From assembly GCF_019599295.1 (NCBI RefSeq), contig NZ_JAIEWN010000036.1, positions 8,504 to 51,416 on the forward strand: DNA of 42,913 nucleotides, written 5' to 3'. Below are positions 1 to 42,913 of the stretch, in pieces. This DNA comes from Oscillochloris sp. ZM17-4. GTDB lineage: Bacteria > Chloroflexota > Chloroflexia > Chloroflexales > Chloroflexaceae. The stretch's first letter is position 1. Each line of letters starts with the position of its first letter. Below the pieces are notes generated by a model that was not told the DNA's origin, made no database searches, and worked only from the letters and a program-made list of their open reading frames with translations. The translations under genes were made by a program, and so were the position numbers.

Positions 1-16
1 TGGAATGCCATGCACG

Positions 17-49
17 GCAATCTGCAATCCAAAATCTGCAATCTGAAAT
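17..49. repeat. Heptamer repeat arm (GCAATCT type)
   Basis: Short tandem copies of a seven-base unit of the GCAATCT type with small variations. The same unit recurs at about 28185-28255 and 38298-38371. Only one arm is visible; a partner arm could lie before the window start. Confidence 0.6.
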
Positions 50-303
50 GGTATAAGAACATGACGTGGCCCTGGATCGACAGGGCGACGCCCGACGCGG
101 CGAAGACGTGCTACTATACATTGACGGCAGGTCTTCGCCGCTGTGCGGGTGCACCTGACAGCGGATAGCTCGCGGCTGATTGTGTCTCAGGCAGGTTCAT
201 CCAGCTTGACAGTCTGCCCGGCACCCCGACACCCCCACAGCCCTCCAGAGGGCTATGTCGGGCTGTGAGCAAACGGTAAAGCTGAAATCGCCCGATTTGA
301 ACC
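50..303 (+). other. Leader region of the glycosidase gene with inverted repeats
   Basis: No gene is supported in this stretch. It holds an 11-bp inverted repeat (97-107 with 131-141) and a nested hairpin in which 225-231 pairs with 256-262 and 239-244 pairs with 249-254 around a CCAG loop. The structures precede the start codon at 304, so they could form a structured 5' leader or a terminator of an upstream gene. I do not recognise a known riboswitch class: no B12 box, THI box or GEMM core is apparent. Confidence 0.35.
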
Positions 304-2199
304 ATGCCTAAGAATATCTACGCCCTGATAACCCAGATGAGGAGCAACGTGCTGCGAATTGGACGAGCGATAAGCCACCAACGGCGAACCCTTGAGGGTC
401 GCAGGCTATCGGCTATCGGCTATCGGCTATCGGCTATCATCGTGGTTCTGCTCCTGCTGGCCGGGGCGGCCCCGGCCACCCCGGCCCGCGCGCTCGCCCC
501 GCTAGCGCCGGCCGCTGTGCCGGCCAGCCCGCCCTCCTTCGGCCTGAACAGCCACCTGGCCAGCCGCTACCCCGACCCCTCCTCGATGGATGTGCCGGCG
601 AGCATGCTGACCGACCTGGGCGTGACCTGGGTGCGCGAGGACTTCCACTGGCACCGGGTGGAGCCGCGCCCCGACGCCTGGGACTGGACCTTCACCGACG
701 CGGCGATGCGGGCAATCCTCAGCCGCGACATCCAGGTGCTCGGCGTGCTCGGCCCGTCGGTGGGATGGGGCACCCCCTACCCCGGCGACACGCCCAACGA
801 TGTCTCCTACTACCCGCCCGACCCCGACGCCTTCGACGCCTATGTGCGCGCCGTCGTCACCCGCTACCGCCGCTACATCCACCACTGGGAGATCTGGAAC
901 GAGCCGGACCACGGCGTCTTCTGGCGGCCTCAGCCCGACGTGGCGGCCTACACCCGCCTGCTCATCCGCACGGCGGCGACGATCCGCGCGATCGACCCGC
1001 AGGCCCAGGTGGTGCTCGGCGGAATCAACCCCTTCGACACGACCTTCCTGCGCGGCGTGGCCGAGAACGGCGGCTGGGGCAGCTTCGACGTGCTCGGCAT
1101 CCACCCCTACGTGGACCCCTACGGCCCCGAGGACGGCAACCTGATCGCCGCCGCCGACGGCGTGCGCGCCCTGGCCGAGCGCTACGGCAAGCGGCCGATC
1201 TGGGTCACCGAGCTGGGCTGGTCCAGCGGGCCGGGCGACCGCGACAGGGCCGGCCTCACCGATGAGCAGGCCCAGGCCAGCTACCTGGTGCGCTCGATGC
1301 TCGACCTCTGGCAGGCCGGCGTCGAGCGGATCTTCTGGTACAGCTTTAAGGACGACCCTGGCAACCCCTACGGCCTGGTGCGCGCCGGCGCCGGACGGAC
1401 AGACTACCGCTCGCGCAAGCCGGCCTACGACGCCCTGCGCACGCTCAACCAGCAGCTCGCCGGGGCCACCTTCGTCGAGCGGCGCGACCTGTTCACCCGC
1501 GACACCCTGGTCAGCTTCGACAGCCTGCGCGGCTGGCGGCGCACCAGCCAGCCCAACGGCACCCTGCGCCTCAGCGACGCCCAGGCGCACGGCGGCGGGC
1601 TCAGCGCGCAGCTCGACTACAGCTTCACCACGCGCCAGAACGACTACGTCTCCTTCGAGCGCGAGCAGCCCATCCCGCTGCCCGGCCAGCCCTACGCCCT
1701 CGGCGTCTGGGTCTACGGCGACGGCAGCACCCACGGGGTGAAGGTCTGGCTGCGCGACGCCGAGGGCGAGCTGCTGCAGTACGTGCTGGGCAGCGTGGGG
1801 CCGCCGGGCTGGCACTTCATCTCCGCGCCGATCGGCGGGACGGTGGAGCCGGGCAACCACCTGGAGGGCAGGGGCAACAGCCGGCTCGACTTCCCGGCCA
1901 GCCTGCAGGCGGTCGTGCTCGACGATATGGTGGACAGCTTTGTGGGCGGGGGGACGATCTACCTGGACGACCTGAGCGTGATCGGGGGGCACGAGATCTA
2001 CGACCTGCGGCTCCAGCGCGGCGGCGAGTCGCTCGATGTGCTCTGGTCGCCGCCGGGCGCGCGGGTACACCTGAGCACGCGATCGGCGGCGGGCCGCCTG
2101 ATCACACGCGATGGCGTGGAGAGCACGGCGTCGGCCCAGGGCGGGCAGATCACCGTGAACCTCGGCCCGGCCCCGGTCTACCTCATCCACCGGCGATGA
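304..2199 (+). CDS. Secreted clan GH-A-type glycoside hydrolase with C-terminal carbohydrate-binding-like domain
   Basis: A 631-residue protein. Residues about 45-65 form a hydrophobic export signal ending in Ala/Pro-rich sequence, so it is probably secreted or membrane-anchored. A TIM-barrel of the GH5/GH39/GH42 kind follows: HWEIWNEPDH carries the expected acid/base Glu (E200) and PIWVTELGWSS the expected nucleophile Glu (E303). Residues about 390-560 resemble a beta-sandwich carbohydrate-binding module (LYLDD-type ending), followed by a short C-terminal beta domain. The substrate cannot be read from sequence; a polysaccharide glycosidase is the safe call. No good Shine-Dalgarno precedes the ATG, and a Met at residue 12 is an alternative start. 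A five-copy 7-base repeat (404-438) encodes a repeated RLSAIGY segment just before the hydrophobic signal. Confidence 0.8.
   Translation: MPKNIYALITQMRSNVLRIGRAISHQRRTLEGRRLSAIGYRLSAIIVVLLLLAGAAPATPARALAPLAPAAVPASPPSFGLNSHLASRYPDPSSMDVPASMLTDLGVTWVREDFHWHRVEPRPDAWDWTFTDAAMRAILSRDIQVLGVLGPSVGWGTPYPGDTPNDVSYYPPDPDAFDAYVRAVVTRYRRYIHHWEIWNEPDHGVFWRPQPDVAAYTRLLIRTAATIRAIDPQAQVVLGGINPFDTTFLRGVAENGGWGSFDVLGIHPYVDPYGPEDGNLIAAADGVRALAERYGKRPIWVTELGWSSGPGDRDRAGLTDEQAQASYLVRSMLDLWQAGVERIFWYSFKDDPGNPYGLVRAGAGRTDYRSRKPAYDALRTLNQQLAGATFVERRDLFTRDTLVSFDSLRGWRRTSQPNGTLRLSDAQAHGGGLSAQLDYSFTTRQNDYVSFEREQPIPLPGQPYALGVWVYGDGSTHGVKVWLRDAEGELLQYVLGSVGPPGWHFISAPIGGTVEPGNHLEGRGNSRLDFPASLQAVVLDDMVDSFVGGGTIYLDDLSVIGGHEIYDLRLQRGGESLDVLWSPPGARVHLSTRSAAGRLITRDGVESTASAQGGQITVNLGPAPVYLIHRR
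404..438 (+). repeat. Five tandem GGCTATC heptamers inside a coding region
   Basis: Five perfect head-to-tail copies of GGCTATC, at 404, 411, 418, 425 and 432. Because three units make 21 bases, the translation repeats every seven residues (RLSAIGY). No inverted partner array is present nearby, unlike several other heptamer sites in this window. Confidence 0.9.
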
Positions 2200-2794
2200 T
2201 CTCGCCGGGCCGGATGCGGGCGCTGCGCCCCGCGCCCGTATCCCCCATGCGGGCGCTGCGCCCCGCGCCCCGCCCCGGGGGCCAGCCCCCGGGACCCCCG
2301 CTGGGGGCGCGTCGCCCCCCAGACCCCCCGAATCTGATGCTGTACCGTGTGGAGTCCCCGTTGTTTGGCCTGGGCGCGGTGCGGCGAAGCTGTACGCCAA
2401 CAAGTGCCTGTGCCGCGCAGCGGCCCGCCTGTCATGACAACGGGCATTGAAGCCGCCGACCACATCAGATTCGGGGTTCGAAGGGGCGGAGCCCCTCGCG
2501 GGGGTCCAGGGGGCAAGCGCCCCCTGGCGCGGGGTCTGGGGGCGCGCAGCCCCCAGCATGAATACCGCGAGCGTATTCCTGCGGGGTCTGGAGGCGCGCA
2601 GCCCCCAGCATGAATACCGCGAGCGTATTCCTGCGGGGTCTGGAGGCGCGCAGCCCCCAGCATGAATACCGCGAGCGTATTCCCGCGGGGTCTGGGGCGC
2701 GCAGCCCCCAGCATGAATACCGGGAGCGTGTTCCCCTGGCGCGGGTCCGGGGCGCGCAGCCCCGGCGGGGATGCCGGGGCGCGCAGCCCGGGCG
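2200..2794. repeat. GC-rich repeat tract with 52-bp tandem repeats and a 14-bp inverted repeat
   Basis: This gap separates the 3' ends of the glycosidase (+) and SPFH (-) genes. At about 2531-2730 a unit of 51-52 bases is repeated about four times; each copy holds AGCATGAATACC followed by GCGAGCGTATTC, giving an internal AATAC/GTATT inverted repeat. Upstream, CCCCGAATCTGATG (2326-2339) is inverted exactly at 2463-2476 and flanks about 120 bases. Degenerate GGGGCGC/GCGCCCC motifs fill the rest. The open frames here are artefacts of composition; I see no gene. It could be a MITE-like remnant plus tandem expansion. Confidence 0.8.
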
Positions 2795-3706
2795 TCACCG
2801 CCCGTTGGTCGTCGTCGTCGTCGCCAGCAGCTGGTTCAGCATCTGCCGCCCCGGCGGCACAAACGTCACCTTCGCGCCGCTCTCGGTGATGTTCTGCATC
2901 TCCAGGATGGCGAACAGCGTGTCGGCCACCTCCTTGTCGGCGCCGATCGTGTTCAGGGCCTGGCCCAGGATCTGCGGGCGGATGGCCAGCGCCTTGGCGA
3001 ACTCGATCGCCGCCTGGCGCTCGGCGGTGCTGGTGATGATGCTGACCTGGTTCGCCCCATCCTGCTTGATCGCCGAGGTCACCTGGCGCAGCCGGTTGAC
3101 CACCTTGGCCTCGATCTGGCGGATCATGCCCACGTCGCGGAAGTGGACCTTGCGGATGTAGACCGAGCCGAGCTGGTAGCCCCACTCGTTGGACTTGGGC
3201 GAGACCTCGGCGCGCACCGAGCGGCTCATCGCGTGGCGGTTCTCCAGCATCTCGCCGAGCGGCAGGTTGCTGAGCGTGCGCACGACGGCGTTGCTGACGT
3301 TGGCCGCCAGGGAGCCCTGCGGGTCGGCGTTCTTAAACAGGTAGGCCACCGGGTCGCTGATCTTCATCTCGTACCAGGCGCCGATGCCCATGGGCGCGCC
3401 CTCCTCGGAGTTCACCGGCTGGCTGCGCAGGTAGAGCTGGCCGAGCCGCATGTCGAGGACGTAGCGCTTGCCGAAGAAGTTGATGATCAGGGCCGACAGG
3501 CCCATCTTTGTGGGCAGGATGTGCAGCCCCGGCTCGCGGATCACCGCCACCACGTTGCCGAACAGCGTGTAGACGTGGCAGGTGCCCTCGCGCACGATCG
3601 TGTAGATCCCGAACACCTGGCCGATCCCGATGAAGAGCGGCACCAGGATGAAGGACAGCACGAAGGTGATGCCGGCCGCCGTCATGAATGAGATGATCGC
3701 TGTCAC
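2795..3706 (-). CDS. SPFH/Band-7 family membrane protein (second of pair)
   Basis: A 303-residue protein with an N-terminal hydrophobic segment (about residues 5-30), then an SPFH (stomatin/prohibitin/flotillin/HflK) domain and a helical region of the kind that oligomerises in this family. Such proteins scaffold membrane microdomains or regulate proteases; the precise partner here is unknown. Its ATG overlaps the stop of the upstream SPFH gene by four bases (ATGA), which indicates translational coupling and a hetero-oligomeric pair comparable to HflK/HflC in arrangement. No FtsH gene is adjacent. The C-terminus ends in a Thr run followed by NGR. Confidence 0.85.
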   Translation of the reverse strand: MTAIISFMTAAGITFVLSFILVPLFIGIGQVFGIYTIVREGTCHVYTLFGNVVAVIREPGLHILPTKMGLSALIINFFGKRYVLDMRLGQLYLRSQPVNSEEGAPMGIGAWYEMKISDPVAYLFKNADPQGSLAANVSNAVVRTLSNLPLGEMLENRHAMSRSVRAEVSPKSNEWGYQLGSVYIRKVHFRDVGMIRQIEAKVVNRLRQVTSAIKQDGANQVSIITSTAERQAAIEFAKALAIRPQILGQALNTIGADKEVADTLFAILEMQNITESGAKVTFVPPGRQMLNQLLATTTTTNGR

Positions 3707-4698
3707 TTCTCCACCTCCATGATCACCCGCTCGGCCTGGCGGAATAGGTTCAGGCGCACGTTGCGCACGTACGAGGCCAGGGCGCCGGGGCCGCTCTCGC
3801 GCAGGGCGCGCAGCTGCTCGGCCTGGGCCTTCAGCGGCTCCACCTCGGCCTGGGCCTTCAGCGTCTCGATCTCCACCGCCCGCTTCGACTGGACGATCTT
3901 CTGGTCGGCCGAGGCCTGGGCCAGGCTGATGTCCGACGAGACCTGGTTGTGGGCCGTGTTGATCGCCGCCATCGCCGACTCGACCTCGGTCGGCGCGTCG
4001 ATCTCGGTGATCAGCGAGGCGTCGAGGATGATCCCGTAGCGCGCCGGCGACGAGAGGCTCTCGCGGTCCATGTGCTCGTTCAGGTCGCGCAGGTTCTTGC
4101 GCAGGTCGTTGATCGAGACCCCCGAGACCGCGCTGGCGTCGGTCGGCTGCGAGGCCAGCCCGACCGCCGTGCTGGGCGGCGCCTCGAAGTTGGCGATCCG
4201 CTCGCGCAGGATGGAGATGAAGTAGCCCATCACATGCACGATCGGGCTCTTCACGCCGAACAGGTAGGCGTAGAGGTGGCGCTCCGAGACACGGTAGCGG
4301 ATCTGGCCCTTCAGCCCGACGTTCAGCTGGTCCTTGGTGACGGCCTCCAGGAAGGTGCCGCCGTTGTTCGCCCGCGGGTCCTCAAGGTCCAGGGCCATGT
4401 TCACCGTCTGGGTGGCCACCGAGACCTTGTAGATCTTCTCCCAGGGCCACTTGAAGTAGGGGCCGCCGGGCTGGATGACCCGCAGCTGCGGGTAGATGTA
4501 GCGGTCGCGCTCGTCGGGGTGCAGGTACTCGGCGAAGGGGTCCTCGCTGCTGGCCGAGGCGGGCATGCGCTCGGCGCGCCCGAAGACCGTCTTCACCGCG
4601 CGCTCGTTCTGGTTCAGGGTGTAGAAGCTGAGCAGGATGTAGCGGACGAGGAACCATCCGATGAAGCCGGCGATGATGCCCAGGGTTGTGGCAGTCAT
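3703..4698 (-). CDS. SPFH/Band-7 family membrane protein (first of pair)
   Basis: A 331-residue protein with an N-terminal transmembrane segment (about residues 7-27), an SPFH domain (about 28-250) and an Ala/Glu/Lys-rich helical stretch (about 255-310) expected to form a coiled coil. It starts at an ATG preceded by a good GAAAGGAG ribosome-binding site. It is the promoter-proximal gene of a two-gene operon and overlaps the next gene by four bases. By family it should assemble in rings on the membrane; HflK-like is a reasonable structural analogy, but orthology is not demonstrated. Confidence 0.85.
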   Translation of the reverse strand: MTATTLGIIAGFIGWFLVRYILLSFYTLNQNERAVKTVFGRAERMPASASSEDPFAEYLHPDERDRYIYPQLRVIQPGGPYFKWPWEKIYKVSVATQTVNMALDLEDPRANNGGTFLEAVTKDQLNVGLKGQIRYRVSERHLYAYLFGVKSPIVHVMGYFISILRERIANFEAPPSTAVGLASQPTDASAVSGVSINDLRKNLRDLNEHMDRESLSSPARYGIILDASLITEIDAPTEVESAMAAINTAHNQVSSDISLAQASADQKIVQSKRAVEIETLKAQAEVEPLKAQAEQLRALRESGPGALASYVRNVRLNLFRQAERVIMEVEK

Positions 4699-4787
4699 TG
4701 GCGGTGACGCTCCTTTCGAGCATTCCTGGCGATGATTGTGTGCTCCTCCATCATATACGCAGCGCGGGGGATTAGGGTGTCATTCTC

Positions 4788-4837
4788 TTGACGAGTTTCG
4801 CTGCCGGGCCTATACTATATCTAGACAGACTAGACAG
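4788..4837 (+). promoter_or_regulatory. Promoter and likely autoregulatory operator of the toxin-antitoxin operon
   Basis: TTGACG at 4788-4793 and TATACT at 4811-4816 are separated by exactly 17 bases, one of the best sigma70-type promoters in the window. Immediately downstream the octamer CTAGACAG occurs twice (4821-4828 and 4830-4837), overlapping a TCTAGA palindrome. Repeats in this position fit binding by the Phd/YefM antitoxin, which normally represses its own operon; that binding is inferred. Confidence 0.75.
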
Positions 4838-4846
4838 GAGGCATCT

Positions 4847-5107
4847 ATGGCACGAACCTGGCAGCTCCAGGAGGCAAAGAACCGGCTCAGCGAGGTCGTC
4901 GATGAGGCGCTCACCCACGGCCCGCAGATCATCACCCGGCGCGGTATCGAGACGGCCATCGTCCTCTCATACGCAGAGTACCAGCGCCTCGCCCTGAGCC
5001 GTGTCGGGATCTCGACATTTTTCCGCGAGTCGCCCCTGGCTGCAGCGGCCGAGGATCTCGACCTGGCGCGCGACAGCAGCCCGCCCCGCCCCGACATCGC
5101 CCTATGA
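4847..5107 (+). CDS. Phd/YefM-type antitoxin
   Basis: An 86-residue protein beginning MARTWQLQEAKNRLSEVVDEA, the standard Phd/YefM N-terminal DNA-binding fold, followed by ITRRG and a short C-terminal tail expected to wrap the toxin. The start is fixed by AGGAGG at 4836-4841, five bases upstream. The antitoxin comes first and overlaps the toxin start by four bases (ATGA), the usual arrangement. It should neutralise the PIN toxin and repress the promoter at 4788-4816. Confidence 0.9.
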   Translation: MARTWQLQEAKNRLSEVVDEALTHGPQIITRRGIETAIVLSYAEYQRLALSRVGISTFFRESPLAAAAEDLDLARDSSPPRPDIAL

Positions 5108-5526
5108 ACTACCTGCTCGACACAAACATTATCTCGGAGCTGATCGCAAAGCGCCCCAGCCAGCGCGTGATCGACTGGGTCGATGCGCGTGACCCGGACA
5201 GCATCTACCTGAGCGTGATCACGATCGGTGAGATTCAGAAGGGCATCGCGAAGCTGCCGACGTCGGATCGGCGAGATGCGCTCCAGGCATGGCTTGAGGG
5301 CGACCTGCTGGCGCGCTTCTACGGGCGGATTCTGCCCTTGACGACGGAGGTGCTGCTGCGCTGGGGAAAGCTCGTGGGTGAGCTTGAGCGGGTCGGGCGA
5401 CCGCTCCCCGCAATCGACTCACTGCTCGCCGCACTGGCGCTTCAGCACGGCCACGCGCTCGTCACGCGCAACGCGGGCGACTTCGCCGATGCTGGCGTGG
5501 TGATGATCAACCCGTGGGGGGAATGA
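5104..5526 (+). CDS. PIN-domain toxin, VapC/FitB-like ribonuclease
   Basis: A 140-residue PIN domain. The conserved acidic residues expected to bind metal are visible: D6 in LLDTN, E43 in TIGEI, D105 in AIDSLLAA and D126 in RNAGDF. Proteins of this family cleave RNA, often tRNA or rRNA, in a Mg-dependent way; the target here is unknown. It is translationally coupled to the antitoxin. The pairing of PIN toxin with Phd-type antitoxin is common. All catalytic positions are intact, so it is probably active when released. Confidence 0.92.
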   Translation: MNYLLDTNIISELIAKRPSQRVIDWVDARDPDSIYLSVITIGEIQKGIAKLPTSDRRDALQAWLEGDLLARFYGRILPLTTEVLLRWGKLVGELERVGRPLPAIDSLLAALALQHGHALVTRNAGDFADAGVVMINPWGE

Positions 5527-5555
5527 GACCACGATTGTGCAGGAGGCACGATGGG

Positions 5556-5579
5556 AGGGGCGCGTCACAACGCGCCCCT
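5556..5579. terminator. Hairpin between convergent genes
   Basis: AGGGGCGCG (5556-5564) pairs exactly with CGCGCCCCT (5571-5579) around a six-base loop. It lies between the toxin stop and the 3' end of the oppositely oriented cobalamin adenosyltransferase gene, so it can serve both. There is no real T-run on either side. Confidence 0.55.
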
Positions 5580-5605
5580 ATACCCTAATATACCTTGGAC
5601 CGTAC

Positions 5606-6157
5606 CTAGCCCAGCCGGGGGCTGACCCAGGGCACATCGGGGGTGCTCGCGCGGGCGTTGGCGGCGCGGGATGCCACGAAGAGGAAGTCGGAGAGGCGGT
5701 TGAGGTACATCAGCACGTCGGGGCTGATCGCATCCTCGTGGGCCAGGCTGACCGCCCAGCGCTCGGCGCGCCGGCAGATGGTGCGGGCCAGGTGCAGGTG
5801 GGCCGCCGCCGGCGTGCCGCCCGGCAGGATGAACTGCTTGAGCGGCTCCATCTCAGACTCCAGGGAGTCGATCTGGGCCTCTAGGAAGCCGATCTCGGCC
5901 GGGCCGACCCGCGGGATGTTCGCGCCGCCCTCGCCGGGGGTGGCCAGATCCGCGCCGACGACGAACAGCTGGCTCTGCACCTGGCCGAGCAGCTCGTCGA
6001 GGCCGGCCTCCAGCCCGCTGGCCCGGGCCACCCCGATCGCCGCGTTACACTCGTCGGCGGTGCCGTAGGCGTGGACGCGCAGGGCATCCTTGCTCACCCG
6101 CTGCCCGCCCCACAGCCCAGTCTCACCGGCGTCGCCGGTCTTCGTGTAGATCTTCAT
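5606..6157 (-). CDS. PduO-type cob(I)alamin adenosyltransferase
   Basis: A 183-residue protein starting MKIYTKTGDAGETGLWGG, the diagnostic N-terminal ATP-binding motif of PduO/MMAB-type ATP:co(I)rrinoid adenosyltransferases. The helical bundle follows, with the conserved TICRRAERWAV helix and FLFVASRAAN near the C-terminus. It transfers the adenosyl group of ATP to cob(I)alamin, giving coenzyme B12. The ATG at 6157 is chosen because GAGGAGC lies just upstream; a longer in-frame start at 6193 lacks a ribosome-binding site. No other cobalamin genes are adjacent. TGACGAA is repeated twice just upstream. Confidence 0.93.
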   Translation of the reverse strand: MKIYTKTGDAGETGLWGGQRVSKDALRVHAYGTADECNAAIGVARASGLEAGLDELLGQVQSQLFVVGADLATPGEGGANIPRVGPAEIGFLEAQIDSLESEMEPLKQFILPGGTPAAAHLHLARTICRRAERWAVSLAHEDAISPDVLMYLNRLSDFLFVASRAANARASTPDVPWVSPRLG

Positions 6158-6267
6158 TGCGCTCCTCGGTTGACGAATGACGAACGGCCGCACTCAGCAT
6201 ACCATAGCCGCGTAGCGAGCGGAATATGCTACACTGTGCGCAGATACGCGCCCTACTAGGAAGAGCC

Positions 6268-6801
6268 ATGGAGCTGACCGAGACGCGCGCCGACGGGCTG
6301 GGCACCAGCGCGGCGCGCAAGGCCCGCATGCACGTCGCCCGCTTGCCGGGGCCGCACAACGCGCTGTGGTACTGGCCGCAGCTCGCCGGCGGCTACCTGC
6401 GGGTGATCCGTAATGGATTGCTGATCCAGGTGGCCCGCTACACGCCCTTCCTCGCGCTCAAGGGTGCGATCTATCGCCTGCTGGGGGCGAAGGTCGGCCG
6501 CCACACCAGCGTCGGCCTGATGGTCATGCTCGACGTCTTCTTCCCCCAGGACGTGACGATCGGCGACGAGTGCGTGGTCGGCTACAACACGACGATCCTC
6601 TGCCACGATGTGACCCGCGGCGAGTGGCGGCGCGGCCCGGTGCTGATCGGCGACAATGTCACCATCGGGGCGAACTGCACCATCCTGCCCGGCGTGATGA
6701 TCGGCGACGGGGCCACCGTCTCGGCCATGAGCCTAGTCAACCGCGACGTGCCCGCCGGGGCCTTCGTGGGCGGGGTGCCGATACAGCGCCTGCGGCGCTG
6801 A
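6268..6801 (+). CDS. Left-handed beta-helix (hexapeptide-repeat) acyltransferase
   Basis: A 177-residue protein. Residues about 65-170 show hexapeptide-repeat periodicity (VGRHTSVG, VTIGDECVVG, VLIGDNVTIGANCTI, VMIGDGATVSAMSLV), the signature of trimeric LbH acyltransferases, and it ends FVGGVPIQRLRR, typical of the family. The N-terminal 60 residues contain an aromatic helix (NALWYWPQ). Acetyl-CoA transfer to a sugar or antibiotic-like hydroxyl is likely, but the acceptor is unknown. The start at 6268 has AGGAAG four bases upstream; an upstream in-frame ATG at 6226 is less likely. Confidence 0.82.
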   Translation: MELTETRADGLGTSAARKARMHVARLPGPHNALWYWPQLAGGYLRVIRNGLLIQVARYTPFLALKGAIYRLLGAKVGRHTSVGLMVMLDVFFPQDVTIGDECVVGYNTTILCHDVTRGEWRRGPVLIGDNVTIGANCTILPGVMIGDGATVSAMSLVNRDVPAGAFVGGVPIQRLRR

Positions 6802-6805
6802 TCTC

Positions 6806-6871
6806 AATGTTGAATGTTGAATGTTGAATGCTGAATTGAGCACCACCATTCAACATTCAACATTCAACATT
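6806..6871. repeat. Inverted heptamer array (TTGAATG / ATTCAAC)
   Basis: Starting five bases after the acyltransferase stop, units of TTGAATG run to about 6830. After 17 bases the exact reverse complement (ATTCAAC units) runs 6848-6871. The arms pair perfectly over 24 bp. The element ends just before the GGAGG ribosome-binding site of the next gene at 6884, so it fills the gap between two co-directional genes. Confidence 0.92.
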
Positions 6872-6883
6872 GCCGGAGGCACA

Positions 6884-7528
6884 ATGCTGCGCCTGATCGA
6901 CTGGGTGTACGGGCTGATCACCAAGAGCCCGCTGATCTTCTGGGCCTGTATGGCCGCCAACGCCCTGGGCGTCGTGTGGGGCGGGGTGGTCTGGTACGGC
7001 CCGCAGATGCTCGCCTCGCCGCTGTGGGCCTGGCCCTTCATCCCCGACTGCCCCGAGGCGGCGCTGTGGGCCACGGTGGCCTTCCTGCTGCTGCGCTACG
7101 GACGGGCGCGCGGCTGGTTCACGGCCTTCGCCGCCTTCGGCTGCATCAAGTATGGGATCTGGACGCTTATGTTCTGGGCGAAGCACTGGAGCGTGGCCGG
7201 CTTTGGCGACCCCGAGCTCCCGCTTGAGCTGATGCTCTTCGTCTCGCACATGGGCCTGACCGCCGAGGGCGTGCTGCTGGCGACGCGGATCGGCCCGCTG
7301 GCCCTGCCGCTGCGCCTGGGCGTGATCGGCTGGTTCGCCCTGTCGATCTTCGTCGACTATGGGCTCGGCTTCTTCCCGCCGCTGACCTACGCCGTCCCCG
7401 AGGCCTATGTCTTCTGGGTGGCCACGGCGCTGACCACGCTGCTCGGCGCGGCCCTGCTGCTGATGCCGACGCCGGCGCTCGCCCCCCTGTCCCTCTCCCA
7501 AGCGCCGAAGGGCGGGCAGGGGGGGTGA
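6884..7528 (+). CDS. DUF1405 family integral membrane protein (YpjA-like)
   Basis: A 214-residue polytopic membrane protein with about six hydrophobic segments. The FIPDCPEAALWATVAFLLL stretch and the FGCIKYGIWT motif match the conserved features I associate with DUF1405 proteins such as Bacillus YpjA. Function is unknown for the family. The ATG at 6884 is supported by GGAGG at 6875-6879; an upstream ATG at 6821 lies within the heptamer repeat and is rejected. The C-terminal 20 residues (SLSQAPKGGQGG) are low complexity. Probably co-transcribed with the upstream acyltransferase. Confidence 0.82.
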   Translation: MLRLIDWVYGLITKSPLIFWACMAANALGVVWGGVVWYGPQMLASPLWAWPFIPDCPEAALWATVAFLLLRYGRARGWFTAFAAFGCIKYGIWTLMFWAKHWSVAGFGDPELPLELMLFVSHMGLTAEGVLLATRIGPLALPLRLGVIGWFALSIFVDYGLGFFPPLTYAVPEAYVFWVATALTTLLGAALLLMPTPALAPLSLSQAPKGGQGG

Positions 7529-7612
7529 GCGCCGACGACATCCCATGAGATAAATCACGACCCTCTCGTTTATTAGGCACCATAAAAGGGCTGGTAAACG
7601 GGGGGGCGGGCG

Positions 7613-10180
7613 ATGGAGCGACAGGTTAACGGGCAGGATCGCGAAGGCGAGAGACACCAGGGCATAGCCATGCAGACAGTCCGCCACGAGCTACGCACGC
7701 CGGTGAACCATATCATCGGCTTTAGCGAGATGCTTCTGGAGGAGGCGTCCGACCTAGAGCTGCCCGCGCACTACGGCGCGCTCCAGCGCGTGGTGGACGC
7801 CGGGCGACAGATCCTGGCCGCGATCACCGAGATCCTGGCCGGGAGCGGCGTCGCCGTGCGTCAGTCCGACCTGCTCGCCCTGCACAGCCGGATCACCCCC
7901 TACCTGGGCGAGATCACCATGGTCTGCGCCGAGCTGATCCGCATCGCCGAGGGCGAGGGCCGCCCGCAGTTCGCTGTAGACCTGCGCAAGATCGCCGGCG
8001 CCGCCGATCAGCTTGCGCAGATCGCGTCGGGCGCCACGCCGCTCTCGACCGCCCCCCCGCTCGCCGAGGCGCAGGCCGAGGTCGCAGGCCGAGGGCCAGA
8101 GCAGATCGGCGGCAGCCTGCTCCTGGTCGATGATAACGACATGAACCGCGATATGTTCTCGCGGCGGCTGGAGCGGCTGGGCTATGCTATCACTGAGGCC
8201 AGGGATGGGCGGCCGGCCCTCGACGCGATGCGGGCCACGCACTTCGACCTCGTGCTGCTCGATATTATGATGCCGGACATGGACGGCTACGCGGTGCTGC
8301 GCGAGATGCAGGCCGACCCTGAGCTGCGCCACGTGCCGGTGATCGTGCTCTCGGCCCTGGACGATATGGCCAGCGTCGTGCAGGCGATCGAGCTGGGCGC
8401 CGACGACTACCTGCCCAAGCCCTGCGACTCGGTGCTGCTCAACGCGCGCATCGGCGCGTGCCTCTTCAAGCACCACGTGCGCGACATGGAGGTTCAGTAC
8501 CTCAGGCGGATCGAGCACGAGAAGCGCCGCGCCGACGACCTGCTGAACATCGTCATCCCGATCGGCGTGGCCCTCTCGGTCGAGAAGGATTTCAACCAGC
8601 TGCTTGAGCGGATCGTCACCGAGGCCCAGCAGCTCTGCAACGCCGACGGGGCCACCCTCTATCTGCGCACCGGCGACGAGCGGCTGCGCTTTATGATCGT
8701 GCGCACCCGCTCGCTGAACATCGCCATGGGCGGGGCCAGCAGCAAGGACATCCCCTTCCCGCCCCTGCGCCTCTACGATGAGCACAGCGGCGCGCCCCAG
8801 CATAACTATGTGGTGGCCCACTCCGCGCTCACCGGCGAGACGATCAATATCGTCGACGCCTACAATACTGAGGACTATGACTTCTCAGGCACGCGCGACT
8901 TCGACACGCGCACCGGCTACCGCTCCACCTCGATGCTCACCATCCCGCTGAAAGATGGCTTCGGCCGGGTGGCTGGGGTGCTCCAGCTGATCAACGCCCA
9001 GGACGAGGCGGGCACAGTGATCGCCTTCGATGAATTCTCCGCGCAGATGCTCCGCTCCCTCGGCACGCTGGCCGCCGCCGCCCTGGCGGCCTACACCCGC
9101 GAGCAGGAGCTGCGCCAGGAGATCAGCGAGCTGCGGATCGAGATCGACCTGGTGAAAAAGCAGCGCGAGGTCGAGCAGATCACCCAGTCGAGCTACTTCG
9201 GCCAGCTCCAGGAGCGCGCCCGCCAGCTCCGCGGGACGGCGGCGGCGGCCGAGTCGTCCGACGCCACGGCGCACACAGGCAACCAGCGGCGCGACCGCGA
9301 TAGGGGCAGCGAGCTACAGAAGAAGGTCTACACTATCGGCGGCCAGGAGATCCACGTCCGCGAGCAGGGGCCGCCCGGCCGGCAGACGGTCGTGCTCATC
9401 CACGGCTGGTCGAGCAGCTGGTACGCGATGTCGCCGCTGCTGACGATGCTCAGCGAGCGCAGCCACTGCGTGGCGGTGGACCTGCCGGGCTACGGCGAGT
9501 CGCCGCCGCTGCGCGAGCGGGCCACGATCGCGGCCTACGCCGACCTGCTGGCCGAGCTGATCAAGGAGATCAGCCCGGGGCAGCAGGTGGTGCTGGTGGG
9601 CCACTCGATGGGCGGCATGATCAGCGTGACGATGGCCCTGCGCCACACGCCGCTGGTCGAGCGCCTGGTGCTAATCTGCCCGACGATCAGCGGGAACCTG
9701 TCGTTCTGGATCAACACCTTCATCTCGCCGATCACGATGCTGGAGCGATTTCCGATCGCCAGCCGGGTCGTGGCGCTGCTGGAGCCGTATATGCTGAGCG
9801 TGACCGACCGGCTCATGCGGCCGGCCTCGTTCGCCGACCGCACGGTGATCAGCGCGGCCGACTACGCGCGCCTGCGGGACGACGCGCGCCGCCCCGGACA
9901 GGGCAGGGTGCGCGCCGAGTGCTTCTGGGCCATGCGCGACAACGACCTGAGCGATAAGCTCGCGCTCGTCACCACGCCCTCGCTGGTGATCTGGGGCATG
10001 GAGGACAACACCGTGCCCCTGCGCGACGCCAGCCTGGTGGATGATCTGCTGGCCGGCACCGACCTTCAGGTGCTGCCGCGCGCCGGGCACTGGCCGCAGT
10101 TCGAGTCGCCCGAGCGCACCCAGCGCCACATCCGGGCCTTCCTCGGCAAGCCGCTCAAGCTGCTCAGGGTGCAGCTCTGA
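7613..10180 (+). CDS. HisKA-like/receiver/GAF/alpha-beta-hydrolase fusion protein
   Basis: A single 855-residue frame with four parts. Residues 15-75 resemble a histidine-kinase dimerisation helix pair with an H-box (RHELRTPVNHIIGFSEML, H25), but no HATPase domain follows. Residues 168-285 are a receiver domain with acceptor D217 (LLDIMMPDMDGY) and the conserved Lys in LPKP. Residues about 322-495 are a GAF domain, then a coiled coil to about 545 and a polar linker. Residues 570-850 are a complete alpha/beta hydrolase: LIHGWSSSW oxyanion region, nucleophile S665 in GHSMGG, D798 in WGMEDNTVP and H826 in AGHWPQFE. In known HisKA-REC-GAF proteins the output is often a nucleotide cyclase; here it appears replaced by a hydrolase. 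A phosphorylation- or ligand-regulated esterase/lipase is inferred. No strong ribosome-binding site is visible; M20 is an alternative start. Confidence 0.88.
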   Translation: MERQVNGQDREGERHQGIAMQTVRHELRTPVNHIIGFSEMLLEEASDLELPAHYGALQRVVDAGRQILAAITEILAGSGVAVRQSDLLALHSRITPYLGEITMVCAELIRIAEGEGRPQFAVDLRKIAGAADQLAQIASGATPLSTAPPLAEAQAEVAGRGPEQIGGSLLLVDDNDMNRDMFSRRLERLGYAITEARDGRPALDAMRATHFDLVLLDIMMPDMDGYAVLREMQADPELRHVPVIVLSALDDMASVVQAIELGADDYLPKPCDSVLLNARIGACLFKHHVRDMEVQYLRRIEHEKRRADDLLNIVIPIGVALSVEKDFNQLLERIVTEAQQLCNADGATLYLRTGDERLRFMIVRTRSLNIAMGGASSKDIPFPPLRLYDEHSGAPQHNYVVAHSALTGETINIVDAYNTEDYDFSGTRDFDTRTGYRSTSMLTIPLKDGFGRVAGVLQLINAQDEAGTVIAFDEFSAQMLRSLGTLAAAALAAYTREQELRQEISELRIEIDLVKKQREVEQITQSSYFGQLQERARQLRGTAAAAESSDATAHTGNQRRDRDRGSELQKKVYTIGGQEIHVREQGPPGRQTVVLIHGWSSSWYAMSPLLTMLSERSHCVAVDLPGYGESPPLRERATIAAYADLLAELIKEISPGQQVVLVGHSMGGMISVTMALRHTPLVERLVLICPTISGNLSFWINTFISPITMLERFPIASRVVALLEPYMLSVTDRLMRPASFADRTVISAADYARLRDDARRPGQGRVRAECFWAMRDNDLSDKLALVTTPSLVIWGMEDNTVPLRDASLVDDLLAGTDLQVLPRAGHWPQFESPERTQRHIRAFLGKPLKLLRVQL

Positions 10181-10191
10181 GGCATTGATCA

Positions 10192-10255
10192 CTGAGGCGC
10201 TGAGGCGCTGAGGCGCTGAAGGGTGAGGCGAGCGCTGCGCGCTCGCCTCACCCTT
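10192..10255 (+). terminator. Octamer repeat followed by a 17-bp perfect hairpin
   Basis: Three tandem copies of CTGAGGCG (10192-10215) are followed by a perfect inverted repeat (10219-10235 with 10239-10255) with a TGC loop. It sits 38 bases after the fusion-gene stop. There is only TTTG after the stem, so termination would be weak by classical rules, but a transcript hairpin is certain to be stable. Confidence 0.65.
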
Positions 10256-10289
10256 TGATCGTCGCCGCGCCCTGAAGCGGTATCGCTTT

Positions 10290-10625
10290 TTGTATCGCTT
10301 TCCGCTACCACGCCGGGCGACCGCTGTGGTTAAGTATGGCTACCCCAACCTGATGTGGAACTCGCGCTTCGCCGTGCTCTCGGGCGACCCCTTCGACAGC
10401 AGCGCCGGCCTGCAGTTCCCCGCCCCCGAGGGCATGTCGCTCTCCTACCAGCCGCATCTGCTGACGGCCCAGGCCTTCATCCCGCCCACCGAGCGCACCG
10501 AGGTGACCGGATTCGCCTTCCAGGGCGACAACGACGCCATCCGGGCCGAGGTTATGCGTCGCCTGAACGCGACGCCGGCCTACCGGCGGCTGTTCGGCAC
10601 GGCCTTCCCCACGGTGCGGGCCGCC
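10290..10625 (+). pseudogene. Fragment of a di-haem cytochrome c peroxidase/MauG-like gene
   Basis: The frame gives a central piece recognisable as a MauG/cytochrome-c-peroxidase-type protein (KYGYPNLMWNSRF, then FAFQGDNDAIRAEVMRRLNA and AYRRLFGTAFPTV). No CxxCH haem motif, signal peptide or proper start is present, and after about 10620 the frame runs into unrelated sequence. A complete protein of this family is several times longer. I read it as a remnant left by deletion. Confidence 0.6.
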
Positions 10626-10699
10626 GACCAGCAGCTCCAGGGGCCGGGCCAGGCGGGCCAGCAGGGCCTCGGGCGTAAACATGTGCGTCCAGGCAGCGG

Positions 10700-10797
10700 C
10701 CAGCTCGATGGCGGCGCAGCAGCTCTTGCATCACAATGACCCGGCGCGGCAGCCTGTAGGCGGCCAAGTGGCCGCGTAGGAAGGCCGGGATTTCGAC
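10700..10797 (-). pseudogene. Possible C-terminal scrap of an AMP-forming acyl-CoA ligase
   Basis: The minus-strand frame reads VEIPAFLRGHLAAYRLPRRV, resembling the C-terminal lid of acyl-CoA/AMP ligases (FxRxxLAxYKxPR). The catalytic Lys region that should follow is lost in RRHRAGRCL. Only about 30 residues are recognisable, and it abuts the peroxidase fragment on the other strand. Confidence is limited by length. Confidence 0.35.
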
Positions 10798-10820
10798 CCC
10801 GCGGCGGACGCGAGGCCCAG

Positions 10821-11531
10821 CTACGCCCCGTCCCGCAGCCGGCCGGCGCGCACCAGCTCGTTGAGCATATCCACCTGCACCTCCTGGATGCTGGCCAGGC
10901 GCTGCCACTGCTGGTTCATGAGGTGGTCGAGCTTCTCCTGCATCTGGCGGATCTCCAGCTCGGCCTTCAGGTTCACCTGGTAGTCGTGGCTTGCCCGCAG
11001 GCGGTCCTTCTCCTCCTGGCGGTTCTGGCTCATCATAATGATCGGCGCCTGCATGGCGGCCACGCAGGAGAGCACCAGGTTGAGCAGGATGAAGGGGTAG
11101 GGGTCGAAGAAGCGGGTGAGCAGGCTGTTGGCCCCGATCCAGACAATGATGATCGCGCCAAAGATGCTGATGAAGCTCCAGCTGCCGCCGAAGGCGGCGA
11201 TCCGGTCGGAGAGACGGTCGCCGAAGCTGAGCTGCTGCGCGAAGGTCTCGTTGGTGTCCTCGGCGATCAGGTCGCCATCGCTAATGCTGGCGACGACCTC
11301 CCGCTCCAGCTCGCTGAGGTCACCGCCCTCATCGGCGACCAGCTGCGCGACATAGTCGGCGCGGGCGGCGGCCAGGTCCTCGGCGCAGATGTAGCCGCCC
11401 TCGTCCCAGGCGGGGCGGCCGGCGCGCAGCCGGCGCAGCAGCTCCTCGCGTACCGCCCCGGCCGGCACCACCTCGGCGAGGCGCTTCTCCTTACCACAGG
11501 CCTGGCAGCGCACACGATCATCGCTCTCCAT
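10821..11531 (-). CDS. DUF1003 family membrane protein
   Basis: A 236-residue protein. A short N-terminal cysteine cluster (CQAC and a later C in GGYICAEDL) precedes a DUF1003 core: FGDRLSDRIAAFGGSWSF, a transmembrane helix about 116-136, YPFILLNLVLSCVAAMQAP in a second helix, then MMSQNRQEEKDR and a long charged helix (about 170-230) that is probably a coiled coil. DUF1003 proteins are two-helix inner-membrane proteins of unknown function. The start has AGGAGG six bases upstream. It is divergent from the PAS-STAS gene. Confidence 0.88.
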   Translation of the reverse strand: MESDDRVRCQACGKEKRLAEVVPAGAVREELLRRLRAGRPAWDEGGYICAEDLAAARADYVAQLVADEGGDLSELEREVVASISDGDLIAEDTNETFAQQLSFGDRLSDRIAAFGGSWSFISIFGAIIIVWIGANSLLTRFFDPYPFILLNLVLSCVAAMQAPIIMMSQNRQEEKDRLRASHDYQVNLKAELEIRQMQEKLDHLMNQQWQRLASIQEVQVDMLNELVRAGRLRDGA

Positions 11532-11735
11532 CAGCGGCCTCCTGAACAGTGCTCTATGTTAGGTGTCGATTCTGGATCCTACCACAGCTCACGTGTCTGG
11601 CTCAAGCCTTCCCGCCACGCCGCACCCCAGCCTCAAGACAACCTCGTATATATTGGTGTGTATACTATATGCGCAGAGTGCGGCGGTGATCTGATGCTCG
11701 CGCCAGTACCCACATAGCAGTGAGAGGTATGGAGT
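11532..11735. other. Divergent intergenic region
   Basis: About 200 bases between the DUF1003 (-) and PAS-STAS (+) genes. It must hold both promoters. An AT-rich block near 11646-11670 contains TATACT (11661-11666), a possible -10 for the plus-strand gene, but no convincing -35 is at the right distance. Confidence 0.35.
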
Positions 11736-12641
11736 ATGAGCGACCTAAGTGTTGAGCTTGAGCAGTTGCGCGCCCGTGTCGCCGAGTACGATCGCCGCGA
11801 GCAGGAGGCGGCCGAGCGTGAGGCCGGGCTGCGCCGCGATCTGGCAATGTACCAGCTTGTGATCGACCACCTGCCGATGCGCGTCTTCTGGAAGGACGCC
11901 GTGGATCTGCGCTACCTCGGCTGCAACCTCGGGTTTGCCCAGGATAGCGGACGCCAATCCCCGTCCGACATGATCGGCGACGACGACTTTCACATGGGCT
12001 GGGCCGAGCAGGCCGACGCCTACCGCGCTGATGATCGCCACGTGCTCAACACGCGCCAGGGTCGGCCCAACTATGAGGAGCGGCAGAGCCGCCCCGACGG
12101 CGAGGCCTGGCTGCGCACCAGCAAGATCCCGCTGATCGACGCCGACGGAGCCTTGGTCGGCGTGCTCGGCACCTATGAGGATATCACCGAGCACCGCGCT
12201 GCCGAGCAGGCGCGCATAGAGTATCAGGAGCGGCTGATCGCCGCGCAGCAGGACAGCCTGCGCGAGCTCTCGACGCCGCTCATCCCCCTGGCCGAGAACG
12301 TCGTCGCCATGCCCCTGGTGGGCACGATCGACACCCGGCGGGCCGCCCAGATCATGGAGACCCTGCTTGAGGGGATCGCCGCGCTCCAGGCCGACATCGC
12401 GCTGCTCGATGTGAGCGGGGTGCGGGTGATCGACACCCAGGTGGCCGACGCCATCCTGCGCGCGGCCCGCGCCGCCAAGCTGCTCGGCGCCCAGGTGGTG
12501 CTCACCGGGATGAGCGCCGAGATCGCCCAGACGGTCGTCCACCTCGGCGCCGACATGAGCGGGATCATCACGCTGGCGACGCTGCGCGAGGGCATGCAGT
12601 ACGCCGCCAGCCGGGCTACAGAGACGATATCGGGCAGCTAA
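11736..12641 (+). CDS. PAS-STAS regulator, RsbR/stressosome-type
   Basis: A 301-residue protein: N-terminal coiled coil (about 1-35), a PAS domain (about 36-155, with MRVFWKDAVDLRYLGCN and the closing GVLGTYEDITEHR), a linker helix, and a C-terminal STAS domain (about 185-295). The STAS part has LLDVSGVRVIDTQVADAI and GMSAEIAQTVV. In RsbR these two places carry phosphorylatable Thr residues; here a Ser stands at the first and the usual Thr is kept at the second. By family it should sense a signal with PAS and control a sigma-factor or cyclase pathway through an RsbT-like kinase; none is encoded nearby. A clear terminator follows. Confidence 0.88.
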   Translation: MSDLSVELEQLRARVAEYDRREQEAAEREAGLRRDLAMYQLVIDHLPMRVFWKDAVDLRYLGCNLGFAQDSGRQSPSDMIGDDDFHMGWAEQADAYRADDRHVLNTRQGRPNYEERQSRPDGEAWLRTSKIPLIDADGALVGVLGTYEDITEHRAAEQARIEYQERLIAAQQDSLRELSTPLIPLAENVVAMPLVGTIDTRRAAQIMETLLEGIAALQADIALLDVSGVRVIDTQVADAILRAARAAKLLGAQVVLTGMSAEIAQTVVHLGADMSGIITLATLREGMQYAASRATETISGS

Positions 12642-12661
12642 AAGGCCGGCGCGATCACCGC

Positions 12662-12706
12662 AAAGAGCCAGTCCAGACGCGAGAGCGCCTGGACTGGCTC
12701 TTTTTT
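12662..12706 (+). terminator. Rho-independent terminator
   Basis: AAAGAGCCAGTCCAG (12662-12676) pairs exactly with its complement at 12689-12703 around a 12-base loop, and the stem runs into TTTTTT ending at 12706. It lies 20 bases after the PAS-STAS stop. Confidence 0.95.
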
Positions 12707-12788
12707 GCCCGCCCCATAGCCTTAGCTAGCCCTTAGCTACGAGTCACGGGGGATTTAGGCTTCAGGAGGATACTTAGCGAGAACGTAC

Positions 12789-12808
12789 GGGCGCAGCGCG
12801 CTGCGCCC
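12789..12808. repeat. Palindrome GGGCGCAGC-GC-GCTGCGCCC
   Basis: Nine-base perfect arms around GC. Close relatives of this palindrome occur at 32113-32140 and inside 32431-32472, so it looks like a small dispersed palindromic unit. It sits in the leader of the HtrA-like gene. Confidence 0.7.
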
Positions 12809-12842
12809 CAACAGGAAGCCTGGCTCTGGAGGAATGAATACT

Positions 12843-14087
12843 ATGAACCGCTCAAAGATCATCGTCGCCGCCCTGGCCGTGCCGACAGCACTGGCCATCG
12901 CCGGCTGCGCGGCCATCACCCCCGCAGCCGCGCCGCAGCCCGCAGCCGCCGCAGCCCCAGCGCCCGCCGCCGTAGCCCCAGCGCCCGCCGCCGGCGCGCT
13001 GGCCGCCTACGAGGGTACCCTGGAGCAGATCTACAGCCAGGTCAACCCCTCGGTCGTCCACGTCGAGGTTGTCGAGCAGGCCTCGGCCCAGGCCGCGCCG
13101 CCCGACCCCTTCGGCATGTTCGGCGGCCAGCAGGGCCAGCCCCAGGTGCAGGTCGGCTCGGGCTCCGGCTTCCTCTGGGACACCTCCGGCCACATCGTGA
13201 CCAACAACCACGTGGTGGCCGGGGCCAGCAAGATAACTGTCACCCTCGCCGACGGCACCACGGTGCCAGCCAAGGTGGTCGGCGCCGACCCGACCAGCGA
13301 CCTGGCGGTGATCGTGGTTGACCCGAAGGTCATCGCCGGGCTACAGCCGATCAAGGTCGGCGACTCGACCCAGGTCAAGGTCGGCCAGCTGGCGATCGCG
13401 ATCGGCAACCCCTTCGGCCTAGACGGCACCATGACCACCGGGATCATCAGCGCCATCGGGCGCTCGCTGCCCACCGGCGACGGCAGCGCGCCGAGCTACA
13501 CCATCCCCAACGTCATCCAGACCGACGCCTCGATCAACCCGGGCAACTCGGGCGGCGTGCTGCTCGACGACGCCGGGCGGCTGATCGGCGTCACGGCGGC
13601 GATCGAGTCGCCGGTGCGCGCATCCTCGGGGGTCGGCTTCGCCATCCCGGCGGCGATCGTGCAGCAGGAGGCGCCGGCCCTGATCAAAGATGGCCACTAC
13701 GACCACCCCTGGCTCGGGCTGAGCGGATCGACCCTGACGCCCGACGAGGCCCAGGCGATGGGCCTGCCGGCGGGCCAGCGCGGCGCCCTGGTCGGCAGCA
13801 TCGTCAGCGGCGGGCCGGCTGACAAGGCCGGGCTGCGCGGCAGCGACCGCCAGGTGACGATCAACGGGATGCAGGGCCAGGTCGGCGGCGATGTGATCAC
13901 CGCCCTCGATGGCCAGCCGGTGAAGGACTTCGACAGCCTGGTGGCCTACCTGGCCGACCACACCAAGGTCGGGCAGAGCGTGAGCGTCACCCTGCTGCGC
14001 GACGGCAAGGAGCAGACGGTGAGCCTGACCCTGGCGACGCGGCCGAGCGACCCCGCGCCCGTGGCGAGCAGCGCCAGCGGCCAGTAG
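12843..14087 (+). CDS. HtrA/DegP-like serine protease lipoprotein with PDZ domain
   Basis: A 414-residue S1C protease. The N-terminus is a lipoprotein signal with likely lipidated Cys22 (ALAIAGC), then an Ala/Pro linker (about 25-55). The trypsin-like domain carries H123 (TNNHVV), D153 (TSDLAV) and S236 (NPGNSGG). A PDZ domain spans about 285-405, with the usual GPADKAGL and GDVITALDGQPV. The protein should degrade or chaperone damaged extracytoplasmic proteins. Two in-frame ATGs exist. The first (12834) directly abuts the GGAGGA ribosome-binding site, so the second (12843), nine bases away, is chosen. TatA follows in the same direction. Confidence 0.93.
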   Translation: MNRSKIIVAALAVPTALAIAGCAAITPAAAPQPAAAAAPAPAAVAPAPAAGALAAYEGTLEQIYSQVNPSVVHVEVVEQASAQAAPPDPFGMFGGQQGQPQVQVGSGSGFLWDTSGHIVTNNHVVAGASKITVTLADGTTVPAKVVGADPTSDLAVIVVDPKVIAGLQPIKVGDSTQVKVGQLAIAIGNPFGLDGTMTTGIISAIGRSLPTGDGSAPSYTIPNVIQTDASINPGNSGGVLLDDAGRLIGVTAAIESPVRASSGVGFAIPAAIVQQEAPALIKDGHYDHPWLGLSGSTLTPDEAQAMGLPAGQRGALVGSIVSGGPADKAGLRGSDRQVTINGMQGQVGGDVITALDGQPVKDFDSLVAYLADHTKVGQSVSVTLLRDGKEQTVSLTLATRPSDPAPVASSASGQ

Positions 14088-14144
14088 GGGCGACCCGGTG
14101 TGGTCGCCCGTAGCCCCTGCGGGCGGCCCAACGTGGCCGCCCGC
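14088..14144 (+). repeat. Two consecutive GC-rich hairpins
   Basis: Directly after the protease stop, GGGCGACC (14088-14095) pairs with 14102-14109, and GCGGGCGGCC (14119-14128) pairs with 14135-14144. Neither is followed by T residues. They may attenuate read-through into tatA or protect the 3' end of the upstream message. Confidence 0.6.
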
Positions 14145-14167
14145 ACCACAAAGGAAGCGAGGGCGTG

Positions 14168-14356
14168 ATGGGCGATATCGGTGTCCCTGAGCTGCTGATC
14201 ATCCTGGCGGTCGTCATGGTCGTGATCGGACCAGGGAAGCTGTCCGGACTCGGTGCCGCGCTGGGCCGCTCGATCCGCGAGCTGCGCCAGGGGCTGCGCG
14301 ATGAGAAGGGAGAGGATGCGGCCAAGCCGTGCTATCATACCGATGACCAGGGCTGA
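14168..14356 (+). CDS. tatA: TatA/TatE-like twin-arginine translocase subunit
   Basis: A 62-residue protein with one N-terminal transmembrane helix (ELLIILAVVMVVIG), the PGKLSGLGAALGRSIRELRQG amphipathic helix and a short charged tail. The length, hinge and amphipathic helix fit TatA/E, the pore-forming component for folded protein export. The usual Phe-Gly before the hinge reads Ile-Gly. TatC is not in the window. A GTG three bases upstream is a possible alternative start. Confidence 0.85.
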   Translation: MGDIGVPELLIILAVVMVVIGPGKLSGLGAALGRSIRELRQGLRDEKGEDAAKPCYHTDDQG

Positions 14357-14383
14357 GGATGGAGATGGAAGAGGAGGGCAGCT

Positions 14384-15376
14384 ATGGCTGTTGCCGCAGA
14401 TCTAACGGTGGAACAGGTCTCCTGGGAGCTTGATGGGATCGCGATGTACGGCACCCTGACGCACCCGGCCGGCGAGGGGCCATTCCCGGGGGTGGTGTTT
14501 GTCGCCGGCAGCGGGCCGACGGACCGCGACTGGAACTCGCCGCTCATCCCGGGCACGAACGGCAGCGCGGCCCAGCTGGCCGAGTCCCTGGCGCAGCGCG
14601 GCTACCTCTCGCTGCGCTACGACAAGCGCGCCTCGGGCCCGCACATCCAGGAGAATATGCAGCGCCTAGCCGGAAAGGTCAGCATGCGTGGGCACGCCGA
14701 GGAGCTGGCCGGTGCCGTGGGGCTGCTAGCCGGCCGCCCGGAGGCTATGCCGGGCCGCATCTTCGCGCTGGCCAGCAGCGAGGGCTGCATCCACGCGCTG
14801 AACTACCAGCTCGGCGCGCCGGCGACGCCGCTGGCCGGCCTGGTGCTGACCGGGGCGCCGGCCCGGCCGATCAGCGCCGTGGTCCACAGCCAGATCGCCG
14901 CCCAGCTGGCGGCGCTGCCGGATGGCGCGACACTGCTAGCCATCTACGAGGATGCCGTCGCGGCGTTCGCCGCCGGCCAGCCAGTGCCGCTCGATGAGCG
15001 GCTGCCGCAGGGGGCGATCATGCTGCTCCAGGGCCTGAGCGCCCCGGTCAACCTGCCCTTCTCCCGAGAGCTGTGGGTGACCGACCCGGCCGCGCTGCTT
15101 GCGGCTACCGCGGCGCCGGCCCTGATCGTGATTGGCAAGAAGGATATCCAGGTTGACTGGCATGTCGACGGCATGGTGTTTGAGTCGCTGGCCTCGCGGC
15201 TGCCGACGATCAGCATCGTCTACCCCGAGCACGCCAACCATGTGCTGAAGCACGAGCCGCGGCCGCGCGAGCAGCTCGGCCCGGCCGAGGTGATGGCCAG
15301 CTACAGCGCCGCGGGCGTCGCGATCGACCCGGAGGCGCTCGCGGCTATCGTCGACTGGCTCGACGCGCGGCGATAA
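14384..15376 (+). CDS. Alpha/beta hydrolase with atypical nucleophile elbow
   Basis: A 330-residue alpha/beta hydrolase of the S9/BAAT/'DUF1749-like' general type. PGVVFVAGSGPTDRDWN is the oxyanion-hole loop and YLSLRYDKRASG the next conserved strand. The nucleophile elbow, expected as GHSEG, reads ASSEGC. The acid (GKKDIQVD) and His (EHANHVLKH) are retained. The Ser is therefore present, but the first small residue and the His of the elbow have changed. Substrate unknown. A GAGGAGGG ribosome-binding site supports the ATG. The OmpR-type regulator begins 10 bases downstream, so the hydrolase may belong to its operon. Confidence 0.8.
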   Translation: MAVAADLTVEQVSWELDGIAMYGTLTHPAGEGPFPGVVFVAGSGPTDRDWNSPLIPGTNGSAAQLAESLAQRGYLSLRYDKRASGPHIQENMQRLAGKVSMRGHAEELAGAVGLLAGRPEAMPGRIFALASSEGCIHALNYQLGAPATPLAGLVLTGAPARPISAVVHSQIAAQLAALPDGATLLAIYEDAVAAFAAGQPVPLDERLPQGAIMLLQGLSAPVNLPFSRELWVTDPAALLAATAAPALIVIGKKDIQVDWHVDGMVFESLASRLPTISIVYPEHANHVLKHEPRPREQLGPAEVMASYSAAGVAIDPEALAAIVDWLDARR

Positions 15377-15386
15377 TGAGGATGTG

Positions 15387-16067
<681 letters not shown>

Positions 16068-17537
16068 GTGCGCCGCCCGCTCTCGCTGCGCGCCCGGCTA
16101 GCCCTTGGCTACGGCCTCTTCTTCGCCGCCGTGCTCACGCTAATGAGCGTCGGCGTCTACTGGCTCGTGCGCCAGGCCCTGATCACCGAGGCCAGGCAGG
16201 GCGTGGCGGCGGCGGCCGAGCTGATCCAGCAGGACTTCGCTGCCAGCGCCGGGCCGCTGCCCGGCTACTTCAGCGACCCCGAGGCACTCCTGCGCTCGCT
16301 GCCGGCGCGGCTCACCGAGCTGGATACGCCGGCATTCTATGTGCAGGTGAGCGACCGCGACGGCGAGTTCAGCATCGGCTCGGCCAGCCTGCGCGGCCAG
16401 CGGCTCCCGCTCGCGCCGACGGATCAGACGGCGGCCCTGGGCGGCGCCACGACGACCCAGATCTTCACCCTTGGGCGCGGGCGGGTGATCCAGCTCAGCG
16501 CGCCCCTGCTCACCGACGGCGCGGTGGTGGGCGTGCTCCAGGTGGCCCAGTCACTACGCCCGGTCGACCAGACCCTCCAGGTGCTCATGGCCGGGCTCGC
16601 CATCACCGGCCTGATCGCCCTAGTGGCCGCCGTGCGCGGCAGCGTCTGGATCGTCGGCCGCTCGCTCGGCCCGGTGAACGAGATCACCTCGACCGCCCGC
16701 CAGATCTTCCAGGCCGCCGACCTGGCCCGCCGCGTGCCCGCCTCGCCCGCCGACGACGAGATCGGCGCCCTGGCCGACACGATCAACGCGATGCTGGAGC
16801 GGCTGGAGAGCCTCTTCACCGCCCAGCGCCGCTTTGTCGCCGACGTGAGCCACGAGCTGCGCACGCCGCTCACGGCCATGCGCGGGCACCTGGAGCTGCT
16901 CCAGCGCGGGGTGGTGCACGACGACGCCGACCACGCTGAGATGACGGCCGACCTGCTGCGTGAGGTGAACCGCCTGAGCCGCATGGCCAACGACCTGCTG
17001 CTGCTGGCCCAGGCAGAGGTCGGCCTCCAGCTACGCTACGCGCCCCTGGCCCTCGACGAGCTGGTGCTTGAGGTGGTGCGCGAGCTGCGCACCCTCGGCG
17101 AGGGCGTGGCCCTGCGACCGCAGCTCGCCGAGCAGGTGGCGATCAGCGGCGACCGCGACCGCATCAAGCAGGCGCTGATCAACCTGGTGGCAAACGCCAT
17201 CCAGCACAGCCCCGCCGGCGGCACCGTCACGGTCGGGCTCGACCAGAGCGGCGCGGCGGCCCACCTGCGCGTGCGCGACGAGGGGCCGGGCATCGCCCCC
17301 GACGATCTGCCGCACGTCTTCGAGCGCTTTTACCGGGCCGACCGCGCCCGCGCCCAGCGCACAGGCGGCGCCGGGCTCGGCCTCTCGATCGCCCAGTGGG
17401 TCGCCCGCGCCCACGGCGGCGAGGTCGCCGTCGAGAGCGACCCAGGCCAGGGCGCGACCTTCATCATTAGCCTGCCGCTGACTCCGCATCCCAGCGCATC
17501 ACCAGCAGGCGTCGCCCACGGGACACCAGCCGCATAA
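16068..17537 (+). CDS. EnvZ/BaeS-like membrane sensor histidine kinase
   Basis: A 489-residue kinase with a GTG start immediately after the regulator's stop. Transmembrane helices at about 10-33 and 168-190 bracket an extracytoplasmic sensor of about 130 residues. HAMP (about 195-250), HisKA with H262 (VSHELRTPLTAMRGH) and HATPase (N-box LINLVANAIQHS, DEGPGI, GGAGLGLSI) follow. The signal is unknown. Its last 71 bases overlap the 3' end of the convergent GNAT gene, where the C-terminal tail TPHPSASPAG is beyond the kinase domain and probably dispensable. Confidence 0.95.
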   Translation: MRRPLSLRARLALGYGLFFAAVLTLMSVGVYWLVRQALITEARQGVAAAAELIQQDFAASAGPLPGYFSDPEALLRSLPARLTELDTPAFYVQVSDRDGEFSIGSASLRGQRLPLAPTDQTAALGGATTTQIFTLGRGRVIQLSAPLLTDGAVVGVLQVAQSLRPVDQTLQVLMAGLAITGLIALVAAVRGSVWIVGRSLGPVNEITSTARQIFQAADLARRVPASPADDEIGALADTINAMLERLESLFTAQRRFVADVSHELRTPLTAMRGHLELLQRGVVHDDADHAEMTADLLREVNRLSRMANDLLLLAQAEVGLQLRYAPLALDELVLEVVRELRTLGEGVALRPQLAEQVAISGDRDRIKQALINLVANAIQHSPAGGTVTVGLDQSGAAAHLRVRDEGPGIAPDDLPHVFERFYRADRARAQRTGGAGLGLSIAQWVARAHGGEVAVESDPGQGATFIISLPLTPHPSASPAGVAHGTPAA

Positions 17538-17931
17538 GCAGGTTCATCGCCCGGTGGATGCGTCGCAGGTCGGGGGGCATCTCCGCGCGGTCGAGCGCGC
17601 GGAAGCCGAAGCGGGCGTAGTAGCCCTCTAGGCGATCTACGCAGGTGAGGTAGATCGGCGGCGACGCCCCGCGCAGCAGGGTGCCGACAAGCGCCCCGCC
17701 GATCCCCTGCCCCTGCATCTCGGGCGCCACAGCCAGCGAGGCCAGCTCACGGCTGCCATCGCGGTGCGGCTTGATCTGCGCTGTCCCAACGACCCGACCG
17801 TCAACCTCGGCTACCAGAAAGCGCGGCCAGTGGAGGCCGGTCGGGTTGATCTTTGCCGCGCGCACCAGGTCAACAATCGCCGGCTGATCGTCTGCTGTTG
17901 CCGGGCGTACCAATGGCTCTGCTCTGTTCAT
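17467..17931 (-). CDS. GNAT family N-acetyltransferase
   Basis: A 154-residue GNAT protein. Motif A is clear: ASLAVAPEMQGQGIGGALV with the acetyl-CoA pyrophosphate loop QGQGIG. It is followed by YYARFGFRALDRAEMPPDLR. The closest general type is the ArgA/ArgH-tail or YjgM-like group of small acetyltransferases, but the substrate cannot be stated. Its 3' end overlaps the histidine kinase by 71 bases tail-to-tail. It lies downstream of the Calvin operon on the same strand, after a large inverted repeat. Confidence 0.85.
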   Translation of the reverse strand: MNRAEPLVRPATADDQPAIVDLVRAAKINPTGLHWPRFLVAEVDGRVVGTAQIKPHRDGSRELASLAVAPEMQGQGIGGALVGTLLRGASPPIYLTCVDRLEGYYARFGFRALDRAEMPPDLRRIHRAMNLLMRLVSRGRRLLVMRWDAESAAG

Positions 17932-17989
17932 GGGGAGATCGCCGCGCTATACGAGGCCGTAGGCCATCGCATAGCACGGCGATCTTCCC
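17932..17989 (-). terminator. Large inverted repeat after the Calvin operon
   Basis: Arms 17932-17950 and 17971-17989 match at 17 of 19 positions, with a 20-base loop. The structure lies between the prk stop and the GNAT start on the same strand. No T-run follows, so it may act as mRNA 3'-end protection or an attenuator rather than a classical terminator. Confidence 0.6.
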
Positions 17990-18001
17990 AGCTCACACAC
18001 G

Positions 18002-18997
18002 CTACCGCACCGCAATTGGGTTAGTGTCCTGACCCATCCGGCTGAGGGCGGCTACGGGGCGCGCGAAAGGGAGATTTGCCACCCCGCTGTACTGGCGCAG
18101 CAGATGGTAGGTCAGCAGCAGCTGGGTGATCGCCAGCGGGTCGCTGTGCCGGGTCTCGCTGCGGTCAAGGTAATCGCCGAACTGGTCACCGCGCAGCGGG
18201 GCGAGGTCGGGCAGATGCTGCCAGATCGCATCCTCCAGCTTGATGGCATGATCCGTCGAGACGGAGCCGTCGATCTCAAGGATGTCCACCGGGCGCCCGC
18301 CATCGCGGCCGAGCTCCAGCCGCACGCCGGGGCTCTGCGTCTCGTCCTCGCAGAGGTAGGTCAGGTCGGGGTGGGGGATAGTCGGGCGCAGGGTCAGCCG
18401 CGCGTTCAGGGTGGGGCCAGCCTCCTCCATCGGCACCTCGGGCGGGGGGTAGAACTGCACCACGATGTCGGCGTGGTCGCGCTGGGGGCGGATGAAGGCC
18501 GCGGAGTCGGGCTCGCGCACTTCCATCTCAGCCAGCACCTGCTCGGGCTTGTAGCCGCGCTTGGTCACGTCGCGCTTGACCTTCCAGACCTTGCGCAGCT
18601 CCTCGGGCGGGTTGAGGTAGACCTTCACGTCGTAGAACTGGCGCATGATCGCGCTGGAGAAGCCGAGCAGGCCCTCGACGATCACGAACTCCTTGGGCTG
18701 GATGTACTCGGGGCGCACCAGGCTGCCGGTGCTGTGGTCGTAGACTGGCTTGAGGATGGGCTGGCCGTAGTGCAGGCGCTCCAGGTGCAGCTCCATCACA
18801 TCCAGGTAGTTACAGTCCGGGTGCAGGGCGGTGATGCCGATCTCGGCGCGCTCACGCCGATCGTACTTGTGGTAGTCGTCGGTGCAGACGTGGGTCACCC
18901 GATCTGGGCCGAGCAGCTTCACTAGCCCCGAGGTGATCGTGGTCTTCCCCGCAGCGCTGTCGCCCACAATCCCCAGGATAATCGGTCGCTTGCGCAT
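18002..18997 (-). CDS. prk: Phosphoribulokinase
   Basis: A 331-residue P-loop kinase. It starts MRKRPIILGIVGDSAAGKTT (P-loop 12-19), then CTDDYHKYDRRERAEIG and KPVYDHSTG, which match the ribulose-5-phosphate-binding part of phosphoribulokinases. IVEGLLGF gives the Walker-B-like strand. It phosphorylates ribulose-5-phosphate to RuBP for Rubisco. An in-frame GTG at 19036 would add 13 residues but lies inside the hairpin at 19023-19073, so the ATG at 18997 is preferred, although its ribosome-binding site is weak. The gene is last in the rbcL-rbcS-cbbX-prk cluster, about 105 bases after cbbX. Confidence 0.93.
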   Translation of the reverse strand: MRKRPIILGIVGDSAAGKTTITSGLVKLLGPDRVTHVCTDDYHKYDRRERAEIGITALHPDCNYLDVMELHLERLHYGQPILKPVYDHSTGSLVRPEYIQPKEFVIVEGLLGFSSAIMRQFYDVKVYLNPPEELRKVWKVKRDVTKRGYKPEQVLAEMEVREPDSAAFIRPQRDHADIVVQFYPPPEVPMEEAGPTLNARLTLRPTIPHPDLTYLCEDETQSPGVRLELGRDGGRPVDILEIDGSVSTDHAIKLEDAIWQHLPDLAPLRGDQFGDYLDRSETRHSDPLAITQLLLTYHLLRQYSGVANLPFARPVAALSRMGQDTNPIAVR

Positions 18998-19022
18998 AAT
19001 CGTGGTCGCTTTCTGAGTATTT

Positions 19023-19073
19023 GTTCCATTAGCCACAAGGGCCAGCTTCGCTGGCCCTTGTGGCCAATGGAAC
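19023..19073 (-). promoter_or_regulatory. 24-bp hairpin in the cbbX-prk gap
   Basis: Arms 19023-19046 and 19050-19073 match at 23 of 24 positions around a three-base loop. In the transcript it lies between cbbX and prk, with no T-run. It could attenuate transcription into prk or protect the rbcLS-cbbX message from 3' decay, giving less kinase than Rubisco. That role is inferred from position. Confidence 0.7.
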
Positions 19074-19102
19074 GTAGGTTTTTAGGACGACAGCCCTAAG
19101 GG

Positions 19103-20014
19103 CTAGCCTGCCTGGTCGGCAGTCGAGCCGCCGCGGAAGACCCGGCTGGCTCGCACATCCTCGGCGTCGATGCGGGCCAGGTCGCTGGCGACAATGCTGC
19201 CGCCGGCGCGGATGAGCCGGTTGGCCTGGCGCAGCTTGATCCGATCCAGGGCGTTGCGCACGCTGCGGGCGTTCGCGAAGTGCGGCTGCTGCACGCGCAG
19301 ATCCAGGTACTCGCGGAACGCCGCCCGCGAGTCGTCGTCGAAGGCGTACATCTGCTGGCGCACCATCAGGTCGGCGATCTCCACCAGCTCATCCAGGCTG
19401 TAGTCCGGGAAGTGGATGTGGTGGGCGATCCGCGAGTGGAAGCCCGGGTTCGACTGGAAGAAGGTGTCCATGCGCTCCTTGTAGCCGGCCAGGATGACGA
19501 CGAAGTCGTCGCGCTGGTTCTCCATGGCCGTCAGGAGCATCTCGATCGCCTCCTGGCCGTAGTCGCGCTCGTTCTCGGGCCGGTAGAGGTAGTACGCCTC
19601 GTCGATGAAGAGCACCCCGCCGATGGCCTTCTTGAGCATCTCCTTGGTCTTCGGCGCGGTGTGGCCCACATACTGGCCCACCAGGTCGTCCCGCGAGGCC
19701 ACCACCAGGTGGCCCTTGCGCACATAGCCGAGCGAGTGCAGGATCTTGGCCATGCGCATGGCCACGGTGGTCTTGCCAGTGCCAGGGCGGCCGGTGAAGC
19801 TCATGTGCAGCGTCGGCCGGTCGGTGAGCATCTGGTGCTGCTCGCGCAGACGGGCCACCAGCAGCATGGCCGCGATCTCGCGGATGCGTGTCTTCACCGG
19901 CACCAGCCCGATCAGCTCCTCGTTGAGTTGATCGAGCAGGGACTGGATCTCCGAGCTCTGCCAGACCTGGTCCAGGTCAATCTGCGCGCTCGGGGTCTCT
20001 AGGGTATCTGCCAT
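19103..20014 (-). CDS. cbbX: Red-type Rubisco activase CbbX
   Basis: A 303-residue AAA+ protein: Walker A GRPGTGKT (75-82), the YVGHTAPKT segment expected near the pore loop, Walker B VLFIDEA (134-140), then sensor regions and a helical C-terminus. CbbX removes inhibitory sugar phosphates from red-type form I Rubisco by pulling the large-subunit C-terminus, and is itself activated by RuBP. It sits six bases after rbcS, with no obvious ribosome-binding site of its own, so coupled translation is likely. Its presence supports the red-type assignment of the large and small subunits. Confidence 0.95.
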
Positions 20015-20020
20015 AGTTGG

Positions 20021-20440
20021 TTATTCGTAGCGCCGGCCGCTCGGCTTATCGGCGGCGTAGGAGCGGATGGTGTAGCGGATCTGGCGGTCGCCCGTCTCCT
20101 GGCGCTCCAGGTGGAAGCCGGGCTCGTCGGCGGGGCGCTGGACGATAAACTGGAGCGCGGTGGTGGCCCGACCAAGCGAGCGGTCGTAGCCCGAGATGCG
20201 GACGTAGTAGTTGGGGAAGGTGGCCTTGCACTCGGCCAGGGTCTGCATGATCGCCACCGGATCCTTGATGTCGAACATCGGCAGGCCGTACATGTCCCAG
20301 TAGCTGTTCCGCGGGTGCGGGTCGTCGGTGTACTCGATGGCGATCGGCCAGTCGTTATCCAGGCAGTACTGGATCTGGGCCTTGATCTGGTCGTCGTCGA
20401 AGTCGGGCAGGTAGGAGAAGGTCCCCTGAGTGATTCGCAT
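20021..20440 (-). CDS. rbcS: Rubisco small subunit (red-type form I)
   Basis: A 139-residue protein starting [19 protein letters not shown], the usual opening of red-type small subunits, with [13 protein letters not shown] and the C-terminal extension (about 105-139) that forms the extra beta-hairpin in this class. AGGAA stands five bases before the ATG at 20440; a longer start at 20476 would be inside the heptamer repeat and is rejected. It assembles with RbcL as L8S8. It follows rbcL, separated only by the inverted heptamer array. Confidence 0.95.
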
Positions 20441-20455
20441 GTCGCTTCCTTTCAG

Positions 20456-20518
20456 AAGGCAAAAGGCAAAAGGCAAAAGGTAAAGACCTCAGCGCCCTTT
20501 TACCTTTTACCTTTTACC
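20456..20518. repeat. Inverted heptamer array between rbcL and rbcS
   Basis: On the plus strand, units of AAAAGGC (20456-20484) face units of TTTTACC (20495-20518). In the transcript (minus strand) the arms pair over about three units, with G-U wobbles where C and T differ, around a loop of about 10 bases. The array begins within a few bases of the rbcL stop and ends shortly before the rbcS ribosome-binding site. A hairpin here could stabilise the rbcL part of the message. Confidence 0.9.
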
Positions 20519-20522
20519 GTGA

Positions 20523-22019
<1,497 letters not shown>

Positions 22020-22023
22020 CTAT

Positions 22024-22067
22024 AGTATATGGTACACAGTTTCTGTTGTGATGGAAATCACCAACAG
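22024..22067 (-). promoter_or_regulatory. rbcL promoter with CRP/FNR-like palindrome
   Basis: On the minus strand a TATACT -10 box lies at 22029-22024. No good -35 is present at the usual spacing. Instead an extended inverted repeat spans 22043-22067, with core TGTGA-N6-TCACC (22047-22062), one base off the CRP/FNR-family consensus. Its centre lies roughly 30 bases upstream of the -10, near the -41 position of class II activators. A cAMP/redox-type activator of the Calvin operon is inferred; the site also lies in the divergent region of the acetyltransferase gene. Confidence 0.65.
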
Positions 22068-22120
22068 GGGGGTATTTCCTCACCCCCCGGAGTTGGAGGT
22101 CAAAGCAAGGAGATCATACC

Positions 22121-22666
22121 ATGCATATTGTCGACCTACACAATGCAGGCGCGCGCGCGATCGATCGGGCCGCCGAGGCCCTGGTGGAGGGATTCGCCGC
22201 GCACTGGCCCACGGCCTGGCCGGACATCGAGTCGGCGCGGGCCGAGGTGGCCGAGGCCCTGGAGGGCGGCAAGGTCTGCCGGGCCGCCGTAGACGACCAC
22301 AACGTGTTGCTGGGCTGGGTGGGCGGGATGCCGAGCTACGCCATGGTCTGGGAGCTGCACCCGCTGGTGGTGCGCCCGCAGAGCCAGGGGCGGGGCGTGG
22401 GGCGGGCGCTGGTGGAGGATCTCGTCGTAGCGGTGCGGGCGCGCGGCGGGCTGACGCTCACCCTCGGCAGCGACGACGAGGACGACATGACCAGCCTGAG
22501 CGGGGTGGACCTCTACCCCGACCCGTGGCCGCACATCGCGTCGATCCGCAACCTGCGCCGCCACCCCTACGCGTTCTACCAGCGCTGCGGCTTCGTGATC
22601 ACCGGCGTGGTGCCCGACGCCAACGGCCCCGGCAGGCCCGACATCCTGATGGCGCGGCGGGTGTAG
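22121..22666 (+). CDS. AAC(6')-Ii-like GNAT acetyltransferase
   Basis: A 181-residue GNAT protein closely resembling the chromosomal aminoglycoside 6'-N-acetyltransferase AAC(6')-Ii of enterococci over most of its length. Shared blocks include WELHPLVV, QGRGVGRALVEDL (acetyl-CoA loop), RGGLTLTLGSDDEDD, LSGVDLYPDPWPHIASIRNL, HPYAFYQRCGFVITGV and DANGPGRPDILMA. The assignment is from remembered family motifs. In soil and water bacteria such chromosomal enzymes may have another natural substrate, so resistance should not be assumed. An AAGGAG ribosome-binding site lies eight bases upstream. It is divergent from rbcL and may share its regulatory region. Confidence 0.85.
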   Translation: MHIVDLHNAGARAIDRAAEALVEGFAAHWPTAWPDIESARAEVAEALEGGKVCRAAVDDHNVLLGWVGGMPSYAMVWELHPLVVRPQSQGRGVGRALVEDLVVAVRARGGLTLTLGSDDEDDMTSLSGVDLYPDPWPHIASIRNLRRHPYAFYQRCGFVITGVVPDANGPGRPDILMARRV

Positions 22667-22880
22667 GGTTTAGGGGCGGACAGAACATATGAGCAATGGG
22701 CGATTCATGGCATTGGAGCGGGCTATTGGCCCTCACCCCCCCAACCCCCTCTCCCAGCAGGGGAGAGGGGGAGCCGGACAGCATTCCAATGCAGAATCCT
22801 GCCGCCTGCCGCCTGCCGCCTGTCCGTCCCTAAAGGGTGTAGGGGGCGGGGAGGCCAGGCCACACACCAGCATCGCCGGT
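22667..22880. repeat. Hairpin element and heptamer repeat between acetyltransferase and kinase genes
   Basis: CCCCCTCTCCC (22745-22755) pairs with GGGAGAGGGGG after AGCAG. An imperfect outer inverted repeat (GCATTGGA near 22710 and TCCAATGC near 22785) frames it, so the whole looks like a small MITE-like or palindromic element. GCCGCCT follows in three tandem copies (22801-22821). I see no gene. Confidence 0.6.
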
Positions 22881-22907
22881 TTGTAAGCCGCAGCCCTTTG
22901 GTATAAT
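22881..22907 (+). promoter_or_regulatory. Promoter giving a predicted leaderless kinase message
   Basis: TTGTAA (22881-22886) and a perfect TATAAT (22902-22907) are 15 bases apart. The kinase ATG is at 22914, where transcription is expected to start. No ribosome-binding site can fit, so the mRNA is probably leaderless. Confidence 0.7.
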
Positions 22908-22913
22908 GGGCGC

Positions 22914-24209
22914 ATGACAGCCCCCACCCATACACAGACACCCGACCCCGCCCCAGACAGCGAGGTGGAGGCCCTGCGCCGCCGCGTGGAGGGCCTGGAG
23001 CGGGTCAACAGCATGCTGAAGACCGAGCACATCCAGCTTGAGCGGATCAGCCGGGTCTTCCACGTCACCCACGCCCTCGCCGTGGCCATGCAGTCGGCCA
23101 GCGACATCTCCGAGGTCCACGAGCGCGTGCTGACCCTGATCACCGCCGAGCTGGGCTACGAGCGCGCGGTGCTGGCCGTGGTCGAGACGCACGACATGGT
23201 GCTGACCGGGTGGCTGTGCAGCACCAGCGGGCCGGGGGGCCACGTTCAGCGCATGCCCCACACCGCCCGCCTGCCCCTCGACGATGAGAGCTGGCCGCTG
23301 GTGGCGTCGCTGCGCAGCGGCACGCCCCTGCTGGTGGCCGACGGCAGGTCGCCCACCGGCGATGTGCAGGCGAACGCGCTGCTCGGCCTGTGCGGCTACG
23401 TCGTGCTGCCGATGGTGCTGCTCGGCCAGCCCCTCGGCGTCCTGATCGTGGACAACCCGCTGGGCGGGCGGGCGCTCACCGCCGCCGACCGCGACCTGCT
23501 CCAGCACGTGGCCAACCACACCGCCGTGATGATCGGCGGCATCCAGACGGTGGTCAGCCGGGCGCAGCGCCTCGCGATCGAGGAGGAGCGCGCGCGGATC
23601 GCCCTGGAGATCCACGACGCGATCTCGCAGCAGCTCTACGGGATCACCTACACGATCGGCGCGTGCGCCCGCCAGCTCCCCGCCAACCCCGAGTCCGTGC
23701 GCGAGCAGCTGCTCTACCTGCTGCCCCAGGCCCAGCACGCCGCCCAGGGGCTGCGCCGCGCGATCTTCGACCTCTGGCCCGACGACCTCGACGCCGCGCG
23801 CTTCAAGGAGGAGCTGTCCGCCTACCTAGAGGAGATCGCCGCGCCGCCCCGGCCGCTGCTCTTCCTCCAGGTCGACGCCGTCTTCGACATGCTGCCCGCC
23901 CTGACGCGCCGGCAGCTCTACCGCATCGCCCAGGAGGCATTGAACAACGCGGCCAAGCACGCCGCCGCCCGCCAGGCCAAGCTCACCCTGCTGAGCCAGG
24001 GCGCCGAGGTGGTGATGCGCATCGCCGACAACGGCCGGGGCTTCGACCTGGCCGGCATCCTGCACGGGAGCAACGCCCGGGGGCACTACGGGTTCACCAG
24101 CATGCGCGAGCGCGCCGAGACGATCGGCGGCCAGCTGCGCATCGACAGCGCGCCCGACGAGGGCACCACGCTCACCGTGATGATCCCCTTCCGCATCCGC
24201 GATGCCTGA
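22914..24209 (+). CDS. GAF-containing NarL-type sensor histidine kinase
   Basis: A 431-residue cytoplasmic kinase: N-terminal coiled coil (about 15-45), GAF domain (about 60-215), HisKA_3 dimerisation domain with H234 (ARIALEIHDAISQQLYG) and a HATPase domain (QEALNNAAKHA, DNGRGFD, GHYGFTSMRERA). There are no transmembrane segments, so it senses an internal or diffusible signal through GAF. The LuxR-type response regulator follows 59 bases later and is its likely partner. Translation is expected to begin at the 5' end of the message. Confidence 0.94.
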   Translation: MTAPTHTQTPDPAPDSEVEALRRRVEGLERVNSMLKTEHIQLERISRVFHVTHALAVAMQSASDISEVHERVLTLITAELGYERAVLAVVETHDMVLTGWLCSTSGPGGHVQRMPHTARLPLDDESWPLVASLRSGTPLLVADGRSPTGDVQANALLGLCGYVVLPMVLLGQPLGVLIVDNPLGGRALTAADRDLLQHVANHTAVMIGGIQTVVSRAQRLAIEEERARIALEIHDAISQQLYGITYTIGACARQLPANPESVREQLLYLLPQAQHAAQGLRRAIFDLWPDDLDAARFKEELSAYLEEIAAPPRPLLFLQVDAVFDMLPALTRRQLYRIAQEALNNAAKHAAARQAKLTLLSQGAEVVMRIADNGRGFDLAGILHGSNARGHYGFTSMRERAETIGGQLRIDSAPDEGTTLTVMIPFRIRDA

Positions 24210-24268
24210 CCGATCACGCCTGAGCCGCCACAGCGCAGACGGCAGGCACCTTGCCCGGAGGTGAATCC

Positions 24269-24916
24269 ATGATCCGCGTCTTTATCGTAGATGACCACGC
24301 CGTCGTACGCCACGGGATCATGAGCATGCTCAAGATCGAGGGCGACATTGAGGTTGTGGGCGAGGCCGACAGCGGCATGGCCGCCATCGAGAAGGTTCGC
24401 GCCCTCGGCCCCGGCGTCGTCCTGCTCGACCTGAAGATGCCGGGGATGGGCGGATCCCTCACCTGCCGCGCGATCAAGGAGGTCTCCCCGAGGACGCGGG
24501 TGCTCATCCTCACCGGGGTTGGCGCCGAGCAGGAGGTGATGACGGCCCTTGAGCACGGTGCCGACGGCTACATGCTCAAGGACGCCCCCGCCGAGGAGCT
24601 GCTCCACGCGATCAGGGTGCTCGCCGACGGCCACGCCTACCTGCAGCCCAGCATCACCCGCCGCGTCCTACGGCGGCTGTCGGCCGGGGCATCGCCCCAG
24701 CAGCCCCTGCTGCCGCCCCAGCTCACCCCTCGCGAGCTCGATGTGCTGCGCCTGATGGCCACCAGCCGCTCGAACAAGGAGATGGCCGAGGCGCTCACCG
24801 TCACCGAGGAGACGGTGCGCTCGCACATCAAGAGCATCCTGGGCAAGCTGCGCCAGCCGAACCGCATGCAGGCGGTGCTATTCGCCCTGCGCCTGGGCAT
24901 CATCGAGCTGGAGTAG
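24269..24916 (+). CDS. NarL/FixJ-family response regulator
   Basis: A 215-residue regulator: receiver domain with IVDDHAVVRHGI, acceptor D54 (VLLDLKMPG) and K in MLKD; then a LuxR-type helix-turn-helix (LTPRELDVLRLMATSRSNKEMAEALTV). GGAGGTG precedes the ATG at 24269. It should be phosphorylated by the GAF kinase just upstream and bind DNA as a dimer. The regulon is unknown. Confidence 0.95.
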   Translation: MIRVFIVDDHAVVRHGIMSMLKIEGDIEVVGEADSGMAAIEKVRALGPGVVLLDLKMPGMGGSLTCRAIKEVSPRTRVLILTGVGAEQEVMTALEHGADGYMLKDAPAEELLHAIRVLADGHAYLQPSITRRVLRRLSAGASPQQPLLPPQLTPRELDVLRLMATSRSNKEMAEALTVTEETVRSHIKSILGKLRQPNRMQAVLFALRLGIIELE

Positions 24917-24952
24917 GGACGGTAGCCCGCTACGTCCCTCCGCGCTGCGCAC

Positions 24953-25044
24953 GGAGAGGGTGTGGGAGAGCGAAGCTCTTTATTCGCGCTAACAAAAACT
25001 GGTTCTGCTGCGGCGCGGCTACGCCGCGCCGCAGCAGAACCAGT
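24953..25044. repeat. Compound hairpin element, copy 1
   Basis: A small hairpin (AGAGC-GAA-GCTCT region near 24967) is followed by a 22-bp perfect hairpin (24998-25019 with 25023-25044, TAC loop). The core centred on GGCGCGGC-TAC-GCCGCGCC is identical to the element at 35379-35425, while the outer nine base pairs differ. It lies between convergent genes and may terminate both. Confidence 0.8.
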
Positions 25045-25083
25045 GCGGCATGTGGCGCTGATTTTTAGGGCGGCAGCCCTTCC

Positions 25084-26022
25084 CTACAGCCCCCTGGGCG
25101 CCACATACACCCGCGGCGCCAGATCGAAGGAGCCCATGCCATCCCGCCGGAAGGCGAAGCTGCGGCCATCCGCCGTGCTCAGCGCGGTGAAGCCGCCCGC
25201 CGCATCGACGGCGACCATGTTCATGATCACCTTCGCCGGGTCCATCCCCAGGTCGTCCAGGTCGGCGAAGGCCGCCCGGCAGGCCTGCTCCACGCCCATG
25301 CCCTGGCGCAGGTAGAGCACCGTGCTGCGGGCGGTGCAGGCCCGCATCGCCAGCTCGCCCCAGCCCGTGCAGGCCGCCGCGCCGTAGCGGCTGTCGGCGT
25401 AGTTGCCCGCCCCGATGATCGGCGAGTCGCCCAGGCGGCCCGGGTACTTCCAGGCCCAGCCGCTCGTGCTCACCGCCGAGGCGATCCGGCCCGCGCGATC
25501 CTGGGCGATGAAGTTCACCGTGCCGGCGGCCCGCTCCGGGTCAGTCGCCAGGCCCGCCGCGCGGCGCAGCAGGTCGGCCATCACCGCGCCCTGGGCGTCG
25601 CGGAACTGCTCGGGCAGCCGCCCGGCGATGCCCTCGCGCCAGACCTGCGCGGCCGGCTCGGTCAGCAGGTCCTCGCGCTCCATGCCCAGCTCGGCGGCGA
25701 AGCGCGCCGCGCCCTCGCCGGCCAGCATCACATGGGGCAGCTCATCCATCACCCGGCGGGCCAGCGTGATCGCGTAGCGATAGCCGCGCAGCGCCCCCAC
25801 CGCCCCCGCCCGCAGGCTGGAGCCATCCATGATCGAGGCGTCTAGCTCCACCTCGCCGAGCAGGTTCGGGAAGCCCCCGTAGCCCACCGAGTGGTCGGCC
25901 GGGTTATCCTCCACCAGCCGCGTCCCAGCCTCCACCGCGTCCAGCGCCGATCCGCCGGCCGCCAGAATCTCCCAGGCCGCATCCATCCCCACGTCGCCGT
26001 TGCTGCTTGCGATCAGGAGCAT
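25084..26022 (-). CDS. Ntn-hydrolase asparaginase/glycosylasparaginase family protein
   Basis: A 312-residue protein of the plant-type asparaginase (peptidase T2) family. The autocatalytic nucleophile is expected at T168 (AAGTVNFIAQD). SGWAWKYPGRLGDSPIIGAGNYAD matches the substrate-binding block of glycosylasparaginase-type members, and AACTGWGELAM follows. It should cleave itself into alpha and beta subunits, then hydrolyse L-asparagine, beta-aspartyl peptides or glycosyl-asparagine. The ATG at 26022 fits the family N-terminus (IASSNGDVGMDAAWEIL); an upstream start at 26085 lies in repeat sequence. Confidence 0.88.
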   Translation of the reverse strand: MLLIASSNGDVGMDAAWEILAAGGSALDAVEAGTRLVEDNPADHSVGYGGFPNLLGEVELDASIMDGSSLRAGAVGALRGYRYAITLARRVMDELPHVMLAGEGAARFAAELGMEREDLLTEPAAQVWREGIAGRLPEQFRDAQGAVMADLLRRAAGLATDPERAAGTVNFIAQDRAGRIASAVSTSGWAWKYPGRLGDSPIIGAGNYADSRYGAAACTGWGELAMRACTARSTVLYLRQGMGVEQACRAAFADLDDLGMDPAKVIMNMVAVDAAGGFTALSTADGRSFAFRRDGMGSFDLAPRVYVAPRGL

Positions 26023-26393
26023 TGTCTCTCGCTGCTTTCTACTGTCGGTCTGCCGATGAATTGACGACGAACGACGAGCGACCAATGACAGAGCAGGGCG
26101 TCGTTCGTCGCTGTCTAGAAAAGAATACGAGGAGCCGAGCGCTCAGCCGCGCGAGTCGCGCCCCACAAGCTCCGCCACCGCAATAAGCAGGACGGTGCGG
26201 TCATAGAGGCCTCAGGCGAGCGGTCGACATCCGAGAGCGCCGGATCGCACAAGCAACCGCATATTCATCACACAGCTTCGGCGGCTATAATGATACACGA
26301 ATGCCGCCGGGTTGACAATCGCCCACAGTGTGGCCAGCGCCGCCACGAGGCGCGGCGGTAGGCCGCGCATGTGTCTACATGAGGTGACAACCT
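26023..26393. other. Divergent gap with GACGAAC-type repeats
   Basis: Seven-base periodic sequence (GACGAAC, GACGAGC, GACCAAT, GACAGAG) runs from about 26064 and is met by an inverted arm; CGACGAACGAC (26065-26075) pairs exactly with 26100-26110. Further on, TATAAT at 26286-26291 and an isolated TTGACA at 26312 could belong to a promoter for the NtrC-type gene, but neither has a good partner box. No gene is seen. Confidence 0.5.
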
Positions 26394-27756
<1,363 letters not shown>

Positions 27757-27758
<2 letters not shown>

Positions 27759-27795
27759 AAAAGCGGGCCAGGGGCGATATTCGCCCCTGGCCCGC
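27757..27795 (-). terminator. Rho-independent terminator of csbD-like gene
   Basis: A 15-bp perfect hairpin (27763-27777 with 27781-27795, loop TAT) is followed on the minus strand by TTTTTT (27762-27757). It lies 15 bases after the CsbD-like stop. The A-run on the plus strand overlaps the stop codon of the convergent NtrC-type gene, for which the stem can also act. Confidence 0.9.
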
Positions 27796-27809
27796 GCCAC
27801 ACTACGGCC

Positions 27810-28097
27810 CTACTTATCCTGGCCGCGGGCGAAGTCCGGATTGGCGTCGCTACGTGCCTCGGTGCGCTCACCACGGGCGAAGTCCGAGTTCGACGAGCCA
27901 AAGAAGGTGTCCACCTCGCGCTCGACGCGGGCCTTCTCCCAGCCGTAGCGCTCCTGGAGCCGGCCGAAGAGCTTATCGCGCTCGCCGGCGATCTGATCCC
28001 AGTCGTCGTCGGTCAGCTTGCCCCACTGCTTGCGGGCCTCGCCCTTCATCTGATTCCACTGGCCCTTGATCACGTCCCAGTTCATCGTAATAGCCAT
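27810..28097 (-). CDS. CsbD family stress protein
   Basis: A 95-residue protein with the CsbD core MNWDVIKGQWNQMKGEARKQWGKLTDDDW and IAGERDKLFGRLQERYGW, plus a longer acidic tail in which (N/S)PDFARG-like segments repeat (SDFARGERTEA, PDFARGQDK). CsbD-like proteins are small, abundant, general-stress proteins of unknown mechanism. The start at 28097 has AGGAGG upstream. A good terminator follows. Confidence 0.9.
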   Translation of the reverse strand: MAITMNWDVIKGQWNQMKGEARKQWGKLTDDDWDQIAGERDKLFGRLQERYGWEKARVEREVDTFFGSSNSDFARGERTEARSDANPDFARGQDK

Positions 28098-28184
28098 CAA
28101 GATCCTCCTTGATTGTTTCATCGAGGTATGACGGGGCCGCTGCCGCCGTCGCGGATCTATCTGGCAAGATGCGTGCCAATGAGG

Positions 28185-28255
28185 GATTGCAGATTGTAGA
28201 TTGCAGATTGCAGATTAGCTGCCAATCTGCAATCTGCAATCTACAATCTGCAATC
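28185..28255. repeat. 32-bp perfect inverted heptamer array (GATTGCA / TGCAATC)
   Basis: Arms 28185-28216 and 28224-28255 are exact reverse complements over 32 bases, with a seven-base loop. Each arm is about four and a half heptamer units. One unit is a variant (GATTGTA against TACAATC), and the variant occurs at the mirrored position in both arms. It begins at the stop codon of the HerA-like fragment and lies upstream of csbD. Confidence 0.95.
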
Positions 28256-29072
28256 AGAGCGGCCGGAAGCAGTGCGGGTTGGCCCGCATCAGGTCGTCGC
28301 TGCTGCGGAAGCCCTGGAGCACGAGGGGCGTGCCGAGCGAGCCGAGGGCCACGATCGGGCCGGTGACCATGAAGGTGTAGCGTCCGGTGCGCTTCGGGTC
28401 GGGCAGCGAGCAGTAGCGCGCGAAGCCCTCGCGGCCCAGCTCCGACTCGACGAACTCGCGGTCGGCGCCGAGCTTGAAGCCCTGGCCGAAGACCTTCACC
28501 TGCAGCTGGCGCAGGATGGTCTTGTCGAAGTCGTGCAGCGTCTGGGTGATGAAGAGCCAGCCGACGCCGTACTTGCCGGTCATGCGCACGCTCTGGGCGA
28601 GCAGGGTGCGCGTGCGCGCGCCGTCGGCGCTCTCGCTGGCGTGCTCGCCGGCGAAGAGGTGGGCCTCGTCGAGCACCACCAGCGCGTTGCTCTGCTGGCC
28701 GCCGTGGAAGCTGCGGTGGATGACCTGGCGCAGCCGGGTCAGGATCTCGTTGAGCAGGAAGTAGGGCACCGCGTCGTGGGCGCCCTCCTGCGAGAAGGAG
28801 AGCACCACGATCTCGCGGTCGGCCAGCACGCGCTGGATGATCTGCGAGAGCGGGGTGCGCCCGCTGTCGGTGCGGAAGGCCGTCAGCGACTCGGCCCAGA
28901 TCCGCTTCAGGCGGGCCTCATCGAGCTGGTAGCGGGCCAGCACATCCTGGGCCCGCTGGCCCTCGCCGGGCGTCGTGCCGGGGCGGCTGGCGTAGATCAC
29001 ATCGGCGAAGCGGGCCAGGTCCTTCACCAGCAGCGGCAGGTCGGCCCCGCGCAGATCAGCCGCCGGTGTCAT
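28254..29072 (-). pseudogene. C-terminal part of a HerA-like/DUF87 ATPase
   Basis: A 272-residue frame that reads as the second half of a HerA/FtsK-superfamily ATPase. Walker B is present (NALVVLDEAHLFAGEH), with the following ARTRTLLAQSVRMTGKYGVGWLFITQTLHDFD strand and sensor region. Walker A and the N-terminal HAS-barrel are absent, and the frame starts inside the truncated end of the VanW gene. It is probably a 5'-deleted gene; a residual short product is possible from the ATG at 29072, but ATP binding would be missing. Confidence 0.7.
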
Positions 29073-30603
29073 TGGTGAAGCGCATGTCCTGCACGCCGGT
29101 GAAGATCGCGGCGTCGAGGCCGGGCGGCTCGCCGAGCTCCTCGTACCAGCTGATGCGGAACGAGTGCTCGTGGCGCTCGACGATCGGCAGCCCGCCCCAG
29201 AAGGCCGCGCGGAACACCGTCGTGCTCACCTGACACAGCCCGCCGCCCCACTCCTTCTGGGTGCGGTTCTGGATGATCGCGTAGCCCTCGACAAAGCCGT
29301 TCTCAGCCGTCACCGGGCCGAGGTTATCGTTGAAGGAGAAGGTGCCGCCGGGCGGGATGAGCACGCCGTTCATCTGGCGCGCCCCGGCCCGGATGTTGGT
29401 GATCCGGTACTGCTCAGACCTGGAGAAGGAGCTGAGCCCCAGCCCAACCTGCGCGGTGATGCCGAGGCTGGCCAGGTTGGTCTCATTCACCGGTGGGGGC
29501 AGGGCGACCAGCGGCAGGCGGATCGCCCGCGGCCCGCCGCCGAGCGCGGCGTTGATCTGCGCCAGGGCCTGGGAGGCGTCCAGTCCGCGCCCCGGGTCGC
29601 CCGGCGTGGCGATGCGCAGCGCGCCGTCGTTCCAGTCGATCCGGGGCAGGGTGCCCTCCTCGCGCAGCGCGGCGGCGACAGGCATGAGGGCGCTGCGGAT
29701 CGCGCCCTGGTCTACGCTCACCGCCACAGCGGGGCGGCCATCATCGCCCGTCGTGTGGCGCAGGCTGAGCCATCCGGCGATCTGGGTGGTCGGCCACGCC
29801 CAGCCGCAGCCCGGAGCGCAGCGGCTGCTCGGGCTAGACAGCGAGATCGGCCCGTCGAGCAGGGTGCGCAGCCGCGCGACGGCCGGGGCCATGTCGGCGT
29901 CGCGCACGCGCGGCTCGAGGGCGCGGGTGCGCAGCACCACCGGCTGCGGGTCAAGGGCCTGGGCCGCCGCCGTGATCTCGGCGATCGTCTCGTCGACCAT
30001 CACCTGGATGCCCCAGGCCTCCGGGCGCACCAGGATCTGGGCGTCGGCCAGGGCGACATCGGCGTTGGTCGGGGGCACCTCGACGCTGGTGGCGAGGCCC
30101 AGCAGGTAGCGCTGCATCGCGGCCTGGTCGATCAGCAGGCGCAGCGGCAGATCGACCCCCTGGTCCCACACGGCGGCGGCGGTGCGCAGATTATCGGCCC
30201 GCTCGTCCTCACGGCCGATGGCGAGCGCCGCGCCCACCGCCCCGTCCACATCGAGGCTCACGCCGAGCTCCTCGGCGCTGGGGCGCCAGATCTGCGCGCC
30301 GTAGCTAATGCTCACCGGGCTATAGAGAAACGAGGCGTAACGCCGCGCGATCGCCCGCCGGGCGGCGTCGCGGTCGAGGCCGCCCACCGGCACGCCGCGC
30401 ACGCTGATGTGCGGGTAGATCCGCTGCGCGAGCCCGCGCTCGCCGAGGAGCACCGCCGCCGTCGCCAGGGTGGCCGCCAGGGCGGCGAGGGTGAGCAGCA
30501 CAAGCAGCCACTCGAAGAGCCGCCGCAGAGGGCCGCGGGCGCGCGCGCGCGGGGTGGGGCGTCGGCGCTCGCGCGGCGGCACTGACACCGTCCGCTCGCT
30601 CAT
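29056..30603 (-). CDS. VanW-family protein, C-terminally truncated
   Basis: A 515-residue protein: cytoplasmic basic N-terminus, one transmembrane helix (about 30-55), peptidoglycan-binding-like/YoaR repeats (about 65-350) and a VanW domain (about 370-515) with GTFSFNDNLGPV, GGGLCQVSTTVFRAAFWGGLPIVERHEHS and MRFTNDTGG. The domain normally continues past the FTNDT motif with two further strands and a tail; here it stops directly at TGG. VanW proteins are cell-envelope proteins of uncertain function. The stop codon lies within the start of the HerA-like fragment, so the end looks like a deletion junction. Confidence 0.85.
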   Translation of the reverse strand: MSERTVSVPPRERRRPTPRARARGPLRRLFEWLLVLLTLAALAATLATAAVLLGERGLAQRIYPHISVRGVPVGGLDRDAARRAIARRYASFLYSPVSISYGAQIWRPSAEELGVSLDVDGAVGAALAIGREDERADNLRTAAAVWDQGVDLPLRLLIDQAAMQRYLLGLATSVEVPPTNADVALADAQILVRPEAWGIQVMVDETIAEITAAAQALDPQPVVLRTRALEPRVRDADMAPAVARLRTLLDGPISLSSPSSRCAPGCGWAWPTTQIAGWLSLRHTTGDDGRPAVAVSVDQGAIRSALMPVAAALREEGTLPRIDWNDGALRIATPGDPGRGLDASQALAQINAALGGGPRAIRLPLVALPPPVNETNLASLGITAQVGLGLSSFSRSEQYRITNIRAGARQMNGVLIPPGGTFSFNDNLGPVTAENGFVEGYAIIQNRTQKEWGGGLCQVSTTVFRAAFWGGLPIVERHEHSFRISWYEELGEPPGLDAAIFTGVQDMRFTNDTGG

Positions 30604-30919
30604 GGTACCGTGCGTCGCTTTCCTAAAGGGTGAACGATGAGCGGAGTGTACACCACAGCCCGCACATCGTCAAGAGTTATGTGGCAAAACTCAGGGCATG
30701 AGCAACGTCGCTGGCGGCTGAAGCCGCGTCGCGGAGGCCTGCGGCCGACCGCCCACCTTCGTGGGCGGATCCGGCGTCGGCCTGCGACGACGCCCGGAGC
30801 AACGCTCCCCGCCGGCGCGACTTCAGTTGCCAGCCGGATTCGGCCCTTCTGAAACCTTGTCTAACAAATAATGCGGGGGCGGCTTCGCCGCCCCGCACCC
30901 CCACCGGGAGGTGACATCG
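30604..30919. repeat. Intergenic region with inverted-repeat element
   Basis: An element of about 125 bp (30710-30834) is bounded by imperfect inverted repeats (GCTGGCGGCTGAAG near 30710 and CTTCAGTTGCCAGC ending 30834) and holds smaller palindromes such as CCGCCCAC-CTTC-GTGGGCGG. A second hairpin at 30876-30894 (GGGGCGGC-TTC-GCCGCCCC) follows. I see a MITE-like remnant and no gene. Confidence 0.55.
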
Positions 30920-31117
30920 CTACTGCCGACGCCGGCGCAGCTGCCAGCGCCAGATCACCGTCCGCTCAGATGCGCTATCAGCGCTCGTGTCATCGTCGAA
31001 CAGCGACACATCCCCGGCGACACGAGCATTCATCCGGATCGTCGGCCTCGTGCTGATCGGGTCCGTCGCCAGATGCCGCTCGCTGCGCGTCGGTAGCTCC
31101 TTCCGTGACTCGTGCAT
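30920..31117 (-). CDS. Small uncharacterised protein (candidate)
   Basis: A 65-residue frame from ATG 31117 with GGGAGGC placed properly just upstream. The product is charged, with an acidic middle (SLFDDDTSADSASE) and a basic end (WRWQLRRRRQ). I do not recognise it. The good ribosome-binding site and codon use like the neighbours favour a real gene; the small size and lack of a known family argue for caution. Confidence 0.35.
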   Translation of the reverse strand: MHESRKELPTRSERHLATDPISTRPTIRMNARVAGDVSLFDDDTSADSASERTVIWRWQLRRRRQ

Positions 31118-31351
31118 GGATGCCTCCCAGTGAACATAATAAGTGCGTAATCCATGCATCTAAACGCGCCGCCTCAACCTTCCGGGCGTCGGTAGGAGAA
31201 AGTGAAAATAGTGTTATCTCTGAGGCATATACGATGAGCGCCGTTCATCAGGCGATATATTGTGAAAAATGGTATCATGTGGAGGCAAGGAGAGTCGTAC
31301 ATTTTTGATTGTCTCGCATCTGCGATCGATACATCATAAAGGAGGCAACCC
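31118..31351. other. AT-richer leader of the SDR gene
   Basis: About 230 bases that are clearly less GC-rich than the rest of the window. It must contain the SDR promoter and possibly one for the small minus-strand frame. TTGATT near 31306 with GATACA 17 bases later is a weak candidate. No gene is supported. Confidence 0.3.
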
Positions 31352-32116
31352 ATGGCCGAGGTAGGGCAGTTGAGCGGGAAGGTCGCCCTGATCACCGGGG
31401 CGGGCGGCGGGATCGGTCGGGCCACCGCCCTGGCCTTCGCGCGGGCGGGGGCCAAGGTTGTGGTCGCCGACATCTCCGAGGCGGCCGGCGAGGAGACGGC
31501 GAGCCTCTGCAAGGCCGAGGGCACCGACGCGATGTTTGTGCGCGCCGATGTGTCGAGCCGCGCCGATGTAGAGATGCTGATCAACCGGGCCGCGCAGACC
31601 TACGGGCGGATCGACATCGCCCACAACAACGCCGGTATCGAGGGAGCCCAGGCGATGCTGGCCGACTACCCAGAGGATGTCTGGGACAAGGTGATCGACA
31701 TCAACCTGAAGGGCGTCTGGCTCTGCATGAAGTACGAGCTCCAGCAGATGCTCAAGCAGGGCGGCGGGACGATCGTCAACACCTCGTCGGTGTCGGGGCT
31801 CACCGGCTCACGCGGGGTCTCGGCCTATGTGGCCAGCAAGCACGGCATTGTGGGCCTCACCAAGGCGGCGGCCCTGGAGTACGCCCGCAGCGGCATTCGG
31901 GTCAACGCCGTCTGCCCGAGCACGATCGACACAGCGATGATCGACCGCTTCACCGGCGGCGACCGCGAGGCCCGCAAATCGTTCGCCGAGGGCGAGCCGA
32001 TCGGCCGCATGGGCACGCCCGAGGAGGTCGCCGCCGCCGTGCTCTGGCTCAGCTCCGATGCGTCGTCCTTCGTCACCGGCGCCACCCTGGCCGTCGACGG
32101 CGGCCGCCTGGCGTAG
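31352..32116 (+). CDS. Short-chain dehydrogenase/reductase
   Basis: A 254-residue classical SDR. The cofactor loop TGAGGGIG is at 15-22 and NNAG at 92-95, with catalytic Ser in NTSSVSG (about 145), Y159 and K163 (YVASK). VVVADIS after the second strand, with an acidic residue at its end, suggests NAD(H) preference. It ends with the usual GATLAVDGG. Substrate unknown. AAAGGAGG provides a strong ribosome-binding site. The alkyltransferase-like gene begins nine bases later on the same strand. Confidence 0.93.
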   Translation: MAEVGQLSGKVALITGAGGGIGRATALAFARAGAKVVVADISEAAGEETASLCKAEGTDAMFVRADVSSRADVEMLINRAAQTYGRIDIAHNNAGIEGAQAMLADYPEDVWDKVIDINLKGVWLCMKYELQQMLKQGGGTIVNTSSVSGLTGSRGVSAYVASKHGIVGLTKAAALEYARSGIRVNAVCPSTIDTAMIDRFTGGDREARKSFAEGEPIGRMGTPEEVAAAVLWLSSDASSFVTGATLAVDGGRLA

Positions 32117-32140
32117 GGGCGCAGCGTGCTGCGTCCCTAC
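32113..32140 (+). promoter_or_regulatory. Hairpin enclosing the start codon of the ATL gene
   Basis: GTAGGGGCGCAGC (32113-32125) pairs, with one wobble, with 32128-32140. The loop is the GT of the GTG start codon at 32126. AGGGG in the left arm is the only ribosome-binding-site candidate, so both signals would be buried. Related palindromes are at 12789 and 32431. Confidence 0.55.
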
Positions 32141-32431
32141 GATGACATCTACGCCGCCGTGGGCCGCATCCCGCCCGGCCGGGTGAGCAGCTACGGGCGG
32201 GTCGCCGTTGCCGCAGGCCTGCCCGGCCACGCGCGCATGGTCGGCTACGCCCTCCACGCCCTGCGCGGCGACGCCGCCGTGCCCTGGTGGCGGGTGGTCA
32301 ACGCCGGTGGCTATATCTCCAACGCCTACGGGCGCGAGCACCAGCGCTCGCGCCTGCTGGCCGAGGGCGTCGCCGTCGATGAGCGGGATCGGGTGGATCT
32401 TGCGGTCTACCTGTGGGATGAGGAGGCGTAG
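32126..32431 (+). CDS. Alkyltransferase-like protein (ATL)
   Basis: A 101-residue MGMT-like DNA-binding domain with the active-site PCHRV replaced by PWWRV (53-57). The alkyl-accepting Cys is gone and Trp stands in its place, the mark of ATL proteins. They bind O6-alkylguanine and hand it to nucleotide excision repair. The DNA-binding wing with arginine finger is retained (GLPGHARMVGYAL, R37), and GGYISNAYGREHQ follows. The start is GTG 32126, as no in-frame ATG precedes the conserved part. It lies close behind the SDR gene and may be co-transcribed. Confidence 0.9.
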   Translation: MLRPYDDIYAAVGRIPPGRVSSYGRVAVAAGLPGHARMVGYALHALRGDAAVPWWRVVNAGGYISNAYGREHQRSRLLAEGVAVDERDRVDLAVYLWDEEA

Positions 32432-32472
32432 GGACGTGTAGGGATGCAGCGCGCTGCGTCCCTACACGTCCC
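32431..32472. terminator. 20-bp bidirectional hairpin between convergent genes
   Basis: Arms 32431-32450 and 32453-32472 match at 19 of 20 positions around GC. The structure fits exactly between the stop codons of the ATL (+) and Uma2 (-) genes, with no T-run. It contains the dispersed GCAGCGCGCTGC palindrome. Confidence 0.7.
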
Positions 32473-33374
32473 TACGCGTCCGGGCTTTCCCCGAGATGAC
32501 GGAGTCGCTCGCCCAGACGCTCGGCGCGCGCGCGCTCATCCTCGGCCTGCCGCTGCGCCGCCTCGGCCTGCCGCTGCGCCGCCTCGGCCTGCCGCTGCGC
32601 CACCTCGGCCTGCCGCTGCGCCACCACAATCTCCCGATCCACCGCCTCGGCCCGTCGCTGCGCCGCCTCGGCCTGCTGGAGCGCCTGCTGCATGCGCTGG
32701 ATCGCCGTGGACGCCTGCCGCTCGGCCGCCTCGGCGCGCTGCTGGGCCGCCTCGGCCCACTGCTGGGCCGCATCGGCCTTCTTGGCGAGCCCGTCGCGCC
32801 CAAGCAGTACATCTTCGTAGGTTGGCAGACGCCGCCCATTTGGCCGGTAGATCTCCAGCTCCTCTACGCCGATCACAAAGCGCAGCCCGAGGCGCGGACT
32901 CACCCAGCCATCGATCTGCACAATCTCTAGCAGCTCGTCGCCCGTGCGCAGCCAGCCCTCAAGCTCGTTGGCCTCCGGGTCGTACAGATAGTACTCCTCG
33001 ACCCCGTACTCCTCGTAGAAGCGGAACTTGCGCACCATCTCGCGGTGGCGGTTCCCCGGCGAGAGTACCTCGAAGACGACCTGCGGTGCCACGCCCGCCT
33101 CAAGCCACTGCATGTACGAGCCGCGGTCGCCCTTGGGCCGGCCAAAGGCCACCAGCGCGTCGGGGGCGACGCGGATGTCGGGTCGGCCCTCGACCGGGTA
33201 CCAGAGCAGGTTGCCAGCCACGAACACATCGTCCTGGTCGGCGAAGATCGCCTCCAGCCCACCGGCGATCGTGACGATCCAGCGGAACTGGCGCGTGTTC
33301 TCGGCGATCGGCTGGCCATCGCTCTCGGGGTAGAGTATATACAGCGGCTTCCCGCGCTTGATGCCGGCGCTCAT
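32472..33374 (-). CDS. Uma2 family nuclease-like protein with heptad coiled-coil tail
   Basis: A 300-residue protein. The N-terminal 190 residues are a Uma2 (DUF820) PD-(D/E)xK fold, with RPDIRVAPDALVAFG and VVFEVLSPGNR carrying the expected acidic residues, then FYEEYGVEEYYLYDP. The remainder (about 205-300) is a long Ala/Gln/Glu coiled coil that includes near-perfect repeats of AQRQAEA, encoded by a 21-base tandem repeat (about 32540-32640). Uma2 proteins are abundant in cyanobacteria and Chloroflexota, with unclear function. GGGAGGT supports the ATG at 33374. Confidence 0.9.
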   Translation of the reverse strand: MSAGIKRGKPLYILYPESDGQPIAENTRQFRWIVTIAGGLEAIFADQDDVFVAGNLLWYPVEGRPDIRVAPDALVAFGRPKGDRGSYMQWLEAGVAPQVVFEVLSPGNRHREMVRKFRFYEEYGVEEYYLYDPEANELEGWLRTGDELLEIVQIDGWVSPRLGLRFVIGVEELEIYRPNGRRLPTYEDVLLGRDGLAKKADAAQQWAEAAQQRAEAAERQASTAIQRMQQALQQAEAAQRRAEAVDREIVVAQRQAEVAQRQAEAAQRQAEAAQRQAEDERARAERLGERLRHLGESPDA

Positions 33375-33454
33375 GTGGTACCTCCCTTCGCCATGTCTAC
33401 ACGGATAAGGATAGCATATCCGGCGCGCGTTGTCAAACACCTGTTCGCATCAGC

Positions 33455-34210
33455 CTACGCCACATGGGCGACCAGGGCCGCCGCCATCCCGAGATCATCG
33501 CCGGCCTGCAGCCGGTAGGCCGCCCGCACCAACCCCGTCAGATCGCCCAGGACATCGAGCGCCACAACCGGCAGCGGGGCGATCTGGCTGGCCCGCCCCG
33601 CGCCCCGCCCCACCAGCAGCACCGTCGCCGGCCCCGCGCAGCGCAGCAGGTCGCCGCCCGCGCCGTCGCCCCAGATCTGGAGCCCGCCCGCGCCGTCGCT
33701 CACATGGACAACGCCGCGCGACAGGAGACGCATCCCCCGCCCCACGCAGGCATCCAGCAGCGGGCCGCAGCCCTCGCCGATCAGCAGCGCCGCACGACCG
33801 GCGTGCGCCAGCGCCGCCGACCGGACCGGCGTCCGCCCGTGGGCGCGGGCCAGCAGCGCGCCCAGCTCCCAGATCGCCGTGATCGCATCGCCGAGCGCAT
33901 CGGGCGGCAGGCAGGCCAGGCCGTAGCCCCGGTCGGCCTGGGACAGCAGCAGGCGCGAGCCATCCCCAGCTAAGGCCGTCGGCCCGTGGCGGAAGAGGCG
34001 CAGATCGCCGATCTGACCGGTCGCCTCGGCCAGCAACACATCGATCTGGAGCGTCGGCACCGACTCGATCAGCTCCGTCGGCAGGTGCGCCCAGTCGCCC
34101 AGGGGGAGCTCCCTGTCAAGCGCCTCGCTCAGCGCCCGGCTATTTGTGCGCACCGCCAGCGGCAGACCGAGCAGCGGCAGCCAGTGCTCGTACTCCAGCG
34201 GGCTAGCCAC
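33455..34210 (-). CDS. HprK-like protein with degenerate P-loop
   Basis: A 251-residue protein whose second half resembles the HPr kinase/PqqD-associated fold: VRSAALAHAGRAALLIGEGCGPLLDACVGRGMRLLSRGVVHVSD lines up with the usual hAAAVa-P-loop-L..rG..hLSDD arrangement. The P-loop GxxGxGKS/T is replaced by GEGCGPLL, and the Asp pair after LLS is lost, so it is unlikely to bind ATP normally. The function is unknown. It overlaps the end of the MBL-fold gene by eight bases and is probably co-translated. Alanine/leucine richness lowers certainty of the fold call. Confidence 0.6.
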   Translation of the reverse strand: MASPLEYEHWLPLLGLPLAVRTNSRALSEALDRELPLGDWAHLPTELIESVPTLQIDVLLAEATGQIGDLRLFRHGPTALAGDGSRLLLSQADRGYGLACLPPDALGDAITAIWELGALLARAHGRTPVRSAALAHAGRAALLIGEGCGPLLDACVGRGMRLLSRGVVHVSDGAGGLQIWGDGAGGDLLRCAGPATVLLVGRGAGRASQIAPLPVVALDVLGDLTGLVRAAYRLQAGDDLGMAAALVAHVA

Positions 34211-35087
34211 CGCTCAGCGCCCTCTGCTTCCAGCCGAACTGGTCGGGGTCGGCCGCCCCGCCCAGCGCGATGAACACGCTCTCCACATTCACCCGGTGCT
34301 CCCCACGGTTCTCGGCCTCATTCTTCAGGCGGAGGCCGGCGCAGGCGGCCTTCGCAGCGTCCAGGTTACCGCCGGATGCCAGCGCCGACTCCACCCCGGC
34401 GCGCAGCCTGGCGAGGTAGTCCCTATCCTCGGCGACGCGGGCCGCGATGTCGGCCGGGGTGAGGGCGGGCCTGCCGTGGCCGGGCACCGCCAGGCCGGCC
34501 GGCACGGCGGACAGGCGCTCGATGGTGGCCTCATACTCGGAAAGGCTCTCGTTGATGAAGGGGATCTCACAGTCGCTCAGGGTGTCGGCCGCCCAGAGCC
34601 AGCCCTCATCGGGGCAGAAGATCGCCAGCTGATCGTTGGCGTGGCCGGGGATGTGCATGATCTGCAGCCGCGCCCCGGCAAACTCCAGCTCGCCCACGTC
34701 GCCGATCAGCCGGTCGGGCGTCGGGATGACCAGCGGCGCGGTGCGCTCGTGGCCGTTCTGAGCATCCCAGCGCGCCACCTCACGCAGGATGATCTCCCGG
34801 TCGCGCGCGACCGTCTCCGGGTAGCGGGCCTGGGCCACGATCGGCGCGGGGGGCAGCCGCTCCGGCCCCAGGATATGGTCCCAGTGGCTGTGGGTCAGCA
34901 CGATCATGGCGACGGCTGCCCCGCGCTCGGCTACAAAGGCGGCGATAGCGTCGGTCTCATCCGGGTGCGGCCCCGGGTCGATCAGCAGCGCCCGGCCATC
35001 GCGCAGGAATACCCCGGCGTTATAGTTCATCGAGCGACTCGGGAACACCCACAGGCCGGCGGTGATCTGGGCTGGGCTGGAAGACAT
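34203..35087 (-). CDS. Metallo-beta-lactamase fold hydrolase
   Basis: A 294-residue MBL-fold protein with the metal-binding signature THSHWDH (H66, H68, D70, H71), then HIPGHAND and AADTLSD for the remaining ligands, and VPGHG near the C-terminal end of the domain. A helical tail (about 235-290) follows. The substrate is not evident; glyoxalase-II-like or lactonase-like hydrolysis is possible. It is upstream of, and overlaps, the HprK-like gene on the minus strand. Confidence 0.9.
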   Translation of the reverse strand: MSSSPAQITAGLWVFPSRSMNYNAGVFLRDGRALLIDPGPHPDETDAIAAFVAERGAAVAMIVLTHSHWDHILGPERLPPAPIVAQARYPETVARDREIILREVARWDAQNGHERTAPLVIPTPDRLIGDVGELEFAGARLQIMHIPGHANDQLAIFCPDEGWLWAADTLSDCEIPFINESLSEYEATIERLSAVPAGLAVPGHGRPALTPADIAARVAEDRDYLARLRAGVESALASGGNLDAAKAACAGLRLKNEAENRGEHRVNVESVFIALGGAADPDQFGWKQRALSGG

Positions 35088-35529
35088 TGCTCACCTCATA
35101 CATGCGCCAGATGTCGCGCTGGAAAAGCTCGGCCCACAGCCTACAAGCAGAGTCCGCCACGGCGAGCCAGACGCGGCGTGGAGGCACGGTGCGAAGCACG
35201 GGGAGTTGTGTGTAGCCGATTATACCGACCCGCCCGAGGTTTGTCTATCCGGGCCGCGCGCCCGACAGTGCCGGCTGGCCGCGGGCCTTGTCGCGAGGAC
35301 GCCTCCCCGCCGTTATGTTGCCAGCAGCAACACCGTGTACGGTGAGGGCGTGGGAGAGCTTCGCTCCCCCACAAAAAAACTGATGGTGCTGCGGCGCGGC
35401 TACGCCGCGCCGCAGCACCATCAGTGTATCATGTGCCTGATGGGCACACGCCGTTATGGGAGAGTGTTAGGATTGGCCGCGAGGGCAGTCGCGCTACGCC
35501 GCACATCGACACTCGCCCACCAAGGTGCC
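35088..35529. repeat. Intergenic region with compound hairpin element, copy 2
   Basis: The 3' part has a small hairpin (GAGC-TTC-GCTC near 35357) and a 22-bp perfect hairpin (35379-35400 with 35404-35425, TAC loop). It shares its core and layout with 24953-25044, but its outer nine base pairs differ and are complementary within the copy. The preceding 250 bases show no gene. The MBL (-) and acyltransferase (+) genes diverge from here. Confidence 0.75.
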
Positions 35530-36576
35530 ATGTCAACTCACACACGCGTCGCCCAACCGCGAAGACTCGCCTTCCTCGACACCCTGCGGGCGCTGGCCGT
35601 CCTCGCAGTGATGCTCGCCCATATGCTCAGCGAGGTCTCGCCGAGCTTTGGGCAGTTCCGCTTCAGCATATTCGACTCTGGCAGCTTCGGCGTCACCGTC
35701 TTCTTCATGTGCAGTGGGTTCATCATCCAGCCCTCGATCGAGCACGCGCCGTCGCTGCGTAGCTTCTGGCGACGCCGGATCTACCGGCTCTACCCGCTCT
35801 ACTGGTGCAGCGTGCTCGCCACCGCCGCCGTGATAGCGCTGGGCCTCACTCGGCCTAACCCTCAGATCGCCGCCGCTGCGCCGCTGATCGTGCTGGCGAA
35901 CCTGACGATGCTCCAGAACATGCTCGGCGCCCCGCATCTCCAGATCATCTACTGGTCACTGAGCTTTGAGCTGATCTTCTATCTGATCGTCACCTTCTCT
36001 GTGTTCGCAAAGATCAACCGCTACAGCATAACCATTACCGCCGGGATGATCGGCGCGACCCTGATTGTCGAGGTAGTCGCCCCGCTGCTGGGCGGCCCCA
36101 AGGTGCCGCTGGCGCTCTGTGGGTTCCTGGTGATTATGTTCAGCGGGGTGCTCTTCCACCGCGCCGCCGAGGGCCAGATCAGCACGGGCGCGGCCCTGAG
36201 CCTGGCTGCGCTCGGCCTCGCGGTGAATATCGCCGCAGCACTGGTCGACTCGCTCATGCGCTACAGCGGCTGGTGGGACAACCTCTTTCTGATCAGCGCC
36301 TGGAGTGCCAGCTACGTCGTATTTATCGGGGCCTACGCCCTGCGCGACAGCCCGCTCCTAGCGCTGCCGCCCCTCCAGCTCATCGGCCGCATCAGCTACT
36401 CGATCTACCTGCTGCACCTGCCGATCACCCTGATGATCCCCCCGATCGGCGGGCCAATCATCAGCGTCGCCATCTGGTCGGCGACCACCCTCGGCGTGGC
36501 AACGATCACGTTCAGGGCGATCGAGCAGCCGATGATCAGGCGCGCAAGAGCGTACGACAGGGGCGCTGGCAGGTGA
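35530..36576 (+). CDS. Acyltransferase 3 (OafA/YrhL-type) membrane protein
   Basis: A 348-residue polytopic protein with about ten hydrophobic segments. The opening RLAFLDTLRALAVLAVMLAHM carries the conserved Arg (R20) and His (H31) of acyltransferase-3 enzymes, and FFMCSGFI, RRRIYRLYPLYW and SYSIYLLHLPI are further family blocks. It should transfer an acyl group to a sugar or envelope glycan across the membrane. The ATG at 35530 is chosen from the family N-terminus; it has only a close AAGGTG upstream, and an in-frame ATG at 35431 would add 33 residues. Confidence 0.88.
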   Translation: MSTHTRVAQPRRLAFLDTLRALAVLAVMLAHMLSEVSPSFGQFRFSIFDSGSFGVTVFFMCSGFIIQPSIEHAPSLRSFWRRRIYRLYPLYWCSVLATAAVIALGLTRPNPQIAAAAPLIVLANLTMLQNMLGAPHLQIIYWSLSFELIFYLIVTFSVFAKINRYSITITAGMIGATLIVEVVAPLLGGPKVPLALCGFLVIMFSGVLFHRAAEGQISTGAALSLAALGLAVNIAAALVDSLMRYSGWWDNLFLISAWSASYVVFIGAYALRDSPLLALPPLQLIGRISYSIYLLHLPITLMIPPIGGPIISVAIWSATTLGVATITFRAIEQPMIRRARAYDRGAGR

Positions 36577-36593
36577 TCCGACCCGCGCAGGGG

Positions 36594-36621
36594 TACATCA
36601 TTGAGCGCAGTGTAGTATAAT
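36594..36621 (+). promoter_or_regulatory. Probable promoter of the radical-SAM gene
   Basis: TATAAT at 36616-36621, with a weak -35 (TACATC, 36594-36599) 16 bases upstream. AGTA-N6-TACT forms a small palindrome over the -10. Transcription would start near 36628, about 60 bases before the GTG start. Confidence 0.5.
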
Positions 36622-36688
36622 AGTACTTCCAGACACGAGTATGCCATATCGTGCCCTGCAACGAGCAGACACCGAGTAAATATCCACT

Positions 36689-38293
36689 GTGGAATACCAG
36701 CCAAACGTAAAACATATCACGGGCGAGGGCGGCCTGATCAGCGCCGTCCGGCCCGATAGCATCGCCGCCGAGCTTGGCCTCCAGCCCGGCGACATGATCG
36801 TGTCCGTGGGAAGCCAGCGCCTGCGCGACGTGATCGACTACCGCTTCACCATCGCCGATGAGCGCATCGAGGTGCTGGTGCGCTCGGCCGCCGGCGTCGA
36901 GTCGATCTACGAGATCGAGAAGGACCCCGACGAGGATCTGGGAGTCGACTTCGACGAGCCGCTCTTCGACCGGCTGCGCACCTGCAACAACAAGTGCCCC
37001 TTCTGCTTCCTCACCCAGATGCCGAAGGGCTTCCGCAAGACGCTCTACCTCAAGGACGACGACTACCGCCTGTCCTTCATCTACAACAACTTTGTCACCT
37101 TCACCAACCTGACCGAGGACGACTGGCGGCGCATCGAGGAGCAGCATCTCTCGCCGATGAACATCAGCGTCCACGCCACCGACCCGGCCTGGCGCGCGGT
37201 GATGCTCGGCAAGCGCGATGTGCCCGATGTGCGCGATCAGATCCGCCGCCTCGGCAGCATGGGCATCGCCGTCCACACCCAGATCGTGGCCTGCCCCGGC
37301 GTCAACGACGGCGACGTGCTGCGCCAGAGCATCGAGGATATGGCCGCGCTCTACCCGATCGTCCAGTCGATCGCGGTGGTGCCCGTCGGCCTGACCAAGT
37401 ACCGCTTCGAGGGCAAGGCGCCCAAGTCCATCCGCGCCGCCATCGAGGTCCACGAGACGCCCGAGTGGATCGACACGAACTGGGAGCGGCAGCCTCTCTG
37501 GGAGGAGGCAGGAGGCAGGAAGCAGGAGGAAGAGAAGCGCAGTGCCTCGGGGCAACCGATGATCCTGCTGAGCAACGCACCGGATCCTGCCTCCAGCCAC
37601 CTGCCTCCTGCCTCCGCGCCCCTCCACGACCCGGCCCTGGGCTTCTGCTCGCGGCTGGGCGCGGCCACCGACGTGCCGCTGCGCTGCTACACCGGCGCGG
37701 AGGCCACCGAGGTGCTCGACCTGATCCTCGGCTACAGCCAGCGCTACCAGCGTGAGCACGGGCTGACCCTGGTCTACCCCAGCGATGAGTTCTACATCCT
37801 GGCAGGCCGCGAGACGCCCGCGGCCGACTTCTACGACGATATGCCGCAGTACTCCAACGGCATCGGCATGGTGCGCGACTTCCTGGACGGGTGGGCGAAG
37901 GCCAAGCGGCGCCTGCCGGCGCGCATCCCCCACCCCGCCAGCGTCGCCCTCGTCTGCGGCACCCTCGTCGGCCCGATGATGGAGCAGGTCGCCGCCCGGC
38001 TGAACACGATCGAGGGGCTGAGCGTCCAGGTGCTGCCGGTGGTCAACCAGTTCTTCGGCGAGACGGTGACGGTCAGCGGGCTTCTCACCGCGCAAGATGT
38101 CATCCCGGCCCTGCGGGCGAGCGGCTGCACGCGCGCCATCCTGCCCCGGGTGATGTTCGATTACCAGGGCGCGCGCACGATCGACGAGCAGAGCCCGCAG
38201 CAGATCGCCGAGGCCGCCGGCGTGCCGGTGGCCCTGGCCGGCGACCCGGCCGAGCTCGCGCGCTACGTGCGCGCCCTGGCCCAGGCCCGGTGA
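36689..38293 (+). CDS. PDZ-radical SAM DUF512 protein with repeat-derived insert
   Basis: A 534-residue protein with a GTG start. Residues 1-65 form a PDZ-like domain (ISAVRPDSIAAELGLQPGDMI). A radical-SAM-like domain with C99, C103 and C106 (CNNKCPFCF) follows, with NISVHATDPAWRAVMLGKR and CPGVNDGDVLRQSI, then the DUF512 domain (about 330-480, SDEFYILAG, YSNGIGMVRDF). Function of the family is unknown; it is common in clostridia and Chloroflexota. Residues about 270-310 (EEAGGRKQEEEKRS to SSHLPPASAPLHDP) are low complexity and coincide with an inverted heptamer array (37504-37615), apparently inserted in frame. Confidence 0.88.
   Translation: MEYQPNVKHITGEGGLISAVRPDSIAAELGLQPGDMIVSVGSQRLRDVIDYRFTIADERIEVLVRSAAGVESIYEIEKDPDEDLGVDFDEPLFDRLRTCNNKCPFCFLTQMPKGFRKTLYLKDDDYRLSFIYNNFVTFTNLTEDDWRRIEEQHLSPMNISVHATDPAWRAVMLGKRDVPDVRDQIRRLGSMGIAVHTQIVACPGVNDGDVLRQSIEDMAALYPIVQSIAVVPVGLTKYRFEGKAPKSIRAAIEVHETPEWIDTNWERQPLWEEAGGRKQEEEKRSASGQPMILLSNAPDPASSHLPPASAPLHDPALGFCSRLGAATDVPLRCYTGAEATEVLDLILGYSQRYQREHGLTLVYPSDEFYILAGRETPAADFYDDMPQYSNGIGMVRDFLDGWAKAKRRLPARIPHPASVALVCGTLVGPMMEQVAARLNTIEGLSVQVLPVVNQFFGETVTVSGLLTAQDVIPALRASGCTRAILPRVMFDYQGARTIDEQSPQQIAEAAGVPVALAGDPAELARYVRALAQAR
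37504..37615. repeat. Inverted heptamer array inside the DUF512 gene
   Basis: GGAGGCA-type units run from 37504 to about 37531 and TGCCTCC-type units from 37586 to 37615. The outer 15 bases (37504-37518 and 37601-37615) are perfect reverse complements. The architecture is that of the intergenic elements, but here it is translated in frame. Confidence 0.85.
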
Positions 38294-38297
38294 TGCA

Positions 38298-38371
38298 ATT
38301 GCAGATTGCAGATTGAGAGCGGCGATGAAGAACAGATCAATCTACAATCTGCAATCGAGCGATCTGCAATC
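38298..38371. repeat. Inverted heptamer array (GATTGCA type)
   Basis: Arms 38298-38316 and 38337-38355 match at 18 of 19 positions, followed by a further half-unit near 38361-38371. It starts five bases after the DUF512 stop and precedes the ribosome-binding site of the next gene. The unit is the same as at 28185-28255 and 17-49. Confidence 0.88.
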
Positions 38372-38387
38372 CGACGAGGGGGCACCT

Positions 38388-40064
38388 ATGACTGTCCAGC
38401 AGACCCGGCTCCAGCAGTATGTCGAGGTCATCCAGCAGGCAAACCAGATCGCAGCCAGCACGGAGCTCGACGCCCTGCTCGATAAGATGCTCGGCCTGAT
38501 CATCAGCGTCACCCAGGCCGAGGCGGGAACGCTCTACCTCTACGACGCGGCGACCCACGAGCTGGAGTTTAAGGTGGTGCACGGCAGCGCCGAGAGCGGG
38601 CGGCTGGTCGGGTCGCGCATCAGCGCCGACCGCGGCGTGGCGGGCCAGGCCCTGCGCAGCGCCGGCCCCCTCTTCATCGAAGATGTCGCCAGCGACCCGC
38701 GCTGGGACCGGGCGACCGGCGAGCTGGCCGGCTTGCGCCTGCGCACGATGTACTGCGTCCCGCTCATCCTGCGCGGCCAGCCGGTAGGTGTCGTCCAGGT
38801 CTTCAACCTGCCCATGGACACCTGCGACGACGCCGACGAGCTGGCGCTGATCGAACTGCTCTGCTCGCGGCTGGTGACGGAGGTGGAGAAGACCCGCCTG
38901 CTTGAGGAGTCCCAGCGGCGCGCCAAGCGCCAGCAGGCCCTGGTCGAGATCATCTCAAACCTGACGACCACGCTGGACAGCGACACGCTCCTGAACCGGA
39001 TCATGACCCACGCCTGCGAGCTGCTGGGCGTGGAGGCGACCTCGATCTGGCTGCGCGACGCGCAGAGCGGCGACCTGGTGCTGCACCTGGCCACCGGCGA
39101 GATGCGCGAGCACATGCACGCCAGCCGCGTGCCCAGCGGCCACGGCATTATCGGCCACGTGGTCGACACTGGCGAGACGGTGGTGGTGAACGATGTCACC
39201 AAGGATGATCGCTTCTACCGCAACATCGACGCCCAGAGCGGATTTCAGACCCGGGCCATCCTCTGCGTGCCGATGCGCGCGCCGAAGATTATCCTCAGTG
39301 GCGAGCGCGGCGAGGTGGAGGAGCAGGTGATCGGCGGCGCACAGGCGCTCAACCCCTTCAGCAAGCGCGCCTTCTCGCAGGATGACATCAGCCTGTTCGA
39401 GTCGCTGGCCAGCCAGGCCGCCACGGTCATCCGGCTGGCCAGGCTCTACGAGGAGACGGACAAGCTCTTCACGCGGATCATCGACGCGATCACCGGCGCG
39501 ATCGACCTAAAGGACCCCTACACGCGCGGCCACAGCCAGCGGGTGAGCGACTTCTCGGTGGCGATCGCCCAGGAGCTCGGGCTGCCAAGCCAGGATGTCT
39601 ACCGGGTGCGCATCTCCAGCAAGCTCCACGACGTGGGCAAGATCCGCGTGCCCGACCGCATCCTCAAGAAGCGCAAGGGGCTCACCGAGGCCGAGTTCCG
39701 CCAGATGCGCCAGCACCCCACCTACGGCCTGGAGTTCCTGCGCGAGAACGGCCTGCTCGACCTGGAGCTGCTTGAGAACTCGTGGCAGGCGCTCTCGCAG
39801 CACCACGAGCGGCTCGATGGCCGCGGCTACCCCGCCGGAATCAAGGGCGATGAGATCACGATCTTCGGCCGGATCGTCGCGGTCGCCGATGTGTTCGACG
39901 CGATCACGAGCCACCGCCCCTACCGCCCGGCCCGCACCGCCGAGCAGGCGATCACGATCCTGCGCTCGGCCGCCGGGACGGAGTTCGACCCGGGGTGCGT
40001 CGAGGCGCTGGTGCGCGCCCGCGAGTGTGGGCATATCAAGACCCAGGACGAGCGGGCCGGGTAG
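38388..40064 (+). CDS. GAF-GAF-HD-GYP cyclic-di-GMP phosphodiesterase-type protein
   Basis: A 558-residue cytoplasmic protein: GAF 1 (about 20-165), connecting helix, GAF 2 (about 185-365), signalling helix and HD-GYP domain (about 370-555). The HD-GYP part shows RGHSQRVSDFS, KLHDVGKIRVPD, HPTYGLEFL, QHHERLDGRGYP and VADVFDAITSHRPYR, all metal and signature residues intact. By family it hydrolyses cyclic di-GMP, controlled by ligands of the GAF domains. The ATG at 38388 has GAGGGGG upstream; an earlier ATG would translate through the heptamer repeats. Confidence 0.95.
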   Translation: MTVQQTRLQQYVEVIQQANQIAASTELDALLDKMLGLIISVTQAEAGTLYLYDAATHELEFKVVHGSAESGRLVGSRISADRGVAGQALRSAGPLFIEDVASDPRWDRATGELAGLRLRTMYCVPLILRGQPVGVVQVFNLPMDTCDDADELALIELLCSRLVTEVEKTRLLEESQRRAKRQQALVEIISNLTTTLDSDTLLNRIMTHACELLGVEATSIWLRDAQSGDLVLHLATGEMREHMHASRVPSGHGIIGHVVDTGETVVVNDVTKDDRFYRNIDAQSGFQTRAILCVPMRAPKIILSGERGEVEEQVIGGAQALNPFSKRAFSQDDISLFESLASQAATVIRLARLYEETDKLFTRIIDAITGAIDLKDPYTRGHSQRVSDFSVAIAQELGLPSQDVYRVRISSKLHDVGKIRVPDRILKKRKGLTEAEFRQMRQHPTYGLEFLRENGLLDLELLENSWQALSQHHERLDGRGYPAGIKGDEITIFGRIVAVADVFDAITSHRPYRPARTAEQAITILRSAAGTEFDPGCVEALVRARECGHIKTQDERAG

Positions 40065-40136
40065 GGGCGGCTTCGCCGCCCGTATATTTTTCATATATGC
40101 CTGGTGTGCGGCTTCGCCGCACACCAGGCATATATG
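40065..40136. terminator. Double hairpin between convergent genes
   Basis: GGGCGGC-TTC-GCCGCCC (40065-40081) is followed closely by a T-rich stretch ending TTTTT at 40091, a plausible terminator for the HD-GYP gene. A 21-bp perfect hairpin (40092-40112 with 40116-40136, TTC loop) comes next and precedes the recJ stop on the other strand. Confidence 0.75.
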
Positions 40137-40139
40137 CGA

Positions 40140-41852
40140 TCATGCGCGCCGGAAATCCTTCACGTTCAGCTGGAGCTTGCGCGCGCCGTTCCACTCGTTG
40201 ACCTCCAGGGTGTAGAGGACATCGATCTGCGGGTGGCGGCGCAGGGCGTCGGCCAGGTGGCCCAGGCGGAAGGCGATCGCCTCATAGGGCGCGCCGCCGT
40301 CCTTGCGCAGCACCAGCTTGAGGTGCTGTCCGTCGGCCCCGCGGGGGCGGGCGTCCACCACCTGCACCCCGGCGCTCATCAGGTTCGGCTGGGGGTTGGC
40401 CTGCCCAAACGGCTCCAGCTGAGCCAGGTCGGCCAGCATATCCCAGCTCAGATCGTTCAGGCCCACCTCGGCGTCCACGCGCATGCTCGGCTGGATCATC
40501 TCATCGCTCAGCTGCTCGGCGGCGATCGCCTGGAGCCGCTCGTCCAGCGCGGGGATGTTCTCGTTGGCGATGGTGAAGCCCGCCGCCGCCGAGTGGCCGC
40601 CGAAGCGCTCGAACAGATCGCCGCAGCTGGTGAGCGCGTCAATGATGCTGAACCCCGGCACCGAGCGGGCTGATCCGTGCGAGGTAGGCTCGCCACGCTC
40701 GATCAGCAGCACCGGGCGGCCCCACTCCTCGGCCAGCTTGCCGGCCACCAGGCCGACCACGCCGGCCTGAAAGGCCTCGCCGTCGAGCACCACGACCCGC
40801 CGCTCCGAACGCCCCTCGGCCTCGGCCATAGCCTTGGCCGCCGCCTGCACCTGCTTGGTCAGCTCCTGGCGGGCCCGGTTGGTCTGGTTCAGCTCATCGG
40901 CCAGCGCCTTCGCCTTGGCGTAGCCATCGGCCAGCAGCAGCTCGTAGGCCCGCACGGCGTCGTCCAGCCGGCCGGCGGCGTTGATCCGCGGGCCGAGCAT
41001 AAACCCGATGTCCGAGGAGCTGACCTTGCCCAGGGTCAGGCCGGAGACCTCGACCAGGGCGCGCAGGCCGGGGCGCTGCGTCGCGTTCAGCGCGTCGAGG
41101 CCGGCCTTCACCAGCACGCGGTTCTCGCCATCCAGCGGCCCCATATCCGTCACGGTGCCGAGGGCCACCACATCGAGCAGGTCGCGCCCGCGCAGCTCGC
41201 CGAGGCGCAGGCCGCGCTTGACGAGGGCCTGCACGAGCTTGAAGGCGATGCCGACGCCCACCAGCTGCTTGTAGGGGTAGGCGCAGCCGGGCTGCTTGGG
41301 GTTGACCACGGCGAGGGCGGCGGGCAGCTCCGCGGGCGGGTGGTGGTGGTCGGTGACGATCACATCGAGGCCGAGTGCGTTAGCCTGGGCCACCTCATCC
41401 ACATTGCTGATCCCGCAGTCCACGGTGATCAGCAGGCGCACGCCGTCCTTGGCGAGCTGGCCGACCGCCAGGTTATTCAGGCCGTAGCCCTCGCGGGTGC
41501 GGTGGGGGATGTAGGGCCGGATGTCCCCGCCCATGGCCGTGACCGCCTGGACGAGCAGCGTCACCGCCGTGACCCCGTCGGTGTCGAAGTCGCCGTAGAC
41601 CGCGATCGGCTCACCCTCGGCGATGGCGCGGGCGATGCGGGCGCTGGCCTCGGGCATCCCCTTCATCAGCATCGGGTCGTGCAGGCCGCTGCGGTAGTCG
41701 GCGTCCATAAACTGCTGCACCGCGCCCGGCTCGCGCAGCTGGCGCTGGTAGAGCAGGGTCGCCAGCAGGGGGGTGCGGCCGATACGGCGGGCGAAGTCGG
41801 GCGGGGCGACGGGCATCAGATCCCATCGCTTGCGGCGTGCAGACAGGGGCAT
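40140..41852 (-). CDS. recJ: Single-stranded-DNA exonuclease RecJ
   Basis: A 570-residue DHH-family exonuclease. Motif I GDFDTDG lies at 87-93, motif II LITVDCG at about 141-147, DHH at 168-170 (VTDHHHPP) and the DHHA1 domain carries FERFGGHSAAAGFTI. A C-terminal OB-like domain ends the protein. Normal RecJ length and all metal-binding motifs are present. It degrades single-stranded DNA 5' to 3' in recombination and mismatch repair. The start at 41852 (MPLSARRKRWDL) is chosen by family similarity over the longer frame from 41954. Confidence 0.95.
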   Translation of the reverse strand: MPLSARRKRWDLMPVAPPDFARRIGRTPLLATLLYQRQLREPGAVQQFMDADYRSGLHDPMLMKGMPEASARIARAIAEGEPIAVYGDFDTDGVTAVTLLVQAVTAMGGDIRPYIPHRTREGYGLNNLAVGQLAKDGVRLLITVDCGISNVDEVAQANALGLDVIVTDHHHPPAELPAALAVVNPKQPGCAYPYKQLVGVGIAFKLVQALVKRGLRLGELRGRDLLDVVALGTVTDMGPLDGENRVLVKAGLDALNATQRPGLRALVEVSGLTLGKVSSSDIGFMLGPRINAAGRLDDAVRAYELLLADGYAKAKALADELNQTNRARQELTKQVQAAAKAMAEAEGRSERRVVVLDGEAFQAGVVGLVAGKLAEEWGRPVLLIERGEPTSHGSARSVPGFSIIDALTSCGDLFERFGGHSAAAGFTIANENIPALDERLQAIAAEQLSDEMIQPSMRVDAEVGLNDLSWDMLADLAQLEPFGQANPQPNLMSAGVQVVDARPRGADGQHLKLVLRKDGGAPYEAIAFRLGHLADALRRHPQIDVLYTLEVNEWNGARKLQLNVKDFRRA

Positions 41853-42124
41853 CGCGGATCTCTTCTGGCTATGGCCGGTTTCCGTGCAGGTACCAACGGG
41901 CATTATAGTGCCTCCGGGGGGAGTGTCAACAGCGCCTGAGGCGCGAGGGCTCACGCCTACATATACACCGCCTCACAGTGCGCAAAGTTACCCCGCGCAC
42001 GCAAAGCCCTTGGTGTCCCGCCCCCCCGGTGCCGGCGGGAAGACAAACGAGATGTACAATGATGCGTGGCAGATCCTGAGAGGAAGCCCGTCGCGCGATT
42101 GTCAATTGCAGATAGCACACCCGC
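41853..42124. other. Divergent intergenic region
   Basis: About 270 bases between recJ (-) and the sensor gene (+). CAATTGCAGATAGCA near 42102-42116 looks like a decayed heptamer unit. I see no gene and no strong promoter. Confidence 0.35.
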
Positions 42125-42913
42125 ATGCCTCCCACACGACAGAGCACCTTCGCCCGCCGTCTCACCACTATTCGCGGCCAGCTCATCCTCGGGCTTGGGC
42201 TGATCGTGCTACTGATGCTGATCAGCGCCGTCATCGCCGTCGTCGGCCAGCAGGCGGTGACGCGCCGCATCAACGACACGCTCCAGGAGGTCGCCGATGA
42301 GCGCGACCTTAGCCTCCAGGTGCAGAACGCCTTCCTGATGGCCCGCCAGAGCGAGGGCGAGTTCATCAGCTCCTGGCGTGTGATCGGGCTCGCCGACGCC
42401 CAGCCCCTGATCGCGGCCAACCGCCAGCACCTGGGCGCCGCCCGCGCCTACCTCGATCAGATGGGCGCGCTGCACGGCGTCGACGTCGCGCAGGATCACG
42501 ACTCGCCCCTGCGCGAGGCCTCCACCCGCCTGCGCCCGCTCCTCGACAGCTACGAGCAGACCTTCCAGGCGACGGTCGAGCAGATCAGCCGGCGCAGCGA
42601 TACCGACGGGCTAGAGGCCGACCTGCGGGCCCGACTCAGCCAGATCGACATCAGCACGCAGCGGCTCGCCGACCCAGTGGTGAACGCACTCATCCTCCAG
42701 CTGCGCTCCGACAGCCTGGCCTACCTCTCGACCCAGCGCCAGGAGTTCGCCGACACGGTGCGGCTGCGCCTCAGGCACCTGAGCGACCTGCTGAGCGACT
42801 CCCCCGATGGTGAGCAGATCCTCGCCGACGCCGGGCGCCTCAGCCAGTCCTTCAGCAGCCTAGTCGATCTCGATAGCGACATCGCTCACAATATCGCTAT
42901 CTTCCAGGATCTC
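42125..42913 (+). CDS. Membrane-anchored sensor protein, N-terminal part (runs off window)
   Basis: An open frame of 263 codons with no stop before the window ends. MPPTRQSTFARRLTTIRGQL is followed by a transmembrane helix (about 20-42, LILGLGLIVLLMLISAVIAVV) and a long, charged, helical region with little else, as in four-helix-bundle periplasmic sensors of chemoreceptors and histidine kinases (EVADERDLSLQVQNAFLMARQSEGEF). A second membrane helix and the output domain would lie beyond the window. Whether it is a kinase, cyclase or chemoreceptor cannot be decided. No clear ribosome-binding site precedes the ATG. Confidence 0.75.
   Translation, partial: MPPTRQSTFARRLTTIRGQLILGLGLIVLLMLISAVIAVVGQQAVTRRINDTLQEVADERDLSLQVQNAFLMARQSEGEFISSWRVIGLADAQPLIAANRQHLGAARAYLDQMGALHGVDVAQDHDSPLREASTRLRPLLDSYEQTFQATVEQISRRSDTDGLEADLRARLSQIDISTQRLADPVVNALILQLRSDSLAYLSTQRQEFADTVRLRLRHLSDLLSDSPDGEQILADAGRLSQSFSSLVDLDSDIAHNIAIFQDL

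Follow-up and report, generated by a model that had tools for sequence, protein, structure and literature searches.

At several places in the window, the 42,913-nucleotide stretch that was analysed as a whole (G000:C113:8504-51416), tandem heptamers are followed by an array of their reverse complement, and the heptamer changes from place to place under a constant period and architecture. What makes such elements, and what keeps them in place? Bacterial heptamer repeats have long been noted, and we know of no accepted mechanism or function for them. The preliminary description of this DNA pointed to heptamers known from cyanobacteria; the host here is a member of the Chloroflexota and not a cyanobacterium. 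Array statistics were obtained from stretches amounting to 823 kb of the host genome G000 (12% of 6.69 Mb, which is divided among 182 contigs; the window plus 780 kb) and 383 kb of the congener G005 (Chloroflexales bacterium ZM16-3), which is syntenic with G000 at an identity of mostly 80-98%. An exact tandem run was defined as at least 12 matches at lag k, and a paired element as two inverted arrays no more than 160 bp apart. Genes were called with a purpose-written codon-model script, and the window genes that were tested are backed by Pfam matches.

Heptamer arrays in the window

All sites of the preliminary description, its single-arm versions included, are present with coordinates that differ by a few bases (Table 1). 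The first inverted array (6804-6871) fills a gap bounded on one side by the stop codon of gene 6268-6801, which is hexapeptide-transferase-like, and on the other by the SD of a DUF1405 gene (6884); its G005 counterpart is composed of TGAGTGY units. The array at 28185-28257 runs into the stop codon of a minus-strand gene (28254-29072); its arms are exactly mirrored, by chance, and G005 has an AGCCGAT array at the corresponding site. The array at 37500-37615 lies within a predicted radical SAM/DUF512 ORF, where G005 has a GGGAGTC array that is longer by 75 bp, a multiple of 3. As RNA, the inverted arrays fold more stably than shuffled sequences, the one at 26064-26110 being the weakest case.

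Table 1. Inverted and single heptamer arrays of the window, with the RuBisCO genes as context; z is RNA folding stability relative to shuffled sequences.
Feature	Position	Strand	z	Remarks
Single degenerate array, unit GCAATCT	17-49	+		
Single array, (GGCTATC)5	404-441	+		pyrimidine-rich on coding strand, abuts predicted start at 442
Inverted array, unit TGAATGY	6804-6871		-9.6	left arm 6804-6836, right arm 6844-6871
RuBisCO small subunit gene	20021-20440	-		context
Inverted array, unit AAAAGGY	20453-20520		-5.7	rbcL-rbcS spacer
RuBisCO large subunit gene	20523-21968	-		context
Single array, CCTGCCG	22798-22824	+		5' of histidine kinase gene 22914-24209
Short inverted array, unit ACGACGA	26064-26110		-2.7	divergent gap between asparaginase (-) and sigma54 activator (+)
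Inverted array, unit AGATTGY	28185-28257		-13.2	34-bp stem as folded
Inverted array, unit AGGAGGC	37500-37615		-4.6	inside predicted ORF 36689-38293, between radical SAM and DUF512 domains
Degenerate inverted array, AGATTGY	38294-38371		-4.0	fills gap between gene 36689-38293 and gene 38388-40064

The window also holds repeats of other kinds. A dispersed repeat of ~145 bp (30692-30836) has dozens of copies in G005 with 83-90% identity, and a second, of ~137 bp (35313-35449), has many copies in G003 and G005. A 52-bp tandem repeat of 4.5 copies (2529-2763) carries GGGGGCGCGCAGCCCCC-like palindromes, and an imperfect 21-bp tandem repeat of 11 copies (32540-32779), which lies inside a minus-strand gene (32472-33374), is probably a repetitive protein segment. 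Elsewhere in G000, the spacer of an AGCCGAT element (~11389-11563 of the stretch C1:220001-240000) contains the palindrome CCCTGAGCGAAGCGAAGGGTCCCGGTCGGGATTCTTCGC..., which belongs to a dispersed repeat that G005 carries in many copies.

Period, units and placement of the arrays

Comparison of period seven with its neighbours, as proposed in the preliminary description, upheld its enrichment. The 823 kb of G000 contain 179 exact tandem runs at k=7, compared with 9 at k=6, 12 at k=8 and 13 at k=9, and a second-order Markov simulation gave 0 runs at k=7. With mismatches allowed, 249 period-7 arrays were found in the 823 kb, which extrapolates to ~2,000 in the genome. The arrays are thus heptanucleotide SSRs (STRR/long SSR), with a period far above chance and a location mostly outside predicted genes. 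Assembly artefact is a very unlikely source, because congeners that were assembled separately have arrays of this architecture at the orthologous positions.

The sequence had been described as changing from site to site. The unit does vary, but not freely, as it is limited to ~20 recurrent families. Those with most arrays in the 823 kb are AGATTGY (56), TGAATGY (48), AGGGGAY and AGGGTAY together (40), GGGGGTT (15), TGAGTGY (10), AAGGATG (8), AGCCGAY (7) and GTGATGC (6), and the smaller families include AGGAGGC, AAAAGGY and AGGCGGC. Several families alternate between C and T at a single fixed position of the unit, and some arrays switch unit midway with the 7-nt phase unbroken. The unit GGGAGTC is frequent in G005 and has no array in the 823 kb of G000. 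Drift in place is seen where a GGGGGTT array of G000 corresponds to mixed GGGGGTT, GGGAGTT and GGGAGTC units at the orthologous G005 site. A stretch of another genome (G007:C327, 11137-16577) is extremely dense in heptamer arrays, with 17 in 20 kb and abrupt in-phase unit switches, for example from TGCGTAC to ACGTGAA.

Hundreds of gene gaps are filled by a heptamer-array hairpin that reaches from the upstream stop codon nearly to the next start. Counted over gaps of at least 60 bp, the density of paired arrays per kb of gap is 0.80 where the genes are in tandem, 0.83 where they converge and 0.28 where they diverge. In the tandem case, the array starts between -19 and +8 nt from the upstream stop codon in 40 of 45 cases (median -2 nt), and the stop codon often belongs to the first unit (TAA-TGTTGAATG, TAG-GGGACAGGGG). 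The median distance from the array end to the next start is ~11 nt, and about three quarters of these distances do not exceed 28 nt.

A purine/G-rich array runs inward from each gene edge. On the coding strand, arrays near a stop codon are purine-rich in 120 cases and pyrimidine-rich in 18, and those near a start codon are purine-rich in 7 and pyrimidine-rich in 105. The 823 kb of G000 comprise 76 paired and 97 single elements; the purine/G-rich arm, assigned by unit, leads in 74 of the 76 pairs, and it comes first in every one of the measurable stems found independently in G000 and G005 (116:0). Since the two commonest units, AGATTGY and TGAATGY, contain just four purines in seven, this polarity is better read as an order of units. 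A genome-wide pattern search returned 308 matches with AGATTGY first and two overlapping matches, representing one site, in the reverse order, and the corresponding counts in five relatives are 95, 41, 35, 6 and 5 versus 0. The polarity is also found in divergent-gap pairs (9 of 9), and unpaired single arrays obey the same edge rule in tandem (38:4) and divergent gaps (19:3); it therefore exceeds what a pure hairpin-function model requires. Ordinary intergenic hairpins of G000 share it (142:37), and hairpins within coding sequence do not (25:34). The most frequent arm length is ~4 units in the AGATTGY, TGAATGY and G-rich families alike, and inter-arm distances are spread modulo 7, with no fixed phase between the arms.

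Complementarity of the arms is held at the level of the unit, without sign of base-level RNA selection. In two tests whose power is limited because the arrays are so uniform, swapping of right arms within a family revealed no arm-arm covariation past the unit family (stem scores for true versus swapped partners of 25.0 vs 24.6, p=0.11; 23.9 vs 23.7, p=0.26; 21.3 vs 22.6, p=0.83), and mismatches counted in coding-strand orientation gave no indication of RNA-level selection through wobble pairs (43 G-U vs 40 C-A). The idea that one arm is a fold-back copy of its partner was rejected, as true partners have no excess similarity. Loss of hairpin or mismatch repair genes was likewise rejected as a cause, since all 25 genomes have SbcD and MutS whether they carry arrays or not.

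Replacement at orthologous sites and distribution across bacteria

The site and the architecture of these elements outlive their sequence, and the unit is replaced within the genus. For 28 paired G000 elements with both flanks aligned, the G005 counterpart keeps the unit at 12 sites and is another inverted heptamer array at 7 and another hairpin at 5; the remaining 4 have none by a strict stem cut, although two of these (C1:178664 and window 20453) show an imperfect G005 stem by eye. At C1:31751, AGGGGAC in G000 is replaced by AGATTGC in G005 with no intermediate visible between the two, and at C1:233562 TGAATGY corresponds to TGAGGGC/TGAAGGC. Single arrays are also swapped in place for another unit (C1:32881 and C1:378490). 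In six congeners, the rbcL-rbcS gap (window 20441-20522) contains no fewer than four stems that are unrelated to one another, made of AAAAGGY in G000, AAAATGC in G001, GGGGCGAAGCATCGCC in G002 and a GGGAGGG-type unit in G003, G004 and, imperfectly, G005.

Co-presence of hairpins was assessed in mapped gaps of 40-250 bp, tandem or convergent, whose sequence is unrelated between G000 and G005. Of these gaps, 31 have a hairpin in both species, 16 and 4 have one in a single species, and 9 lack it in both (odds ratio 4.4, p=0.03 by Fisher's test). This is moderate evidence that a stem is conserved at a site independently of its sequence, although co-presence could alternatively come from sites that are prone to acquiring stems. 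As relatives carry hairpins at the same spot, often of another heptamer, some factor maintains the shape and the position of these elements even as their sequence turns over.

Within the Chloroflexota, inverted heptamer patterns are patchy and not general. Among 400 genomes of the phylum the inverted AGATTGY pattern is found in 9 and the TGAATGY pattern in 5, compared with 0 for the one scrambled unit that served as control. Matches to AGATTGY arrays range from 0 to 1,141 among 40 relatives and from 0 to 723 within one genus, and in short samples a period-7 excess with other units was seen in G007 and in G026, which belongs to another family. Across GTDB, the inverted AGATTGY pattern occurs in at least 78 stretches and at least nine phyla. 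Among the matches listed are Chloroflexota, Planctomycetota, Armatimonadota, Hydrogenedentes and Acidobacteria, as well as Methylomirabilota, Peregrinibacteria, Deltaproteobacteria/Syntrophobacterales (as filed) and the cyanobacterium Microseira wollei, and individual phylum assignments may be wrong because most carriers are metagenome bins. Several of these elements likewise bridge the gap from stop to start. One Planctomycetales MAG has several AGTGGCC inverted arrays beside AGATTGC, pointing to a multi-unit repertoire outside the Chloroflexota.

Origin and role of the arrays

Each rule described here has a partial precedent in Xanthomonas, Nostoc trnL or Chloroflexus, the closest being the Xanthomonas/Nostoc heptamers and the P6b stem of Nostoc trnL. 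The GGGAATC / GGGGA(C/T)T heptamers of Xanthomonas and Nostoc form convergent pairs (70-75 per Xanthomonas genome), mostly of four units, that are rare between divergent genes, have the coding strand G-rich at stops and the non-coding strand G-rich ahead of starts, and differ in length and sequence between close species (PMC4692102). The present arrays resemble them in period, convergent pairing and strand rule. However, a single G4-linked unit type is found there, whereas one genome here has ~20 units and orthologous sites differ in unit. G-quadruplex formation, proposed for the Xanthomonas and Nostoc heptamers (PMC4692102), would suit the G-rich families AGGGGAY, GGGGGTT and GGGAGTC. Yet the two commonest units, which have no G-tracts, agree with these families in their four-unit mode, their polarity and their placement; since the rules hold for such units, a quadruplex is not the general cause. 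Phase variation fares no better, with one array located between rbcL and rbcS and not at a surface gene, and we consider elements of either kind very improbable.

In the Nostoc trnL group I intron, the P6b stem is built from heptamers of class I (TDNGATT) or class II (NNTGAGT), one class per genotype, and the two classes repeatedly replace each other in situ (PMC4476775). This is comparable to the 7 of 28 mapped sites with an exchanged heptamer array. That case concerns one intron locus, whereas many gene gaps and many units are involved here, and the intron setting is absent from the window, in which no tRNA and no match to a known RNA family (Rfam) was found. The TAACTGA repeats of Beggiatoaceae are abundant intergenic heptamers with a patchy phylogenetic distribution (PMC4679880), and differ in being direct repeats with one indirect repeat, in having a single unit and in standing mostly just 5' of start codons. 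In the same order as the host, Chloroflexus aurantiacus has (GATAGRA)n heptamer arrays, reported as a satellite family (PMC6749651); the part of that report available to us describes neither inverted architecture nor placement in gaps.

The preliminary description offered either a mechanism that makes the arrays or selection on hairpin shape rather than on sequence. Both halves gain support and neither is proved. A making mechanism is favoured by the strong enrichment of period 7 only, by the presence of few units at dozens of loci with unrelated loops, and by an arm polarity that is the same in every gene context. Selection on shape or site is favoured by replacement of the unit at orthologous gaps while an inverted array or another stem stays, and the swap and mismatch tests speak against fine selection on pairing. 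The best explanation, to which we give tentative and somewhat less than even credence, is that these are gene-gap hairpins made from heptamer arrays through slippage in 7-nt steps, confinement to gaps and a weakly useful stem. Replication slippage, a proposal for heptamers that PMC4679880 and PMC4692102 attribute to Mrazek, would grow, shrink and homogenise the arrays in 7-nt steps, and purifying selection would keep them between coding sequences. A stem at a gene end or between cistrons, as at rbcL-rbcS, may be weakly useful in mRNA 3' protection, processing or attenuation, and any stem, heptameric or not, may therefore take over the slot. The period and the drift in place fit such slippage, the confinement to gaps fits purifying selection, and a modest function in RNA or DNA agrees with the finding that a stem persists whatever its sequence, most notably between rbcL and rbcS. 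Slippage alone does not give distant loci a common unit, and this explanation leaves unaccounted for both the near-absolute polarity and the reappearance of the same units across many loci and beyond the phylum.

A purely mutational origin, in which polymerase slippage with a 7-nt preference creates arrays everywhere, selection does no more than clear them from coding regions and the hairpins are functionless, is unlikely. It agrees with the lack of base-level covariation and of a G-U excess, with the surplus of single arrays over pairs (97 vs 76), and with the view of Mrazek, as quoted in PMC4679880, that the long repeats of many bacteria are most often heptamers and that a 7-nt polymerase contact may be involved. 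Neither the inverted pairing nor the polarity of 116:0 is predicted by it, nor is the giving way of one inverted array to another stem at the same spot. We also think it unlikely that the elements are bidirectional terminators, in which a purine-rich 5' arm and a pyrimidine-rich 3' arm would form a weak RNA-DNA hybrid in both directions and thereby explain the polarity. The scarcity in divergent gaps, the location at stop codons and the polarity shared with other intergenic stems are as expected of terminators. However, stems in tandem gaps end ~11 nt before the next start and so leave no room for a promoter, one stem occupies the rbcL-rbcS spacer, the polarity is no different in divergent-gap pairs, and no consistent T-tract was seen on inspection by eye of the flanks 3' of the stems.

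REP/BIME palindromes are many-copy hairpins of intercistronic and 3' regions. A transposase acting on mobile hairpins of the REP/MITE kind could copy whole inverted elements into gaps, where they would replace or join earlier ones, and this would account for few unit families at many loci, for species-specific abundance such as that of GGGAGTC, and for the AGATTGY element in at least nine phyla. Unlike REP/BIME, the present elements have no common sequence past the unit. Their loops are not shared between loci (7 locus pairs have a common 9-mer, compared with 6.1 in shuffles), target duplication is absent at the two inverted-array sites that lack the array in the other genome, and the Y1 transposase (PF01797) has 0 matches in G000, which is 98.6% complete. 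Transposition of whole elements was rejected on these grounds, the missing duplication and unshared spacers also setting the elements apart from MITEs, and we regard mobile hairpins as improbable. There is a similarly slim chance that a putative enzyme uses one heptamer as a template throughout the genome and appends copies of it to each edge of a gap. Arms with the same unit and no base-level mirroring, unrelated loops, single arrays replaced in place (C1:32881 and C1:378490) and the edge polarity of single arrays would all follow, but no candidate enzyme was found, and the in-place drift of units through point changes, which is also seen, is explained by slippage. More broadly, the recurrence of units without shared loops, the polarity in every context and replacement without intermediates leave room for a writing process, which would transfer the unit and leave behind its order, its loop and its flanks. 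That a dedicated and widespread process writes genome-specific heptamer arrays into gaps, with the purine-rich strand leading from the gene edge, and overwrites older hairpins is, in our estimate, rather unlikely.

A search of the open-access literature, which was not exhaustive, did not find the combination of many units sharing a single architecture within one genome, exchange of units at numerous orthologous gaps and an element common to several phyla. G000 and its congeners provide many natural replacements with conserved flanks, and these separate the traits that are kept, namely position, stem, polarity and period, from the sequence, which is not. In Xanthomonas the placement and polarity rules have been ascribed to G-quadruplexes; here they are followed by units that lack G-tracts, and another cause is therefore needed. 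The AGATTGY unit and its architecture, present in at least nine phyla, point to a wider bacterial feature that needs explanation.
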